Positions 1 to 64,000 of a stretch of 64,000 bases of DNA are shown piece after piece. The stretch is from Candidatus Nitronereus thalassa (GTDB lineage: Bacteria; Nitrospirota; Nitrospiria; Nitrospirales; UBA8639), in the NCBI RefSeq assembly GCF_032191465.1, contig NZ_JAQOUE010000001.1:310001-374000 (forward strand). Reading direction: 5' to 3'. The notes below the pieces were generated by a model. It searched no databases. It had not been told where the DNA came from and saw nothing but the letters and a program-made list of their open reading frames with translations. Each line of letters opens with the position of its first letter. Position 1 is the stretch's first letter. The position numbers and the translations under genes were made by a program.

Positions 1-2413
1 TCTTATTTTTCTCGAGAGAACGAGCAGTCTTCCCTCCTTTCAAACGCTTTATATCGTGAATGAAGATGGAGAGTTTCTTGTCCATCCTAATCCCGAGAAA
101 ACGTTCAGATTCGAATTCGGCCAATCCCATCAGCTAGCCGACCAATTTCCTGAAGTGGCCGGGCAATTTGGCAATTTGAATACCCAGTCCCCTCCACTCG
201 TTTGGGAAAGTAGAGAAGGTTCGCAGGTGCTAGGGATTCATAAGGCTTATTTAGATCCTCCGAATCAACAGCGATTTCTCGGGGTCATGGTTGAGGATTC
301 TTATGAGCATGCTCTCGCTCAGGTCGTGGCGTTACGAAATCAGACTATTGCCGTCGGTCTCGGGCTGTTAATCCTGGCGTTTTTAGCTGCACAGTTCTTC
401 TCGCGGAAAATGACCCGCCCACTCTTTGAAATTGCTCAAGCCGCAATTAACGTTGGAAAAGGAATAGCCGGAATTAGGATTCCCGTGCAGGGAAAGGATG
501 AGATTGGTCAATTGGCACAGTCCTTTAATACGATGGTAGAGCAGATAGAGGATCGTACAAAATTAGCAGACCTCGAATCGGAGATGGCTGTAGCCATCAG
601 TCAGGCAGACCGGATGGGTGTGATGCTGCAGGATTGTACCAACGCTCTAGGGCTGCATCTAAAAGTGGCATATACCGGAATTTGGCTGGTCAATGAGGTG
701 AACCAAAGTCTTGAGTTTCAGGCGAGGGCCGGTTGGGATTCCCAATTGGAAGGAGTACCCCAGGTCAAGGCTTTGGGCCATGAAGAGGCGGAGCGGATTG
801 CGACTGAACGTACTTCTTATTGGACCAACACCATTATTGGAGATCCGGGTATTGTAAATCAACATTGGGCCAAGCAGGACAATTTGGTCGCGTTTGCTGG
901 TTATCCGTTGATGTTAGGGGAGCGGGTGCTTGGAGTCGTGGTCCTATTTGCCCGGCAGTCGTTTTCCGCCGTGACATTGCATGGGTTAGAACGGGTGATG
1001 GACCGATTGACCTTGGGCATCGATCGTTTCCGCCAGGAGGAGTTGTTCAAGACTATCGTGGAATCTTCTCCTAATGGATTGCTGATGGTCAATCCCGATG
1101 GAAAAATTACGGTGTCCAACCACCGGATGGAAACCCTGTTTGGATATTCTCGGACGGAGCTACTCGGACAACCCGTTGAAATGCTTGTGCCTAACCGATT
1201 TCGTGATATCCATCCTGGAGAGCGCACAACATTCTTCGGCAACCCAAAACCACGAGCCATGGGAGCGGGGAGAGATCTTTACGGGCGGCGAAAGGATGGT
1301 TCGGAATGTGCGATTGAAATTGGTTTGAATCCCGTCAGGACCGATCAGGGATTGTTTGTTCTTGCCTCCGTGGTCGATATCACTGAACGTAAACAGGCTG
1401 AGGAGCGCTTTCGGTTAGTATTCGAAGCCTCTCCGAGTGCCATTCTTTTGGTTGACGCCGATGGAATAATGACATTGGTTAATAAGCAGACCGAAGAATT
1501 GTTCGGATATACCAGGGATGAAATGGTCGGTCATTTAGTAGAAATGCTGGTGCCACAACGGTTTCGAACCTTGCATTCTGAGCAGCGCGAGGGTTTTTTC
1601 CGAATGCCGTCTACGCGACAAATGGGAAAAGGGCGCGACCTATTTGGGCTTCGGAAGGACGGGTCAGAATTTCCCACGGAAATTGGACTGAATCCGGTCA
1701 CCATGGACCAAGGCACTTTTGTCCTTGTGTCCATCGTGGATATTACCGAACGTGTACAGGCTGGTAAACGTCTCCTTGATTCCCTGCAAGAAAAGGAAGT
1801 CCTGCTAAAGGAAGTCCACCATCGCGTGAAAAATAATCTTGCGGTCATTGGGAGCCTGTTTTATTTGCAATCGACAACCACTCAGAGCCAAGAAGTCCGA
1901 CGAATATTACAAGACTGTCAGGACCGGGTTCGATCAATGGCTTTGGTACATGAGCGGCTCTATGGGTCGGATGACTTGGCGAGCGTGAATTTTGCGGAGT
2001 ATGCAGAAGAATTGGCTATGCATCTCTTCCGAAATTATTCTTTGGATCCAGATGCGATTCAACTCAAGCTCGACCTAGAAAATATTTCCCTGGATATTGA
2101 TCAAGCTATCCCGTGTGGTTTGATTTTGACAGAACTCATCTCGAATGCACTTAAACATGCCTTTCCCAAGGGGAGGTCGGGAGTTATTCAGATAACCTTG
2201 AAACGAATCGCGGAAAACAGAATAGTGTTGCGGGTAGTCGATGATGGGGTCGGGTTACCCGATGAACCCACCTTGACGACCAGCCGCTCGCTGGGAATGC
2301 GTTTGGTGAATTCACTGGCGACGCAACTGGATGCTGTGTTGCAATTCCTTCATGGTAATCCCGGAACAAAAGCACAGTTAGAAGTGGAGGTGTCCAATGG
2401 TTCGAAACTCTGA
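1..2413 (+). CDS. Membrane sensor histidine kinase (HAMP-GAF-PAS-PAS-HisKA_2), 5' end cut by window
   Basis: A GTG at 56 could serve as a start, but the frame stays open to the window edge. The residues upstream and downstream of it (..LYIVNEDGEFLVHP..) read like the membrane-distal part of a Cache-type extracellular sensor, so the gene almost certainly begins outside. Counting from the GTG: sensor to about 90, one membrane helix about 95-115, HAMP 116-170, GAF-like 175-325, two PAS domains 330-450 and 455-570, then a HisKA_2/HWE-like dimerisation box with phospho-acceptor His in EVHHRVKNNL (about 588). A HATPase domain follows with N-box ELISNALKHAF and G1 box DDGVGLPDE. Input ligand unknown. 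It overlaps the next kinase gene by 17 nt, so the two are probably translated together. Confidence 0.9.
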   Translation, partial: LIFLERTSSLPSFQTLYIVNEDGEFLVHPNPEKTFRFEFGQSHQLADQFPEVAGQFGNLNTQSPPLVWESREGSQVLGIHKAYLDPPNQQRFLGVMVEDSYEHALAQVVALRNQTIAVGLGLLILAFLAAQFFSRKMTRPLFEIAQAAINVGKGIAGIRIPVQGKDEIGQLAQSFNTMVEQIEDRTKLADLESEMAVAISQADRMGVMLQDCTNALGLHLKVAYTGIWLVNEVNQSLEFQARAGWDSQLEGVPQVKALGHEEAERIATERTSYWTNTIIGDPGIVNQHWAKQDNLVAFAGYPLMLGERVLGVVVLFARQSFSAVTLHGLERVMDRLTLGIDRFRQEELFKTIVESSPNGLLMVNPDGKITVSNHRMETLFGYSRTELLGQPVEMLVPNRFRDIHPGERTTFFGNPKPRAMGAGRDLYGRRKDGSECAIEIGLNPVRTDQGLFVLASVVDITERKQAEERFRLVFEASPSAILLVDADGIMTLVNKQTEELFGYTRDEMVGHLVEMLVPQRFRTLHSEQREGFFRMPSTRQMGKGRDLFGLRKDGSEFPTEIGLNPVTMDQGTFVLVSIVDITERVQAGKRLLDSLQEKEVLLKEVHHRVKNNLAVIGSLFYLQSTTTQSQEVRRILQDCQDRVRSMALVHERLYGSDDLASVNFAEYAEELAMHLFRNYSLDPDAIQLKLDLENISLDIDQAIPCGLILTELISNALKHAFPKGRSGVIQITLKRIAENRIVLRVVDDGVGLPDEPTLTTSRSLGMRLVNSLATQLDAVLQFLHGNPGTKAQLEVEVSNGSKL

Positions 2414-4355
2414 AGCCTTGAAAGATCTGCGAGTGTTGGTGGTGGAAGACGAGATTCTCATAGCGGAGGAACTCCGAGAACGGTTGACACAAAATGGGCT
2501 GCGTATCGTGGATGTGGTTGACTCCGGTGAACGAGCCATTCAAGTGGTAGAACAGGATCATCCCGAATTGGTCTTGATGGATATTCGGTTGAAAGGTCGT
2601 CTGGATGGAATTCAAACCGCCGAGGCGATTCGCCCAACCATGCGTGGGCCAGTCATCTTTTTGACGGCGCATTCCGATCAGGACACGCTGCAACGTGCCA
2701 AAGGAACCGAACCCTTTGGATTCGTCGTGAAGCCGTTTAACGAGCGTGAACTCGTAGTCGCTATTGAAATGTCGCTTCACCGCTATGGCTTGGAAAAACG
2801 TCTTAAGGAAAGCGAACAGCGCTATGCCGCCACGCTGGCCAGTATTGGAGATGGCGTCATTGCGACCGATCCGGAAGGGCGGGTGACATTTATGAATCAT
2901 GTCGCTGAAGCTCTCACACAATGGCGGTTTGCCGATGCCCGTGGACGTACCATTGATGAAGTCTTCCCCCTTCTCGTAGAGAATTCCCAAGAAAAATTCG
3001 AAAATCCTGCGCTCAGGGCCATGCGGCTGAATCAAAAGGTGACATTGAATGAGCCAGTTGAAATGATTATGCGAAACCAGGAACTGATACCCATCGATGA
3101 TTCCGCGGCCCCGATCATTGATGAAAAGGGGAAACTCCTTGGAGCCGTGGTAGCCTTTCGGGATATTCGCCAGCACCGGCTCGCCCAAGATGCCCTCAGA
3201 AAGGCAGAGGATCAGTTGCGACAAGCGCAAAAGCTTGAAGCCATTGGGCAATTGGCGGGAGGCGTCGCTCACGACTTCAATAACTTGATTACCGTCATCA
3301 ACGGATTTGCCGACCTTCTCCTTTCCAGAGATAGCTTAGATGGGCGGTCGCGGACGTTGGTCAAGGAAATTCGGAAATCAGGAGATCGTGCCTCGAGCCT
3401 AACCCGTCAATTATTGGCATTCAGTTGCAAGCAAGTTCTTCATCCCGTCACGCTTCAACTTGACGAATTAATCACCAATATTTCCCGCATGGTGGAACGG
3501 CTCATTGGTGAGGATATGATTTTGACGATCACTTCCGGTCCCGATCTGTGGGCTATTTGGGCGGACCCAGGTCAAATAGAACAAGTGATCCTTAACCTTA
3601 CGGCTAACGCACGGGATGCCATGCCGAATGGAGGACAAATCATCGTGGAGACCTCAAATATCGAGGTTATGGAAGAAGTCGATGAGGCTGGGCTGGAAAT
3701 TCCAGCTGGCCCTTATGTGCGCCTATCGGTATGTGACACCGGCACCGGCATTGATCAAGAAACACAGGAACATATCTTTGAACCCTTTACGACAACCAAA
3801 CAACCAGGGGAGGGGACGGGGCTTGGACTTGCTTCGGTGTATGGAATTGTTAAGCAATCTGGCGGGTTCATATCCTTTTCCACCGAAATCGGGAAGGGGA
3901 CAACGTTTACATTGTACTTTCCTGCCATGCCATCGGTTGTTCCCAAAAAAAGAGGAGAGAGCCTTGATGATGAAATGTCTTTGTCCGGGACCGAAACAAT
4001 ATTAGTGGTGGAAGATGACGATTCGGTGCGGTCGCTTATTGTTTCAGGGTTATGCCTGCATGGGTACACGGTGTTCGATGCCAAGAATGGGGAAGAGGCG
4101 GTACGGCTTTTCACAGAACATGCTGATAACATTCAAATGGTCGTGACGGATGTGGTAATGCCAGTCATGAGCGGCCGTGAGGTTGCCGAACGGGTGCATC
4201 TGATAAACCCTAAGGTTCGTTGGTTGTATATATCAGGATACACCGATGATAAAATCTTGCGGCATGGCGTGCTAAAAGGCGAAGCAGCACTGCTGCAAAA
4301 ACCGTTTACGCTAGAGATGCTTGCTAAAAAAGTTCGCGAAATCCTGAATCAGTGA
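2397..4355 (+). CDS. Hybrid histidine kinase, REC-PAS-HisKA-HATPase-REC
   Basis: Soluble 652-residue protein with no membrane segment. An N-terminal receiver domain (about 10-125; LVVEDE acidic pocket, phospho-Asp in LVLMDIRLKG) is followed by PAS (about 140-265). HisKA has its His in GGVAHDFNNL (about 287). The HATPase domain shows the N-box NLTANARDAMPNGG and the G boxes DTGTGID and GEGTGLGL. A second receiver lies at about 535-650 (LVVEDDDSVRS, phospho-Asp in VVTDVVMPVMSG). The N-terminal receiver is a plausible acceptor for phosphate from the membrane kinase encoded just upstream (17 nt overlap); this is inference. No DNA-binding output is encoded next door, so the final regulator must lie elsewhere. 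Confidence 0.92.
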   Translation: MVRNSEALKDLRVLVVEDEILIAEELRERLTQNGLRIVDVVDSGERAIQVVEQDHPELVLMDIRLKGRLDGIQTAEAIRPTMRGPVIFLTAHSDQDTLQRAKGTEPFGFVVKPFNERELVVAIEMSLHRYGLEKRLKESEQRYAATLASIGDGVIATDPEGRVTFMNHVAEALTQWRFADARGRTIDEVFPLLVENSQEKFENPALRAMRLNQKVTLNEPVEMIMRNQELIPIDDSAAPIIDEKGKLLGAVVAFRDIRQHRLAQDALRKAEDQLRQAQKLEAIGQLAGGVAHDFNNLITVINGFADLLLSRDSLDGRSRTLVKEIRKSGDRASSLTRQLLAFSCKQVLHPVTLQLDELITNISRMVERLIGEDMILTITSGPDLWAIWADPGQIEQVILNLTANARDAMPNGGQIIVETSNIEVMEEVDEAGLEIPAGPYVRLSVCDTGTGIDQETQEHIFEPFTTTKQPGEGTGLGLASVYGIVKQSGGFISFSTEIGKGTTFTLYFPAMPSVVPKKRGESLDDEMSLSGTETILVVEDDDSVRSLIVSGLCLHGYTVFDAKNGEEAVRLFTEHADNIQMVVTDVVMPVMSGREVAERVHLINPKVRWLYISGYTDDKILRHGVLKGEAALLQKPFTLEMLAKKVREILNQ

Positions 4356-4463
4356 GTGGGGGGAAATATCGAAACTTGAGCTTCCCGGATGGAGTGAAAA
4401 ATAAGAAAAGAGAAAATCCAGAGAAATGTGTTCCCTATTTGGTAATCATAACATCGTTAAAAG

Positions 4464-5780
4464 TTAGTTCTCCTCCTTTACCAATTTCAAAAACCGATTA
4501 ATCTGCCGATCCGCCTCTTTGGCCTCTTCCATAATATCCGTCTCAGGAAACGCCAACACGCGACTAAAATACCGCTGCAGAATGTGAGACACCATCGGAT
4601 ACACCGGCGTACGTGGCCGAGGTCGCGCGGTTTGAAATACTGGAAATAAATCCTCGTACTGAGGATTCGCCTGAAGTATCTCTGGATCGGAATACAACGA
4701 AATCCGCGAAGGCGCCAACGACGCATGAAGCGCAAAATACTTTTGCATCTTCACACTCGTCATAAATTCGATAAACGTCCAGGCTTCATCAGGGTGTTGC
4801 GAGTAAGCACTAATGCCATATAACCATCCTCCTAACGCTGATACGCTCCTGCCATTTTGAAAATGCGGGAGCACCGTCACGCTAACGTTGCCGACAATCT
4901 TTGAGTGACGTGGATCACTCGCTAATCCCCAGGCATACGGCCAGTTGCGATGAAACACTGCTTTCCCCTGAACAAATACCGCCAGAGATTCAGGCTCTTG
5001 ATAGGTGAGTACCGCAGGTGTTGCAAGCTGTTGAATAATCTGTTCTCGCACAAACTGTACCGCTTTGGTGGTTTCCGTTGAGGCCAAATTAGAGCGAGTA
5101 CTATCTTTAGATAGAAAAGAACTATTGTGACTGCCCACAAACTCCAACATGTCACACACTAATCCTTCATATTGTTTGAACTGCCCGCTATAACCTCGCA
5201 ATGCCGGTTGCCTCGCCCGCTCACCGTCCAAAATTGTCTTTGCCTGTCGCACCAACTCCTCCCACGTGACGGGTGGCGAAAACCCATACTTTGCCAACAG
5301 GTCCTTTCGATAGTAGAGCATTCCGCTATCAATCCGAGAAGGTACGCCATAGACATGTCCTTGATACGTTCCCGCTTCAATGGTGGCGTTCAAGAAGTGG
5401 CTGCGTTCTGGGGAAGTGAAATACTCATCCAAACGCAAAGCCCAACCCGCCGCCGCAAACTCCGATGGCCAAATCACATCCATGAAAAACAAATCCATGG
5501 ACCGATCTCGATTCTTCAGCTTTTGCGTCAGCAAGTCGTGATACGCAGTAGAAGAATGCGGAGCAATCTCCCGTTCAATTTTTATATTCGGATGAGCTTG
5601 TTCAAACCGCGCAATGGCTTCATCCCAAACCTTAGGGTTGTCGGCCTTCATCGTGACGAAATGAAGAATAACCGCATCGGTATTCGTAACTTGGGCAAAG
5701 CTAGTGCATACGAACCAAAAAATGACATGGCATGTCAGAAATAGTGAGGAAAGAAACCTTCTTACGGTATTCTGTTTCAT
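4464..5780 (-). CDS. Extracellular solute-binding protein, family 1 (sugar ABC type)
   Basis: About 438 residues. I start at the ATG at 5780, giving MKQNTVRRFLSSLFL, a basic n-region and hydrophobic signal peptide ending near SFA|Q; an in-frame GTG at 5840 would add 20 residues with no signal-like character. The mature protein has the usual family-1 marks: HPNIKIEREIAP near the N-terminus, DLFFMDVIWPSEFAAAGW, GVPSRIDSGMLYYRKDLL, and GGWLYGISAYSQHPDEAW with a C-terminal helical lobe. Such proteins deliver oligosaccharides or polyols to ABC permeases. No permease or ATPase gene is adjacent, so its partner is elsewhere or it acts as a sensor-type binding protein, for example for the neighbouring kinases (inference). 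The gene is convergent with the kinase pair. Confidence 0.85.
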   Translation of the reverse strand: MKQNTVRRFLSSLFLTCHVIFWFVCTSFAQVTNTDAVILHFVTMKADNPKVWDEAIARFEQAHPNIKIEREIAPHSSTAYHDLLTQKLKNRDRSMDLFFMDVIWPSEFAAAGWALRLDEYFTSPERSHFLNATIEAGTYQGHVYGVPSRIDSGMLYYRKDLLAKYGFSPPVTWEELVRQAKTILDGERARQPALRGYSGQFKQYEGLVCDMLEFVGSHNSSFLSKDSTRSNLASTETTKAVQFVREQIIQQLATPAVLTYQEPESLAVFVQGKAVFHRNWPYAWGLASDPRHSKIVGNVSVTVLPHFQNGRSVSALGGWLYGISAYSQHPDEAWTFIEFMTSVKMQKYFALHASLAPSRISLYSDPEILQANPQYEDLFPVFQTARPRPRTPVYPMVSHILQRYFSRVLAFPETDIMEEAKEADRQINRFLKLVKEEN

Positions 5781-6162
5781 GGAAAGAGTCGCGTTATAAA
5801 AGTTTTCATTAAGTCTTGTGGTCGTGTACCACAGGCCCACCCTGGGAGCAACAAGTTATATTAACTGTCCCCCTCTTTTGTGAGGATATCTGCCTGTTCA
5901 AGGCCACTCAGGCGAAGTTAGGGGTTTATACGTAGCACTATAAGATCTTAGAAAAAGACGGACACTGCGTGGTAAGACCACAAAGGCTTTCTTGGACAAT
6001 AGGGTACGCTGTTTTATTGTGTCGCAATTTCAAACGGCTTATACTGCAGAACCCCTCATGTGGGAGCTTATACAGAACCAGATAATCTATAGTTAGGCGA
6101 AAAAAGTAGATAAAGCAATATTCTGGAAGTACATTTGCACACTCGACACACAAAGCAAACTA
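5781..6162. other. Intergenic region, no gene supported
   Basis: 382 bases between the solute-binding protein start and the pseudogene. It holds short symmetric elements: a perfect 10-base palindrome TAAGATCTTA at 5941-5950 and a GTGGT-AAG-ACCAC hairpin at 5969-5981. A 71-codon minus-strand frame crosses most of it, but it has no recognisable domain or good ribosome site. Promoters for the genes on either side presumably lie here. Confidence 0.5.
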
Positions 6163-6697
6163 ATGCCGACGGTAGATGATCGACTAAAACACGTAACGCT
6201 AAAGATTGAACGCGCTAAGGAACACGCCGCTGAACTCAATCGGCAGATAAACGAATTCTTTGGCGCTAGCCCTTATAAAGTTGCCACTAAAGTCGATCCA
6301 GATACAAAAAAAAATAATTTACTACGTATCAAGTGTCGAAACTATTCCTGAAGCCATACCCCTAGTTGCCGGGGATGCAATTCAAAACTTAATGAGTGCA
6401 CTAGATCATCTTGCATATCAGCTTGTTTGTAGTGATACGGGGGACAATCCACCTAATCCAAATTGGATCTATTTTCCGATTTCGGATGATGCCTCTAAAT
6501 ATCGTCAGAAGAAATCAGGAAAAATTGCAGGTGCAGCCCAAGCTACGTTTGACGCTATAGACGGCCTGAAACCATATAAAGGTGGAAACGACCTCATTTG
6601 GAAACTTTATAGATTGAATAATATTGAGAAGCACCGGTTGCTACTGAATAAAGAGCAATTCGAACTTTTGAGAAGAAGGCGGGAAGGTTTTGGTTAA
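6163..6697 (+). pseudogene. Frameshifted hypothetical gene (poly-A frameshift)
   Basis: The first frame (6163-6351) reads MPTVDDRLKHVTLKIERAKE... up to KVDPDTKK and then runs out of sense. A second frame, +1, continues immediately with IIYYVSSVETIPEAIPLVAG, QNLMSALDHLAYQLV and onward to 6697. Joining them gives one coherent protein of about 178 residues of a hypothetical family I know only by its pattern (ERAKEH...YKVAT...GD.IQNL.SALDHLAYQL). The switch falls in a run of nine A at 6306-6314; one A fewer would restore a single frame. The C-terminus also ends abruptly in RRRREGFG soon after NNIEKHRLLL, suggesting additional 3' loss. Could be a true pseudogene, a sequencing error, or slippage. 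Confidence 0.7.
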
Positions 6698-6778
6698 GTG
6701 CTCCTTCTTCTTCCCGATCCACAATTTGAAGCCTGGGCCTTTTCTTCCTCGGAATTTTTTTACCCGGTAATGGGTTTG

Positions 6779-7429
6779 CTATGGCGAGTGATGCCATGTC
6801 GGTTTGATTTTCGCGAAGGCCAACACGAACCCTGTCGTAAGTATGGCCCCGGCTAGGGCACAGGCCATGTCTTTCTGCGCGTCCCATTCATCACCCTGCA
6901 TGCCGAGGTAGGCCGAACCTAATTCAGGGCTCACCATTTCGGCCACAATCGATTCCAGTACTTCGAACAATCCGCTCTTTGCGAGTATGACACACACCGC
7001 CAGGCCGTAAGCCCAGGGGCCTTGCACTCCCCCAAAACGAACGAGCAGTTCACGAATTGGCAAGACGAGAAGAAGCCCGTAGGAAAAGTGCGCGATGCGG
7101 TCGAAGGGGTTACGGCTGAGATGAAACACATCTTGCAACCAGAATCCTGCTGGCACTTGGGCATAGGTGTAATGTGCGCCGATGGCATGAAGGGTCATAA
7201 ACAGGGCCAGGAGTACATAGGATAGGTTGGAAAAATTAAACCGGCGGTAACTCACGACTAGCCCAACGACCAGGGCGATGGCTAGAATATTTTCCAGCAT
7301 CCAATCTTTCCGGTCGACCGGGTCAATGGCTGTCACGATCCAGCACAACAGGTACCAGGCCAGCAGCATATGCGGAAGGCGTGATCTGGTCCTCAACTTG
7401 TTGTTGTGAGAGGCGCCGATGGCTGCCAT
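6779..7429 (-). CDS. YjdF/DUF2238 family membrane protein (copy 2)
   Basis: 216 residues with about six hydrophobic helices. Family signatures are clear: LHAIGAHYTYAQVP, NPFDRIAHFSYGLL, FEVLES and YLGMQGDEWDAQKDM. The biochemical role of DUF2238/YjdF proteins is not established; they are inner-membrane proteins. It starts one base after the stop of its paralogue (TGA-T-ATG), so the two are almost certainly cotranscribed. Its 3' end is convergent with the frameshifted gene upstream. Confidence 0.88.
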   Translation of the reverse strand: MAAIGASHNNKLRTRSRLPHMLLAWYLLCWIVTAIDPVDRKDWMLENILAIALVVGLVVSYRRFNFSNLSYVLLALFMTLHAIGAHYTYAQVPAGFWLQDVFHLSRNPFDRIAHFSYGLLLVLPIRELLVRFGGVQGPWAYGLAVCVILAKSGLFEVLESIVAEMVSPELGSAYLGMQGDEWDAQKDMACALAGAILTTGFVLAFAKIKPTWHHSP

Positions 7430-7430
7430 A

Positions 7431-8114
7431 TCAGAAGGGATGTTGTGCCGTGGTATCGGCCGGCAGGGTTGGGCGGGACGATAATTTACGGAAGAAGCGA
7501 CTTCCGAGGAGGAGCATCATGCAGAGTAATGAACCGTAAAGGGCGGCTTCCATGTCGTGTTGTGCATCCCAGATATCTCCCTGAGACCCAAGGTAGGTGA
7601 TGCCGAGTTCCGGATGTAAGGCTTGGGTCGCCCAGGCTTCGATGATTTCCCACAAGGCGCTCAATCCTAGGACCGTGATCACCGGCAGATAGTACACCAC
7701 CCAACCGCGCACATGAGCGACAAATCGAAACGCCTCTTCGATAGGATAGGCCAGGAGAAACCCAAAGCTAAAGTGCACGATGCGATCAAAGTGATTGCGC
7801 CCGAGATCCAAACCCTGATCTAGCCAGGACCCCAGCGGAACCTGTGCGTAGGTGTAGTGCGCGCCGATTGAATGGAGGGTCAGAAAGAGGGCAATCAAGA
7901 CATACGAGGCCACCGAAAGCGGCAGCATCCGGCGTGTGGCAATGAGGCTTCCTACGAGGAGTGTAGGGAGAATGCTAGAGTATAGCCAAAATTCCGGATC
8001 TGCCGGCATGTATGCGGTCCACACCGAGAGCAGGACGTACCAAACGAGCAGACCCTTCAACAATAATGTGTTATTACCCATGACAGAGCTTTCAATAATT
8101 CCGGATGATCCCAA
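7431..8114 (-). CDS. YjdF/DUF2238 family membrane protein (copy 1)
   Basis: 227 residues from the first possible start; an ATG 11 codons in (at 8081, MGNNTLLLKGLLVWYV) would place the first membrane helix right at the N-terminus and may be the true start. It carries the same motifs as its downstream neighbour: LHSIGAHYTYAQVP, NHFDRIVHFSFGFLL, WEIIEAW and YLGSQGDIWDAQHDM. The two genes form a tandem duplication that has diverged considerably, suggesting related but not identical roles. Function of the family is unknown. Confidence 0.87.
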   Translation of the reverse strand: MGSSGIIESSVMGNNTLLLKGLLVWYVLLSVWTAYMPADPEFWLYSSILPTLLVGSLIATRRMLPLSVASYVLIALFLTLHSIGAHYTYAQVPLGSWLDQGLDLGRNHFDRIVHFSFGFLLAYPIEEAFRFVAHVRGWVVYYLPVITVLGLSALWEIIEAWATQALHPELGITYLGSQGDIWDAQHDMEAALYGSLLCMMLLLGSRFFRKLSSRPTLPADTTAQHPF

Positions 8115-8276
8115 ATACTGTACAAGGCAGCTTGTCGTGGCGCAAGACTCAGGATGGTGGGGATAGCTTAGAATTAGGCCCGCAGGGTTCTGCTAATTTT
8201 ACGGGTGAACGATGGGTTTTTGTGTTAGATCGTTTTTTCATGTGCTTTGTATGAGCCCATATTGTAGATGAAATGG

Positions 8277-8696
8277 TTACATTTCATTGTCCTGATCGCG
8301 GATGAGGGTACAGACTATTCGACGCTCGGTGCGGGGGCCGTCGAATTCACAGAGGAAGATGTTCTGCCAGCGGGACAATCCTAATTGCCCATCGATAACC
8401 GGAATGGTTTCTGATGGACCCACCAGCCCAGCTTTAAGGTGCGCATCTCCATTGCCATCTTGTGCATCGTGGAGCCACACGCCTTTGGGAATAAGGTTCC
8501 GCAAAAAGTTGACAACATCCTGTTGCACGCTGTCATCCCAATTTTCTTGAATCATGATTGCTGCCGTTGCACCCTGAACGTAGACTTGGGCGATCCCATT
8601 CTGTATGTGGCTATGTTCGACCATCGAACGAACGGCTGTGGTGATATCAATGAGTTCTTCACGTTGTGTCGTTTTTACGGTAATGGTTTCGCGCAT
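8277..8696 (-). CDS. YjbQ/UPF0047 family protein
   Basis: 139 residues, the usual length for UPF0047. Matching segments: HSHIQNGIAQVYVQGATAAI, HDAQDGNGDAHLKAGLVGPS, and LSRWQNIFLCEFDGPRTERR. YjbQ of E. coli has been assigned a weak thiamine-phosphate synthase activity, and the true role is unsettled. The His-Thr-Thr motif common in the family appears here as GAT, and the following INE is IQE, so this belongs to the variant subgroup with a GxT-type motif. A true thiE lies 19 kb away, which argues against a main role in thiamine synthesis. Confidence 0.85.
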   Translation of the reverse strand: MRETITVKTTQREELIDITTAVRSMVEHSHIQNGIAQVYVQGATAAIMIQENWDDSVQQDVVNFLRNLIPKGVWLHDAQDGNGDAHLKAGLVGPSETIPVIDGQLGLSRWQNIFLCEFDGPRTERRIVCTLIRDQDNEM

Positions 8697-8738
8697 GAAT
8701 CCAGCATAGCGTATCGTTCAATGGCAGGGAAACCCCGG

Positions 8739-8753
8739 ACCCTTAAAAAGGGT
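8739..8753. other. Short hairpin between divergent genes
   Basis: ACCCTT-AAA-AAGGGT, a perfect 6-bp inverted repeat in the gap between the YjbQ-family gene (minus) and the cyclotransferase gene (plus). It has no T-run, so it is not a typical terminator; it could be an operator or chance. Confidence 0.3.
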
Positions 8754-8888
8754 TGAGTCTTTATGGACGGGAGGGTTCGTATTGGTGTTGCGGGTTCAAC
8801 CGAATGATCTCTGAGTGGGATTGTCTATAGGATCATGCTATTCTACGAAGAGAGTTTTTGGGATTGGTTGTCGGTATTGGTCGTAATT

Positions 8889-9386
8889 ATGCTCTATGCT
8901 GCCTATGGCTCCAACTTGCATCCTGACCGATTGCGGGAACGCGTTCCGTCTGCCTGTCTGCGCGGTAGTGCGGTATTGGAGGGATGGGGATTGCGATTTG
9001 AAAAGCGAAGTCCGGATGGGTCGAGTAAATGTAGCGTTGTTCCCAGCTCAGAAATTCTTCATGTCGCTGTTTATGAGATGCTTCCTGCTGAAAAGCCAAT
9101 TCTTGATCAGTTTGAACATGCGGGTATCGGTTACGTTGAACAAGAAATTCATGTCCCAGGGTTTGGTACTTGTTTCTGGTATGTAGCCCATGAGTCTCAT
9201 GTTGATCCTCACCTTCGCCCGTATGGTTGGTATAAGGAGTTGGTGCTTGTTGGTTGTGGGCATCATCAATTCCCTTCGGACTATGTCGAACGAATTCGAC
9301 AAGTTCCGCATATAGAAGACCCCGACGTTCAGCGCCATGAGAAATGGATGAGTTTGGTCAATCACATTCAACATTCTTCCTTGTAA
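8889..9386 (+). CDS. Gamma-glutamylcyclotransferase-like protein (GGCT/AIG2 fold)
   Basis: I start at the ATG at 8889 (MLYAAYGSNLHP), because the YGSNL motif sits within a few residues of the N-terminus in this family; an ATG at 8835 would add 18 hydrophobic residues of no family character. The 165-residue protein has the phosphate-binding-like loop YGSNL, the strand SSEILHVAVYEM and the acidic residue in LDQFEHAGIGYVEQE, which aligns with the catalytic Glu position of GGCT folds. It probably acts on gamma-glutamyl amines or peptides, releasing 5-oxoproline. Glutaminase follows after 7 nt, so the pair is likely one unit dealing with gamma-glutamyl or glutamine breakdown (inference). Confidence 0.78.
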   Translation: MLYAAYGSNLHPDRLRERVPSACLRGSAVLEGWGLRFEKRSPDGSSKCSVVPSSEILHVAVYEMLPAEKPILDQFEHAGIGYVEQEIHVPGFGTCFWYVAHESHVDPHLRPYGWYKELVLVGCGHHQFPSDYVERIRQVPHIEDPDVQRHEKWMSLVNHIQHSSL

Positions 9387-9393
9387 GTTCACT

Positions 9394-10308
9394 ATGGACT
9401 ATCAAAAAGTGTTTTCAGAAATGGCTGCAGAAGTCGATTATATCGAGGATCACGGTAAAGTGCCTTCTTATATTCCGGAGTTGCAAAATGTCGATCCCAA
9501 CAAATTTGGTATCCATCTCACCACCATCGATGGTCAGAATTTTTATTTGGGTGATTCCAATGAAAAATTCTCGATTCAAAGTATCGCCAAGGTGTTCTCC
9601 CTGGTTCTAGCTTTTGGATTAGAAGATGATCGATTATGGGAGAGAGTGGGAGTGGAACCGTCAGGGACACCTTTTAATTCTCTGGTGCAATTGGAATATG
9701 AAAAGGGAATTCCGCGTAATCCGTTTATTAATGCTGGGGCGCTAGTCATTTGTGATATTTTGGTCAGCCGATTAGAGCATCCGAAACGGGAAATCCTTGA
9801 TTTTGTTCGAGGGGTTTCGGGTAATCCTGCAATCGAGTATTGTTCCAGAGTTGCCGAATCAGAAAAGTTAACCAGCTTTACCAATGCGGCGTTGATTAAT
9901 CTGATGAAGGCCTATAGCAATATTCACAATGATATCGATGTGGTGCTGGACGTGTATTTTCATCTCTGCTCCATTGAGATGACTTGTCAGGAACTGGCAC
10001 AGGGATTGTTGTTTCTGGCGAATAACGGCGTGAATCCGTTTGCCGAGAAACGCGTGGTGAGTGAAAGTAAATCCAAACGAATAAATGCCATCATGCAACT
10101 TTGCGGATTTTATGACGAGGCCGGGGAGTTTTCCTTTAAAGTGGGGTTGCCAGGAAAGAGTGGCGTGGGTGGTGGAATTATTGCCATTTATCCTGGGCAC
10201 TATAGTATTGCGGTGTGGAGCCCCAAGTTGAATGCGAAAGGGAACTCGTATAAGGGTATGAGAATTCTTGAATTTTTAACGACTCGCACGAAAGCTTCCA
10301 TATTTTAA
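9394..10308 (+). CDS. glsA: Glutaminase A
   Basis: 304 residues, standard for the serine-dependent beta-lactamase-like glutaminases that hydrolyse glutamine to glutamate and ammonia in the cytosol. The catalytic SxxK is SIAK in FSIQSIAKVFSLVLAF (about residue 65). Other family blocks are NPFINAGALVICDIL, FLANNGVNPF and GKSGVGGGIIAIYPG. No signal peptide. It follows the cyclotransferase-like gene by 7 nt with no obvious own promoter. The 475-base gap downstream suggests it ends the unit. Confidence 0.95.
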   Translation: MDYQKVFSEMAAEVDYIEDHGKVPSYIPELQNVDPNKFGIHLTTIDGQNFYLGDSNEKFSIQSIAKVFSLVLAFGLEDDRLWERVGVEPSGTPFNSLVQLEYEKGIPRNPFINAGALVICDILVSRLEHPKREILDFVRGVSGNPAIEYCSRVAESEKLTSFTNAALINLMKAYSNIHNDIDVVLDVYFHLCSIEMTCQELAQGLLFLANNGVNPFAEKRVVSESKSKRINAIMQLCGFYDEAGEFSFKVGLPGKSGVGGGIIAIYPGHYSIAVWSPKLNAKGNSYKGMRILEFLTTRTKASIF

Positions 10309-10783
10309 CCGGCCTGTTTCCTGCCTATAGGATTCGGGTTTTCTCCTTCCTCTGTTTTTTCTTAGGATTAGCATCTCCGAATTATCGTGATGGTTTCTCG
10401 GTGTATCTGATCGGATACTCTCGTGTATCTGTTCATGTACAGCATTCGTGCATGGTGAATGGATACACCATAGTCTGTTGGTCGCCTGCGAGAGTTTTTC
10501 TCCTTGTATGACTGGTTTTACGCAGCAGGAGAGGGTCTAGAGAATTGCACTGTTATATTGGCACCGAAATTGTATCTTTAAATTATTGGCAGGACTTATC
10601 AAGAAGGTTATACTGGCGCCCACTTAGTGGGACCTAGTATAAGGAATCAGAGGATTCTTTCATTGATCGCCATGGATGGCATGTGAGTGCGACCTTCCGA
10701 CCGAAGAACTTCCCGCATGATTTTATTTTTCACTGTCTTCCTGGCTCAGGTCGCGTCTTTTAACTAGAAAGGACTGTGGTCTC
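10309..10783. other. Long intergenic region with inverted repeats
   Basis: 475 bases before the 1019-residue membrane protein. It contains a strong imperfect hairpin (10608-10642, separate entry), a pair of matching inverted octamers GGTGTATC and GATACACC about 50 bases apart near 10400-10470, and a sigma-54-like string (TGGCAC-N5-TTGTA, 10555-10570) that lacks the GC dinucleotide of the -12 element. No coding frame is convincing. Confidence 0.5.
10608..10642. repeat. Imperfect inverted repeat / hairpin
   Basis: The left arm TTATACTGGCGCCCAC and right arm GTGGGACCTAGTATAA are separated by TTA. Reverse-complementing the right arm gives 13 of 16 matches, and one of the three mismatches is a G-T wobble in RNA. 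A smaller hairpin GAATC-AGAG-GATTC follows at 10645-10658. There is no U-tract, so it is not a standard terminator. It lies about 140 bases upstream of the membrane-protein start and could be a leader-RNA structure or operator. Confidence 0.6.
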
Positions 10784-13700
10784 ATGCCTGATCAGCAGGA
10801 AGAGAAACCCAAATTGCCACTCACCAGCATGTTGGCGTTGGTGGCGGTGGTAAGCGGTCTTCTCGTTTCACAGATCCCCTTGAAAACCTCACGGCCCATC
10901 GGGAAGGAAGCCGATAACCTTGTGCTTGTTGGCGATGACCGTGTGCAATCCCGGCTCTGGCAGGATCCGTTCGAAGCCGTGGATGACCATTTGGTCAAAG
11001 AACGGCAGCAGGCCAAGGAAAATAATGTTTCGCATGAAGGCCATCATGCGTTAGAGGATTTAGCCCATGTGATTCATCGTCTTGCGCCAGAAAATCCTTC
11101 ATTTCTCATCCTGCCCGTCATGACGGATGGAAATCCTTATTCCAAGGGAGTAGAAACACGATTGCGTCATCGATATGCGCTGGTCTCTGCTCTGGGGGCG
11201 TCAGAATATCTTCCCGAGGCGTCGCAATACGTTCGGTTTTTTAGGTGGAAAAGGCAACCCTGCGTAAAGTCATCCTGTGCGCCGTTGATTGTTCCGGTGG
11301 AATGGTACAAACCCAAACCGAGTCTGGGGCCTATGGCACCACCGGTGTTAATTCTGTGGCTCAAGGGGCAAGATTTTAGTGAAAAGCCCTTGGCGGGATT
11401 GACTCAACTCATCAAGGATCTGAAAAAAAATTTTAACCAGGTCGAGCATCAATTTCGGATTCTTGGGCCTCGAGGGTCGGGTGGGTTATCGGCAATGGTC
11501 AAAGAGGCCGATCAATTTCCGGATGACTATGAAATATTACACAATGTTGAAATCTTCTCTTCCTGGGCCACCGCGGACGACATCTTTTTAATCGGTGATC
11601 CTCCTGGTGAATCCCGTATATTGGAAAGCCAACAACCGATCATTGAATCTGTACGGTCCTTGCCGTTGGCACCGGGTAAAGTAGAGAAAATTTTTAATAA
11701 GGCCCATATTCCCTTCTATCGGACCATTGGCACGGATACGATGTTGGCGGAACAGTTGGTGAAGGAATTATCGCTTCGGAACGTCAATCTCACTGAGTCA
11801 TGTTCGGATTCACAATGTCCTCATCATGTGGCTCTGATCTCCGAATGGGATTCGTTGTACGGTCGTGTGTTACCTCGTACTTTCGTGGCTGTGGCTCAAA
11901 ATCAAGGAAGTGGAAAACCGAGTCCGCAATTGGATGACCATATCAATACGCTTCGTCGAGATATTTGGCCGACCTGGGCACATCATTTTTCCTATTTAGG
12001 TGGTCTTGACGGAGAGCTTCCTCCGAAGGATAGCGATAAAGGGGGAAAAGCGAGTTCGTCAAAAGATAAAGGGGGAGACAACACGAGTCGTTTGTCAAGG
12101 GGCTTGGAGCTTCCCGAAGGCCGTGGGCAATTAGATTATATTCGTCGGCTCGTCAAGACCTTGCAAGATGCCGAAGCGAATATTCCCGGAGGGTTTAAGG
12201 CCATTGGCGTACTGGGCAGTGATGTGTATGACAAGCTGTTGATTCTCCAGGCTGTGCGCAACAGTTTCCCTCAGGCGATTTTTTTTACGACTGATCTCGA
12301 TGCGCAATTGATACATCCTCAACAATGGTCATGGACACGAAATTTGGTGATTGCCTCTCACTTTGGTTTGGAACTTCGGCGCCACCTTCAAGAGCCCATT
12401 CCACCGTTTCGGGATAGTTATCAAACGGCTTTTTTCTTTACGGTCTTGCAAGCCCTTAAGGCGAAAGACAAGCGAAAAGTCATCACGGATGTTCCTCCGC
12501 GGGTTTATGAAATTGGCCGTCACGGCCCCTTTGATTTGAGTGCCTTGGATGCCCCCAATGCGCCTCCGGGTCTTCATCCAGAGCGGACCGATCTGGATCC
12601 AGACACAGGCCATCCCTCCTCTATGAGTGTTTTTACTCTCCTCACGATTGCTGGGGCCTGTGCACTCATTTTTTTATGTTTCATGCTCTTAAGTAGCCAA
12701 GTGTGGACAGCGTTTATTGGCCTTGTGACGAGTTGGTCGTTTTGGTTGACGACAGTAATCGCCATTGCCATGGCAATAGGTTTAGATTTATGGGCCATGA
12801 GCGATGGGGCAGAGGGCGAACCGTTTGTGGTGACCGAAGGCATTAGCGTTTGGCCAACGCAAGCTCTTCGCCTTCTCGCATTTTTATTAAGTGGAGGATT
12901 TTTTATCTATGCGGGATGGAGTTTGCGCAATAATGAAATCCAGTTGCGTGATAAATTTCCCTTACCCGAATTGTCTAAGGATTGTCCGCAAGGGCCGTGG
13001 TATTCCCGGTTCATTGGGATTCATGGGTGGTGTCCAGAAGTGGCAAAGCCAAGGACGATTCAACAATTATGGCTGGACTATATGCGGTTGGGACGCTGGG
13101 ATAATCGATGGTTGCGCTATTTCCTGCAATCTCTCCTCTACCTTCTGTTTGGCGGGTTATTAATGCTGTATTTTGGTCCACCCCATACTCCTTGTCGTGG
13201 GCCTGCCTGCTTTTCCATAAATACAATGTTTCTGATTTTCAGTGTCTTGGGAATGGTATTATTGATTTTCTTTGTGGTAGATGCGACGCGTTTGTGTCGG
13301 CGATTGATCAAACATCTTGTCGTAGGATCGATCCAATGGCCGAAAGAATTTTTGGAACACGAAGCCCGGAAGCGAGGAGTCGATAGAACATGTGTGCACG
13401 AATGGCTGTGCATCGATTTTATCGCGGAACGGACGGCGGTGATTGGCCACCTCATCTATTATCCCTTTGTGATTGTCTTTCTCATGGCTGTGGCCCGACA
13501 TCCGTATTTTGATCATTGGGATCTTCCTGTAGGCCTTGCCATTCTAATTTTTTTGAATATCGCGTATGCCTTCGGAAACGGAGTAGCGTTACGTCGGTCA
13601 GCAGAGCAGGCAAGACGAGTGTCCCTTGATCAATTGAATGCACGGTTACTTCCGTTGAACGATCAAGTTCCGGTTGAAAAAGAATCCAAGCGTCATATTG

Positions 13701-13843
13701 AGCGGGCAATCGAGGCCATCAAGCATAACCGAAAGGGAGCATTCATGCCCCTTGCCGCGCACCCAATTGTGGGAGCGATCGCGTTACCCTCGGGCGGGTA
13801 TGGGTTTATTCTTCTGGCGGAATATCTCTCCACCGCTTTTTAA
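10784..13843 (+). CDS. Large unrecognised membrane protein with predicted extracytoplasmic domain
   Basis: 1019 residues. One helix near the N-terminus (about 13-33) is followed by about 570 hydrophilic residues, then roughly seven or eight membrane helices from about 615 to the end. The soluble part has recurring alpha/beta features that I read as a periplasmic-binding-protein or receptor-like double Rossmann fold: RTIGTDTMLAEQL (about 315), HVALISEWDSLYGRVLP (about 350), HHFSYLGGLDGELP (about 405), IGVLGSDVYDKLLILQ (about 478), FFTTDLDAQLIHP (about 500) and NLVIASHFGLEL (about 520). A Lys/Gly/Ser-rich linker lies at about 420-435. I cannot name a function; a membrane receptor or sensor is an inference from fold impression only. 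The next gene follows after 37 nt. Confidence 0.85.
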   Translation: MPDQQEEKPKLPLTSMLALVAVVSGLLVSQIPLKTSRPIGKEADNLVLVGDDRVQSRLWQDPFEAVDDHLVKERQQAKENNVSHEGHHALEDLAHVIHRLAPENPSFLILPVMTDGNPYSKGVETRLRHRYALVSALGASEYLPEASQYVRFFRWKRQPCVKSSCAPLIVPVEWYKPKPSLGPMAPPVLILWLKGQDFSEKPLAGLTQLIKDLKKNFNQVEHQFRILGPRGSGGLSAMVKEADQFPDDYEILHNVEIFSSWATADDIFLIGDPPGESRILESQQPIIESVRSLPLAPGKVEKIFNKAHIPFYRTIGTDTMLAEQLVKELSLRNVNLTESCSDSQCPHHVALISEWDSLYGRVLPRTFVAVAQNQGSGKPSPQLDDHINTLRRDIWPTWAHHFSYLGGLDGELPPKDSDKGGKASSSKDKGGDNTSRLSRGLELPEGRGQLDYIRRLVKTLQDAEANIPGGFKAIGVLGSDVYDKLLILQAVRNSFPQAIFFTTDLDAQLIHPQQWSWTRNLVIASHFGLELRRHLQEPIPPFRDSYQTAFFFTVLQALKAKDKRKVITDVPPRVYEIGRHGPFDLSALDAPNAPPGLHPERTDLDPDTGHPSSMSVFTLLTIAGACALIFLCFMLLSSQVWTAFIGLVTSWSFWLTTVIAIAMAIGLDLWAMSDGAEGEPFVVTEGISVWPTQALRLLAFLLSGGFFIYAGWSLRNNEIQLRDKFPLPELSKDCPQGPWYSRFIGIHGWCPEVAKPRTIQQLWLDYMRLGRWDNRWLRYFLQSLLYLLFGGLLMLYFGPPHTPCRGPACFSINTMFLIFSVLGMVLLIFFVVDATRLCRRLIKHLVVGSIQWPKEFLEHEARKRGVDRTCVHEWLCIDFIAERTAVIGHLIYYPFVIVFLMAVARHPYFDHWDLPVGLAILIFLNIAYAFGNGVALRRSAEQARRVSLDQLNARLLPLNDQVPVEKESKRHIERAIEAIKHNRKGAFMPLAAHPIVGAIALPSGGYGFILLAEYLSTAF

Positions 13844-13880
13844 GTTTGGTAGAAAGCCCAACCGTTACTGGATAATCCGC

Positions 13881-14201
13881 ATGGCATCTACCTATGAAAC
13901 GATCTACGGTGTTGTGAAAAAGATCCCGCGTGGATGTGTGGCGACCTATGGGCAGATTGCGGACCTTGCGGGACTTCCCGGGCAACCTCGGCAAGTTGGC
14001 TATGCCCTCAATGCGCTACGGAGAGTTCACTCAATTCCCTGGCATCGGGTGATTAACGCCAAAGGAGAAATCAGCCAACGGTCGCAACCAGGATGTGAAA
14101 AGCTTCAGCGGAGGTTGCTTGAAGGTGAAGGCCTTGAGTTTGATGGGCGGGGGCGTGTATCTCTGGCTCAATTTTGTTGGAAACCAAGAACAAGAAGGTG
14201 A
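13881..14201 (+). CDS. Alkyltransferase-like protein (ATL), MGMT homologue without catalytic Cys
   Basis: The start is the ATG at 13881 (MASTYETIYGVVKKIP), giving 106 residues; the frame runs further upstream but overlaps the preceding gene in another frame. The C-terminal DNA-binding domain of O6-alkylguanine-DNA alkyltransferase is plain: GCVATYGQIADLAG (helix-turn-helix), GYALNALRR, and IPWHRVINAKGEIS. The active site of true transferases is PCHRV; here it is PWHRV, the Trp substitution that defines ATL proteins. ATLs bind O6-alkylguanine without repair and hand the lesion to nucleotide excision repair (known for ATL/YbaZ proteins). Confidence 0.9.
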   Translation: MASTYETIYGVVKKIPRGCVATYGQIADLAGLPGQPRQVGYALNALRRVHSIPWHRVINAKGEISQRSQPGCEKLQRRLLEGEGLEFDGRGRVSLAQFCWKPRTRR

Positions 14202-14206
14202 TTGAA

Positions 14207-14665
14207 ATGCAACATGTTTCGACCGTTTTTCGACATGGTATCCTTGTGACCTTGCTGGTCCTGATGCAGAGCTGTGCCGGGCCGCAATTTCAACCAGCGT
14301 CGCCAGATGCTGGAAACGCCTTGTTGTACATTTATGAACCTTCAGCGCTTTTGTCTGATGGGGAACATAACCTGGTTGCGGTGAATGAAAAAATTGTGGC
14401 CGAGGTAGAGCCTGGTAGTTATTTTGTGATGACCATCCCGCCCGGCCGGATTTCCATTACCCGCAAATTGGTTTCAACTTTTGGTCTGTTGTCCCCAAGC
14501 GCTCATATTGGCCTATGGGAGGGATTTGTCGAGGTGGAAAGTTTTGGAGCCAAAGGCGGACAACGATATTACATTCGCTTTCCCGAAGGTGTCTATGTAG
14601 AAGATGAACAACGGGCGCTTGACCAATTGTATGGACTCAAATTATTGCAACCCTATCAGGAATAA
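14207..14665 (+). CDS. DUF2846-like lipoprotein
   Basis: Start chosen at the ATG at 14207, preceded by AAGAAGGTG at good spacing and giving MQHVSTVFRHGILVTLLVL with lipobox LMQSC. An in-frame start at 14174 would overlap the ATL gene and spoil the signal. The mature part has the DUF2846 pattern: ALLYIYEPSALLSDGEHNLV, PGSYFVMTIPPGRISI, and GGQRYYIRFPEGVYVEDEQR. Likely an outer-membrane or periplasmic-face lipoprotein of unknown role. The start codon lies 5 nt after the ATL stop, so the two are probably cotranscribed. Confidence 0.8.
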   Translation: MQHVSTVFRHGILVTLLVLMQSCAGPQFQPASPDAGNALLYIYEPSALLSDGEHNLVAVNEKIVAEVEPGSYFVMTIPPGRISITRKLVSTFGLLSPSAHIGLWEGFVEVESFGAKGGQRYYIRFPEGVYVEDEQRALDQLYGLKLLQPYQE

Positions 14666-14715
14666 GTATTAGCCTCATATCTCATTCATCTATGATGTAA
14701 CCCAAAGGGGGTGCC

Positions 14716-15717
14716 ATGGCGATTCGGCTGTGTTCCTATAACATTGAGTGGTTTAATCATCTTTTTAATACCAATAACTCCATGAAAACCGGCCAGGAGT
14801 CAGTGGAACGCTTAGAGGCGATTCATAGGGTGTTGAAGCAGGTCAATCCCGATTTGATTGGGATTACTGAGGCTCCGAATTCTACCTCCACGGGAACACA
14901 GTCTACGGTCACGAAACTTGAAAATTTTGCTTCTCATTTCGGACTTCGCACCAGCAAAGCTAAGGTCGGATATATTTCCGGCGGCGCGCAGGAAATTGCC
15001 GTTTTGTATGATCCTGCCATTCTGACGGTGTCGCATGCTCCTGGAGGCTCAACGACTTCAAAGTCCAATCCGCGGTTTAATGGGGAGTACCAGTTTGATA
15101 CAGACGATGATCGTATCAAAGAATTATACAACCACTATCGCCCTCCGCTTGAAGTCAAAGTGAAAGTAAAGGCATCTGGAAATGAATTTCGGGTCATCGT
15201 TGCTCATACGAAATCCAAGGGTATCTTCAGTAGCGTCGACATGGTGCACCTGGAACGTGAGTCGCGGCGGAATCGCCTGAAAATTTTTGCGGAATGCAGC
15301 TGGATTCGCCGTCGTGTGGATGAATGGCTCGACAAGGGGTATCACGTCGTGGTGATGGGGGATATCAATGATGGACCCGGGATGGACGAATATGAAATGC
15401 GGTATGGTCGCAGTGGGGTAGAAATCCTGATGGGAAGCATTTTTGAACCCGAACGACTTCTTCGCAATCATGCGGGCAAACCGAAATGGGGAAATTTAGG
15501 GTGGGCGCCTTCGTCGGTGCGGTTTAAGGATCGAATCACGGAAACCTATATTAACGTGCTGATCGATCATATTCTTATTTCTTCTGGTCTGAAAACGTCA
15601 GGGCAGACACCGTATCAAATTTGGAATCCCTATGAGAATGATGTGGCTAAGCCTTTCAAGGTTGATCTCTTGAAGGCTTCCGATCATTTTCCTATTAGTA
15701 TTAATCTGAATGTATAG
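14716..15717 (+). CDS. Endonuclease/exonuclease/phosphatase-family protein
   Basis: 333 residues starting at ATG 14716 (MAIRLCSYNIEWFNHLF) after AAAGGGGGTG. EEP superfamily active-site elements in order: CSYNIEWF (Asn), PDLIGITEAPN (metal-binding Glu), VIVAHTKSKG, VVMGDINDGPG (Asp/Asn pair) and the final ASDHFPISINL (Asp-His). The fold includes Mg-dependent DNases, AP endonucleases and sphingomyelinases; nothing points to a specific substrate. There is no signal peptide, so it is presumably cytosolic. Confidence 0.85.
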   Translation: MAIRLCSYNIEWFNHLFNTNNSMKTGQESVERLEAIHRVLKQVNPDLIGITEAPNSTSTGTQSTVTKLENFASHFGLRTSKAKVGYISGGAQEIAVLYDPAILTVSHAPGGSTTSKSNPRFNGEYQFDTDDDRIKELYNHYRPPLEVKVKVKASGNEFRVIVAHTKSKGIFSSVDMVHLERESRRNRLKIFAECSWIRRRVDEWLDKGYHVVVMGDINDGPGMDEYEMRYGRSGVEILMGSIFEPERLLRNHAGKPKWGNLGWAPSSVRFKDRITETYINVLIDHILISSGLKTSGQTPYQIWNPYENDVAKPFKVDLLKASDHFPISINLNV

Positions 15718-15770
15718 TGATGGATGACTGAAGTAGGTAAATATTTTGCGTTTATGAGAAGTGCGTTTTG

Positions 15771-16139
15771 ATGAGCGAGTTCGTTGAATATCTGAAAGAG
15801 GTCTTTATTGATTTCGGCCAGATACAAGCCCGCAAAATGTTTGGCGGGTATGGCATCTATCACCAAGGAGTGATGTTCGGATTGGTCGCCGATGATCGGT
15901 TATACTTGAAAACAGATACCGAGACCGCGAAAGTTTTTGAAACCAAAGGCTTAGGACCCTTTGAATATGACAAAGGTGATAAAATGGTGAAGATGTCCTA
16001 TCACTTGGCCCCTGATGAACTGTTAGACGATCCTCAAGAGGCGGCCATTTGGGCGAAACGGTCATATGATGTCGCCGTTCGGGCAAAGACTCTGAAGAAG
16101 CCCAAATCTCAAAAATCCAGAGCGTGGGGGAGAAATTAA
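15771..16139 (+). CDS. TfoX N-terminal domain protein
   Basis: 122 residues from the ATG at 15771 (a TTG directly before it is also possible). The TfoX-N pattern is clear: ARKMFGGYGIYHQGVMFGLV, DDRLYLKTD, FEYDKGDKMVKMSYHLAPDE. It contains only the N-terminal domain; the C-terminal domain found in the Haemophilus competence regulator is missing, as in many stand-alone members of unknown function. A Lys/Arg-rich tail ends the protein. The cupredoxin gene follows after 3 nt. Confidence 0.87.
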   Translation: MSEFVEYLKEVFIDFGQIQARKMFGGYGIYHQGVMFGLVADDRLYLKTDTETAKVFETKGLGPFEYDKGDKMVKMSYHLAPDELLDDPQEAAIWAKRSYDVAVRAKTLKKPKSQKSRAWGRN

Positions 16140-16142
16140 TTA

Positions 16143-16574
16143 ATGAACGATCAAATGTTTAAGAAACTGTGGGGGCTGCGACTTAGCTTGTTGGTTATGC
16201 TGTTGATCGGACTGAGTGGGATTGGCCTCCATGCAAAGGCAAAGGGTCCAACACATCAGATTTCCGTGACGGCCACGGATTTTAAATTTATGCCCAATAT
16301 CTGGACTCTTCAATCAGGACAGCCAGTATCCATAACGTTTATGAATCACGGGGTTCAAGAGCATGAATGGGTGTTACTTAAACAGGGGGCTGAGGTTGTT
16401 TTGCCATTTGATGACGATGACGAAAGCAAAGTCTATTGGGAAATTGAATCAGGTCCGGGGGCGACGAAGGAAGGCAGGTTTGTGGTACCGGCTCAGCCTG
16501 GAAGCTATACGATTGTCTGTGGAAAGCCCCGCCATATCGAACGAGGGATGAAAGCTACCTTGTTGGTCGAGTGA
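16143..16574 (+). CDS. Exported cupredoxin-domain protein
   Basis: 143 residues with a signal peptide (basic start, hydrophobic LSLLVMLLIGLSGIGLHA, cleavage near AKA). The remainder is one cupredoxin domain: ISVTATDFKFMPNIWTLQSG, then a His in QEHEW and the C-terminal copper loop CGKPRHIERGM, giving the His, Cys, His, Met set of a type 1 site. A soluble periplasmic electron carrier or copper-binding protein is likely. It follows the TfoX-N gene by 3 nt. An acidic stretch FDDDDES lies in the middle. Confidence 0.87.
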   Translation: MNDQMFKKLWGLRLSLLVMLLIGLSGIGLHAKAKGPTHQISVTATDFKFMPNIWTLQSGQPVSITFMNHGVQEHEWVLLKQGAEVVLPFDDDDESKVYWEIESGPGATKEGRFVVPAQPGSYTIVCGKPRHIERGMKATLLVE

Positions 16575-16598
16575 GAGAAGGGACCTGTAGACTTATCT

Positions 16599-17036
16599 TT
16601 ATAGCCGTTCTTCGTCGAGATCGATTGCCTCGACCCATTTCGTAATCTTGGGTAATTGGTCGACTGATACACCTCGTTTTTCAGCGATGCCAGTCAGAAG
16701 CGCGTTGAAGCGTCCTTGAGCCATGTCATTCTTTGGCTCTCCATTGAGGACCATCTCATTCCATTGCCTTTTTTCCTCTTCTGTCATGGATTTTCCATGA
16801 CCCTGAACCCATGCCAGGATTTCCTCGTCCGTTCCACCTTCAAGGACACGCTGTTCTAGCACGTCTCCCTTGATCCCCAAATAATCAAGCAAATATTTAT
16901 CGAATCCGGTGGTCAGATAATTGTATTCTTGTAGAAGTCCAGAATGACGCATTCGAATTTTATCAATTAATCGACCGAGATGGCAGAGGCCACCGAGTTG
17001 TTCTTTGGGACTTCGGGGATAGGCTGACGTGCTCAT
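16599..17036 (-). CDS. DUF5069 family protein
   Basis: I place the start at the ATG at 17036 (MSTSAYPRSPKEQLGG), preceded by GGAG at 7 nt; the frame extends upstream to 17087 with an unlikely basic extension. 145 residues. Family marks: YPRSPKEQLGGLCHLGRLID near the N-terminus, LLDYLGIKGDVLEQRVLEG, and GTDEEILAWVQGHG. Cytosolic; function unknown. It is convergent with the cupredoxin gene, with only 24 nt between stops. Confidence 0.82.
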   Translation of the reverse strand: MSTSAYPRSPKEQLGGLCHLGRLIDKIRMRHSGLLQEYNYLTTGFDKYLLDYLGIKGDVLEQRVLEGGTDEEILAWVQGHGKSMTEEEKRQWNEMVLNGEPKNDMAQGRFNALLTGIAEKRGVSVDQLPKITKWVEAIDLDEERL

Positions 17037-17303
17037 TAGAATGCTCCTTGTCGGATGAATTTTTCTTCTCTGAGGTTTCATTGTCATAGCAAGACTTTAG
17101 AGGTTGGAGCAAGGAACAGCTATGCCAAAATGGAAGATCGAATAGTCAATGGAAGCCTGATTGAGCCAGGATTTTCACATCCTGGTCCCTTTCGGCACGG
17201 GGCTTGCTTCCTACTAGGAATGAATAGGAAGCGAAGAATCAATATTTGTTAATAAATCAAGTAAACGCTTGCCTGTGGAGGTCATTCTTTAAGGAGGGAC
17301 CGT

Positions 17304-17636
17304 ATGGAGATTTCTGGTTACTGGGAAAAAGATGCCCGGGTGATTTCTCTTTCTGGTGAAATTGACCCATCAGAATGGAAGGTGCTGGAAGCCGCTTTTC
17401 TTGCGGCGCAAGTTGCGCAACGGCGACATATTGTTTTGAATCTAAGCCAAATGGTTGGTGCAGAACCATGGATCATTGTGAAACTGTTTTTCAGTTATCT
17501 GCAGCTTCGGCAACAGGGGATTCGATTAAGTTTAGTCAACCCCCAACCCTTTATCCGCAAAAAGTTAGAACCCACCAATATTCCCGCGTTTGTCGATTAC
17601 TTCTCCACCGAGCAAGAGGCATTGAAAGCCGCCTAA
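17304..17636 (+). CDS. STAS-domain protein (anti-sigma-antagonist-like)
   Basis: 110 residues after an excellent ribosome site (AAGGAGGG, 7 nt before ATG). The fold pattern matches STAS: MEISGYWEKDARVISLSGEI, a strand RRHIVLNLSQM and helices with SYLQLRQQGIRLSLVNP. The phosphorylatable Ser of SpoIIAA (usually D-S/T after the LNLS.. strand) is not evident; the equivalent site reads LNLSQMVGAEPW. No kinase or anti-sigma factor is adjacent. May instead be a scaffold or lipid-binding STAS protein. Confidence 0.78.
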   Translation: MEISGYWEKDARVISLSGEIDPSEWKVLEAAFLAAQVAQRRHIVLNLSQMVGAEPWIIVKLFFSYLQLRQQGIRLSLVNPQPFIRKKLEPTNIPAFVDYFSTEQEALKAA

Positions 17637-17795
17637 CCTTTCAAAAATTCGTTAATTAAACTTCTATCTCTGACCTTTGACGCGATTGCTTCGTAATTTG
17701 TTAGACTAAAGAGCGGCTTGGAATCAAAGAAGAATTACGCCTGAAAAAGTGGCCTTGGTTTCAACCTTGAGAATTATTGTGTCCATGTGAATGGG

Positions 17796-17801
17796 AAGGA
17801 G
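17796..17801 (+). promoter_or_regulatory. Ribosome-binding site deciding the FKBP start
   Basis: AAGGAG lies 6 nt before the ATG at 17808, making that ATG the likely start rather than the in-frame GTG at 17787, which lies upstream of this site. Confidence 0.6.
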
Positions 17802-17807
17802 CCGGTG

Positions 17808-18359
17808 ATGATAGGTGGTCAATTATTTTTGGTTCGATGGATGGTGCTGATTGGACTGTTGTTTTGGGTGAATTCTATTTCACCAGTTAATGCAGAAAGC
17901 CAAAGTAGTCCCACGGTGAGGGCCGGCAAACAGGTATCTTTTGAATATACTCTCCGCTTAGATGACCAAAAAATATTGGATTCCAATGTTGATGGTGAGC
18001 CGATTTCCTATCTTCATGGTCTTGAACAATTGATGCCTGGCCTTGAAAATGGTCTTGAAGGATTAGGGGTGGGGGAGTCCAAGAAAATTATCGTCCAGCC
18101 AGAAGATGGGTACGGACCTATCGATGAACATGCGTTTATGGAGGCGGATCGGGCGCGTATTCCCCAAGAATCGTTACATGTGGGGGCCATTGTTGAAGGC
18201 CGGGATAGTACGGGGCGTCCGCTGTATCCCCGCATCAAGGAAATTAGGGAGACTGAAGTCATTCTTGATTACAATCATCCTTTAGCAGGAAAAGTGTTGT
18301 ATTTTGATGTGAGGGTCTTGGACATTAAAAAACCCGAGGTTCCTCCGCATCATGAATAA
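17808..18359 (+). CDS. Periplasmic FKBP-type peptidyl-prolyl isomerase (SlyD-like)
   Basis: 183 residues. A signal peptide (FLVRWMVLIGLLFWVNSISP, cleaved near VNA|ES) precedes an FKBP domain: KQVSFEYTLRLDDQKILDSN, EQLMPGLENGLEGLGVGESK, and the C-terminal HPLAGKVLYFDVRVLDI. Between the halves sits an insert (EDGYGPIDEHAFMEADRARI) of the SlyD 'insert-in-flap' kind, which gives chaperone activity in that family. Thus an exported SlyD-like folding helper. It ends before a convergent O-methyltransferase gene. Confidence 0.88.
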   Translation: MIGGQLFLVRWMVLIGLLFWVNSISPVNAESQSSPTVRAGKQVSFEYTLRLDDQKILDSNVDGEPISYLHGLEQLMPGLENGLEGLGVGESKKIIVQPEDGYGPIDEHAFMEADRARIPQESLHVGAIVEGRDSTGRPLYPRIKEIRETEVILDYNHPLAGKVLYFDVRVLDIKKPEVPPHHE

Positions 18360-18382
18360 CCCATGGGGCTATTACGGTAGAC

Positions 18383-19393
18383 TTACTTAATTCCGATCAC
18401 CATCGAATCCGGACCGGCCAGGTGCTCAACTCGCATTTCTCGAAATCCTGTTTCTTTCATCCAGCCACAACAATCTGCCCCGGTGTAATCAAAGCCTCCA
18501 GGTAATTCAATTAGCATATTAAGACTCATGAGCAGTCCAAAGGCATTCTCACGCCGTTCATCGTCGATCAGTGCTTCGAACACTATTAAGGCACCGCCCG
18601 CAGGCAAGGCATCATAGGCTTTTTTCAACAACATTCTCTTTTGCGCCAGATCCCAATCATGCAGAATATGTCCCATGGATAAGACATCGGCGTGAGGTAA
18701 CGGATCGTGGAAAAAGTCTCCAGGTATAAACTTAAACCGGTCGCTGAGCCCAAACGAGGCGAGGTATTCTTCAAAGATTGTTCCAGTGAGGGGTAAATCA
18801 AAGCCCCCACCCGTAAGATGTGGATGGGCTTTCGCCACTTGTGCAATCAGTCCGCCTTGAGCCGAGCCAATGTCCACATAGGTCTGATATTTTGCCCAAG
18901 GAAACTTTCGGGCAATGGCCATACTGGCTCCCATGCTAATGCCGGTCATGGATTGCAAAAAACTTTTCAGTTTGGCTGGATCGCTATAGAGCGTTTCGAA
19001 AAAATTTCCTCCTTCTTTTGCTTCATTTTGCGGCTTTCCGGTTTTGAGCCCCTCGGTGAGCGATCCCCAAAATCGATACAACCTTGCATTGGACATTTCC
19101 AAAAATCCACCAATGTATGAGGGTTTTGCCTTATCCAGAAATTGGTCGGCATCTGAAGTATTGGAGTATTTCCCCCCATGGCGTTCCAACATGCCTAATG
19201 CGACTAACGCATCAAAAAAATCTCGTGCGCTTCGAGGATGAAGGCAGAGCTGTTGTTGTAAGGTGTCAGCATCTAAAGGGTGCTTCGCTAGGACGGTAAA
19301 CACTTCCAGTTCCACGGCACTGAGCAAGGTCTTGGCTCCCCAAAATGCCATGCCAAGTTGCATGATTTTTTCTGGTGTTGGGATGGGAGGCAT
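18383..19393 (-). CDS. SAM-dependent O-methyltransferase (winged-helix dimerisation type)
   Basis: 336 residues. The N-terminal helical/winged-helix part ([40 protein letters not shown]) is the dimerisation domain of the acetylserotonin/caffeate O-methyltransferase family. SAM motif I is [17 protein letters not shown], followed by GFDLP and a post-motif [20 protein letters not shown]. The HDWD in [12 protein letters not shown] carries the catalytic-type His. Substrate unknown; relatives act on small phenolics, quinone-like or carotenoid-type compounds. It is transcribed divergently from hemW across 202 bases. Confidence 0.87.
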
Positions 19394-19595
19394 GAGGATA
19401 CTTCCTTTTGAAATGGTCAGGATTTGGAAAATTCAGACAATACCATTAAAAATATGTCGTAAGAAGAAGGGGGCATTCATCATATTGGTTTTACCCCAAT
19501 GATGTTCGAGGAGCAAGAAGCGTGTGGTTTGTGTACGAACGGAGAAGCGGTTGCGCTGATGTATCCCCCTCAGTACACTCGATTTGAGGTTGTAA

Positions 19596-20771
19596 ATGAA
19601 CAGTACATCTTTGCAAGAAATTCTTTCTAAACAATCGAACCCGAGTCTGGGGTTGTACATTCACATTCCCTTTTGTCGGGTTCGATGCCAATTTTGTGCT
19701 TTCTATGTGCAGATACAACAGGAAGAAAAGATTCTGGCCTTCCTGACAGGGCTGGAAAGGGAAATTACATTGTATGGAAAAAAGGTTGGATTGGAAAATG
19801 TTCCCGTCACTTCAGTGTATTTCGGGGGAGGAACGCCGACGGTGTTGTCCTCCAGGCAACTGCTTCATATTTTGGATGGAATACACTCCAACTTTTCAGT
19901 TCAAAGTGATGCTGAAATCTCTCTGGAGGCTCACCCTGGGGCAATGAATCGTGAAGATTTAGATTCGCTACGATCCGGTGGTTTCAATCGGCTCAGCATA
20001 GGGGCTCAATCATTTGATGATCGAGAATTGCTTCAATTGGGGGGGCGATCCATGAGCCTTACCACCCATGCGGCGGTGGAAGCGGCTCGTCAGTCTGGAT
20101 TTGAGAATATCAGCCTGGACCTCATGTATGGATTTCCCGGACATACCACTCCTTCCTGGAAGCGCACTCTAGACGTCACGATAACCTTGGCACCGACTCA
20201 TCTGTCTTGTTATGCGTTTACCGTTGATGAAGGTTCGCAAGTGTACGAAAAGGTAGAGGGTGGGACTCTGTGTGCTCCCGATGAGGAAATGCAAACCAGG
20301 CTTGCAGAGTTTACACGTGAGTACCTAACGGTAGCCGGGTATCAACAATACGAAATTTCCAATTTCTGTCGTCAGGGTTTTCCGTGTCACCATAATCTTC
20401 GGTATTGGCAAGGTGATTCGTATTTAGGATTAGGCCCCAGCGCACAGTCCTTTGTCAGTGGGGTACGATTTGGGAATTTAGCGGATCTCGACTTGTATGG
20501 CTCCACATTAGCTGGAGGGGCCGTCCCTGTGGAGCAAGTCGAAGTGCTCGATCCCCAAGAAATACAGCGTGAGCTTATTGTTTTTGGTCTAAGAACGATT
20601 CAGGGCGTACCTATGGAACATATTCAGAATCTTTCCCGTGGGGATGTTCAATGGGATCGGGCCTTAAATACCTTGAAAAGTCAGGGACTACTGGCGGAGG
20701 CTGAGGGATGTATGCATTTAACGAATAAAGGGATTCAATTCGCCGATAACGTGGCAGTAACGCTGTTATAG
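19596..20771 (+). CDS. hemW: Radical SAM HemW-like protein
   Basis: 391 residues. The radical-SAM cluster motif is CRVRCQFC in YIHIPFCRVRCQFCAF, with GGGTPTVL next and SIGAQSFDDREL, SLDLMYGFPGHT and HHNLRYWQGDSYLGLGPSA following. These fit the HemW/HemN-like group. HemW proteins lack the N-terminal segment of true HemN and are thought to be haem chaperones rather than coproporphyrinogen oxidases. The motif start near residue 25 and the length of about 390 favour HemW. It ends 12 bases before a convergent small gene. Confidence 0.88.
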   Translation: MNSTSLQEILSKQSNPSLGLYIHIPFCRVRCQFCAFYVQIQQEEKILAFLTGLEREITLYGKKVGLENVPVTSVYFGGGTPTVLSSRQLLHILDGIHSNFSVQSDAEISLEAHPGAMNREDLDSLRSGGFNRLSIGAQSFDDRELLQLGGRSMSLTTHAAVEAARQSGFENISLDLMYGFPGHTTPSWKRTLDVTITLAPTHLSCYAFTVDEGSQVYEKVEGGTLCAPDEEMQTRLAEFTREYLTVAGYQQYEISNFCRQGFPCHHNLRYWQGDSYLGLGPSAQSFVSGVRFGNLADLDLYGSTLAGGAVPVEQVEVLDPQEIQRELIVFGLRTIQGVPMEHIQNLSRGDVQWDRALNTLKSQGLLAEAEGCMHLTNKGIQFADNVAVTLL

Positions 20772-20783
20772 CTATCGGCCAGG

Positions 20784-21092
20784 TTAATTCTGATCCGGTT
20801 GACTGACTTCTTCCGAATCCTTCTTGTCCATGGTTCGACACAAATCATCAAGCCATTTCCCAGAGCATTCTAAGATTTCGCGGATCATCGGTTCTGGGTG
20901 TTTGGTCCGCCGAATGGTCCATTGGCAAACATATTCCAACAAATGTTCTCGATCAAATGTTTGTGTTGATGTCTGAGCCAGGCTGGTCAATTCCTGGAGG
21001 CCGGTTTCGACAATATCTTCGATGGTGTCTCGACTGTGAGATGTTCGTGCGGTGACGTACTGGATTACCCGCTGGATTTCTTGTGGTTCCAT
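20784..21092 (-). CDS. Small hypothetical protein
   Basis: 102 residues, acidic at the C-terminus (DKKDSEEVSQPDQN), all-helical in appearance, with a repeated pattern: two halves with IQYVTARTSHSRDTIEDIVE and VCQWTIRRTKHPEPMIREIL. The halves look like an internal duplication of a helix pair (V/I-T-x-R-T-x-H-x-x-x-x-I-x-x-I). I do not recognise the family. No clear ribosome site, but codon use and the ATG start are consistent with a gene. Confidence 0.6.
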   Translation of the reverse strand: MEPQEIQRVIQYVTARTSHSRDTIEDIVETGLQELTSLAQTSTQTFDREHLLEYVCQWTIRRTKHPEPMIREILECSGKWLDDLCRTMDKKDSEEVSQPDQN

Positions 21093-21286
21093 AAGGAAAA
21101 TATCAAGAGGGGGTTATCATGATAAAAAGCCGTGATATTGTGAATGGGATTCATTGTATGCATCTCACCTAAAAACTCTCAAGCGTCATACAAAAGCTCT
21201 CTTTTCTTTACTACTTAGATGCTTAAAAATTAGGCATTTTGCTAGGTTCAGCTTGGTTCTTGGTTGGTGGGTTTTTATAAACATGG

Positions 21287-21295
21287 TTATCCACA
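21287..21295 (+). promoter_or_regulatory. DnaA box, perfect consensus
   Basis: TTATCCACA matches the strong DnaA-box consensus TTATNCACA exactly. It lies just upstream of a run of A/T-only sequence. Confidence 0.55.
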
Positions 21296-21508
21296 TTGGA
21301 TCAACAGAAGTTGTGGAAACTGCATTAAAAAATACACGAAATATTTCTATTTTAAAAAATTTAAGTTATTCTTTAGGTAATTGCATTTCGTCCATATTTT
21401 ACAAGCATATTAAGCTGTTTATTATATGAAGTGTTGACTGGGTGTTGTAAATGAAGTCACAGAAAACTAAAAGTAAGACTTGAATGGAAGAATAGAGTAT
21501 AGAAATCG

Positions 21509-21517
21509 TTATCCACA
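21509..21517 (+). promoter_or_regulatory. DnaA box, perfect consensus
   Basis: A second TTATCCACA in the same orientation, 222 bases from the first, on the other side of the A/T-rich stretch. Confidence 0.55.
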
Positions 21518-21613
21518 GAATTCAGCAGGGTTTTTTCATTGACGTTTGGGATTATTCCCATAAGTACAGAAGAATATGGAATTAGGAGAAATTATTCCCC
21601 TTTGAAATGTTAG

Positions 21614-22138
21614 CTAGGATCCCCCAAATTTCCATATGCTTTGAATTCCCAAGACGATCAGAGTAAGGATTGCTCCCACAGAAATAAAGAGGAGCAAGGT
21701 CAGTCCTATCACAAACACCCAGTCTCCTGATGTGGTAGGGGAGGCGCTGCGGGTAGTATGCCGGCGCAACAATTGTGCGTTTTTTTCATTGCTGCGAAAC
21801 CAAACTGAAAACAAGTCTCCAAAGCCCGGTATGGCGCCAATGACGGTATTCAGTCCCATGTTGAGCGCCATTCGTACCATAATAATTTTGGGAACCTGTA
21901 ATTGGGTGGCGAGAAATAGGATTGAGGAACCAATCAGATTAGCGATAATGTCCCCGGCACCGGGAAGAAGGCCGAGCAGGGGGTCTAGGCCGATTCGTAT
22001 GCGTGTCCCTGGGATCAAAAATGCGGAATCCATGAGACGTGCGATAAAATCGGCGAAGGCTCGAATTTGTTCGCGATCCTGGTCTTCTTCAAGAACTGGT
22101 TCAACCGTCGGTCTTCTATATTTTGTCTGATCATCCAT
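21614..22138 (-). CDS. DUF4112 membrane protein
   Basis: 174 residues from the ATG at 22138 (a TTG two codons earlier at 22144 also reads in frame). DUF4112 signature: FADFIARLMDSAFLIPGTRI followed by GLDPLLGLLPGAGDIIANLI and NTVIGAIPGFGDLFSVWFRS. Two or three hydrophobic helices, one at the C-terminus (VIGLTLLLFISVGAILTLIV). Inner-membrane protein of unknown role. Upstream it faces the DUF2779 gene divergently across 150 bases. Confidence 0.85.
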   Translation of the reverse strand: MDDQTKYRRPTVEPVLEEDQDREQIRAFADFIARLMDSAFLIPGTRIRIGLDPLLGLLPGAGDIIANLIGSSILFLATQLQVPKIIMVRMALNMGLNTVIGAIPGFGDLFSVWFRSNEKNAQLLRRHTTRSASPTTSGDWVFVIGLTLLLFISVGAILTLIVLGIQSIWKFGGS

Positions 22139-22288
22139 ATTCAAAATTCTGTATCTCTATGGTAGAGAAATGGTAACGCCCGATGAGGGCTTCATTCAAC
22201 CGACAAGATTCTCTTGACACTTGTCCGAATTGAGGGGCACTGTAGGGTCTTGGGTGAAAAACGTTTATAATTTCAATAGATCGTATTC

Positions 22289-23806
22289 ATGAATACCTTT
22301 ATTCCGCGCCCACCCCGTTTGTCAAAATCCCGTTTTCTCTCTGGTCTACAATGCGAAAAAAGGCTGTATTTTGAAGCGCATGCTCCTGAATTAGCCAGTG
22401 AGATCGATGGCCAACGTCAAGCCATGCTGGATATGGGGCGGCACATTGGTGATACGGCCCAATTATGTTTTCCTGGTGGGCAACTCGTGACCGAGGGATA
22501 TCGTCAATCCGGAGCAGCTTTGGAACGGACGGCGACCCTCATGGCCAACCCTGACATTCCCGCGATTTTTGAAGCAGCATTTCAATATGAAGGAACCCTT
22601 ATCCGAGTCGATATTCTCGAAAGAACCGCGGAGCAGACCTGGCGGCTCATCGAGGTCAAGGCGTCTTCCCGGGTGAAGGCTGTCCATTTTGATGATTTGG
22701 CTGTTCAGGCCTATGTGTTACAGGGGGCGGGAATTGCCATCTCCAACATTTGTTTAATGCACATGAATCGGCATTATGTCTATCAGGGGGATGAGGTGGA
22801 TCTTCGGCAGCTCTTTGCCATTGAGGATCTTACGGAAGCCATACTCCCGCGATTACTTGAAATTCCCAGTCAATTAGAACGCATGCGCGCCCTGTTGTTG
22901 AGGGAAAATCCTCCGGAGAGAGAGCCAGATGGCCATTGCCATACGCCTTATGAGTGTCCCTTTTGGGATCATTGCACCAAGGGAAAATCTGAACGATGGA
23001 TTTTTTATTTGCCCGGGACAAAGGACGTGGTCAGACGAATGATGAAGCAGGGAATCGAGCGAATCGACGATATTCCCTCCCGGATAAAATTGTCGGCCTT
23101 GCAGCAGCGCATGAAAGATAATGTCGAGTGGATTTCCCCTGAACTTCCACACATTTTGTCATCGGTGGAATATCCTGTACATCATTTGGATTTTGAAACA
23201 TTCATGCCGGCGATTCCCCTGTACCCACGAACTCGTCCTTACCAACCAATTCCCACCCAATGGTCGAATCATGTGGAATTTGAGAACTTTCAATTACGCC
23301 ACGAGACCTATTTATGTACCGATCCGCACGACCCGAGGGAGGATTTGGCTCGGGCTCTTCTCGATTCCTTGGGGACAGTCGGAAGTATTTGTGTGTATTC
23401 CGATTATGAAAAATATGTATTAACAGCACTGGCCGAAGCTTTGCCATCGTTGCGTACCGAACTCCTTCAGTTAACCCGCCGCCTGTGGGACCTTCTGGCG
23501 GTGATTCAATCACATTATTACCACCCCGGTTTCGGAGGGTCGTTTTCTATAAAGTCGGTATTGCCCACATTGGTGCCTTCGTTAAGTTATTCGAATTTAG
23601 AAATCCAAAATGGAGCCTCAGCATCTGGCATCTATCATCAGATGGTTTTTCGGGAAACCGATTGGGTGGAACAGCAGAGATTAGAGGCAGCACTACACGA
23701 ATATTGTGCGCGAGATACCTTGGGAATGGTGGAATTGCGTCGGGTGTTGGCTGAGAAGGCACGACGCATGGCGCCTTCCCCAACATCACCGACTCATTCT
23801 GCTTGA
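22289..23806 (+). CDS. DUF2779 protein: RecB/Cas4-like nuclease plus DEDD-exonuclease-like domain
   Basis: 505 residues. The N-terminal part has LSKSRFLSGLQCEKRLYFEA and a PD-(D/E)xK core: a Glu-x-Lys in LIEVKASSRVKAVHFDDLAV, followed by YVLQGAGI. CHTPYECPFWDHC supplies Cys residues that, with the N-terminal QCEK Cys, could hold an iron-sulfur cluster as in Cas4/AddB. The C-terminal part reads as an RNase-H-like exonuclease: HHLDFETFMPAIP (DxE), VYSDYEKYVLTAL and HEYCARDTLGMVELRR. Such proteins are presumed DNA-processing nucleases; DUF2779 has no proven function that I know of. No cas genes are near. Confidence 0.82.
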   Translation: MNTFIPRPPRLSKSRFLSGLQCEKRLYFEAHAPELASEIDGQRQAMLDMGRHIGDTAQLCFPGGQLVTEGYRQSGAALERTATLMANPDIPAIFEAAFQYEGTLIRVDILERTAEQTWRLIEVKASSRVKAVHFDDLAVQAYVLQGAGIAISNICLMHMNRHYVYQGDEVDLRQLFAIEDLTEAILPRLLEIPSQLERMRALLLRENPPEREPDGHCHTPYECPFWDHCTKGKSERWIFYLPGTKDVVRRMMKQGIERIDDIPSRIKLSALQQRMKDNVEWISPELPHILSSVEYPVHHLDFETFMPAIPLYPRTRPYQPIPTQWSNHVEFENFQLRHETYLCTDPHDPREDLARALLDSLGTVGSICVYSDYEKYVLTALAEALPSLRTELLQLTRRLWDLLAVIQSHYYHPGFGGSFSIKSVLPTLVPSLSYSNLEIQNGASASGIYHQMVFRETDWVEQQRLEAALHEYCARDTLGMVELRRVLAEKARRMAPSPTSPTHSA

Positions 23807-23999
23807 TGTTGAATGGGCTGCAGGCTTAAATGTCGATGACCCTGAGCCCAAATCTCCTCCATTGACCCAATGTGACCACCTTGTTAGAATCGGCCCACAT
23901 GTCATACTATTGGGCATGCGCGGTGAAAGAATTGCCAGTGCCAAGTCCCTCCGTACCCGACGCATGCTTCCCTTATTCACACACTCATAAACTGTGATC

Positions 24000-24461
24000 A
24001 TGATTCGGATTCTGGTCTTGCACGGTCCAAACTTAAATATGCTTGGGGTGCGTGAAGAGAATATTTACGGAACTCAAACCCTCAATGATATCAATGGTAT
24101 GCTTGCCACATGGGCCAAGGATGCCGGGGTTCACCTCGAAGCTAAACAATCCAATCGTGAAGGGGAATTGGTCACCTGGATCCAGGAGGCCAGGGGGCAG
24201 TTTGACGCTATTGTCATCAATCCCGCTGCCTATACTCACACCAGTATCGCCTTACGAGATGCGGTCTTAAGTGCGGAGATGCCGACCGTAGAGGTCCATC
24301 TTTCAAATATTTATCAGCGAGAAGAATTCAGACAGCACTCCTATTTAGCAGGAGTGGCGCTTGGGCAGATCAGCGGTTTTGGCTCAACCAGCTACTTATT
24401 AGGGGTGCAGGCTGCCCTTGATCATATCCAATCAAAACTACAATCTTCACCCTCATCGTAA
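24000..24461 (+). CDS. aroQ: 3-Dehydroquinate dehydratase, type II
   Basis: I start at the ATG at 24000 ([13 protein letters not shown]); a GTG two codons upstream at 23994 is equally in frame. 153 residues. Catalytic elements of the type II enzyme: [20 protein letters not shown] (Tyr), [17 protein letters not shown] (His), [20 protein letters not shown] (Arg, His). It performs the third step of the shikimate pathway. It opens the conserved gene string aroQ-efp-accB-accC. Confidence 0.94.
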
Positions 24462-24507
24462 GGAAACGGTCGAGGGAGATCATCAGCATTGAAAAGGATG
24501 AGATATT

Positions 24508-25068
24508 GTGATTTCAACATCTGAATTTAGAAATGGCGTCAGGCTTGAGATTGATGGCGCGCCATTTTACATTGTCGAGTTTCAACATGTGAAACCTGGC
24601 AAAGGCGGGGCCTTTGTCCGGACCAAAGTGAAAAATCTGAAAACAGGACAAGTCCTGGAACGCACGTTTCGATCTGGTGAAAAATTTAATGAGCCGGATA
24701 TCGAGGAATTTGCCATGCAGTTTTTGTATGGAAGCGGCGACTCCTATACGTTTATGGATACCAGCACTTATGAACAGGTGACCTATGAAAAAAGTCAACT
24801 TGGAGATAATACCGATTTACTGAAAGAAGAAACCATTGTTCAAATTTTGACCTATCAAGGAAAGCCCATTTCTGTAGAGTTGCCGACGTTTTTGGAGCTT
24901 AAAGTCGTGGAAACTGACCCTGGGGTTCGTGGTGATACGGCGAGTGGGGGAACCAAGCCTGCCGTTGTGGAAACAGGGGCCACGATAAAGGTTCCTCTCT
25001 ATTTGGAATCTGGCGAAGTTATAAAAGTTGACACCAGAAGCCGAGAATATGTTGAACGGGTACGGTAA
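24508..25068 (+). CDS. efp: Translation elongation factor P
   Basis: 186 residues from a GTG at 24508 (ISTSEFRNGVRLEIDGAPFY). Three beta-barrel domains. The modified loop of domain I reads KPGKGGAFVR, with the Lys at the EpmA-lysylation position; the window contains no epmA or epmB. The C-terminus GEVIKVDTRSREYVERV is standard. EF-P relieves ribosome stalling at polyproline; note the PPPPPPPP stretch in the PilP-like protein at 43.3 kb, which should need it. Confidence 0.95.
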   Translation: MISTSEFRNGVRLEIDGAPFYIVEFQHVKPGKGGAFVRTKVKNLKTGQVLERTFRSGEKFNEPDIEEFAMQFLYGSGDSYTFMDTSTYEQVTYEKSQLGDNTDLLKEETIVQILTYQGKPISVELPTFLELKVVETDPGVRGDTASGGTKPAVVETGATIKVPLYLESGEVIKVDTRSREYVERVR

Positions 25069-25135
25069 TCTTAATGGAGATGGCGCCGATTTCATTTTTT
25101 TGAAAAGGGAGTAATTTTTAAAAAATCAGGTTCTT

Positions 25136-25609
25136 ATGAGAAGTGAACAACGTAAAGAGATTCAAGACCTCGTTCAAATTCTTACCGATCAAAATTTGAC
25201 GGAGATCGAGGTTGAACGCAAAGATTTGCGGATTCGAATTCGGAGAGATCATGCGCCAATGATTTCCACTCCGCCAGTATCGGCTCCTCCCGTGATAGAG
25301 TCTGGTGGGGAAACTGCCCCTCAAATTCCTAAGGAATCCTCCGATGTTGGCAATGCCAGACTCTTAACCGTCACATCTCCCATCGTCGGTACCTTTTATC
25401 GTTCACCATCTCCTGATGCGGATGCCTATGTGGAAGAAAATGATATTGTGAGTAAGGGACAGGTTCTTTGTATTGTCGAGGCGATGAAGTTAATGAACGA
25501 GATCGAATCCGAAGCCGATGGGCGTCTGGTCAAAGCGCTTGTTGAAAGTGGGGCCTCAGTGGAATATGGCCAACCTTTATTTTTAATAGACCCCATTACC
25601 ACTTCCTAG
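25136..25609 (+). CDS. accB: Biotin carboxyl carrier protein of acetyl-CoA carboxylase
   Basis: 157 residues. An N-terminal helix ([20 protein letters not shown]), a Pro-rich flexible linker (about 50-75) and a C-terminal biotinyl domain with the biotin-accepting Lys in [12 protein letters not shown]. Carries carboxy-biotin between AccC and the AccAD transferase. Starts 67 bases after efp and is followed by accC after about 105 bases. Confidence 0.95.
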
Positions 25610-25714
25610 CACCATGATGCATTGGGGGGCTCAATGTGACCCCATTCATGAATTCCTCAATTTTTCTTTCGCGTCCCGGAAACGATATTGAAAGTGTGTA
25701 GGTAAAGGATCAAG

Positions 25715-27064
25715 GTGTTTAAGAAAATTCTCATTGCAAATCGCGGGGAAATTGCGCTTCGAATTATTCGAGCCTGCCGAGAAATGGGCATTAAGTCGGT
25801 AGCCATTTATTCGGAAGCTGATTCCCGGTCTCTGCATGTGCGCCATGCGGATGAACAGGTCTGTGTGGGGCCTGCAGATAGTGCACTGAGTTATCGGAAT
25901 ATTCCCAATGTCTTAAGTGCGGCCGAAATCACCGGAGCGGATGCCATTCATCCGGGCTATGGGTTTCTTTCCGAAAATGCCCACTTTGCCGAAGTCTGTG
26001 AATCTATCGGCATTGCCTTTATCGGACCCTCCTCGAAACATATTTCCTTGCTGGGGGATAAATCCAAGGCGCGAGAAACCATGATAAAACATGGCATTCC
26101 CGTGATGCCGGGTAGTGAGGGAGAAATCGATAATCTGGATGATGCGCGACGTGTTGCCAATAAAGTCGGCTATCCGGTGATTGTGAAAGCCTCAGCCGGC
26201 GGAGGCGGGCGAGGTATGCGGGTCATTACGAGAGAAGAGGATTTGGATCGAGCGATTCTTGCGGCCCAAGTCGAGTCCCGTGCGGTATTTGGGTCTGACG
26301 GGGTATACCTCGAAAAGTTCTTTATTGATCCGCGTCATATTGAAATCCAAGTGTTGGCCGATGAACATGGTCATGTTGTGCACTTAGGCGAACGGGACTG
26401 TTCCGTGCAAAGGCGGTATCAGAAGTTGGTTGAAGAGTCTCCCTCGCCAGCCGTCGATGAGTCTCTGCGCCAGGAAATGGGAAAGGTGGCAGTCAAAGCG
26501 GTGAAGTCTGTGCATTATCGAAATGCCGGGACCGTGGAATTTTTGTTAGACCAAAGTCGAAAATTTTATTTTATGGAGATTAATACACGGATTCAGGTGG
26601 AACATCCGATTACGGAAATGGTGACGGGTATTGATTTGATCAAAGAGCAAATTCGTATTGCGGCGGGGCTTCCTTTGACGATTCGGCAAAAAGATGTACG
26701 CATGATTGGCCATAGTTTTGAATGTCGAATCAATGCCGAATGCTCGGATACGTTTACGCCAAGTCCTGGTCCGGTTCCCCGTTTTTATGCACCAGGAGGT
26801 CCAGGCATTCGGGTCGATACGGCCATGGAGTCCCCGGGGTATGTTGATCCGAGTTATGATTCCCTGATTGCCAAGCTGATTAGTTATGGGCGTGATCGGG
26901 AAGAGGCTTTAGCACGGGCTCAGCGAGGACTCGATGAATTTATCATTGAGGGGGTAAAAACGACACTTCCTATTTTGCGATTGATACTGGGCGATCCGGA
27001 CTTTCAAAAGGGCCGAGTCTCCACGGGGTTTTTGGAACGGTTTATGGCCAACCGCCGATCGTAA
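25715..27064 (+). CDS. accC: Biotin carboxylase subunit of acetyl-CoA carboxylase
   Basis: 449 residues from a GTG at 25715 (FKKILIANRGEIALRIIRAC). ATP-grasp fold; glycine-rich ATP loop KASAGGGGRGMRVI; ERDCSVQRRYQKLVEESPSP; FYFMEINTRIQVEHPITEMV. C-terminal domain has GHSFECRINAE. Carboxylates the biotin on AccB using ATP and bicarbonate, in the cytosol. Full length for the family. Confidence 0.96.
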   Translation: MFKKILIANRGEIALRIIRACREMGIKSVAIYSEADSRSLHVRHADEQVCVGPADSALSYRNIPNVLSAAEITGADAIHPGYGFLSENAHFAEVCESIGIAFIGPSSKHISLLGDKSKARETMIKHGIPVMPGSEGEIDNLDDARRVANKVGYPVIVKASAGGGGRGMRVITREEDLDRAILAAQVESRAVFGSDGVYLEKFFIDPRHIEIQVLADEHGHVVHLGERDCSVQRRYQKLVEESPSPAVDESLRQEMGKVAVKAVKSVHYRNAGTVEFLLDQSRKFYFMEINTRIQVEHPITEMVTGIDLIKEQIRIAAGLPLTIRQKDVRMIGHSFECRINAECSDTFTPSPGPVPRFYAPGGPGIRVDTAMESPGYVDPSYDSLIAKLISYGRDREEALARAQRGLDEFIIEGVKTTLPILRLILGDPDFQKGRVSTGFLERFMANRRS

Positions 27065-27078
27065 ATTTTCTTCACGCC

Positions 27079-27717
27079 GTGCCTACCTTTAACCTTCATG
27101 GTGCCTATCTTCTTTTAGACGAACAATGGGCTTCACAAGTTTCTCTACTTCGAGTGCTTGAAATCGCGGCACAATGTGGCGTGCGTCTGTTTCAATACCG
27201 AAACAAGATAGATTCGATGCGTGATGCGTATCAAAAGGCGAAACCTTTGCGACAAGCCGCATTAGACATGGAAACTATCTTTATTGTGAATGATCGGTGC
27301 GATTTAGCCTTATCGCTTGAAGCGGATGGAGTGCATCTTGGGCAAGAGGATCTCCCAATAGACCTGGCAAGAGAAATTCTAGGTCACGAAAAAATTATCG
27401 GCATCTCTACCCATCGACCAGAAGAAGTAAAAGCCGCGATGGCAGAAGGTGCGGATTACCTCGGCTTCGGCCCGATCTTTCCAACCTCAACAAAGGCTGA
27501 TCACGAACCCGTTGTAGGGGTTGAAGGGTTGTCCTACGTTCGCAATTTAACAACATTGCCTATTTTTGCTATCGGCGGGATTTCGCTAGATGTTGTACCA
27601 GCAATTCAACAGGCAGGGGCCAATGGTGTGGCTGTTGCTTCGGTGGTGTATCGTTCGGAAAATATTCAACAAACACTTCAACACTTAGTCAAGTTTTTTC
27701 CTGCAAAATACTCCTGA
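27079..27717 (+). CDS. thiE: Thiamine-phosphate synthase
   Basis: 212 residues from a GTG at 27079, 14 bases after accC. TIM-barrel motifs: LFQYRNKIDS (pyrophosphate and pyrimidine binding), FIVNDRCDLALSLEADGVHL, GQEDLPIDLAREILG, GISTHRPEEV, GADYLGFGPIFPTSTKADH, and IFAIGGISLD. Joins the pyrimidine and thiazole moieties. Its 3' end overlaps bioD on the opposite strand by 29 bases. Confidence 0.93.
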   Translation: MPTFNLHGAYLLLDEQWASQVSLLRVLEIAAQCGVRLFQYRNKIDSMRDAYQKAKPLRQAALDMETIFIVNDRCDLALSLEADGVHLGQEDLPIDLAREILGHEKIIGISTHRPEEVKAAMAEGADYLGFGPIFPTSTKADHEPVVGVEGLSYVRNLTTLPIFAIGGISLDVVPAIQQAGANGVAVASVVYRSENIQQTLQHLVKFFPAKYS

Positions 27718-28450
27718 GTTGGGTAATAGCTGGATCGCTCGCCAGCTTGCTCACCCCTTGCTTCCACTCACTTTTGAATAAGGGTTCAAATGCGATGGGT
27801 CCCACTACGGGAGTGCCACTCAATTCTCGTATTAATTGAATCGTCGAATCCCTTTGAAGTCGTTCATCGTTGTTATTTTGAGGGGCTGATGATTGATTAA
27901 GGACGACCCCAAGGACCTCAATGTCCAGATCCCGTAAAGCATGAAGCGATAGCAATGTGTGGTTCACGGAGCCTAGCGTGGGACGGCTAACGACGATGCA
28001 GGGGATTTGAAGATGTCGAATTAAGTCTCTCACGGTTTCTTGTGTCGTGAGCGGGACCATGACTCCACCAGCGCCTTCCACCAAGACGAAATCGCTAGTT
28101 CGTAAGAGTTCTTCATGGGTCGTGACGATATGTGAGAGGTCGATGGGTTGGTGATGTTTCCGACTGGCGGCCAATGGGGCAATCGGTTCGCGATATTGAT
28201 AAAGAGAGGGCTTGTCGGGTGGGGAGGGGCTATTGAATAAGCTCTGTAACCGTGAGGCGTCATCCCTCGGGTCTTTGAGGGAAGTTTCGACTCCTGTTTC
28301 TATAGGTTTCATGACTTCCACGCGGAACCCCTGATGTTGGAGGGCCATGCCCAGTGCTGCGGTGACGGCGGTCTTACCAACTCCAGTGTCGTTTCCGGTA
28401 ATGAAAATACTCCTTCTGCGAGGTGGGTTATGGTGGGAAAGGTTACTCAT
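27689..28450 (-). CDS. bioD: Dethiobiotin synthetase
   Basis: 253 residues from the ATG at 28450 (a TTG two codons earlier is possible). P-loop FITGNDTGVGKTAVTAALG, VMKPIETGVE (substrate Lys and Thr), VEGAGGVMVPL, and the nucleotide-specificity VVLNQS strand. Forms the ureido ring of biotin from diaminopelargonic acid. Only this biotin gene is present here; bioA, bioB, bioF and bioC must lie elsewhere. The preceding SDR gene ends 12 bases upstream, suggesting an operon. Confidence 0.93.
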   Translation of the reverse strand: MSNLSHHNPPRRRSIFITGNDTGVGKTAVTAALGMALQHQGFRVEVMKPIETGVETSLKDPRDDASRLQSLFNSPSPPDKPSLYQYREPIAPLAASRKHHQPIDLSHIVTTHEELLRTSDFVLVEGAGGVMVPLTTQETVRDLIRHLQIPCIVVSRPTLGSVNHTLLSLHALRDLDIEVLGVVLNQSSAPQNNNDERLQRDSTIQLIRELSGTPVVGPIAFEPLFKSEWKQGVSKLASDPAITQLRSILQEKT

Positions 28451-28462
28451 GGACAAAGGTCT

Positions 28463-29212
28463 TCACCAGATTCGACTGTCGAGATTGAAACATTGGCCTG
28501 AAATATCTTTGGACGTGGCCAAGTGAAAAATATGGTCCGCAGTTTCTCGAAGGTTTGGGGTTCGGCCAAGCAAATGATCATTTAATGTTTCTGGTGAAGG
28601 GAAGGCATCACCAGATAGTATTGAAGGGTGCCATCCTGGGAACACGGCATTGACGCAAATATTACTTTTTCCCCATTCATGGGCTGCCGATCGTATCAAT
28701 CCTAATATTCCCGCTTTTGTTGCTGCGTAAGCTGTTTGTCCGATGTCTCCTTGAGTACTGGCAAGGGAACTCACGACAAGGACTGATCCGTATCCTTGGT
28801 TATGAAAAATTGATCCTACCTGTCGCAAACAAAAAAATAATCCCGTGAGGTTGATTTGAATGAGCGTATTCCATTGTTCGGGGGATGTGCGAATGGTGGC
28901 CAAATTCTTGGTTTCCCCCACGGACCAAATCAATACGTCGATTTTGCCCCAATGCTCCATGAATCGATTAATCGCATTGGCGACTTGTTGCGGGTCTTGA
29001 ACATCCGCATGGTATAGGGAGTGGGTTTCTTCTTGGTCATAAAAATGTGCGTAGATCTTTTTGGCTGAATCATCGTGTTGATGGTAATGGATGCCGACTT
29101 TCCAATTCATTTCGGCAAATCTCATACATATGGCGCCTCCAATGACCCCAGAGCCACCCATGACGAGTACGGTCTTGGGATCGATTGTCGAGTTTGAATT
29201 GTGGGCATTCAT
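28463..29212 (-). CDS. Short-chain dehydrogenase/reductase (FabG-like), next to bioD
   Basis: 249 residues. NAD(P)-binding VLVMGGSGVIGGAICMRFAE; strand-4 Asn-type motif VLIWSVGE; catalytic Ser in VVSSLAS, then TAYAATKAG (Tyr-x-x-x-Lys); NAVFPGWHPS after. The cofactor loop GIHYHQHDD is compatible with NADPH. Closest in style to 3-oxoacyl-ACP reductases. Placement directly upstream of bioD (12 bases) hints at a part in pimelate or biotin precursor formation, but this is inference. Confidence 0.85.
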   Translation of the reverse strand: MNAHNSNSTIDPKTVLVMGGSGVIGGAICMRFAEMNWKVGIHYHQHDDSAKKIYAHFYDQEETHSLYHADVQDPQQVANAINRFMEHWGKIDVLIWSVGETKNLATIRTSPEQWNTLIQINLTGLFFCLRQVGSIFHNQGYGSVLVVSSLASTQGDIGQTAYAATKAGILGLIRSAAHEWGKSNICVNAVFPGWHPSILSGDAFPSPETLNDHLLGRTPNLRETADHIFHLATSKDISGQCFNLDSRIW

Positions 29213-29303
29213 AGGACAGGATAAATCGTAGGTTCGTGGTTGGCCAAGATTCCGTGATTATCACTAACCATTAGTGGGAAGGCAAACTTTTCCAAGGGTC
29301 GAT

Positions 29304-29321
29304 ATCTTGCAGCAGCAAGAT
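29304..29321. promoter_or_regulatory. Inverted repeat between divergent genes
   Basis: ATCTTGC-AGCA-GCAAGAT, perfect 7-bp arms, located between the divergent SDR/bioD unit and the secreted protein gene. No T-run, so it is a candidate operator (for instance for a biotin or stress regulator) rather than a terminator. Confidence 0.4.
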
Positions 29322-29460
29322 CCCTATGGTAGTTTGATTTTAAGTGGAAGAGAGGGAATTCCCGCCGAATATCAGATCAAACACCATTTCCAATTTTCAT
29401 TGAATACGCCATGTTGAGGAATAAAAAATTTCTAAAAACCTGTTTTGAAATATAAATGGT

Positions 29461-29466
29461 AGGAGG
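29461..29466 (+). promoter_or_regulatory. Ribosome-binding site deciding the start of the secreted protein
   Basis: AGGAGG, 7 nt before GTG at 29474. It lies inside the longer open frame, so the ATG at 29456 is unlikely to be used. Confidence 0.6.
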
Positions 29467-29473
29467 TTGTTTC

Positions 29474-30376
29474 GTGCATTATAACCTACAGGTTCAGGTC
29501 AAATGGGCTAGGATCTCTGCTGGAGGCCTTGGGTTGGCATTGCTGCTGAGTTTGGGATTGGCCTATGGTCAGCCCGGACCTACGCTCATTCATCAGGCGG
29601 AGGAGTTTTTTCCCGATCAAATCGGCAACGAATGGCGTTATCAAGGTCGTATTGTTGAAGGGAATGTGAACCAGATTGCGGATTCCACCTTTGAGAATAT
29701 ATCTTCCGTGACCGGGATGGAAATGAAAGATGGTGTCCAGGTGACGGTCTTTCATGATACCAATCCTGGCAATCAAAATCCGACGGACAGTTATTATCTT
29801 CGGGATGCTGCAGGGATACGTTATTACGGCTCTAAGCCGGGGACGATGTTAGAACAACAATTAGTGCCCTACCAAATCGTGCGATTTCCGTTAGAAATTC
29901 CGAGTTCGTTTGAACAACTGAATCGTACAGGGTTAAATCTTGGATTGGATCTTGATCATGACGGCCAAGCGGAGAAAGTGGACGTCTTGGCGACCGTGAC
30001 TATTCATGGTCAGGAGCCGATCACGGTTCCCCTTGGAACCTATAAGAATGCTGTGCGCATGGAAGCCCAAATGAAGCTGCTGGTACATTTATCCCGGGCA
30101 GGTACGCAAGTGAAAGGATTCGACTCCATGACTATATGGTTTGTCAAAGGAGTTGGTTTGGTGAAATATGCCGAGCGTCAAATGATTCCCAATCCTCAAA
30201 GTGGGAAAGATCGAATTATTGAAATTACTGAAGAACTTGTGGAAGCCAAATTACGAGGAGGCACTCAATTATTGAGTCGGAGCAAATCCACGTCGCATGG
30301 TGTTCTCACTCGTCACACGTTGGACCATGAATTGTTGCAGATACCCTTCCCCTCCCGCCTTGGTGCCCACCCCTGA
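29474..30376 (+). CDS. Secreted protein of unknown function
   Basis: 300 residues from the GTG at 29474, chosen because AGGAGG precedes it. A signal peptide (KWARISAGGLGLALLLSLGLAYG) is followed by a beta-rich domain: FFPDQIGNEWRYQGRI, SYYLRDAAGIRYYGSK, VPLGTYKNAVRMEAQMK and MTIWFVKGVGLVKY. This pattern (quantity-of-text then 'WYVKGVGLVK') recurs in secreted bacterial proteins of unknown role. The last 36 codons overlap the 3' end of putA on the other strand, an unusually long convergent overlap; the tail after VEAKLRGGTQLL may be a recent read-through extension. Confidence 0.7.
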   Translation: MHYNLQVQVKWARISAGGLGLALLLSLGLAYGQPGPTLIHQAEEFFPDQIGNEWRYQGRIVEGNVNQIADSTFENISSVTGMEMKDGVQVTVFHDTNPGNQNPTDSYYLRDAAGIRYYGSKPGTMLEQQLVPYQIVRFPLEIPSSFEQLNRTGLNLGLDLDHDGQAEKVDVLATVTIHGQEPITVPLGTYKNAVRMEAQMKLLVHLSRAGTQVKGFDSMTIWFVKGVGLVKYAERQMIPNPQSGKDRIIEITEELVEAKLRGGTQLLSRSKSTSHGVLTRHTLDHELLQIPFPSRLGAHP

Positions 30377-33232
30377 CAGACGATGTCCGCCAAAGGGTTG
30401 ACGGCCAACCAGTGATCCTGTGATGGGTCGATTGATGTAAAAGTTTCCCACGTCGAATGATTCCCGAGCCTTTTGGATATTCATGGGGCTTCGCGAATAA
30501 ATTCCTCCAGTGAGTGCAAAATCTGATTGCATGGCCATCGTCAATGCGGCTTCAAATGACTCGGCCTTTAACACGGATACCACAGGTCCGAAAATTTCTT
30601 CTTGCGCCAGTCGGTGATGCGGTTGAATGTTCCCAACGATCACCGGACCTTGAAACCACCCCTCTTGGTCCATCACCCGGTCGAGCAGCACTTTCCCCTC
30701 TTGATGAGCAATATCCACATATTGCCGAACCTTCAGCAATGCGCGTTCGTCGATCATGGGACCCATATGATTTTTGGGATCTTCCGGAGCTCCCACATTC
30801 AAGCTGCGAGCTGCTTGAGTCAACCGATCAATAAAGTCTGCATATACCGGCTCCAGTGCAATGACTCGTGAACATGCCGAGCATTTTTGGCCTTGATATC
30901 CTGTAAAGGAATAGAGCACTCCCTGTACAGCCTCGTCCAAGTCCGCGGTCTCATCGATGATGATGGCGTTTTTTCCACCCATTTCTGCAATGGCATGAGG
31001 CACATGATGTTGTCCTGGTGCCACTTTGGAGGCTTGTTGGATGATGTGCAGTCCTGCTTCCTTGGATCCAGTAAAGGCGATGACGTGAATTTGGGGATGC
31101 GAAACCAGGGCTTTCCCAACCTCAGGTCCACCAGGCATGAAGTGAAGGACGCCGGAAGGCAAGCCGGCTTCTTGGAATAGTTGAAACAGGTGGTAGCCCA
31201 TCATCGGGGAACGTTCGGAAGGTTTGAATAGTACTGCATTGCCTGTGACTAAGGCAGAGGACACAAGACCGGTGGGAATGGCTAATGAAAAATTCCAAGG
31301 AGAAATGACCACGGCAAGCCCACGAGGACGCCATTCGAGATGGTTGAGCTCCCCAGGAGCTTGCCCAAGTCGTTGGGGGCGACCCAAGCGACGCATATCG
31401 CGAGCATAAAATTCGAGAAAGTCGATGGCTTCGGCAATGTCGCCATCGGCTTCTCGCCAGGGTTTGCCAGTTTCAAAGATTTCCCAAGCTACCAACTCAT
31501 GGCGCCGTTGACGGATCAATTCGGCGACTCGACACAAATAATCCGCACGGGTATCCGGCGTCGTAGTCCGCCAATGTTTCCAGGCTTTTTGTGCGGCTTG
31601 AATGGCGGCCTCGACTTGCGTTGGAGCATAGATGGGTATGCGCGCGATAATGTCCTTTGGTCTACTTGGATTCGTAGAGACAATTTCGTCTTTCAATGAT
31701 CCAAGAGAGGAAGGGACAGGAAAAATTATAGTCTGCCCAAGTTCCTTTTTGACCTTCTCAAGAGCGTGACGCATGGCCTGTCGTGCTGGTTCTCGTGAAA
31801 AATCAGTATGTGGCTCATTTTCAAATGGTGATTGGACGTTTTGAGAATGAGGCAGAGGGGGCGATCCCGAAACAGAAAAGGGTTGTGGGGGTGCCAATAA
31901 AACCTCTAGGGGAGTTTCGTGATCTCGCTGCTTCGAAATGAAGGATTCATTCGATGTATTTTCCAACAGACGTCGAACAAGGTACGCCATCCCTGGTATG
32001 AGTTCTCCCACGGGAGTGTACACGCGAACCCGGCGCCCATATTGCACAACAGCATGTTGCAAGCTCTCGGCCATACCGAACAGCGATTGATATTCGTAAT
32101 CCTGTGGGCCGAAGTTATTTGCTTGGGCGATGGCTTCTGCATGGGCCAGGCTTCGTAAATTATGAGTACCAAAGGCTGGGCGGAATAGGGTGGGGTGGGC
32201 AAATAGTTTACCGCTGATGTATTCGAAATTGGCATCAGTTTCTACTTTGTGCCGTAAGACGGGAATTGGCCAACCACGCTGTTCGTTTTGAATATTTTCT
32301 GCGTCCCAATAGGCACCCTTGACCAATCGAATCGTAATGGGGGTGCCCCGTTGACGGACCCAATCAACTAATCGATCAAGCGTGATGTCGGCATCACGAA
32401 GATAGGTTTGGAGAGCAATTCCGGCATAAGGAAAATTGCGATAGTCAGGTTCAGAAAGAATACGCATAAAGATTTCGTAGGTGACATCTTTAAGTTCGTA
32501 TTGCTCGAGATCGAAGGTGATCGAAGCCGGAAGTTGAGTGGCAAGATTAAGGATGGGGCGTAATCGGGAAGCCACCCCTTCAAAACTGCCTTCAGGGTCA
32601 GCCGGGTCAAGCTGTGAATAGAGAGCAGAAATTTTAATTGAAAGATTGGTCCGAGGAAGCAAGCCGTGATGGTCCTGTTCCAATAGTGTATTAGTGGGCC
32701 ATCGTTGAGCATGATCATGAAACACTCGAAGGGCATCGAGGCAATGATCTCGATAGGCATCTGATTCAGACTCACTTACCGTGGCCTCACCAAGAAGGTC
32801 AACCGAGGCACATCGCCCAGATCGCCAAAGTTTCTCAAGAACCGGCATTGCATTGGCCATGGAGTCACCGGCCATAAATGTATGGGCCATACGCAGGAAT
32901 TGCCTACGCAGTACCAGGGCCCCAATATGCGACCCAACCCAAAAACTGGGAAGTTTATTGAGGGACCATTTCAATGGTTTGGGAAGGATTGGCGTACTAC
33001 CAAAATATTCCGCGAGTACCCGAGTAAATTGTTCATCGGTTTTTAGTGTAGGCAGAACATCCACAAATCGAAACAATTGCACCTTGAAGTCCTCATCCCG
33101 CATCCCCCAGTCCATAAGCAAGTCGTTCCACCAGCGTTGGCTAAGTATTGTTGTGGTACTGGCCTTTGAATGTTTGGCGAGGGTTCGGCCGATTTGTTGA
33201 ATGGATGATTCGAGGAAATTTTCAGAGGTCAT
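30269..33232 (-). CDS. putA: Bifunctional proline dehydrogenase / P5C dehydrogenase
   Basis: 987 residues, the short PutA class without an N-terminal DNA-binding domain. The PRODH barrel (about 130-440) contains SIKISALYSQLDP, RLVKGAYWD, FGTHNLRSLAHA and RRVRVYTPVGE with YLVRRLLENTSNESF. The aldehyde dehydrogenase half (about 490-985) has SPWNFSLAIP, ITFTGSKEAG-type AFTGSKEAGLHI, AIAEMGGKNAI (general-base Glu) and catalytic Cys in QKCSACSR; it ends in SENTMRRGFAP. It oxidises proline to glutamate with electrons to quinone. It lacks the regulator domain, so control is by another protein. Confidence 0.95.
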   Translation of the reverse strand: MTSENFLESSIQQIGRTLAKHSKASTTTILSQRWWNDLLMDWGMRDEDFKVQLFRFVDVLPTLKTDEQFTRVLAEYFGSTPILPKPLKWSLNKLPSFWVGSHIGALVLRRQFLRMAHTFMAGDSMANAMPVLEKLWRSGRCASVDLLGEATVSESESDAYRDHCLDALRVFHDHAQRWPTNTLLEQDHHGLLPRTNLSIKISALYSQLDPADPEGSFEGVASRLRPILNLATQLPASITFDLEQYELKDVTYEIFMRILSEPDYRNFPYAGIALQTYLRDADITLDRLVDWVRQRGTPITIRLVKGAYWDAENIQNEQRGWPIPVLRHKVETDANFEYISGKLFAHPTLFRPAFGTHNLRSLAHAEAIAQANNFGPQDYEYQSLFGMAESLQHAVVQYGRRVRVYTPVGELIPGMAYLVRRLLENTSNESFISKQRDHETPLEVLLAPPQPFSVSGSPPLPHSQNVQSPFENEPHTDFSREPARQAMRHALEKVKKELGQTIIFPVPSSLGSLKDEIVSTNPSRPKDIIARIPIYAPTQVEAAIQAAQKAWKHWRTTTPDTRADYLCRVAELIRQRRHELVAWEIFETGKPWREADGDIAEAIDFLEFYARDMRRLGRPQRLGQAPGELNHLEWRPRGLAVVISPWNFSLAIPTGLVSSALVTGNAVLFKPSERSPMMGYHLFQLFQEAGLPSGVLHFMPGGPEVGKALVSHPQIHVIAFTGSKEAGLHIIQQASKVAPGQHHVPHAIAEMGGKNAIIIDETADLDEAVQGVLYSFTGYQGQKCSACSRVIALEPVYADFIDRLTQAARSLNVGAPEDPKNHMGPMIDERALLKVRQYVDIAHQEGKVLLDRVMDQEGWFQGPVIVGNIQPHHRLAQEEIFGPVVSVLKAESFEAALTMAMQSDFALTGGIYSRSPMNIQKARESFDVGNFYINRPITGSLVGRQPFGGHRLSGVGTKAGGEGYLQQFMVQRVTSENTMRRGFAPTQ

Positions 33233-33259
33233 ATTCGTCCTCCCTAGTCTGTCATAAAC

Positions 33260-33288
33260 ATTATACCTTTTCGGTATGTCCGGAGTAA
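33260..33288 (-). promoter_or_regulatory. Candidate putA promoter with overlapping palindrome
   Basis: On the minus strand, TTACTC and a perfect TATAAT are separated by 17 nt, 28 nt before the putA start. The palindrome ATACC-TTTTC-GGTAT (33263-33277, plus strand) overlaps the -10 element and could be an operator. Confidence 0.5.
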
Positions 33289-33442
33289 GAGTACAGAGGG
33301 AGGAGAATGGTCTTGGGACCTTAAAATCAAAAGACAGTTCTCGGGAAGAACTAAAAATCCTAACAGGGGGAATATGAGATCAAAAATAAGAGGAATTAGA
33401 TAATGTGGGTGACTTACGAAGAGACCACTTCTGTGCAGGAGG

Positions 33443-34690
33443 TTATGGCTCGGAACATGGTTTGACCAGGCGTGCGGTGATGTTGCCGTTGGGACCCAAG
33501 TTGTTCACAAACGTGCCGGATAAGGCTCGGTCTTTTTCGCTAAACAGCAGGCTTTCTTCTTGAATAATTCCCCGAGGGAACACCCATCGAATGTAGACTG
33601 TATCACCCTGGACTTGAATGGTCGCAGGTCTGGGATCCATCCGGTCATACTGCGAGGGTGGGGGGTAAATCATGAGGGTTTTGTGATCACCATGGTTTTG
33701 ATGGTTATGAATGAGCCATTGCCAGGTGCCACAGAGCCGGAAGAGCCCCTGAGCATTCGTTTGTTCTTTTTGCCATTGTCGTAATTCATTCCAGAGGACT
33801 CGGGCTTGACGCTCTGTTTCTATTTGTAGCTTCATCAACGCTGTACGCAAGAAGGCTTGGTGTAAGGGAAGATAATATTGATGGACATAGCGTGCCGCGT
33901 AGGAATCTTGGTCCGCCGATGAAACTTCATGATTGTCCGAGGTGTTTGTGGTCTCCATCCTCCAATATTCATATAACCGTTGGGTAATACCTTGAATTCC
34001 CTCCTTCTTTGCGATGGTCAGCCATCTTATATTTCCATTTATTTCGGCGGAGTATTGTTGGTGAAGATAATGGGCATAGTCCGGAAAATCAGTCAATGAT
34101 GCATTTGGGGATTCTTGAACATTTTTGAGTTCCAGGTAGATCGCAGCCCATTGTTGGACGTGATGCAGCGTAGATTGTGGTAATACACTTTTAACCCAGT
34201 TTAGTTGTGCCTTCGATGTCTTTGGAGGTAAGGATTCTGGACTCGCTTTTTCTGTTTGAAATGTGTTTTCCAATTCAGTGGCATAATGCCATTCGGCTGT
34301 ATTCGCGCTTAGTTCAACCATTTTTTTAATAAGAAATTCTGGTAGTGGCGTGTTTTTCCGGGAGCGATTTCGAAACTGGGAGCTTGGAAGTGCTTGGACA
34401 AACGGTCCCATAATGGACTGCACTAGCTCTTGGGCCTGGGAGTCCGATGTCACTTCATGAATTGCGGGAGATGCCTTTAGCAAAAAGTGTTCGAAGTTCA
34501 ACTCTTGCGCATGAGCGGATGATGGAAAAAGTGTCAGGTGAAATCCTTGGGCATAAATAAAGGAAAACACGCAAGCCGCGAGGAACATTAGTCGCGATGC
34601 CGATCCAGAAACTATTTCTGAAAGAATAGGTCTTGGTGGTTTGGGCCTAAAGGATGGGAAGGAAATGGGGCGACGGAGAAAGCCACACAC
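33443..34690 (-). CDS. Secreted protein of unknown function, downstream of DLH homologue
   Basis: The start is uncertain: I give the GTG at 34690, just after the preceding gene's stop; an ATG at 34588 (MFLAACVFSF) and the far upstream start at 34750 (overlapping the DLH gene) are alternatives. A signal peptide is clear (RLMFLAACVFSFIYAQGFHL.. SSAHA|QE). The mature part of about 360 residues is helical with a C-terminal beta region: LFRLCGTWQWLIHNHQNHGD, HKTLMIYPPPSQ, VYIRWVFPRGIIQEESLLFS, ALSGTFVNNLGPNGNITARL. I do not recognise a family. Confidence 0.65.
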   Translation of the reverse strand: MCGFLRRPISFPSFRPKPPRPILSEIVSGSASRLMFLAACVFSFIYAQGFHLTLFPSSAHAQELNFEHFLLKASPAIHEVTSDSQAQELVQSIMGPFVQALPSSQFRNRSRKNTPLPEFLIKKMVELSANTAEWHYATELENTFQTEKASPESLPPKTSKAQLNWVKSVLPQSTLHHVQQWAAIYLELKNVQESPNASLTDFPDYAHYLHQQYSAEINGNIRWLTIAKKEGIQGITQRLYEYWRMETTNTSDNHEVSSADQDSYAARYVHQYYLPLHQAFLRTALMKLQIETERQARVLWNELRQWQKEQTNAQGLFRLCGTWQWLIHNHQNHGDHKTLMIYPPPSQYDRMDPRPATIQVQGDTVYIRWVFPRGIIQEESLLFSEKDRALSGTFVNNLGPNGNITARLVKPCSEP

Positions 34691-34704
34691 GGTTACACGT
34701 CGGT

Positions 34705-35520
34705 TTAAACCTTGAGGACCTTGTTGATGAACGCCAAGGTTTCTTCCCACGCCTTTTCAGCGGATTCGGCATGGTAGACATCGGGTTTGGATTCATTAAA
34801 AAAGCTATGAGTTGTCCCAGGGTAGGTAATGATTTGGAGGTTTTTGTCCGCATCGTCCGCAGCCGTTTTGAAGGCATCGAGTTCGTCCTTAGTGACCAGG
34901 TCGTCTTTTTCTGCCGCATGAATCAGCAGTGGACAGAGCATCCCTTGGATATGCTCTAGGGAGCTTGTTGGGTTTCCATAGAACGCTACGGCAGCTCGTA
35001 ACCGTCGCCTGCGACACGCAAATCGAATGGCGAGGGTCCCGCCAATTCCAAATCCAATGACGGCATGAAAATTGCGTCTTGTCTGATCGAGCAGTTCGTC
35101 TTCGGCAATGTTTGTGTTGAGCCATTCACAAGAGGCATTAATGTCTTCGAGGACCGTTTCTTGGTCCATTCGGTCAACCAGGGCATCGGCGACTTCGGCA
35201 TTAGCGGTAATCATCCCTCCCTGGCGTCCGTAAAGATTGGGGATTAATACCACATAGCCCTCACAGGCCAATCGAGTGGCCACCGCCTTTATCTGTCCAT
35301 TGAGCCCCCAACGCTCGTGGAGTAAGACAATTGAGGGGAATTTGCCCTTTTCTTGGGGGAAAAAATGCACCCCTTCGACTTGAGCTTCTTTGGGGATCCG
35401 AGTTTGGGCATAGGGATCCACCATTTTGTCCTTATGAGTGTCAAAAACCCCCTTACTCGAAAAGCGAACCGAACTGAAACCGATTTGGTTTGGAGTAAAA
35501 GGAGTCTCACGTTTTAACAT
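34705..35520 (-). CDS. Dienelactone-hydrolase-fold protein lacking the nucleophile
   Basis: 271 residues. Alpha/beta-hydrolase of the DLH type: SIVLLHERWGLNGQIKAVAT, GYVVLIPNLYG, an acid loop IHAAEKDDLVTKDELDA, and a His in PGTTHSFFNES. The nucleophile elbow, G-x-C-x-G in active enzymes, reads GFGIGG; a Gly replaces the Cys. I checked the codons (GGA TTT GGA ATT GGC GGG). So it may be inactive as a hydrolase or use a different chemistry. No signal peptide. It is followed by a secreted unknown after 15 bases. Confidence 0.82.
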   Translation of the reverse strand: MLKRETPFTPNQIGFSSVRFSSKGVFDTHKDKMVDPYAQTRIPKEAQVEGVHFFPQEKGKFPSIVLLHERWGLNGQIKAVATRLACEGYVVLIPNLYGRQGGMITANAEVADALVDRMDQETVLEDINASCEWLNTNIAEDELLDQTRRNFHAVIGFGIGGTLAIRFACRRRRLRAAVAFYGNPTSSLEHIQGMLCPLLIHAAEKDDLVTKDELDAFKTAADDADKNLQIITYPGTTHSFFNESKPDVYHAESAEKAWEETLAFINKVLKV

Positions 35521-35736
35521 GGGATTTTTCCACTTTCTAATGATTTAATCGCTAAAGGGACAGGCTATTAAGACCGAAAAGAACTATATCGACCGTGTCA
35601 AAGTCTTGTCAACGAAACCCTTCTCTCAGCGCGATGAGAAGGAACACACTATAAGGCCCCAAAAACCTAAGCAATTGATGGCTCATTTCGGAGCATATTT
35701 ATTGGTGATTTTTCACTCAAAGTAAGGACGATCCCT

Positions 35737-38031
35737 ATGCGTAATCCAATGTTGAAAATGACAATGTCCGTGACCTTGACCATTGCGTTGATCGCCACAG
35801 GGTGGGGGTGTACGCAAATGTCAGCGGAGGAGAAAAAAGTTGAACATATCTCAAGGGGACAGGCTTATTTCGCTGAGGAAAAATATCGGGAAGCCCTGAT
35901 TGAATATAAAAACGTCGTGCAGATCGATCCGAAGGATGCCAATGCGCATTATCAATTGGCGCTGATTCATATGAAACTTGGGGGAATGAGTGACCTCCAA
36001 GCGGCATTTGGGGAATTGGCCACCACTGTTGACTTAGATCCTTCGATTCAAGATGCCCAAATTAAATTGAGTGAGTTTTACTTATTAGCCAAACAACCGG
36101 AAAAAGCCCGAAAACATGCGGATATTGTATTGGCTTCTGCGCCTCAAGATCCTAAAGGGCATTTATTGCGGGGAAGGTCTCTGATCATCGAAAAAGAATT
36201 TGATCAAGGAATTGAAGAATTTCGACAGGCCATTCAACTCGATCCAGATAATACCAATACATACATTGATTTGGCCAAAGCCTATATTGGATTAAAAAAG
36301 CCTGAGGATGCCTTTGCGGCGCTCAAGGAAGGGTTGGCGAAACAACCAAATTCCACGGAGTTGATCTTAACCTTAGGTGATATTTACCTCATCACCGGGA
36401 AGGTCGATGAGGCGGAACAACGGTATCAGAAGGCGTTGGAGTTGGAACCGGACAACGAGGCCTTTTACATTAAACTGTCCCGATTTTATCAGTTAGTGCG
36501 GAAATGGGAGAAAGCTGAAAAGACCTTACGCCAATTAGTTGAGAAAAAACCGCAAAGTGAAGTGGGGCATATCCAACTAGGGGAATTTTTCGTTCAAATA
36601 GGAAAAGGGGATGAAGCCATCGCCCATTTTCAAAAGGCGTTAGACCTTAAACCTGACTCAGAAGTGGCTCAGGAAAAAGTCATCACTTATCATTTGGATG
36701 CCGGAAATCTCGACAAAGCTCAACCCCTGATCCAAGGGCTGTTGGATAAAAATAAGAATAACCTCTTAGGGCGGGTGTCCAACGCCCGAGTCCAAGTCAT
36801 GAAGGGGAATGTGAGCGAGGCCATTGCGACACTGCAACGCGTGATTAAAGAAGAGCCTCGAATGGCTATGGCTCATCACTATTTGGGTATTGCTCATGCA
36901 GCGAATAACGATGGGGCACAAGCCGTGCACGAGCTTACTGAGGCGGTGAAGCTCGCGCCCAATATGATCGCGGCTCGTAATGCTTTGGCCGGAATTCGTT
37001 TGGCTGAAGGCTCCTATGATCTGGCGATTGAAGGGGCCCAAGCGGCGTTTCGTTTAAACACACGAAATCTTCCCTCTGTTCGTGTTTTGGCTGAAGCCTA
37101 TTTTCGAAAAGGGGAAATTGCCAAAGCGAAAAAGGTATATGAAGCGATTGTTGAACAACTACCCATGGATGCATCCAGCCAATATCGCTTGGGTGTGATC
37201 GCGGCTAATGATAAGGATTACAAGGGGGCCTTGACACATTTTGAGAAGGCGGTCGAAGGTAATCCGAATTTCGTGCAGGCGGTCTCTCAAATTGCGGCGG
37301 TGCATCTGACTCAGGGCAAAGCAGATAAAGCTCGTGAACGGGTCATGAACCAAATTAAAACGGTGCCGGATAATCCTTTGCTTCACAACCTCCTTGGTGG
37401 CCTCTGGATGCAAGCCAAGAAAATGGATGAAGCTGAACAGGCCTTTCGAAAGGCCATCAGCATCGATGATACGGTTCAAATTTCTTATATGAATTTGGCT
37501 GAATTGTATCGCAAGACCGATCGCGTGAATGATGCGGTCAAGGAATATGAAACGGCATTAGCCAAGAACCCCAAACTGGTATCGGCCCACATGATGTTGG
37601 GGATGATTGCCGAGCAGCGGAAAGATCATGAAGGAGCTAAAGAGCATTATCGCGAAACCTTGAAAATAAACGACACCTTTGCTCCGGCAGCGAACAACTT
37701 GGCCTGGATTCTTGCCGAGGAGGGAAGTAACCTGGATGAAGCGTTGTCTTATGCCAAAATTGCTCGTGAACAACGACCCAGTGATCCGAATATTGCCGAT
37801 ACGTTAGGCTGGATTTACTATAAGAAAAATGCTTATTTGAAGGCCGTGTCGTATTTGAGCGAGGCTGCGGAGAAATTGCAAGACAATCCCACTGTCTACT
37901 ATCACTTGGGAATGACCCAATTGAAAAAGGGAGATCCAGCAGAAGCGAAGAAGGCCCTTAGCAAAGCCCTGAAGCTGAGTGATCGTTTCCCCGAAGCCGA
38001 AGAGGCAAAAAAAACGTTAGCTGAATTATAA
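35737..38031 (+). CDS. Large TPR-repeat lipoprotein
   Basis: 764 residues. Lipobox in ALIATGWGC near residue 25, after a short signal peptide. The remainder is a near-continuous array of about 18-20 tetratricopeptide repeats (for example KYREALIEYKNVVQIDPKDA, KVDEAEQRYQKALELEPDNE, RVNDAVKEYETALAKNPKLV, GDPAEAKKALSKALKLSD). This resembles the PrsT-type TPR lipoproteins found with PEP-CTERM/exopolysaccharide clusters, but no exosortase or PEP-CTERM gene is in the window. Probably a periplasmic scaffold. It is followed by a strong terminator. Confidence 0.88.
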   Translation: MRNPMLKMTMSVTLTIALIATGWGCTQMSAEEKKVEHISRGQAYFAEEKYREALIEYKNVVQIDPKDANAHYQLALIHMKLGGMSDLQAAFGELATTVDLDPSIQDAQIKLSEFYLLAKQPEKARKHADIVLASAPQDPKGHLLRGRSLIIEKEFDQGIEEFRQAIQLDPDNTNTYIDLAKAYIGLKKPEDAFAALKEGLAKQPNSTELILTLGDIYLITGKVDEAEQRYQKALELEPDNEAFYIKLSRFYQLVRKWEKAEKTLRQLVEKKPQSEVGHIQLGEFFVQIGKGDEAIAHFQKALDLKPDSEVAQEKVITYHLDAGNLDKAQPLIQGLLDKNKNNLLGRVSNARVQVMKGNVSEAIATLQRVIKEEPRMAMAHHYLGIAHAANNDGAQAVHELTEAVKLAPNMIAARNALAGIRLAEGSYDLAIEGAQAAFRLNTRNLPSVRVLAEAYFRKGEIAKAKKVYEAIVEQLPMDASSQYRLGVIAANDKDYKGALTHFEKAVEGNPNFVQAVSQIAAVHLTQGKADKARERVMNQIKTVPDNPLLHNLLGGLWMQAKKMDEAEQAFRKAISIDDTVQISYMNLAELYRKTDRVNDAVKEYETALAKNPKLVSAHMMLGMIAEQRKDHEGAKEHYRETLKINDTFAPAANNLAWILAEEGSNLDEALSYAKIAREQRPSDPNIADTLGWIYYKKNAYLKAVSYLSEAAEKLQDNPTVYYHLGMTQLKKGDPAEAKKALSKALKLSDRFPEAEEAKKTLAEL

Positions 38032-38054
38032 GAAGTAACCGTCGTAAAATAAAT

Positions 38055-38098
38055 AAAAAAGCCCGGCTTTGTCTTAACCAAAAAGCCGGGCTTTTTTT
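38055..38098. terminator. Bidirectional rho-independent terminator
   Basis: AAAAAGCCCGGCTTT, a loop of about 13 bases, then AAAGCCGGGCTTTTTTT. A-run on the left and T-run on the right make it work for both the TPR gene (plus) and the convergent thiI unit (minus). Confidence 0.92.
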
Positions 38099-38102
38099 AT
38101 GT

Positions 38103-39275
38103 CTAACAGGAAAATTCGACTAATTCCGCATTCTTTAACCCGGCCTCAACCATCTCCTGAATGGCCAATCCTTCCTCCGCTTTGCAAATGTCATGTGAGC
38201 GACATTTGGTGTTCGGGTGCGGCGGGACAAATAATGTACAGCAATCCTGGTCCGGTTCAATGGAAGTGTCAAACGTCCCAATTTGTTGCGATTCGTTGGT
38301 AATTTCAATTTTGTCCATGCCAATGAGTGGTCGCAAAATGGGCAGCTTAGGAATTTCACTGACCACCTGAATGTTTTCCGCGGTTTGGGATGCCACTTGC
38401 CCAAGGCTGTCTCCGGTAACCAAACCCCACGCCTGTTCTTTTTCGGCGATGTGATCGGCAATGCGCATCATCATCCGACGATAGAGGACCACTCGAATCG
38501 GGGCTGGAGAATCCAATACGATTTGTCGCTGAATTTCACCAAAGGGGATGAGGAAGAGCCGAGAATAGAGTTGATACCGTGTTAAATGCTTCGCTAAATC
38601 TCGAACTTTTTCCTCCGATGCCCTGGAGAGATACGGCCGACCGTGAAAGTGTACAAACGTCACTTTGCAGCCACGCTTCATCATGCGATAGGCAGCCACT
38701 GGAGAATCAATCCCGCCTGAGAGCAAACACACCACCTTCCCGCTCATGCCAGTGGGTAACCCGCCCGGACCCTGTTGGCGATTTAGAGAAAAATACGTTG
38801 TGTGATCCACGATCTCGATAAAAATCGTCAGGTCCGGCTTATGTAGTTGAACCGGTTTTCCCGTAATCTCATGAAGGTATGCCCCCACTTCTCGATTCAC
38901 TTCCACGGACGTGTGAGGAAATCGTTTATCCGCCCGTTTGGTCGTGACGCGAAAGGTGTGGAAGGATTGAGTGGGGAGTTGTGCTTCAATGGCTTTACAG
39001 AGGGGTTGCAAGTCTGGGTTTCCATAATCGATAGGGAGGGAATATGCCAGAGAATAATTGACCACGCCAAAGGTATGCCGAATGCCATCTTCGATGGCTG
39101 TCCATGGCGTACCGTCCTGGAAGCTGACCTTCACCCTCCCCGGGAGGGAGTCAACTTGAATGCCGTTATGGTGGCGAAGGGAATTTCGGAGGTGTTGCAC
39201 CATCCGTTGGATAAAGAATTTTCGGTTCCCACCCTTGAGGGCCAATTCGTGATAGTGCACGAGGGCACAGGGCAT
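38103..39275 (-). CDS. thiI: tRNA 4-thiouridine synthase (ThiI)
   Basis: 390 residues. N-terminal ferredoxin-like/THUMP region (about 1-165), then PP-loop ATPase CLLSGGIDSPVAAYRMMKRG with FVHFHGRPY and the pyrophosphatase tail GDSLGQVASQTAENI. There is no rhodanese domain, the class found in most non-enterobacterial species; the C-terminal Cys-rich tail DCCTLFVPPHPNTKCRSHD could hold a metal or accept sulfur. Makes s4U in tRNA and may supply thiazole sulfur. Its ATG overlaps the trxB stop by one base (TAATG). Confidence 0.93.
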   Translation of the reverse strand: MPCALVHYHELALKGGNRKFFIQRMVQHLRNSLRHHNGIQVDSLPGRVKVSFQDGTPWTAIEDGIRHTFGVVNYSLAYSLPIDYGNPDLQPLCKAIEAQLPTQSFHTFRVTTKRADKRFPHTSVEVNREVGAYLHEITGKPVQLHKPDLTIFIEIVDHTTYFSLNRQQGPGGLPTGMSGKVVCLLSGGIDSPVAAYRMMKRGCKVTFVHFHGRPYLSRASEEKVRDLAKHLTRYQLYSRLFLIPFGEIQRQIVLDSPAPIRVVLYRRMMMRIADHIAEKEQAWGLVTGDSLGQVASQTAENIQVVSEIPKLPILRPLIGMDKIEITNESQQIGTFDTSIEPDQDCCTLFVPPHPNTKCRSHDICKAEEGLAIQEMVEAGLKNAELVEFSC

Positions 39276-40192
39276 TATTCAGACGCCTCCAAAAAGCGTT
39301 CAGCATCGAGAGCGGCCATGCACCCCGTACCCGCTGCCGTAATGGCCTGTCGATAGTGAGAGTCCTGCACATCTCCGGCGGCGAAGACTCCGGGAATATT
39401 GGTCGCGGTGCCATGTGTAGTTTGAATATAGCCGTTGGCATCTGTGTCGATCTGTCCCGTGAAAATCTGGGTGTTGGGGGTATGCCCAATGGCTACAAAC
39501 ACCCCTTTGCAATCCAGAGTCTCGGGTTGGTTGGTCACGGTATCGCGGAGTCGAATGCCGGTGACCACTTCGTCTCCCAAAATTTCATCAGGAACCGCAT
39601 TCCAGCGAAACGATAATTTGTCATTTTTCATGGCTTTATCTTGCATGATTTTTGAAGCTCGAAGTTTATCGCGTCGATGGATGACCGTCACATGGCTGGC
39701 AAACTTCGTTAAAAACGTGGCTTCTTCCAACGCACTGTCTCCGCCACCAATCACAGCGATAGGCTGCCCTCGGAAGAAAAATCCATCACAGGTCGCACAG
39801 GTAGAGACTCCATGCCCAAGGAGCCGGCTTTCGGAAGGAAGCCCCAATAAATTTGCAGAGGCACCGGTGGAGATAATCACCGATTTGGCCTGGATCGTTC
39901 GTTCGTCATTAATCGTGATAGTAAACGGACGTTGGCTAAAATCCACCTTGGTCACATCCGCAGCCTCGAAGGTGGTCCCAAAGCGTTCCGCTTGGGCTCG
40001 CATATCCTGAATAAGTTGCGGCCCCATAATGCCCGTGGGAAAACCTGGAAAGTTTTCAACATCGGTGGTAAGGGTGAGTTGCCCTCCAGCTTGTGAACCT
40101 TCCAGCATATAAGGGGCGAGGTTGGCGCGAGCGGTGTAAATGGCAGCCGTGAGCCCGGCAGGGCCTGATCCAATAATCACAACGTTGTGCAT
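39275..40192 (-). CDS. trxB: Thioredoxin reductase
   Basis: 305 residues, FAD/NADPH flavoenzyme. FAD-binding IIGSGPAGLTAAIYTARANL, redox motif CATCDGFFFRG (Cys-x-x-Cys), NADPH-binding VIGGGDSALEEATFLT, and the C-terminal GVFAAGDVQDSHYRQAITAA. Reduces thioredoxin in the cytosol. Translationally coupled to thiI, which needs reductant after persulfide transfer. Confidence 0.95.
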   Translation of the reverse strand: MHNVVIIGSGPAGLTAAIYTARANLAPYMLEGSQAGGQLTLTTDVENFPGFPTGIMGPQLIQDMRAQAERFGTTFEAADVTKVDFSQRPFTITINDERTIQAKSVIISTGASANLLGLPSESRLLGHGVSTCATCDGFFFRGQPIAVIGGGDSALEEATFLTKFASHVTVIHRRDKLRASKIMQDKAMKNDKLSFRWNAVPDEILGDEVVTGIRLRDTVTNQPETLDCKGVFVAIGHTPNTQIFTGQIDTDANGYIQTTHGTATNIPGVFAAGDVQDSHYRQAITAAGTGCMAALDAERFLEASE

Positions 40193-40306
40193 CTGACAAA
40201 TCCTTGGGTTGAAGATGAAAATTTTTTAAATACGGGTATTAGGAACTATGATACCGATTTCGTCCTGGTCCTGAAAAGGTAAAGAGGTCTTCAGGTTGAA
40301 TGCCGG

Positions 40307-40954
40307 TTAGGGCTTTGCTTTTCGATGGTTCCGAGATTCGTGGGTTTTCTGTTGGGCTTGGGCCAAGAGGTCACCATAAAGATTATGAACTTTTCCTCGA
40401 AGTTCACCGAGGGGCAAAGTGCCATCAATCAGATAATCCGCCAATTTTTTTTTGTCCCGCATGGGAAGTTGGCCACGTATGCGGGCCAAGGCTTCCTTTC
40501 GAGACATTCCATCCCTTCCACAGGCTCGAGAAATTTGGGTGCGTTGATCGGAGGTCACTACGATCACGCGATCCATTCGAGCATGCGCATTGGCTTCAAT
40601 CAATAAGGCCGCATCATAAATAATGACGGCATCAGGGTGTTGCTTGGCGATGGATCTGGCGATGTTCGCTTGCTCGCGAGCGACCCGCGGGTGCACGATA
40701 GCATTTAAGTTTTTCAGTTGCTTGGGGTGTCCAAAGACCCGGGCAGCGAGGGCTTGACGATTAAGGGTCTGGTCATCGTGTAGAATGTTTGTACCGAAGG
40801 TCGCCACCAAGTCTTTCCAAGCCGCCCGTTTGGGTTGGACTACGGACCGTGCGAGTTGATCGGCATCGATCACTTCCGCCCCGCATTCTTGGAACATTTT
40901 TGCCACGGTGGTCTTTCCTGACGCTAAACCTCCGGTTAAGCCAACAAGTAACAT
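40307..40954 (-). CDS. coaE: Dephospho-CoA kinase
   Basis: Start at the ATG at 40954 (MLLVGLTGGLASGKTTVAKM); the open frame runs 20 codons further with no family match. 215 residues. P-loop GGLASGKTT, substrate region VIDADQLARSVVQP, HPRVAREQ and IYDAALLIEANAH, then RMDRVIVVTSDQRTQISR with the lid. The last step of CoA synthesis. The C-terminal extension AQQKTHESRNHRKAKP is basic and not typical of the family. Confidence 0.92.
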   Translation of the reverse strand: MLLVGLTGGLASGKTTVAKMFQECGAEVIDADQLARSVVQPKRAAWKDLVATFGTNILHDDQTLNRQALAARVFGHPKQLKNLNAIVHPRVAREQANIARSIAKQHPDAVIIYDAALLIEANAHARMDRVIVVTSDQRTQISRACGRDGMSRKEALARIRGQLPMRDKKKLADYLIDGTLPLGELRGKVHNLYGDLLAQAQQKTHESRNHRKAKP

Positions 40955-41118
40955 GGGAGCCCATATTACCGAGATTTCCCCTAGGCGTCGAGTGTGGAAA
41001 AGATGGAGTCTCACCCCTTCGACACTTGACCGTCTCTCAGAATTTCCTGTATTTGCCTAAGAAGGGTGTCTCAATATGTGATTGAGGCGGGGGGGAACCG
41101 CGTACCGCTCCTGAAAAA

Positions 41119-42159
41119 ATGAAACATATGAAATTTCTATCAACCACAATCATCATTTTGGGGTGCCTCCTTTGTGGAGCAAGTCTGGTCACGGCCCAAG
41201 AGGGTTTTCTCCCCCATGGATCCGAAACACCTGGTGGGGCGACATGGGTTGTGGCGTTAGATGGAACCGGGCAATTCATTTCCATTCAAGAGGCCATTGA
41301 TCAAGCGCATAATGGCGATACCATTTTCATTAAGGCAGGAAACTATAGTGAAGACGTGACCGTCCATAGTAAAGAGGGACTGAAAATCGTCGGCGAGGGA
41401 TGGAAGAAAGTATTTATTGCAGGGTTGAACCGTGTTGGCACGCTTCATATTGGCAAGTGGCCGTATGGCGCGACTGATGTCGAAATTAGCGGGATGTCGA
41501 TTCAACAACACGGTGGTCTTGGAATAGGTATTTTTAATGGGGCGGGGGTGATGCTTCGAGACATACACGTCAATGGATTAATTTTTGTCCAGCAAGTCCA
41601 ACGAGTGCGAATCGAACACTGCATTGTGGGTGGCAGTGAAACCACGGGCATGGCCTTTGCTGATTCAGACGCAATTCTCGTGGGCAATATCATCCACGAT
41701 AATGATCACGGCGTTTCGGTGGGAGGTACCTCGAAAGTTGAAATGAAAAATAATGTGATTACTCGGAGCCTATTTGAGGCCATTTTGGTGGCAGATAAAG
41801 GTCAGGCCTCTATTGTCCAGAACACGCTAGTCAACAACGGTGGCGGCGTGAAATTTCAAGATGAGTCTTTCGGAGATATTCGAGGGAATATTATTAGTGA
41901 TTCAAAAGTGGGAGTGGCATATTCTTCCACGGCGAACGTGACACGATCCTACAACGCATTCCATAACAATGGTGCCCATGATCAAATCAGCGAAACTGCT
42001 CCCACATCCTCATCTGGTAATTCCCAACACAATGCACTTTATGTATCTCCACATTTTGTCGCCCCGGATCGTGGCGATTTCAGACTACAAACCGACTCAC
42101 CGTTGTTGAATGTCGGAGAATTCCCCTTTCTCGGCGCGCTTGGTCCTATCAGCCAATAA
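41119..42159 (+). CDS. Secreted right-handed beta-helix protein (NosD-like)
   Basis: 346 residues (or 343 from ATG 41128). The signal peptide ends near VTA|QE. The body begins ALDGTGQFISIQEAIDQAHN, GDTIFIKAGNYSEDV and then repeats of about 22 residues (VEISGMSIQQHGGLGIGIF, DAILVGNIIHDNDHGVSV, KVEMKNNVITRSLFEAILVA, FGDIRGNIISDSKVGVAY), the pattern of a parallel beta-helix such as in NosD and polysaccharide-modifying proteins. Catalytic residues cannot be named. Probably periplasmic or surface. Confidence 0.85.
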   Translation: MKHMKFLSTTIIILGCLLCGASLVTAQEGFLPHGSETPGGATWVVALDGTGQFISIQEAIDQAHNGDTIFIKAGNYSEDVTVHSKEGLKIVGEGWKKVFIAGLNRVGTLHIGKWPYGATDVEISGMSIQQHGGLGIGIFNGAGVMLRDIHVNGLIFVQQVQRVRIEHCIVGGSETTGMAFADSDAILVGNIIHDNDHGVSVGGTSKVEMKNNVITRSLFEAILVADKGQASIVQNTLVNNGGGVKFQDESFGDIRGNIISDSKVGVAYSSTANVTRSYNAFHNNGAHDQISETAPTSSSGNSQHNALYVSPHFVAPDRGDFRLQTDSPLLNVGEFPFLGALGPISQ

Positions 42160-42296
42160 TATTGCTCCCAAAAATTTTGAGGTTTTCTGCGAATTCCACC
42201 TGATTACATTCATGGGATCAAGGCGAGTAGTGTTTGTAGGGTTGGTCGTGGTGTTATCGATTGAGTTAAACCTTGCTAAAAGGAAAGAGTAAAACG

Positions 42297-43052
42297 TTAC
42301 TTCTTTGCTTTGGGACGTAAACGAAGAAAGCCTTGGTCGGCGTCGAGGGTGACTTCGAAGTTTCTGAGGAAGGACATCCCGAGGAGGCCGGATATTCCTG
42401 AAATTCCATCTGGTAAATCATGGATGGCGACGGCCACATTGGAAGCATGGGCTGCTCCAACTTGGAGGGATTCCAAATTTGACATGCTGACCTGAACCGA
42501 CCCACCGGCCGTATTGACCGTATTCAAACTCACATCCGATCCCGACAGTAACCCCAGTTCAATTCCGATATCGTACGACAGCACTGTCATCGTGGCACCT
42601 GTGTCCACAATTAGATGGGCATCAACCGAACCATTTAGCGTCACTTGGACTACCATAGAACCGCCAATTTTTGTGATGGGGACGGTAATCGTCTCAAGTT
42701 CTTCTTTTTTTTTGTCAATGGCCTCGTTATCTTGGTCGGATTGTTCCTTGGTCGTGCCTTCTTTGGTCTGTTCGTATCTTTGTGAGATGGAAGCCCTTTT
42801 GGGATGTTGCCGAGGGGGATGAGCCTGTGCTGGATTCGGAATTGGAGAAGGCGCTATTTGCGCCGTAGGTTTTTTCGGATCAAGGATCGTGCAGTCTTCG
42901 AGTTGTGCTGGACTGTCGGTTAAAACCACCGAACCTTGGGCGTCAAAACATCGATACATAGTAGCCATGGCCGTAGGGTTGATTGCCACAAGAACAAGGA
43001 TGGTAAGTCCCCATGCGAATCCTTTCGAGCAAAATGTGGATCTTGTCCGCAT
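42297..43052 (-). CDS. Exported retropepsin-like aspartic protease with DUF4124-like head
   Basis: 251 residues. A signal peptide (FAWGLTILVLVAINPTAMA) is followed by a short DUF4124-like segment (TMYRCFDAQGSVVLTDSPAQ), a Gln/Lys-rich linker, and a retroviral-protease-like domain: AHLIVDTGATMTVLSYDIG (catalytic Asp-Thr-Gly), VNTAGGSVQVSMSNLESLQV, and GISGLLGMSFLRNFEVTLD. Related proteins act as periplasmic aspartyl proteases. It is the last gene of the pilus/secretion operon, starting 3 bases after the PilP-like gene, so probably linked to it. Confidence 0.87.
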   Translation of the reverse strand: MRTRSTFCSKGFAWGLTILVLVAINPTAMATMYRCFDAQGSVVLTDSPAQLEDCTILDPKKPTAQIAPSPIPNPAQAHPPRQHPKRASISQRYEQTKEGTTKEQSDQDNEAIDKKKEELETITVPITKIGGSMVVQVTLNGSVDAHLIVDTGATMTVLSYDIGIELGLLSGSDVSLNTVNTAGGSVQVSMSNLESLQVGAAHASNVAVAIHDLPDGISGISGLLGMSFLRNFEVTLDADQGFLRLRPKAKK

Positions 43053-43055
43053 CGG

Positions 43056-43667
43056 TTAGGTTTTATTTCCGTCTTTGGTCAAGGGAATTGTGGCTTCCAC
43101 GGTTTCTCCAATGCCCTTCAGATATTTCGATAACACGACGGCCGTAGGTTCAATGGATTTCACTTGAATATCCCCTTCTAGTGTTTCTCCTTGCTTCACA
43201 ATGTATATCGCTTGACCATTGCTCAGGAATACCTGTTGGTCACCTTTTTTGGTTAAGTATCCTAAAAATTGGTATTGCCGCAATTGTTGTTGGGCCTGCT
43301 GAGCGGCCAAATTATTCGGTGAAGGTGGTGGAGGAGGTGGCGGTGGGGTGTTGACCGGTGCGGCCTTCGGGGCACGTGGTTTGGGCGGCGTGGCTTCAGG
43401 TTTGGCCCGCGTTTTGGCTACGGTGGGTTTTGGTTGATTGGGATCTTTCAGAGGAGCAAAGATGTTTCTGGGAGTATTGAGAGTGATTGGTACAGTGTGG
43501 TCTACACCAAAACCCAAGGGACCGGTTTCCCGGGAAGCGGGTCTTGTGGCTTGGATATTTGTGGGGGCGTATTGTTGAGCCTCCTGTTCCATATCTTCAA
43601 CAATGATCAAGGTGGCTCCAAGAAGGAGGACGCCTATGAGTAGGAGGCCTTTTTCGCGTTTAGTCAC
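43056..43667 (-). CDS. PilP/GspC-like assembly protein
   Basis: 203 residues. One N-terminal helix (GLLLIGVLLLGATLIIV), a long Pro/Lys-rich periplasmic linker with eight consecutive Pro, and a small beta domain with YQFLGYLTKKGDQQVFLSNG and GQAIYIVKQGETLEGDIQVK, the typical PilP/GspC HR-type domain that contacts the secretin. Overlaps the PilO-like gene by 4 bases (ATGA). The poly-Pro run should call for EF-P. Confidence 0.82.
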   Translation of the reverse strand: MTKREKGLLLIGVLLLGATLIIVEDMEQEAQQYAPTNIQATRPASRETGPLGFGVDHTVPITLNTPRNIFAPLKDPNQPKPTVAKTRAKPEATPPKPRAPKAAPVNTPPPPPPPPSPNNLAAQQAQQQLRQYQFLGYLTKKGDQQVFLSNGQAIYIVKQGETLEGDIQVKSIEPTAVVLSKYLKGIGETVEATIPLTKDGNKT

Positions 43668-44239
43668 GGTGAGGTGAATCCTTTCACGGATAGAGCGCCT
43701 TCCGGTTTGAAATACGTTCCAATGCGCATTTTAAAGGCGACATCTTCACCTTTTTTTGATCGTTCAGCCGTTAACTTTTCAATGATGAGATAGGTCCCCG
43801 AGGTCTCCAACTCGAATATAAACTTTCGGATGGCCTCATACGGACCAAAGGCATCAAAGGAAATATCCCCCTTTGCTGCGAGTTTATTCTTCTGTTTGTT
43901 CTGATGGTATTGCATCCCGGGGATTCGTACGTTGTTGGATTTGGCCAGTGTTGTGATTGTAACTCCCAAATCAGAAAAATCTTCAGGGACGGGTAGTTTA
44001 TTCCATATTCCGGCTAATTGCGTTTGGGTCGTTTTGGCCTTCTGCCGCTGGACGTGTTGTTGTTGCAATTGAGTAAGCGTGGCTTCCACTTGGGCATGCC
44101 GGTCTTCCGTTGGAATAAGCACACCAAAATACATTCCTATGCACCCAAGTAAGCTGGCGCACGTGAGACCGACTAAGGGTTTTAAAAATCGAAGCGTGGT
44201 ATTGGCAGTTGGTGAGAGTGTCGTGTTTGGCAGATTCAT
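43664..44239 (-). CDS. PilO-like inner-membrane protein
   Basis: 191 residues. One membrane helix (PLVGLTCASLLGCIGMYFGV), a coiled coil (about 50-85: QVEATLTQLQQQHVQRQKAK), then an alpha/beta domain with FDAFGPYEAIRKFIFELETS and IIEKLTAERS. This is the PilO pattern: a small ferredoxin-like domain in the periplasm pairing with PilN. It directly abuts the PilN-like stop. Confidence 0.82.
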   Translation of the reverse strand: MNLPNTTLSPTANTTLRFLKPLVGLTCASLLGCIGMYFGVLIPTEDRHAQVEATLTQLQQQHVQRQKAKTTQTQLAGIWNKLPVPEDFSDLGVTITTLAKSNNVRIPGMQYHQNKQKNKLAAKGDISFDAFGPYEAIRKFIFELETSGTYLIIEKLTAERSKKGEDVAFKMRIGTYFKPEGALSVKGFTSP

Positions 44240-44863
44240 TTAGGCGCTCTTGGGGACTTTTTGTCGTGATGGTTCCTGCCCCTGAGGTTGGTAGGTGACT
44301 TCTAAGTTAAACACGAAATAGGAAAACTTGTGTTTCTTGTCTTTGTCCTTTTTCTTTTGAAATTTATGATCGGACAACACAATGTCTCGAAACGCCGGAT
44401 GTTGTTCGAGCCCATTTACGAGCGCGGACAGGTCCTCTAGTGTGAGGGCGGTCCCGCTTAAGGCGATGGTCGAATGTTGGAAATCTAAGATCACGGATTC
44501 CATGGCAATGCGGGAAGGAACGGCGGATTCCAAATCGTTCAATAGTTGGGTCCAGGAAAATTTTTGTAGGGAGGTCAATTCTTTCGCAAAGGTGACTTGT
44601 TGCGAGAGTGCCTGAAGTCCTTGATCCGAGAGGTTGTAGCCGTTGGATTCGGCTTGTTGCCGAAATTGTCGAGAGGTTTCCATCACCCGTGCGATGGTTT
44701 CTTCCTCTTTGAGAGTCTCGGCTTCAATCTGTTGCGTTTCCCACCAGATCCAACTCATCGTCAATAGGAGGAATACGCAGATACCTGCAAGGCCGGCTTG
44801 AATCATTCGAATGGTTGTCAGGCCTTGTGCGGTGAGAGGAATGTGTAATCGAGGGATGTTCAT
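44240..44863 (-). CDS. PilN-like inner-membrane protein
   Basis: 207 residues from the ATG at 44863 (MNIPRLHIPLTAQGLTTIRM), overlapping the PilM-like stop as ATGA; the open frame upstream overlaps PilM and is not used. A short cytoplasmic N-terminus that would bind PilM, one helix (IQAGLAGICVFLLLTMSWIW), then a coiled coil and the domain with FSWTQLLNDLESAVPSRIAM and IALSGTALTLEDLSALVNGL. Confidence 0.85.
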   Translation of the reverse strand: MNIPRLHIPLTAQGLTTIRMIQAGLAGICVFLLLTMSWIWWETQQIEAETLKEEETIARVMETSRQFRQQAESNGYNLSDQGLQALSQQVTFAKELTSLQKFSWTQLLNDLESAVPSRIAMESVILDFQHSTIALSGTALTLEDLSALVNGLEQHPAFRDIVLSDHKFQKKKDKDKKHKFSYFVFNLEVTYQPQGQEPSRQKVPKSA

Positions 44864-46008
44864 GTTTGACTCGTCGCGGAAAATGCCGGCAGGGAAGTAC
44901 TCGTCCAAGTCGGCAACCCGGTTAGGGACTTCGGTTTTACATTTGGCGTGCCGGGAAATAAGGGAAAGGCTTTGATTCGTGGTTTGCCAAGTCCGGCCTC
45001 CCAAGGAAATTCTTGTTCAATAAGTTCGGAAATTTTCGGCAAGGTTTGATCGGGAGTGTGGCTTCCAATCAAAAATAATGGATAGACCTCATCCGGAGAA
45101 AAAGACTTTTCGTACGTTTCGAAATAATATTGTAATGTGCCTACAATTTCATTCGTGAGGAAATCGACGGTTGGTGGAGAAAATGCGTGTAGATTGCTTG
45201 GTTCATCAGCAGCCGCAGGTTTTTCGAAATTCTCATGGTTCAAATCTGTTCTGGAAGTTTCTTCCTGATCAGGTTCGGGCTGATGTTGGGTAATGGGCGG
45301 AAGCCAGGGTGAAAGGTAACGTAATGGTTTGACGCGTAAAAAGGCTGGAATCTTGTGGCGTATACCAATAAGCGAAAAACCCCAATCCGCAAGATACAGG
45401 AAAAATTGGGTGTCCGGTGCAAAGGAAATTCTTCCCTTCGATTGGGAAAGGATTGACTCCATGATGGGTCGGCAGACATTAAACACCGCGAGGCTGGCAA
45501 GGTGAATGGATGCGGGAATGAGCCCTGCTTCTAAGCAAGTGTTTTCATAGGCTTGGATAATGTTTTCCTGGATGGCTGTCGCCAGAAGGCGCACAGGTCG
45601 ATCGGATTTCTGCGAGAGATGCTGAAAAGATATGCGCCTTTTTTCTTTGGAAAGTTTCAGGTCTTGTTGCAAGCGCCATTCGACTAACGCATGTTGTTCC
45701 TTGGGGCTGTTTGGGAGCGAGGCCATTTCCAGGATGGTGGTTCTGGCACAGAGATCTGGAAGGCAGAGGGCGATGGGTCTTGGGCCTTTTCGGTGCCCAA
45801 AAACAGCCTTGAGATTACTGATGACTTGTTCTTTTTCAAGAATATTCGGCTCTAGGGGAGAGAGGCGAATGGTCCCTGTGGGAATGGGCTGCTCTTCATA
45901 GTCGTCAAACGATTGATGGCCGAACCGTCGGTGTATATGGGCCACACCAATGGAATCGGCTGTCATATACAGACCGGCTTTGGGTCGTGTGAGTGGAAAT
46001 AGTGTCAT
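44860..46008 (-). CDS. PilM-like actin-fold assembly protein
   Basis: 382 residues. No membrane helix. N-terminal GLYMTADSIGVAHI is the PilM-type opening; ALCLPDLCARTTILEMASLP and the mid-region IHLASLAVFNVCRPIM fit the actin-like fold. It has a long divergent C-terminus (SHTPDQTLPKISELIEQEFP). Cytoplasmic platform protein binding the PilN N-terminus. Starts inside the GspE stop by 4 bases. Confidence 0.75.
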   Translation of the reverse strand: MTLFPLTRPKAGLYMTADSIGVAHIHRRFGHQSFDDYEEQPIPTGTIRLSPLEPNILEKEQVISNLKAVFGHRKGPRPIALCLPDLCARTTILEMASLPNSPKEQHALVEWRLQQDLKLSKEKRRISFQHLSQKSDRPVRLLATAIQENIIQAYENTCLEAGLIPASIHLASLAVFNVCRPIMESILSQSKGRISFAPDTQFFLYLADWGFSLIGIRHKIPAFLRVKPLRYLSPWLPPITQHQPEPDQEETSRTDLNHENFEKPAAADEPSNLHAFSPPTVDFLTNEIVGTLQYYFETYEKSFSPDEVYPLFLIGSHTPDQTLPKISELIEQEFPWEAGLGKPRIKAFPLFPGTPNVKPKSLTGLPTWTSTSLPAFSATSQT

Positions 46009-47735
46009 CCAATGTCCTCAATGGGGGTCACGCGGTTAATTTCCCGAAGGGTCGTTTCACCCCGTATCACTTTTTGCACGGCGTTTTGCCGAAGTGTGGT
46101 CATCCCTTGCGCAAAGGCTGCGTTGTGAATTTCCGATGAGGTACGTTCCGTGAGAATCATTTCTTTAATCGACTCATTCACATCCAAAAACTCGGTAATC
46201 GCTCGCCGTCCCTTGAACCCGAGACCATTACATTCGTGACAGCCTTTTCCTTCATAGAAGGTATAGGTTTTTGCCCGCTCATAATCGATGCCTGAATCGC
46301 GGCATAGGTCAGGGTCGGCCGGAACCGGCACCTTGCAATATGGACAGATGGCCCGAACCAGACGCTGGGCCAAAATGCAGCTGAGGGATGAGACAAAGTT
46401 AAATCGTTCAATGCCCATATTGACAAATCGGGAGATGACATCGAACGCATTGTTCGCATGGACAGTGGTAAAGACGAGATGCCCGGTCAATGCGGATTGG
46501 ATGGCAATTTGCGCGGTTTCGGCATCACGAATTTCCCCGACCATGATTTTATCAGGATCATGCCGGAGAATGGATCGCAGCCCTCGCGCAAAGGTTAATC
46601 CTTTCTTTTCATTGACGGGAATTTGCACGATGCCGCCTAGTTGGTATTCCACGGGATCTTCAATCGTAATAATTTTGTCCTCAGGAGAATGTACTTCATT
46701 GAGCGCACCATAGAGGGTCGTGGTTTTTCCGCTTCCAGTTGGTCCGGTCACCAGCACCATACCGTACGGCCGGGTGATGGCGCGTCGAAATCGTCTGAGG
46801 TCTTCGGGGGGATATCCCATGACATCCAAGTTCAAGCCTCCGACTCCGGTGGTAATACTTGATTTGTCCAGGACCCGAATCACGATGGATTCAGCAAACA
46901 CGCTTGGAAGAATCGATACACGAAAATCCACCGTGCGCTTTTCCACGTGCAGTTTGAAGCGACCATCTTGAGGGATGCGTCGCTCGGAAATATCCAGTTC
47001 CGACATAATCTTGAGCCGGGAAATCAAGGAAGAATGCACGGAGGGCGCAAGGGGTTCCATGGCCGGGTACAGCACACCATCAATTCGAAACTTGACCTCA
47101 ATGCTATTTTCATTGGGTTCGATATGAATATCACTGGCATGTTTTTGGAGCGCGCTGAGAATTATAGTATCAACTAACTTGACGACCGGGCTTTGATCTC
47201 TGGAAATGCTTTCGACCGAAAGAATTTCTTCTCCCTTATCATCCTCTTTGACGAGCACGGGATGCAGTTCCGCTTGTATTCGTGTCAGGGCCTGTTTATT
47301 GCCTTCGCTTGCGGCCAGCCCATCTTCAATCGCCGTCTTGGTGGTAACGACCAATCGAACTTCTTGACCTAGGAGTAACTCCAATTCATCAATGGCCCGT
47401 AAATTTTGCGGGTCTGTCACAGCAATGGTAAGAAATCCATCTTGACTGGAAAGTGGAGCGAACGGTTGGCGGTGCATCCATTCAACGGGAATGGTGGAAA
47501 AGAAATCTGGGTCCACGCGGAACTCATGCAAAGGTTCGAAGGGCAGACCAAACTGTTCCGCGATAGCTCGGGCGAGAGGTTCTTCCTTAACCAGGCCCTC
47601 TTCCAGCAATATTTCTCGAAGAGGTGTGGCGGTGGATTCAGCACGCTGCATGCATTCACTCAATTGAGTGGGCGAAAGCAGTTCATGCTTCAATAAAATT
47701 TCTTCTAATGATGTGCGTTTAACTGGTGTGGCCAT
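46005..47735 (-). CDS. Secretion/pilus assembly ATPase, GspE/PilB type
   Basis: 576 residues. N-terminal regulatory domain (about 1-150; LEEILLKHELLSPTQLSECM), then the ATPase core: IHIEPNENSIEVKFRIDGVL, Walker A GPTGSGKTTTLYGAL (about 330), ITIEDPVEYQLGGI, Walker B GEIRDAETAQIAIQSALTGH and the His box LVFTTVHANNAFD. A tetracysteine zinc motif CPYC...CHEC at about 460-505 marks the GspE/PilB rather than the PilT class. Energises pilin assembly or pseudopilus growth. No PilT-like retraction ATPase lies nearby. Confidence 0.93.
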   Translation of the reverse strand: MATPVKRTSLEEILLKHELLSPTQLSECMQRAESTATPLREILLEEGLVKEEPLARAIAEQFGLPFEPLHEFRVDPDFFSTIPVEWMHRQPFAPLSSQDGFLTIAVTDPQNLRAIDELELLLGQEVRLVVTTKTAIEDGLAASEGNKQALTRIQAELHPVLVKEDDKGEEILSVESISRDQSPVVKLVDTIILSALQKHASDIHIEPNENSIEVKFRIDGVLYPAMEPLAPSVHSSLISRLKIMSELDISERRIPQDGRFKLHVEKRTVDFRVSILPSVFAESIVIRVLDKSSITTGVGGLNLDVMGYPPEDLRRFRRAITRPYGMVLVTGPTGSGKTTTLYGALNEVHSPEDKIITIEDPVEYQLGGIVQIPVNEKKGLTFARGLRSILRHDPDKIMVGEIRDAETAQIAIQSALTGHLVFTTVHANNAFDVISRFVNMGIERFNFVSSLSCILAQRLVRAICPYCKVPVPADPDLCRDSGIDYERAKTYTFYEGKGCHECNGLGFKGRRAITEFLDVNESIKEMILTERTSSEIHNAAFAQGMTTLRQNAVQKVIRGETTLREINRVTPIEDIG

Positions 47736-47837
47736 ATTAACTCTACAAGATGCGTACTGCGTACAACGTGAAGCGTGAGTGCTTAAGGGAACTATTTTTA
47801 CACCATATGCCTAGCGCATGACGCATCATGATTCCCA

Positions 47838-49046
47838 TTACACGGTATCCGCTAATTGGAACACTGGGAGATACATCACAATGACAATACCTCCGACTAG
47901 AAACCCCATGATGAGCAAGAGCACGGGCTCAATCCAGGTGGTTAATTGATTCAATTGCAAATCCAGTTCGCTCTCATGAAATTCCGCGATTTCCTGCAGC
48001 ATGGTTTCCAGAGAACCCGTAGACTCTCCCACTTCGATCATTTCGAGAGTCATGCGAGGCAGAAAATTTTCTTGTTTCAATGATGCCGCCAGTCCCATTC
48101 CGTCACGAACCCGTAAACTGGCCTCGCTCAAAGAGTGAGAAACGACCTTATTTGTCATGGCCTGCGCCGTGATCGTGAGTGCGGTCAACAGGGGAATCCC
48201 ACCAGCAAGAATGGTGGCTAACGTTCGTGAAAGACGAATGATTTGGTTTTTGATCATGATGCCCCCGATTAAAGGGAGCCGTAGTAGGACATTGTGAAAT
48301 TGGTAAAGACCCAGGGGTGTTTTAATCCAAACGTAAAAGAGAATGGGGGTGACGATACCAAACCCAAGGGCCCAGGGACCCCACTGTGAAATCGATCCGA
48401 CGATGTCGAGGAGAAATTGAGTGGGAGCTGGAAGTTTAGCGGCTCGTTGAGTGTAAACCTCCGCAAAGATCGGCATGATATATCCTAAAAGAAATCCGAC
48501 CACGCAAAGCCCAACAAAGACCAGAAAAGCTGGATAGGCCAAGGCTTTCGAAACTTTTTCCCGTACGGAAATAATGAGTTTCAGATAGGCAATGTATCGT
48601 TGAAGCACATCAACGAGGTTGCCAGTGTGCTCACCGGATTGAATGGTGGCCCGATAGAGATCCGCAAAATATTTCGGCTGTCCTGTCATGGCTTCTGAAA
48701 TGGCCGCACCTCCACGAATGCCTTCTCTCACATGTTGTAGGGCCACTTGGAAATGTGGGTTGAGGGCCCGTTCGGTCAGAATGTCAAAAGTTTTGAGAAT
48801 GGGCAGACCGGCTTTGACAAGGGCCAGGAATTGTTGATTGAAAATTAGGAAGTCCCGGAGAGACAGCTTGGTGCCAAAATGAATGCCTTTGGTAAGGTTG
48901 GCCTGGGTCTGTTCGCCATCAAGTTCCAGGACGAACAAACCCTGGTTTTCCAGTTGGCTCCGTACGGCACCCTCACTGATTCCATCGGCATGGGCATCGA
49001 CAATAGTGCCATCGGTACGTGCGGCTCGATAATGAAACTGCGGCAT
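47838..49046 (-). CDS. Inner-membrane platform protein, GspF/PilC type
   Basis: 402 residues, three membrane segments. Two GspF-type helical bundles: QFLALVKAGLPILKTFDIL, RGGAAISEAMTGQPKYFADL; then LAYPAFLVFVGLCVVGFLLG, and NQIIRLSRTLATILAGGIPL with AASLKQENFLPRMTLEMIEV. It anchors the assembly ATPase and pilins. A 102-base gap separates it from gspE, the only long gap inside the operon. Confidence 0.93.
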   Translation of the reverse strand: MPQFHYRAARTDGTIVDAHADGISEGAVRSQLENQGLFVLELDGEQTQANLTKGIHFGTKLSLRDFLIFNQQFLALVKAGLPILKTFDILTERALNPHFQVALQHVREGIRGGAAISEAMTGQPKYFADLYRATIQSGEHTGNLVDVLQRYIAYLKLIISVREKVSKALAYPAFLVFVGLCVVGFLLGYIMPIFAEVYTQRAAKLPAPTQFLLDIVGSISQWGPWALGFGIVTPILFYVWIKTPLGLYQFHNVLLRLPLIGGIMIKNQIIRLSRTLATILAGGIPLLTALTITAQAMTNKVVSHSLSEASLRVRDGMGLAASLKQENFLPRMTLEMIEVGESTGSLETMLQEIAEFHESELDLQLNQLTTWIEPVLLLIMGFLVGGIVIVMYLPVFQLADTV

Positions 49047-49058
49047 GGGATATCCCCA

Positions 49059-49838
49059 TCACGGGGTGGGTTTGTCCTTTTTACTGGGCATCTCAGCGAG
49101 CTCTCCAGGATCAAGATCTTCACCATATGGAATCTTAAGAAATTGCCCCGCGACGATCGTGTGGTTCGTGAGCCCGTTGAGTCGTTTCAATTCATTGACG
49201 GTCGTGCCATACGTTCGAGCCAGTTGCCACAAGGAATCGCCTCGGCGCACGACAATCAGGTCAGTGCCGACTATACGGTCTTCAGCTGAGGGGGGATTGG
49301 TGGATGACACGGATGGCTTGCTGGCTATTATTTTCTGCTGTTCGACTTCATCTCGTAAGGTCACAATATCTTCGGAAAGTGTTCCCAACGAGGAGCTGAG
49401 ATTATTCAGAGAGGTTTCGATGGTTCGCATTTGGGTGACCAGTTGAAGCACCTGTGGGGCCGAGGCAGTTTTCGCTCGCAAATGGGTGACTTCCACGCGA
49501 AGTTGATCTCGTTCCGCCGTGATGGTCGCGAGTTCGGTTTTCAGTTGTGAAATCTTTTCAGCATGTTCCAGTTCTCGGGCTTTGAGCGCAGCCGTTTCCT
49601 GCTGGGCCGACCTTACGGCTGCGGCTTGTTTGGCAGCTTTGATGCGTTCCGAAGCGAGGGCCGCGCGAAAGGTATCGGCCTCCGCCTTGGCTTCAATGGC
49701 CATAGTCGAATTGGAATATGCCGGTGGTGGTTTTATCGGAGAGGATGATGATTGCGTTTGGTGGGCACAGCCCTGAGACATCACAACTAGTAAAAAAATC
49801 GAGGAGATTTTCACTAAAAAAAGAGATGTATCTTTCAT
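49059..49838 (-). CDS. LysM lipoprotein within the pilus/secretion operon
   Basis: 259 residues from the ATG at 49838; upstream in-frame codons overlap the pseudopilin gene and are not used. Signal peptide with lipobox LLVVMSQGC. A long coiled coil (about 35-160; AEADTFRAALASERIKAAK, LKTELATITAERDQLRVEV) then a C-terminal LysM domain LIVVRRGDSLWQLARTYGTT. The coiled coil plus LysM suggest a peptidoglycan-bound tether, FimV- or TsaP-like, aligning the secretin (inference from position and domains). Confidence 0.87.
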   Translation of the reverse strand: MKDTSLFLVKISSIFLLVVMSQGCAHQTQSSSSPIKPPPAYSNSTMAIEAKAEADTFRAALASERIKAAKQAAAVRSAQQETAALKARELEHAEKISQLKTELATITAERDQLRVEVTHLRAKTASAPQVLQLVTQMRTIETSLNNLSSSLGTLSEDIVTLRDEVEQQKIIASKPSVSSTNPPSAEDRIVGTDLIVVRRGDSLWQLARTYGTTVNELKRLNGLTNHTIVAGQFLKIPYGEDLDPGELAEMPSKKDKPTP

Positions 49839-49845
49839 AAAATTT

Positions 49846-50244
49846 TTACCATTCACTATAGTGCGTGCCATCAAGGGCCGCGAGGTCACTGCCACTATGG
49901 ACATCAAAAATTCCACCGGGCTCAGCATCATCCGCGTTTTCCTCAAAGACCAATCGCCAACTCGTAGAATCTTTGGTAAAGGGATCGACTGGAATTTGCC
50001 GAAGATATCCCGCTTCCACGAGGGCCTCAAGCGTTTGAGGATAGATACCCTGATCCGCATAATGTTGGTCCAACACTGTCCGAAGAGTGGCCAGGTTTTG
50101 TTTTAAAGTCGCCTCCCTCGCTTTCACCGCCGACCGTTGAAAGGATGGTACGGCAAGTGTCACTAAAATACTAGCAATGGCCACGACGATCATGAGTTCC
50201 AGGAGCGTGTAGCCTGTCCACTTTTTTTCAACGATGGGGTGCAT
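49846..50244 (-). CDS. Type IV pilin/GspG-like pseudopilin
   Basis: 132 residues. Prepilin leader MHPIVEKKWTG with cleavage before YTLLELMIVVAIASILVT; Glu at +5 is present. Mature part has the GspG-like ending (YPQTLEALVEAGYLRQIPVD, DPFTKD, FDVHSGSDLAALDGTHYSEW), probably the major subunit type. One-base overlap with the upstream pseudopilin gene. Confidence 0.9.
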   Translation of the reverse strand: MHPIVEKKWTGYTLLELMIVVAIASILVTLAVPSFQRSAVKAREATLKQNLATLRTVLDQHYADQGIYPQTLEALVEAGYLRQIPVDPFTKDSTSWRLVFEENADDAEPGGIFDVHSGSDLAALDGTHYSEW

Positions 50245-50759
50245 TACCAGTTGCGATACGAGGTGCCGTCGAGGGCTGTCCCCGTGTTCGTAGTGAAAAT
50301 GTCAAAAACGTCTTCCCCACACCAATCATCGACATCCGCATCATCCTGATAGCAGCGAATACCCCATTCATCAGAATTGGTCATCGGATCGGTGGGTATT
50401 TTCCGTAAGTACCGTCTCAGGGAGACCGTTTCTTCAATGGCGGATTCCGCGCCACTCAATTCAATTTTTAATAGCGTTTCGAGAGATTTTGGATATCCCG
50501 TGACTCCTGTGTTCTCCTTGCATGACAACTGGTTTTTTACGCAGAGCGGGCCCAAAAGCGTATTATTGTCTCGTGCCCAATCGCGGCGAAAATCATCGAT
50601 TGCGGTGCGAACGGTTCGCAAGGTTTGACGCAGCTCCAATTCCTTTGACCGCTTGGAACTCACTTTCGTGAGCGGGAGAGCAATGGAGGCCAAAATAAAC
50701 ACGATCACCAGGGTAATCAGTAGTTCAATTAAGGTGACTCCGCGGTCCTGTTTCTTCAT
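50244..50759 (-). CDS. GspG-like pseudopilin, second copy
   Basis: 171 residues. Leader MKKQDRG, then VTLIELLITLVIVFILASIA with Glu +5. Its ending FDIFTTNTGTALDGTSYRNW closely mirrors that of the downstream pseudopilin (..DLAALDGTHYSEW), so the pair arose by duplication. It contains four Cys in the globular part. Begins one base after the secretin stop. Confidence 0.9.
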   Translation of the reverse strand: MKKQDRGVTLIELLITLVIVFILASIALPLTKVSSKRSKELELRQTLRTVRTAIDDFRRDWARDNNTLLGPLCVKNQLSCKENTGVTGYPKSLETLLKIELSGAESAIEETVSLRRYLRKIPTDPMTNSDEWGIRCYQDDADVDDWCGEDVFDIFTTNTGTALDGTSYRNW

Positions 50760-50760
50760 T

Positions 50761-53154
50761 CTATAAAATACGAATGAGGCTATGTTGAACGGTGATCGGC
50801 ACCGATTGCCCCGATGGGCCTGTTAACTTTGGTTGCTTGATGACAAGGGGAGAATCTCCCTTGGCTTTCGTTTTAAACACAACCGTGGCAAGCTGTCCGC
50901 TTCCGCTGGCTGAATGTCCGGTTCGCCCAAATTGCAACACGACGGTTCCCGATTGGGGCGCTGCTGACACCGTCATGGATGATTCCTTTGGAGAAATTCG
51001 GAAAAACTGTCCGGGCAATGCCTCGGTAAATTCCAATAGCTCAGGATTATAGGAAATGGTAATTTGTGCCAATTGCGTTTCCGGAATGGATTCTCCTGTT
51101 AAGATCATCTCAATGGTTTGTCCCGGACCTGTAGTAATTTCCGATGGCGTCAATACTATTTTCGATGCCAAAGATTTGGGAGGCACGGTCGGTTGTGGCT
51201 TTGGCGAAATCGGTGAGGAGGGAGTGCCCTTTTCACTGCTCTTCACCGGTGTGGTACTGTCCGAAGTTGGCTGTTTGCTTTCAGGAAGTTGTGCTGTCTC
51301 GTTGTTTGCCACGACGTCAAGGATCGGAGCCTGTTCACGTGGGGAAAATAATGGTTTGGTTGAATATTGGTCGGCAGTTCCCGACCAGAGTGTGTGTTTC
51401 ACGATGTTGGGAGGCATAACGCTTCGAATGATGCGCGAGGTGAGGACAAGGATAACCTCGGTGTCGACCTTTCGATCTTCCCTGCCAAAGAGGTCCTCTA
51501 TAATAGGAACATCATCAAGGCCGGGTATCGAATCGCGGGTTTTCCGATCCTCTTCTTGAATCAATCCGGCAAGAACTACGGTTTCTCCATCTCGAAGATT
51601 CAATGTCGTTTCGGCGGTTCGAGTGCCAAAACGGAATTGGTTGATGAGGGGGTTGTCCTGCAGGGTGACTTGTTCGCCGATGCGCGTGACTTCCACTTTC
51701 AATTTGATGGTGATTTCCCCAGTCAAGTGAATGGTGGGTTCCACATCGAGTTTGACGCCGGTGTCTTTGAATTCGATAGAAGTAACTGTGGACTGCGTTG
51801 CAACACTCCCTCCAAGATTTGGATTCGTTGAAGTCGTCGATAACAGAATGGGTTCCTTATCACCGACGTTGATCGAGGCTTTTTGATTATTCAAGACTCG
51901 AATTTTAGGGGAAGCCAGAGTTTTGGCATTTGATTCCGTTTTAAAGAAATCGAGTAAGATATTTGAGGGGAATTTAAATAAATAGGAATCCGGGCCTAAA
52001 CCCGTGAGTTGCTCAAATTTAAATGTCTGTGTGCTAGCGGTCTCCCCGAACGAGGCCGCTGCTGCTGATCCTGGAAAAACCCCTGCTCCGACTTGTTTGG
52101 CAAAGCTCAGCCCAATTTTCTCTCGTTGATTTCGGCTGACCTCCAAAACTTCCAATGTAAGTTCGACCTCAGAATCTCGACGATCATTGGCCAGAATGAC
52201 TTGTTCCGCCAACTGAAGTTTCTCGGGTTCGTCTCGGATCACGACCGTGTTCAACGGTTCATTGACGTAGACCCGTTTGGTCTCGAGGATCGTCCGGAGC
52301 AAATTAGCCATATCCTTGGCTTTGGCCGTAGAGAGATAAAAAGTGCGAATTTGAAGGTCTTCATATTGTTGCCGTTTTTGCTTGGTGTCCGGAATGATGA
52401 GCAGCGTGTCGGGACCAATTCGCCTCGAAAATAATTGGTTAGTGGATAGGATGAGATTCAGGGCTTCGTCGAACGGGGTGTCTTTAGTGAAGATGGTGAC
52501 AAGGTCATCGCGGACATCCTTTTCAAAGAGAATGTTGATGTTGGCGGTCCTCGCCAGGATTTCGAAGACTTGTTTCAATCGGGTATTTTGGAATCGAAGG
52601 GTGACGGCTTCGGTCGTTCCACCGAGGCTTTTGTAGACCTTCTGTTGCTCTGCAATCGCTGTGATGCCATTGAGGGCTTCAGTCAAATTGGGATCTAATT
52701 CAATGGCCTGTTCATAGGCATTCATTGCGTCATCATATCGACCCAAATTCTGTAATTTTTTCCCATCCTCCATGCGTTCTCGCGCATCTTTGAGACGGAC
52801 AATATCCTCGAGGGCGGCATGGTGTTCCGGTCTGCTTGGGTCTAGCCCTAAGGCAATTTCAAACTCTTGCATAGCTGCAGGGAGTTTGTGCTGGTTCAGC
52901 AGCTTCCTGCCTTTCTGGTAGTGAATCTGAGCCGCTTGGATTTTGGCCTGGGAAAGGGCCTTTTCGATTTCTTGATTAAACGGGTCTTTCTTGAGGGCTT
53001 CACGGTATGCGCCGACAGCGGCATCCCATTGTTCTTGTTGGACCATTTCCTCGGCGAATTTGATATCAGGTCCGGCGGTACTGCATGCCGTCATGGTCAT
53101 ACAGATGACACCAATTAAAAGAGAGCCCAATATGTACTTGAAGCACTGAATCAT
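50761..53154 (-). CDS. Secretin lipoprotein with N-terminal TPR and C-terminal cohesin-like domain
   Basis: 797 residues. Lipobox CMTMTAC (about 24). TPR repeats at 30-170 (WDAAVGAYREALKKDPFNQE, YDDAMNAYEQAIELDPNLTE). Secretin N-domains start near 185 (TEAVTLRFQNTRLKQVFEIL; ANLLRTILETKRVYVNEPLN). The secretin core has SPKIRVLNNQKASINVGDKE, LDVEPTIHLTGEITIKLKVE, LRDGETVVLAGLIQEEDRKT and GLDDVPIIEDLFGREDRKVD. A Pro/Ser/Thr linker (about 630-680) leads to a cohesin-like beta-sandwich (IVLTPSEITTGPGQTIEMIL; SYNPELLEFTEALPGQFFRI). Outer-membrane channel. Probably the first gene of the operon. Confidence 0.92.
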   Translation of the reverse strand: MIQCFKYILGSLLIGVICMTMTACSTAGPDIKFAEEMVQQEQWDAAVGAYREALKKDPFNQEIEKALSQAKIQAAQIHYQKGRKLLNQHKLPAAMQEFEIALGLDPSRPEHHAALEDIVRLKDARERMEDGKKLQNLGRYDDAMNAYEQAIELDPNLTEALNGITAIAEQQKVYKSLGGTTEAVTLRFQNTRLKQVFEILARTANINILFEKDVRDDLVTIFTKDTPFDEALNLILSTNQLFSRRIGPDTLLIIPDTKQKRQQYEDLQIRTFYLSTAKAKDMANLLRTILETKRVYVNEPLNTVVIRDEPEKLQLAEQVILANDRRDSEVELTLEVLEVSRNQREKIGLSFAKQVGAGVFPGSAAAASFGETASTQTFKFEQLTGLGPDSYLFKFPSNILLDFFKTESNAKTLASPKIRVLNNQKASINVGDKEPILLSTTSTNPNLGGSVATQSTVTSIEFKDTGVKLDVEPTIHLTGEITIKLKVEVTRIGEQVTLQDNPLINQFRFGTRTAETTLNLRDGETVVLAGLIQEEDRKTRDSIPGLDDVPIIEDLFGREDRKVDTEVILVLTSRIIRSVMPPNIVKHTLWSGTADQYSTKPLFSPREQAPILDVVANNETAQLPESKQPTSDSTTPVKSSEKGTPSSPISPKPQPTVPPKSLASKIVLTPSEITTGPGQTIEMILTGESIPETQLAQITISYNPELLEFTEALPGQFFRISPKESSMTVSAAPQSGTVVLQFGRTGHSASGSGQLATVVFKTKAKGDSPLVIKQPKLTGPSGQSVPITVQHSLIRIL

Positions 53155-53167
53155 GACAGAAAGGCGT

Positions 53168-53182
53168 ATTCCCTCATGGAAT
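53168..53182. promoter_or_regulatory. Palindrome upstream of secretin, proximal copy
   Basis: ATTCC-CTCAT-GGAAT, 14 bases before the secretin start codon (minus strand). Shares its core with the distal palindrome. Confidence 0.45.
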
Positions 53183-53194
53183 GTACAAAGCCAA

Positions 53195-53214
53195 GAAATT
53201 CCTTATGGAATTTC
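53195..53214. promoter_or_regulatory. Palindrome upstream of secretin, distal copy
   Basis: GAAATTCC-TTAT-GGAATTTC, perfect 8-bp arms; centre lies about 29.5 bases from that of the proximal palindrome. Confidence 0.55.
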
Positions 53215-53473
53215 CCTCAAACCACCCTACCATAACTTCAAAAAAAGTGAATAGGGAATTAGGGGATTTTGGTAGCTATATGTGCTTCTTATCGGTTTAT
53301 TTTCGTTAATGTTAAATCTTGTTTTCCAGAATATGACATTCTTGAATTTACTTAGGTATTTAATATTAAAAATGACAGTAAAGAGGGGGAGTTCGGGAGC
53401 TATTAAATATTCGGAGTTTGGATAAGCTTGGGAGAAGGGTAAATTGAATTGTGAAAATATCAGGAAATGAACC

Positions 53474-54091
53474 TCAGGATTCAGCCCCCTCAGATTCCCC
53501 TTGTTCCGGGTTCCCGGGTTCTTCTCCTGCCGGTACGGTTTGGCCCTCTCCGGAGGTTGGCATCTGCTGGCAATTGGCAGGGACGGCTGGATTCGCAGGA
53601 TTGCTGCCACAACCTGCGGCTACGGCTTCAAAACGGATGCTGTCATAGGATGTGGCGCCTTTGAAGGTTACCAAATCCATTGGTGTGTCGGTGCTGGCAC
53701 TTCGGACCCCATGAATATCTTTTCCGACCAGGATCAGGTCAAAATCTTTTCCCGTCATCGGGTCTTTGTAAACGTTCTGGAGATACCGCTTGGGGCGTTT
53801 GGTCAGGTCTTCTAATTTCATGGGGTATCGATTGGCTCTTGTGGCCTTTTGTACTTCGTAATCAGCCACATATCGTTCGATGGCTTCCTTAATTCGACTG
53901 CCCCGAAACAGCAATTCGGCTTCACGATCCCGTTTCATGATTACGGACCAATGTTGACTGACTGCCATGAGCGTGATGCCCAATATCACGACGATAAACA
54001 TCATGACCAGGTAGGTGGCCCCCTGCTGGTTCGATATTTGAGCCAAGGGTCTCCGAGATCCTGACGAGAAGGAAAGGAAAAGATGCTTCAT
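53474..54091 (-). CDS. Pilin-like protein of the secretion locus
   Basis: 205 residues from the ATG at 54091; the open frame upstream overlaps tenA. After a basic N-terminus comes QQGATYLVMMFIVVILGITL, a pilin-like helix lacking the usual Glu +5 (Ala-Thr-Tyr-Leu-Val instead of FTLIE). The rest resembles GspG-like proteins (RDREAELLFRGSRIKEAIER, YPMKLEDLTKRPKRYLQNVY, DPMTGKDFDLI) with an acidic, Pro/Gly-rich C-terminal tail (QTVPAGEEPGNPEQGESEGA). Set apart from the operon by 319 bases and 8 nt after tenA. Confidence 0.78.
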   Translation of the reverse strand: MKHLFLSFSSGSRRPLAQISNQQGATYLVMMFIVVILGITLMAVSQHWSVIMKRDREAELLFRGSRIKEAIERYVADYEVQKATRANRYPMKLEDLTKRPKRYLQNVYKDPMTGKDFDLILVGKDIHGVRSASTDTPMDLVTFKGATSYDSIRFEAVAAGCGSNPANPAVPANCQQMPTSGEGQTVPAGEEPGNPEQGESEGAES

Positions 54092-54099
54092 AATATAAA

Positions 54100-54768
54100 T
54101 TAGACCGGCCATTGTTCTTCTCGCCAAGCCATGTCCCAGAACATCCACTCATAGCGAGAACTCGTGAGAAAGTCCCTCATCATTCGGTCTTTTTCAGCCT
54201 TTCCGGCTACCTTGGCCTCTCGATCCACCAGGGTGCGCATAAACTGGGTAACTTCGGCAAACTCTGGGGAGCCATACAACTTAAGCCAATCGCCATAAGG
54301 ATGGTTATCGGGGGGAAGTCCATCTCCCAACAAGTGTTGACCCACCACGCAATATACCCACGCGCACGGGAGTGCGACCACCGTCAATTCCGCGAGTGTG
54401 CCGGTTTGGGCCACGCTTCGCATATGACGACAGTAGGCATAATTGGTGGGTGACATTGGCGTGGATCGCATTGCCTTAGCGGTCAATTTCCACTGTTTCC
54501 CGTAGGTCTCATGAAGACCCCGTTCGACCACAATGGTTTCTTCCACGAGCTGGGCAAAACGCAGGGCTGTATCAGGGTCATTGGCCCGTTGCGCCCCCAA
54601 CGCAAATACGCGCGCTAGTTCTTCCAAATAACGTGCATCTTGGAGAATGTAGTATTGAAATTTTTTCAAGGGGAGGGTTCCCTTGCCCAAGGCTTTGACA
54701 AAGGGGTGTTTCAATTGAGCATCCCAGATAGGTTTAGCCAATGTTCGCATCTGTTCAGTAAAACTCAC
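54100..54768 (-). CDS. tenA: TenA/thiaminase II family protein
   Basis: 222 residues, the all-helical TenA fold: WDAQLKHPFVKALGKGTLPL, FQYYILQDARYLEELARVFA, catalytic Cys in ALPCAWVYCVVG, and HPYGDWLKLYGSPEFAEVTQ. It hydrolyses aminomethylpyrimidine breakdown products for thiamine salvage. thiE is 27 kb away, and no TPP riboswitch is recognisable upstream (only the TTAACC..GGTTAA repeat at 54780-54801). The pilin-like gene follows at 8 nt, an unexpected partner. Confidence 0.92.
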   Translation of the reverse strand: MSFTEQMRTLAKPIWDAQLKHPFVKALGKGTLPLKKFQYYILQDARYLEELARVFALGAQRANDPDTALRFAQLVEETIVVERGLHETYGKQWKLTAKAMRSTPMSPTNYAYCRHMRSVAQTGTLAELTVVALPCAWVYCVVGQHLLGDGLPPDNHPYGDWLKLYGSPEFAEVTQFMRTLVDREAKVAGKAEKDRMMRDFLTSSRYEWMFWDMAWREEQWPV

Positions 54769-54779
54769 AGGGTAACTCC

Positions 54780-54801
54780 TTAACCTAGATCAAATGGTTA
54801 A
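54780..54801. promoter_or_regulatory. Inverted repeat before tenA
   Basis: TTAACC-TAGATCAAAT-GGTTAA, arms of 6 bases with a 10-base spacer, 12 nt upstream of the tenA ATG. It may be an operator or block the ribosome site; weak evidence. Confidence 0.35.
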
Positions 54802-55008
54802 AATTCCTGAGGCAGGGCCCTTAGTCGATAGTCCGGAAATAAGGGTATCGCATTTCTGATGATGAGAAAAGACCTGAAGTGTCTTCAAATTGTTTTGGGA
54901 AATGCGGGAGCCACCCTGAATGAAGTGGATGGCGTCTGAATCGCTATGAAGGAGAACGATTGGCCTCTTTGTACAAGAGGCCAAAGCGGGAGATTACAGG
55001 AGAGAGGT

Positions 55009-55662
55009 TTATAAAAGTTTTCTGGCCGCCTCGAATGCGGCCTCCATATCTGGCATATTAGCCAAATCAGGAGTTACCTGAAGATATTTGATGACATTGT
55101 GTTGATCAACCACCATAACCGTGCGCGCGAGCACATGGGGGCCTTCTAACAGCAGTCCAAATGTTCGGCCAAAGTCTCCGCCACGGTAATCAGAAAGAAA
55201 CGTGACATTATTGATTTTGGCCTCTTTGGCAAAACGACCTTGGGCAAACGGTGTATCCACACTGATGGTATAAAGGTCCACCTGCGCATCGAGGCCCTGG
55301 TTTTTCTCACTTAGGTAATGCGTTTGTTGTTCACATACTTTGGTGTCGAGGGAAGGCACGACGCTGATAATCCGAACCTTTCCTTTGGTGGATGCAATAT
55401 CCAAGAGCGATAAATCATCCTTGGCCACTTTTACGGATCGCAGTGAATCTCCCTGGGCAATACTTTGACCGGAAAGATCTAGGGGAGCGCCACGGAATTG
55501 TATACTTGATCCTTCTCCGCTTGAAACTGTTCCAGTAGCCACGGGAATAGAAGTGTAGGAAAATCCCTTATCGGATGAGGGGTCAAGAGTAGCGCAGCCG
55601 CTCAATCCAATAATCATGAGGAAACTGCTGAACAGGACGGCTTCAGTGAAGAATCTATTCAT
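55009..55662 (-). CDS. Tpx-type peroxiredoxin lipoprotein without resolving Cys
   Basis: 217 residues. Lipobox in MIIGLSGC (about 23), then a Tpx-like peroxiredoxin: GAPLDLSGQSIAQGDSLRSV, VVPSLDTKVCEQQTHYLSEK with the peroxidatic Cys (T-x-x-C), and RFAKEAKINNVTFLSDYRGG. In E. coli Tpx the corresponding helix reads RFCGAEG and supplies the resolving Cys; here it is Ala. Thus a 1-Cys variant exported to the envelope. Stands alone between tenA and cinA. Confidence 0.87.
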   Translation of the reverse strand: MNRFFTEAVLFSSFLMIIGLSGCATLDPSSDKGFSYTSIPVATGTVSSGEGSSIQFRGAPLDLSGQSIAQGDSLRSVKVAKDDLSLLDIASTKGKVRIISVVPSLDTKVCEQQTHYLSEKNQGLDAQVDLYTISVDTPFAQGRFAKEAKINNVTFLSDYRGGDFGRTFGLLLEGPHVLARTVMVVDQHNVIKYLQVTPDLANMPDMEAAFEAARKLL

Positions 55663-55790
55663 GGGAAATACCTTTCATTTCATCAAAATATATTTTAAGA
55701 CTGTACTCTGTACAGTGTTTTAGAGTACCGGGAGATATACGACTAGGTTTAATTGGTGTCAAGGGTTTTTGAATAAGAAAGGAATGGCTT

Positions 55791-57086
55791 TTGATTACAG
55801 CGGAAATTATCGTCGTGGGGTCAGAGTTGCTGCTTGGGGGGCGGGCGGATACCAATTCGATTTTTTTGGCCGAAATGTTGGCGGAACAGGGGATTGAGGC
55901 CAGGTTTAAGACCGTCGTGGGTGATGATATTGAAGATATTTGCGGTGTTCTCGCACAGGCATCAAAGCGGGCTAAAGTCGTACTGGTGACAGGAGGGCTT
56001 GGTCCGACCGTCGATGATGTAACTCGTGAGGCCATGTCCAAGCTGACAGAGACATCTTTGCGCCTACGTCCTCGAGCCCTACGTTCGATTCAAGCCCGAT
56101 TCAAGGTCGTAGGGAGAACCGTGACAGCCAACCAACGGCGGCAGGCCTATTTACCCTCCGGGGCAGACCTCCTTCGAAATACCACGGGAACCGCACCTGG
56201 ATTTTCTTTGAAATGGAGGAAATGTCGAATTTTTTGCTTGCCGGGGGTAAGCCATGAGGCTCGGGCAATGTTTTTGGATTCTGTGCTCCCCATTTTGGTT
56301 AAAGAACACCTTTTCGGGCAGGGTATTGAAAGTCGATCTCTCCAAACGTTTGGCCTTATTGAAGGGGTCGTGGATGAGCGGATTCAGGGGGTCGTCCCGG
56401 AAGCAAGTGGTGTACAGGTTGGGATTCTCGCTTCGCCTCTCGGTGTATCGGTTTCTTTAACTCGCCTCCCTAATGCGAATCGCTTTAATGCAAAGATTGG
56501 GAATGAAAATAGAGAAAATTTTAATGTTCCGCTTGAAGAATATTTAATGAATTTATCTACAAAATTACAGCCCTTTGTTTTTGGTCTTGATGGGCAACCC
56601 ATGGAAGAAATTATTGGGCAAGCATTATCAAAGCGAGGACTCACTCTGGCCATGGCGGAAAGTTGCACGGGGGGGCTGATTGGTCATCGACTGACTCAGG
56701 TTCCCGGCAGTTCTTCCTACATGGATAGGGGGGTTGTATGCTATAGCAATCAGGCCAAAATGGATCTGCTCGGGGTGACGAAGAACATACTTCAAAAACA
56801 TGGCGCCGTCAGTGCCCCGGTGGCCAAAGCTATGGCCGAAGGTATAAGGAGCCGAAGTGGGGTCGATCTTGGGTTAAGTGTTACCGGCATTGCAGGCCCT
56901 GGTGGAGGCACCCCGATTAAGCCCGTGGGGCTGGTTTATGTAGCCCTTTCCATCCAAGGGAAAACATTTACGAAAGAATTCCGATTTCAAGGGGATCGAA
57001 ATATGGTTAAACTACGGGCCTCCCAAGGAGCGCTGGATGTGCTTCGGCGATGGTTGTTTGGGATATCTATTGCCGATGATGATTAA
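55791..57086 (+). CDS. cinA: CinA family protein (nicotinamide-nucleotide amidohydrolase)
   Basis: 431 residues from a TTG at 55791, preceded by AGAAAGGA at good spacing. The N-terminal MoCF-like domain has EIIVVGSELLLGGRADTNS and VLVTGGLGPTVDDVTREAM; the C-terminal PncC domain has AMAESCTGGLIGHRLTQVPG and SVTGIAGPGGGTP. The PncC part deamidates NMN to nicotinic acid mononucleotide; the N-terminal domain is thought to act on ADP-ribose. CinA is commonly next to recA, as here. Confidence 0.93.
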   Translation: MITAEIIVVGSELLLGGRADTNSIFLAEMLAEQGIEARFKTVVGDDIEDICGVLAQASKRAKVVLVTGGLGPTVDDVTREAMSKLTETSLRLRPRALRSIQARFKVVGRTVTANQRRQAYLPSGADLLRNTTGTAPGFSLKWRKCRIFCLPGVSHEARAMFLDSVLPILVKEHLFGQGIESRSLQTFGLIEGVVDERIQGVVPEASGVQVGILASPLGVSVSLTRLPNANRFNAKIGNENRENFNVPLEEYLMNLSTKLQPFVFGLDGQPMEEIIGQALSKRGLTLAMAESCTGGLIGHRLTQVPGSSSYMDRGVVCYSNQAKMDLLGVTKNILQKHGAVSAPVAKAMAEGIRSRSGVDLGLSVTGIAGPGGGTPIKPVGLVYVALSIQGKTFTKEFRFQGDRNMVKLRASQGALDVLRRWLFGISIADDD

Positions 57087-57095
57087 GGGGTTTTT

Positions 57096-57671
57096 GTGAG
57101 CCTGCGAACATTTTTAGCGATTGATCTGCCATCATCTCTTCACTTGGCCATAGAGCAAAAACAAAATCAGCTTAAGTCTGTATTGCCTGGAATCAATTGG
57201 GTGAAATCAGATAATCTCCATATTACCTTGAAGTTTCTTGGTGATACGCCTGAATCTCAAATCGATGATCTCCGGCAAATTGTGGAACAGGCGGTGAAGG
57301 GCACATTGTCCTTTGTGCTGACCTTAAGAGGGTTTGGCGCTTTCCCGGATAAGCGCGCTCCCCGCACTCTTTGGACCGGCATCGAAAGTGAAGAAAATGT
57401 TTTGGAGCATCTGGCCGCTCAGGTGGAAGCAGCAGTCGTCTCTTTAGGCTTCCCTGAGGAAGGAAAACCCTTTCGCCCTCATCTTACGTTGGCCAGAATT
57501 AAGAAAGATCATCGAGAGCTTGGTCAGGCGATTGAGAAGGCTGGGGTGTTGGCTGATCCCTTTATCTTTGGTCGACTATTGGTCGAACAGGTCACCTTGT
57601 TTCAAAGCGATCTCCGACCCACGGGGTCGGTCTATACGAAATTATGGGCTGTGCCGTTGGCCAAGTCCTAA
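57096..57671 (+). CDS. thpR: RNA 2',3'-cyclic phosphodiesterase
   Basis: 191 residues from a GTG 9 bases after cinA. 2H-phosphoesterase superfamily: two H-x-T/S-x motifs, HITLKFLGDTP (about 44) and HLTLARIKKD (about 129), pairing around the substrate. Hydrolyses 2',3'-cyclic phosphates on RNA ends. The order cinA-thpR-recA is often conserved. Confidence 0.92.
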   Translation: MSLRTFLAIDLPSSLHLAIEQKQNQLKSVLPGINWVKSDNLHITLKFLGDTPESQIDDLRQIVEQAVKGTLSFVLTLRGFGAFPDKRAPRTLWTGIESEENVLEHLAAQVEAAVVSLGFPEEGKPFRPHLTLARIKKDHRELGQAIEKAGVLADPFIFGRLLVEQVTLFQSDLRPTGSVYTKLWAVPLAKS

Positions 57672-57710
57672 AATACAACTCCCTTTCCCTTTACTGATCT
57701 AAAAAGACCG

Positions 57711-57739
57711 TTGGCCTGTACTCGGGAATTGAGTATGAT
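57711..57739 (+). promoter_or_regulatory. recA promoter with a spacer palindrome
   Basis: TTGGCC, 17-base spacer, TATGAT, ending 41 nt before the recA ATG. The palindrome TACTC-GGGAATT-GAGTA (57719-57735) covers the spacer and touches the -10 element, where a repressor such as LexA would bind; it matches neither CTGT-N8-ACAG nor GAAC-N4-GTTC. A strong ribosome site GAGGAGG lies before the ATG. Confidence 0.65.
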
Positions 57740-57780
57740 AGGTCCCCTACGAAGTTTATCTTCACTGTTGAGGAGGCGTT

Positions 57781-58857
57781 ATGAGTGAGCGAAGTGGCGA
57801 AAACGAAGGCAAAAAGAAAGCATTAGAGCTTGCGGTCACCCAGATAGAAAAGCAATTTGGGAAGGGCTCTATCATGAAATTGGGGACAGGGGAAGCAGTC
57901 GACGATATACCTGCAATATCCACGGGTTCCTTAACACTGGATCTGGCACTTGGGGTGGGGGGATTGCCCCGCGGGCGCGTTATCGAAATTTTTGGACCTG
58001 AGTCTTCGGGAAAAACCACGCTGTGTCTTCATGCAATTGCCGAGGCACAAAAAGCCGGTGGTACCGCGGCCTTCGTGGATGCCGAACATGCTTTGGATAT
58101 TACCTATGCGAAAAAGCTCGGCATCCAAACAGATGACTTATTGGTCGCTCAGCCGGATACCGGGGAGCAGGCCTTAGAAATTGTTGAGACATTGGTGCGA
58201 AGTGGGGCAATTGATCTGATTGTCGTGGACTCGGTGGCAGCCCTGGTGCCTCGCGCCGAGATCGAAGGTGAAATGGGCGACTCGCACATGGGCCTTCAGG
58301 CGCGATTGATGTCTCAAGCGCTGCGAAAACTCACCGGGGCAATTTCAAAGTCTCTGACCACGGTAATTTTCATCAACCAAATCCGAATGAAAATCGGGGT
58401 GATGTTTGGCAGCCCTGAAACCACGACAGGCGGAAATGCCCTGAAGTTTTATTCTTCGGTTCGATTGGATATTCGACGTATTGAATCGATTAAAGAAGGC
58501 CAAGAGGTCATGGGAAGTCGTGTCCGGGTCAAAGTGGTGAAGAATAAAACGGCGCCCCCCTTTAAACAAGCTGAATTTGACATTATGTTTGCTCAAGGTG
58601 TGTCGAAAGTTGGCGAGTTGGTCGATCTGGGTGTTGAAAAGAAAATCGTAGATAAAGCCGGGGCCTGGTATTCCTATAACGAAGAACGATTGGGCCAAGG
58701 GCGAGAAGCTGTCAAGGCGTTTTTGAAGTCTAATCCGGATATTGCCGAAGAGATTGAGCGAAAGATTCGTGAACAGGCCGGCTTGTTCAAGACACCAATT
58801 GAGCCACCCACTGACGTTTTACCTGCAGCTGGGAAAAAAGCCGCCAATGCGAAGTAA
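57781..58857 (+). CDS. recA: Recombinase A
   Basis: 358 residues. Walker [11 protein letters not shown] (about 75), [20 protein letters not shown], the L2-type [20 protein letters not shown], and [17 protein letters not shown]. Full length. Binds ssDNA with ATP, promotes strand exchange, and stimulates LexA self-cleavage. Confidence 0.97.
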
Positions 58858-58878
58858 TATCCAAAGAGAAATCGGCAT

Positions 58879-59334
58879 ATGAGCACCGACATTATCGATC
58901 GTTTAGAAGGCGATATGAAAGTGGCCATGAAGGCCCGCGAGGCCGATCGCCTCGAAGCCATGAGGTTTTTGATTTCCGAAATCAGGAAGGCCGGGATCAA
59001 TGAGCATCGTGAGCCGACGGATGATGATGCCCTCGTGGTCATTGGACGCCTGATTAAACAGCGGCAAGAATCGATCGAGTTATTTAAAAAAGGTGACCGC
59101 GATGATCTTGTGGCCAAAGAAGAACTTGGGGTGGAATTGTATCGAACCTATCTTCCGCAGCAACTCAATGCTGAAGAGCTAAGTAAGATTGTGGCGGAGG
59201 TCATCGCCGAAACGTCACCGGCTGGATTGAAGGATTTAGGGAAGGTGATGAAGGCGTTGTTGCCTCGGGTTAAAGGCCGTGCGGACGGTAAGGTCGTCAA
59301 TGCAGTGGTCAGAGAACAATTACAGGAGGCCTAG
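58879..59334 (+). CDS. GatB/YqeY domain protein
   Basis: 151 residues, 21 bases after recA. Two helical subdomains: RLEGDMKVAMKAREADRLEA, AMRFLISEIRKAGINEHREP, IGRLIKQRQESIELFKKGDR, and VMKALLPRVKGRADGKVVNA. Resembles the tRNA-binding tail domain of GatB; thought to interact with tRNA or amidotransferases. Its exact role is unknown. Confidence 0.92.
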   Translation: MSTDIIDRLEGDMKVAMKAREADRLEAMRFLISEIRKAGINEHREPTDDDALVVIGRLIKQRQESIELFKKGDRDDLVAKEELGVELYRTYLPQQLNAEELSKIVAEVIAETSPAGLKDLGKVMKALLPRVKGRADGKVVNAVVREQLQEA

Positions 59335-59414
59335 CACATCGAGATTGTGCCTTATTCTTAAGGCCAGCCTCTGGCTTCGGACAAGAAACTTTATCGCCAA
59401 GGATGGGATTCTCT

Positions 59415-62057
59415 ATGGCAATGACTGCCCATGAGCTTCGTCAATCATTCCTCGATTATTTCTCCAAATATGATCATGCGGTGGTCCCGAGTGCGCCGCT
59501 GATTCCCCAAGCCGACCCCACGCTTCTCTTTACCAACGCCGGGATGAACCAGTTTAAGCGCGTGTTTCTCGGTGAAGAAACTCGCTCCTACAAGCGTGCG
59601 GTGTCCGTGCAAAAGTGCATGCGGGCCGGCGGCAAGCATAATGACCTGGAAAACGTCGGCTATACCCGCCGGCATCATACCTTCTTTGAGATGCTGGGCA
59701 ATTTCTCTTTTGGGGACTACTTCAAAGAAGATGCCATCTTCTTTGGCTGGGATTATTTGACTAAAACCATTGGCCTGCCTCAGGACAAACTCTGGGTGAC
59801 CATTTTTCAAGATGACGATGAAGCGTTTGAGCTCTGGCAGAAAAAAGTCAATGTGCCAACCAACAGAATCGTTCGTTTAGGCCACAAGGATAATTTTTGG
59901 CAAATGGGCGACACGGGGCCCTGCGGCCCATGCTCTGAGATTCATATCGACCAAGGAAAAGAGCTTGGCTGTGGCAAGCCGGAATGCGCGGTGGGGTGCG
60001 ATTGCGATCGATATTTGGAAATCTGGAATCTCGTGTTCATGCAGTTTGACCGGGATGCCGAAGGCACACTACATCCGCTGCCCAAACCAAGCATTGATAC
60101 CGGCATGGGCCTCGAACGTTTAGCGGCGGTCGTCCAAAAAACGTCGAGTAACTATGATAGTGATTTGTTCCTACCGCTGCTTTCGGCCATTGCAGATCGG
60201 ACCCGTCATACGTATGGAAAGGATGCCGTATCCGATCGGTCCATGCGCGTGATTGCGGATCATCTGCGCGCCATCACCTTCATGATTGCCGACGGCATTC
60301 TGCCCTCGAATGAAGGACGGGGTTATGTGTTGCGTCGCATCCTTCGCCGTGCTTCACGCCATGGCAGACTCTTAGGCACCAAAGAACCATTCCTTCATGA
60401 GTTGACCAACGCGGTCATCGATCAAATGAAAGATGTGTATGGCGAACTCAGCCAAGCGGCGGACGTAGTGCGTCAAGCGGTGGAAGGGGAGGAAGAGCGA
60501 TTTATCGGAACTCTCGACCAAGGCTTGCCGATTTTGAATTCCATGGTGGACGAGGCCAAAGCAGAGATTCGTGGTTCTTTAGATGGCGAGAGCGTGTTCA
60601 AACTTTACGACACCTATGGGTTTCCCTTGGATTTGATCGAAGAAGCCGCGCGTGAACAAGGATTAGTCACGGATCTTGAAGGATTTCAGCGTGCCTTGGA
60701 TGCACAACGCGATCGTGCACGAAAATCAGCCTCTTTTGCCATGGAAGGGGAGAAACCCGTTGTTACGGAATTGATTCAGCAACTCAAGCCTACGGAATTT
60801 TTGGGCTATCAGGCGTTGGATGCGGATACCGTGGTCCAAGCGATTCTCAAGAACGAACAATTGGCTGATGATGCGGTTGAAGGAGACGAGGTCGAGTTAG
60901 TGTTGAACGCCACGCCGTTTTATCCAGAAGGGGGCGGACAAGTCGGGGATCAAGGCACCTTGGTCGGGCCGGATGGTCGAATCCAGGTGCGCGATACCAC
61001 GAAGGTGGGCGGCAAACTCTTTTTGCATAAAGGCAAGGTGACGGCGGGTCGTGTGCGGAAAGGCGAACACCTATCGGCTTCGGTAAATGGCGTCACTCGG
61101 CACGATGCGGCCCGCAATCATACCGCTACCCACCTTATGCACGCGGCGCTTCGGGAGATTCTCGGCCCGCATGTCAAGCAATATGGGTCCTTGGTAACTC
61201 CTAATCGCTTACGGTTCGACTTCTCGCATTTTAAACCTCTGGGTACTCGGGACATCGAGGAAATTGAATCACTGGTGAATGAACAAGTCCGTGAAAATAC
61301 TTCCGTACAAACAAATGAAATGGGGATTCAGGAAGCCACTCAAGCCGGTGCCTTGGCCTTTTTTGGTGACAAATATGGCGAGAAAGTGCGCGTGGTGGGG
61401 ATCGGGGAGTTTAGCAAGGAACTCTGTGGCGGTACGCATTGTCACGCGACGGGTGAAATCGGGACATTTCGAATTATTTCAGAGGGCGGGGTTGCGGCTG
61501 GCGTGCGGCGTATCGAAGCGCTAACCGGGGTTGGCGCACTTGATTACAGCAAGAAGGTTGAATCTGAAGTTCAGGAACTTGCCGAGTTACTGAAAACAAG
61601 TCCTTCGGATGTTGTCACCAAGGCCCGCAAATTAGTGTCTCAGTTGAAAGACAAAGAACGCGAACTCGAACAACTCAAATTGAAAATGATGGACCAGGGC
61701 TCCAGCAGTGCAGAAGCCGACGTGCGCGACATCAACGGTGTGAAAGTTCACGTCCAACGGGCAGACGGTTTGTCCATGCAGGAACTTCGTCTATTTTCAG
61801 ATAAAGTCCGCAATAAGGTTTCCGAAGGTGTGATCGCGTTGGGTTCGGCGGCGGATGACAAAGTCTCCCTCCTAGTCATTGTGACCAAAGATCTCTCCAA
61901 AAAAATCAAAGCCGGTGATCTCATCAAAGAAATGGCCACCGAAGTCGATGGCTCCGGCGGAGGCCGCCCCGACATGGCCCAAGCCGGCGGAAAAAATCCT
62001 GCTGGTTTGGCGAAGGCTCTAGATAAAGTCTTCTCCTTAGTCGAAGCCAAATTGTAA
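59415..62057 (+). CDS. alaS: Alanyl-tRNA synthetase
   Basis: About 880 residues. I take the ATG at 59415 (MAMTAHELRQSFLDYFSKYD), with AAGGATGGG upstream; the ATG at 59403 and that at 59421 are alternatives. Catalytic domain: NAGMNQFKRVFLGEE, RAGGKHNDLENVGYTRRHHT, PCGPCSEIHID. Editing domain: NHTATHLMHAAL and CGGTHCHATGEIG, zinc-binding Cys/His. C-terminal coiled coil and DHHA1 domain (GGGRPDMAQAGGKNPAG). Charges tRNA-Ala. Confidence 0.97.
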   Translation: MAMTAHELRQSFLDYFSKYDHAVVPSAPLIPQADPTLLFTNAGMNQFKRVFLGEETRSYKRAVSVQKCMRAGGKHNDLENVGYTRRHHTFFEMLGNFSFGDYFKEDAIFFGWDYLTKTIGLPQDKLWVTIFQDDDEAFELWQKKVNVPTNRIVRLGHKDNFWQMGDTGPCGPCSEIHIDQGKELGCGKPECAVGCDCDRYLEIWNLVFMQFDRDAEGTLHPLPKPSIDTGMGLERLAAVVQKTSSNYDSDLFLPLLSAIADRTRHTYGKDAVSDRSMRVIADHLRAITFMIADGILPSNEGRGYVLRRILRRASRHGRLLGTKEPFLHELTNAVIDQMKDVYGELSQAADVVRQAVEGEEERFIGTLDQGLPILNSMVDEAKAEIRGSLDGESVFKLYDTYGFPLDLIEEAAREQGLVTDLEGFQRALDAQRDRARKSASFAMEGEKPVVTELIQQLKPTEFLGYQALDADTVVQAILKNEQLADDAVEGDEVELVLNATPFYPEGGGQVGDQGTLVGPDGRIQVRDTTKVGGKLFLHKGKVTAGRVRKGEHLSASVNGVTRHDAARNHTATHLMHAALREILGPHVKQYGSLVTPNRLRFDFSHFKPLGTRDIEEIESLVNEQVRENTSVQTNEMGIQEATQAGALAFFGDKYGEKVRVVGIGEFSKELCGGTHCHATGEIGTFRIISEGGVAAGVRRIEALTGVGALDYSKKVESEVQELAELLKTSPSDVVTKARKLVSQLKDKERELEQLKLKMMDQGSSSAEADVRDINGVKVHVQRADGLSMQELRLFSDKVRNKVSEGVIALGSAADDKVSLLVIVTKDLSKKIKAGDLIKEMATEVDGSGGGRPDMAQAGGKNPAGLAKALDKVFSLVEAKL

Positions 62058-62227
62058 TATTCTTCATTGCGGTTTATTTAAATCCTTCTCAAAATTCTTC
62101 CAGAATGAATTGAGTCTGATCCTAATTGAATTACATGACAGTAGAAGCCGAAATAGTAAAGCCTATTGTTTGTCAAGTTCGTTCCAAGTAGACGAATCCA
62201 GAAAATTCAGTTCAAGAAAGATATACG

Positions 62228-63220
62228 ATGATCTTCAATGCCCTCGTGGTCGAAAAGACCGGACAAGCAGAAGTTTCGGCAAACGTGCAAGAGTTGACGG
62301 ACGATCAATTGCCAACAGGAAATGTCACGATTGCGATTGAGTACACCACGGTCAACTATAAGGATGGACTGTGCCTGCAACCGAACAACGGGCTGGTTCG
62401 CGATTATCCGCACGTGCCGGGGATAGACTTTGCAGGAACCATCGATTCTTCTGACGATTCCCGATACACACCCGGCGACAAAGTCGTGTTAACGGGTTGG
62501 CATGTGGGTGAGACGCATTGGGGAGGGTATTCACAGAAAGCTCGCGTGAATGCTGATTGGTTGGTTCCTCTGCCGCAAGGTCTGACAACCAGACAAGCGA
62601 TGGCCATTGGAACGGCTGGCTTCTCCGCGGTCCTCGCGATTGTGGCATTGGAAGATCGCGGTTTAAAGCCGGATCACGGACCAGTTCTCGTCAGCGGCGC
62701 AGCAGGCGGAGTCGGCTCGATTGCCACAGCGGTGCTCGCCAACCTCGGGTATGAGGTCGCTGCAGTAACGGGTCGGCCAGAGACAGCGGATTATTTGAAG
62801 TCGCTTGGTGCACATCGGATTGTCGCTCGCCACGAAATCGATACCATAACCAAGAAGCCTCTCGAAGCAGAGACGTGGGCGGGCTGTGTTGATGCTGTTG
62901 GTGGTGAGATGCTCGCACGGGTGATCGGTCAGTTGAAATACGGCGCGTCGGTTGCTGCGGTCGGACTTGCCGGCGGAGCGGCCCTGCCTACAAGCGTGAT
63001 TCCCTTTCTGCTACGCGGGGTGAACTTACTAGGAATCGATAGTGTTCTGCAGCCTTATGAGCAACGTTTGAGGGCGTGGAAACGTCTGGCCTCCGATTTG
63101 CCTTTGGAGAAACTCGATGCCATGATTCGTCCGGCAACGTTGGCGGAGGTGCCAACACTGTGCACCGAGATTTTGAAAGGTCGGATCAAAGGTCGCATCG
63201 TGGTCGATGTGAACGCATGA
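62228..63220 (+). CDS. AcuI/YhdH-type quinone oxidoreductase (acryloyl-CoA reductase-like)
   Basis: 330 residues, MDR superfamily without structural zinc Cys cluster. Family blocks: TTVNYKDGLCLQPNNGLVRD, PHVPGIDFAGTID, VLTGWHVGETHWGGYSQKA, and nucleotide loop VLVSGAAGGVGSIATAVLAN. GVNLLGIDSVLQPYEQRLRA and ILKGRIKGRIVVDVN end it as in AcuI. AcuI reduces acryloyl-CoA to propionyl-CoA with NADPH. Good ribosome site AAGAAAG. Confidence 0.9.
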   Translation: MIFNALVVEKTGQAEVSANVQELTDDQLPTGNVTIAIEYTTVNYKDGLCLQPNNGLVRDYPHVPGIDFAGTIDSSDDSRYTPGDKVVLTGWHVGETHWGGYSQKARVNADWLVPLPQGLTTRQAMAIGTAGFSAVLAIVALEDRGLKPDHGPVLVSGAAGGVGSIATAVLANLGYEVAAVTGRPETADYLKSLGAHRIVARHEIDTITKKPLEAETWAGCVDAVGGEMLARVIGQLKYGASVAAVGLAGGAALPTSVIPFLLRGVNLLGIDSVLQPYEQRLRAWKRLASDLPLEKLDAMIRPATLAEVPTLCTEILKGRIKGRIVVDVNA

Positions 63221-63401
63221 CAATGTCCGAGAGTGGGCTAATGAGTAGATATCTATGTTAAAGAATAAAAACTTACACTTCTGGCTATAAACCTGAAAAA
63301 TTGTCAGATTTTCGTTGCGTTTACCGAAGGAGACACGCAGAATAGGAAGTGGGACTTCTTCTTTATCTACTCTGAAACATTTTCCGTGGAGTGCCACGAA
63401 A

Positions 63402-64000
63402 ATGCGTATACGCACCCCTACCGTGGTTGGCAGTGTCGTCCTCCTTGCTCTTGTGGGCGGGCTTGCTTTTCTTTCTCAGCTTCAACCCGTCGGGAACCCT
63501 TCCCAGCGTCAGATTCTAGAAATTCCGCAGGGCGCATCATTGTCTCACGTGTCCAGTTTGCTCTATCAACGGCAGCTCATTAAGAGCGATTGGGCGTTTT
63601 CGTGGATGGGTAGAGTGCTTGGGGCCGATCGAAATATCATCCCTGGGGAATATGAATTTCATGGAGGAATGGCTCCGGCGGATGTCCTCAACAAAATCAC
63701 CAAAGGCGAGGTGGTACGATATGCCGTGACGATTCCTGAGGGGTATTCTATTGAACAAATCGCCGGTATCCTCCAGGCAAAAGGGTTGGCTGACCAAGAC
63801 AGGTTCATTGCACTGACCAAAGACCGTGACTTTCTCTCGCGACTCAACTTTCAAGTAGAAGACCTGGAAGGATATCTTTTTCCGGATACCTATCATTTTA
63901 CGCGGCAAATGCCACCTGAAAGCATTATCCAGGCCATGGTGACTCGCTTCAAACAGTCTTGGACCGAGCAACTCCAGGCACGGGCCGCCGAATTGGGGAT
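63402..64000 (+). CDS. mltG: Endolytic murein transglycosylase MltG, 3' end cut by window
   Basis: 199 codons up to the window edge, no stop. Start ATG at 63402. One N-terminal helix (VVGSVVLLALVGGLAFLS), a LysM-like N-terminal part (ILEIPQGASLSHVSSLLYQR), IIPGEYEFHGGMAPADVLNK, VTIPEGYSIEQIAGILQAKG and the catalytic-Glu segment DLEGYLFPDTYHF. The lytic transglycosylase ends nascent glycan chains in the inner membrane. The C-terminal portion lies beyond the window. Confidence 0.9.
   Translation, partial: MRIRTPTVVGSVVLLALVGGLAFLSQLQPVGNPSQRQILEIPQGASLSHVSSLLYQRQLIKSDWAFSWMGRVLGADRNIIPGEYEFHGGMAPADVLNKITKGEVVRYAVTIPEGYSIEQIAGILQAKGLADQDRFIALTKDRDFLSRLNFQVEDLEGYLFPDTYHFTRQMPPESIIQAMVTRFKQSWTEQLQARAAELG

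Follow-up and report, generated by a model that had tools for sequence, protein, structure and literature searches.

What does a protein of 1019 residues do when it joins a large soluble domain to a bundle of membrane helices and belongs to no named family? The question is raised by a gene in the window, the whole stretch of 64,000 nucleotides analysed here, where computation finds an intact open reading frame that begins with ATG and occurs once in the 4.0-Mb Nitrospirota genome of the host.

10768 to 10773, plus strand: Shine-Dalgarno-like AAAGGA, 10 nt 5' of the ATG, read from the sequence
10784 to 13843, plus strand: the gene, 1019 aa, stop included

Neither as a single sequence nor as a profile did the protein give a credible match to Pfam, NCBIfam or PADLOC models or to PDB sequences, and the initial annotation, which could not assign it to a named family, stands in this respect. 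Scattered matches of one or two members to Sdh_cyt, COX15-CtaA and similar models were rejected as chance membrane matches. The family itself keeps its full length at 30-71% identity in dozens of species from several phyla and, with more than 50 invariant columns in an alignment of 45 sequences, its conservation is, by this measure, far beyond chance. The members from Nitrosospira and Nitrosovibrio (L058-L083) share 42-47% identity with the window protein, as against about 30% for the second-clade members of Nitrospira.

A scan of GTDB representatives confirmed 335 family loci, and the best 80 of these belong to Nitrospira and other Nitrospirales, Nitrosospira/Nitrosovibrio, Nitrosomonas, Nitrococcus, Variovorax, Rivibacter, Methylobacter, Scalindua, Desulfobacterium and a few other MAGs. 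The family is present in 21 of 60 near relatives of the host genome and in 64 of 296 genomes sampled from the host phylum, the carriers being almost all of the host's own order. It is rare when the class of Variovorax is sampled evenly (5/274 genomes, two of the five with a C-terminal fragment only), and no matches were obtained in the plasmids or phages searched. Most named genomes checked carry one copy; Nitrospira defluvii carries two. In a quick tree, in which long branches are present, the Nitrosospira sequences adjoin a Nitrospira clade within the Nitrospirota part, a placement suggesting that the gene has probably moved between ammonia- and nitrite-oxidising bacteria. The sequence of L075, from a contig labelled as uncultured Nitrosospira, groups together with its neighbours inside the Nitrospira clade, and thus the label of this bin is probably wrong.

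The general plan of the protein had been read as a single N-terminal helix, a long soluble part and seven or eight C-terminal helices. Mean hydropathy of 40 homologues agrees with this plan, giving a helix at residues 11-29, about 580 soluble residues, seven strong C-terminal helices and a weaker last one, and AlphaFold2 places one helix and then seven more behind the ectodomain, eight in all, the final one being split. The two motifs that had been quoted are also present, at residues 475-489 and 500-512. The features of the N-terminal part, all on the plus strand, are as follows.

10814 to 10870, plus strand: N-terminal membrane anchor helix, residues 11-29, N-in (hydropathy; AlphaFold2 helix 13-30, with low confidence there)
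10871 to 12613, plus strand: periplasmic ectodomain, residues 30-610 (hydropathy, topology, AlphaFold2)
11156 to 12556, plus strand: type I binding-protein / Venus flytrap core, residues 125-591 (Foldseek, collinear profile alignment)
11465 to 11479, plus strand: GPxxS loop, residues 228-232, with S232 invariant and at the position of the LIVBP ligand-loop serine
11840 to 11866, plus strand: SEWDxxYGR motif, residues 353-361, with Y359 aligned with the tyrosine of LIVBP D..YG
11999 to 12124, plus strand: disordered charged loop, residues 406-447 (pLDDT <50)
12206 to 12304, plus strand: GVLGSDVYDKLLILQ...FFTTDLDA, residues 475-507, strand-helix-strand of the second lobe

The ectodomain had been called binding-protein-like, and its predicted model very probably has the type I periplasmic binding protein, or Venus flytrap, fold. 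With the full AlphaFold2 model, Foldseek gave three matches below 0.001, each with a probability of 1.00: mGluR3 at E 1.9e-5, the calcium-sensing receptor at 1.2e-4 and, at 5.3e-4, a protein of the LIVBP type that binds branched-chain amino acids. When its profile was aligned with 21 proteins of the Peripla_BP_6 type, residues 125-591 ran collinear, in the same register each time, which puts S232 at the G..S loop of LIVBP proteins and Y359 at their D..YG motif; this alignment supports the flytrap fold without proving it. The gene had no match to Peripla_BP_6 (PF13458) at E <= 1, and the hhalign values of the ectodomain against LIVBP (E 0.005-0.027) fall within the null set of unrelated families, and therefore the claim of a flytrap fold rests on structure.

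In mGlu1, residues Ser165, Thr188, Tyr236 and Asp318 contact the amino-acid groups of the ligand (PMC2680970). Their candidate counterparts are S232, T263, Y359 and D504, kept in 45, 41, 44 and 44 of 45 family sequences, respectively, with T263 and D504 equated by motif position only. The ligand of the flytrap is perhaps an amino acid or a derivative. These positions also bear on another explanation, that of a non-sensing scaffold in which the flytrap fold no longer binds a ligand and serves protein-protein or envelope contacts. Such a role would suit an ectodomain that is larger than a standard binding protein, having extra helices at its N-terminus and a disordered loop of 40 residues, and that carries an invariant RLWxDP segment (residues 57-62) outside the flytrap core; pure scaffolding, however, would not require the candidate amino-acid contacts to be among the most conserved positions, and the scaffold is quite improbable.

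The membrane bundle was modelled alone by AlphaFold2 on 66 homologues (pLDDT 86.9, pTM 0.81), which, together with the topology prediction, gives the following helices.

12629 to 12691, plus strand: first membrane helix after the ectodomain, residues 616-636, out to in (hydropathy, topology, AlphaFold2)
12734 to 12802, plus strand: S1, residues 651-673 (bundle model, topology)
12851 to 12955, plus strand: S2, residues 690-724 (bundle model)
13097 to 13174, plus strand: S3, residues 772-797 (bundle model)
13202 to 13324, plus strand: S4, long, residues 807-847, extending into the cytoplasm (bundle model)
13385 to 13492, plus strand: S5, residues 868-903 (bundle model)
13529 to 13648, plus strand: S6, long, residues 916-955 (bundle model)
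13670 to 13723, plus strand: S7a, cytoplasmic, residues 963-980 (bundle model, topology)
13763 to 13837, plus strand: S7b, presumed pore helix, residues 994-1018 (bundle model, local confidence low, 59-67)

In 28 sequences, lysine plus arginine make up 15-17% of the cytoplasmic loops versus 2.5-11% outside, a positive-inside pattern which predicts that S1 begins in the cytoplasm and that S7b ends outside. S4, S5 and S6 measure 41, 36 and 40 residues in the model, and the inner loops S2-S3 (about 47 residues) and S4-S5 (about 20) are set against outer loops of 16, 9 and 12, the S6-S7a connection being short (7). Residues G686, S688, W690, P691, R778, R805, D910 and W912 are invariant. A conserved GAFxPF motif (residues 985-990) precedes S7b, which contains Pro-Gly-Gly and is the least confident part of the bundle model.

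When the bundle was compared by Foldseek with 350,542 PDB chains, ranks 1-18 were taken up entirely by gustatory receptors, odorant receptors and Orco of insects, with probabilities up to 1.00. The first match outside this group came at rank 19 with a probability of 0.07, and among the matches listed no outsider exceeded 0.35, which leaves the 7TMIC group (insect gustatory/odorant receptors, GRL, DUF3537, PHTF) as the sole source of solved structures found at high probability among those matches. A full-length model built from a different alignment retrieved the same group of insect receptors, and a control search of a viral structure library with the bundle gave no match above 0.18.

7TMICs have been judged by helix number, orientation, loop lengths, anchor helices and a split S7 (Benton and Himmel, 2023; PMC9998090). 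The family bundle has seven core transmembrane helices, S1-S7, plus one extra helix before them; the core is predicted to start inside the cell and to end outside, the intracellular loops are longer than the extracellular ones, the long TM4-TM6 form an anchor into the cytoplasm, and TM7 is split into 7a and 7b, the latter at low confidence. S6, S7a and S7b span 40, 18 and 25 residues with gaps of 7 and 13, close to the values of BmGr9 (45, 15 and 21, with gaps of 5 and 14; PMC11100771). The bundle thus resembles a 7TMIC in its seven helices after a cytoplasmic start, its long S4 and S6 and its S7b as last helix, and differs in being bacterial and in carrying in front an additional crossing helix and a 580-residue periplasmic flytrap. 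It also differs in its sequence, since hhalign found no similarity to two Orcos (probability 0.8%) and the GR motif TYhhhhhQF is absent from S7b, although divergent 7TMICs have been accepted without sequence homology or this motif (PMC9998090).

The ranking of the insect receptors is specific, but their superposition on the bundle is poor. The best E-value against insect receptors was 0.011, the rmsd was about 10 A or more, and the TM-scores, as reported by Foldseek from its own alignments, were 0.21-0.41. The published packing criterion for 7TMICs is a TM-score to Orco of about 0.6 or more, with unrelated proteins at or below 0.34 (PMC9998090). In view of the low TM-scores, this E-value and the lack of detectable sequence homology, membership of the superfamily is not established. 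In its model the bundle nevertheless appears to have the build of a 7TMIC and may function as one, a real 7TMIC-like packing being fairly probable.

The low TM-scores leave the fold of the bundle open, and on this ground the protein could also be a transporter or a membrane enzyme that captures its substrate through a domain of its own, its eight-helix bundle having then come to resemble insect receptors by convergence. Uptake is the usual role of binding-protein domains, and the invariant polar residues of the bundle could be catalytic or substrate-binding; however, no transporter or enzyme family was matched by sequence or structure, and no ATPase, permease or pathway gene is conserved beside the family genes in the neighbourhood survey, so that we regard this explanation as unlikely.

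The same survey, which the initial annotation had put forward as a way to conserved partners, revealed none. The neighbours of the homologues are clade-specific housekeeping genes, read from their sequences as SelO, esterase, ABC-F, NnrS and DnaE, and no neighbouring gene family is common to all lineages; therefore the protein probably works without a co-encoded partner. In the window, a gamma-glutamyl-cyclotransferase-like gene (below the Pfam cut-off) followed by a glutaminase lies directly upstream on the same strand (8835-10308, plus strand). The glutaminase is a tempting partner for an amino-acid sensor, but it adjoins no other homologue examined, and the pair was not found beside the homologues. 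Farther upstream, two adjoining DUF2238 membrane proteins (6779-8114, minus strand) appear to be a tandem duplicate.

The best reading of the whole protein is an autonomous ligand-gated, channel-like receptor, to which we give a probability of roughly 0.4. The initial annotation, which inferred a ligand-sensing receptor fused to a membrane bundle, is thereby supported in part. The protein would be a chemoreceptor of the inner membrane, laid out as a ligand-gated channel, in which the uncleaved N-terminal helix and the helix at 616-636 would hold the flytrap in the periplasm. The flytrap would close on a small molecule, the likeliest ligand being an amino acid or a derivative, and its closure would be passed on to a bundle of seven helices that follow one another, and cross the membrane, as in insect gustatory and odorant receptors. 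This bundle would lie N-in, with the long helices S4-S6 and S7a as its cytoplasmic anchor and S7b as its pore helix, and would assemble as an oligomer and open an ion path. Computation shows the intact gene, its family, the flytrap fold, the number and topology of the helices and the preference of Foldseek for insect receptor structures; we infer the ligand class, the oligomer and the ion conduction. Insect gustatory and odorant receptors are tetramers. The protein lacks a signalling domain in the cytoplasm, and no partner gene is conserved beside it, which is what an autonomous channel would need. Channel activity as such is conceivable, at somewhat under even odds, and the full proposal, of a prokaryotic insect-chemoreceptor-type fold joined to an amino-acid-type flytrap in an autonomous ion channel widespread among nitrifying bacteria, is more tentative.

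Class C receptors, too, combine an mGluR/CaSR-like flytrap with a membrane bundle (PMC2670285), and the long, conserved cytoplasmic loops would fit a metabotropic-type receptor that passes a conformational change to a cytoplasmic partner and forms no pore. The ectodomain is like class C and LIVBP-type flytraps in fold, in collinearity over residues 125-591 and in plausibly kept amino-acid-site residues, and unlike them in its long inserts and in having no cysteine-rich domain. The bundle is not GPCR-like, and its topology is different, with the last helix ending outside and one more helix behind the ectodomain; in addition, among the 50 matches listed, the searches for the bundle gave no GPCR save one low-probability VPAC1R row in the full-length search, and no partner gene is conserved. 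A metabotropic receptor is thus rather unlikely.

As in ionotropic glutamate receptors, a flytrap would gate the pore of a tetramer in the channel-like receptor, the tetramer being here a presumed one. The pore domain of those receptors is a K-channel-like re-entrant loop with helices, inserted in the ligand domain, whereas here it would be a separate C-terminal helix bundle. The window protein resembles the 7TMR-DISM and 7TMR-HD receptors in being bacterial and in combining seven helices with a sensor domain in the periplasm, but it has a different ectodomain fold and no cytoplasmic enzyme domain, and their Pfam 7TM and sensor domains gave no match at E <= 1 in 28 family members.

If the bundle is a true 7TMIC-type channel, the taste and smell receptors of insects are related to large bacterial proteins whose ligand-binding module is separate and well understood, which would bear on the origin of the 7TMIC fold and provide a bacterial system where a closing flytrap opens a pore unrelated to it. 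The eLife screen reported no 7TMIC from prokaryotes, and a 2024 review cites Himmel et al. (2023) for transfer of 7TMICs from eukaryotes to prokaryotes. A flytrap with an insect-chemoreceptor-type channel would, if true, be a chemosensory architecture without description in the literature searched, where no flytrap-7TMIC fusion was found; Himmel et al. (2023), known through the citing review, may list family members. Even if the likeness is convergent, the family is an unnamed, unannotated, highly conserved receptor-like family of nitrifiers.

Some members depart from the common plan. A search for the C-terminal module in other architectures gave fragments, weak matches (E 4e-4 to 1e-2) and a 133-aa ORF (L155:1973-2371) with the S6-S7 part only, where RxxxFDxW and GAFAPF are kept; this ORF lies between carboxypeptidase-like and transposase-like genes, and no upstream remnant was found. 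A 717-aa member, L124:1258-3411 on the minus strand, is an ectodomain with no membrane bundle behind it, and is a truncation, an assembly fault or a real secreted or anchored form. In a second subfamily of Burkholderiales (L150-L152, 1168-1203 aa), S1 is preceded by additional membrane helices, and in L153, of the Desulfobacterium phylum (1207 aa), some 200 soluble residues separate the first crossing helix from S1, an insert that fits the predicted cytoplasmic position of this junction.
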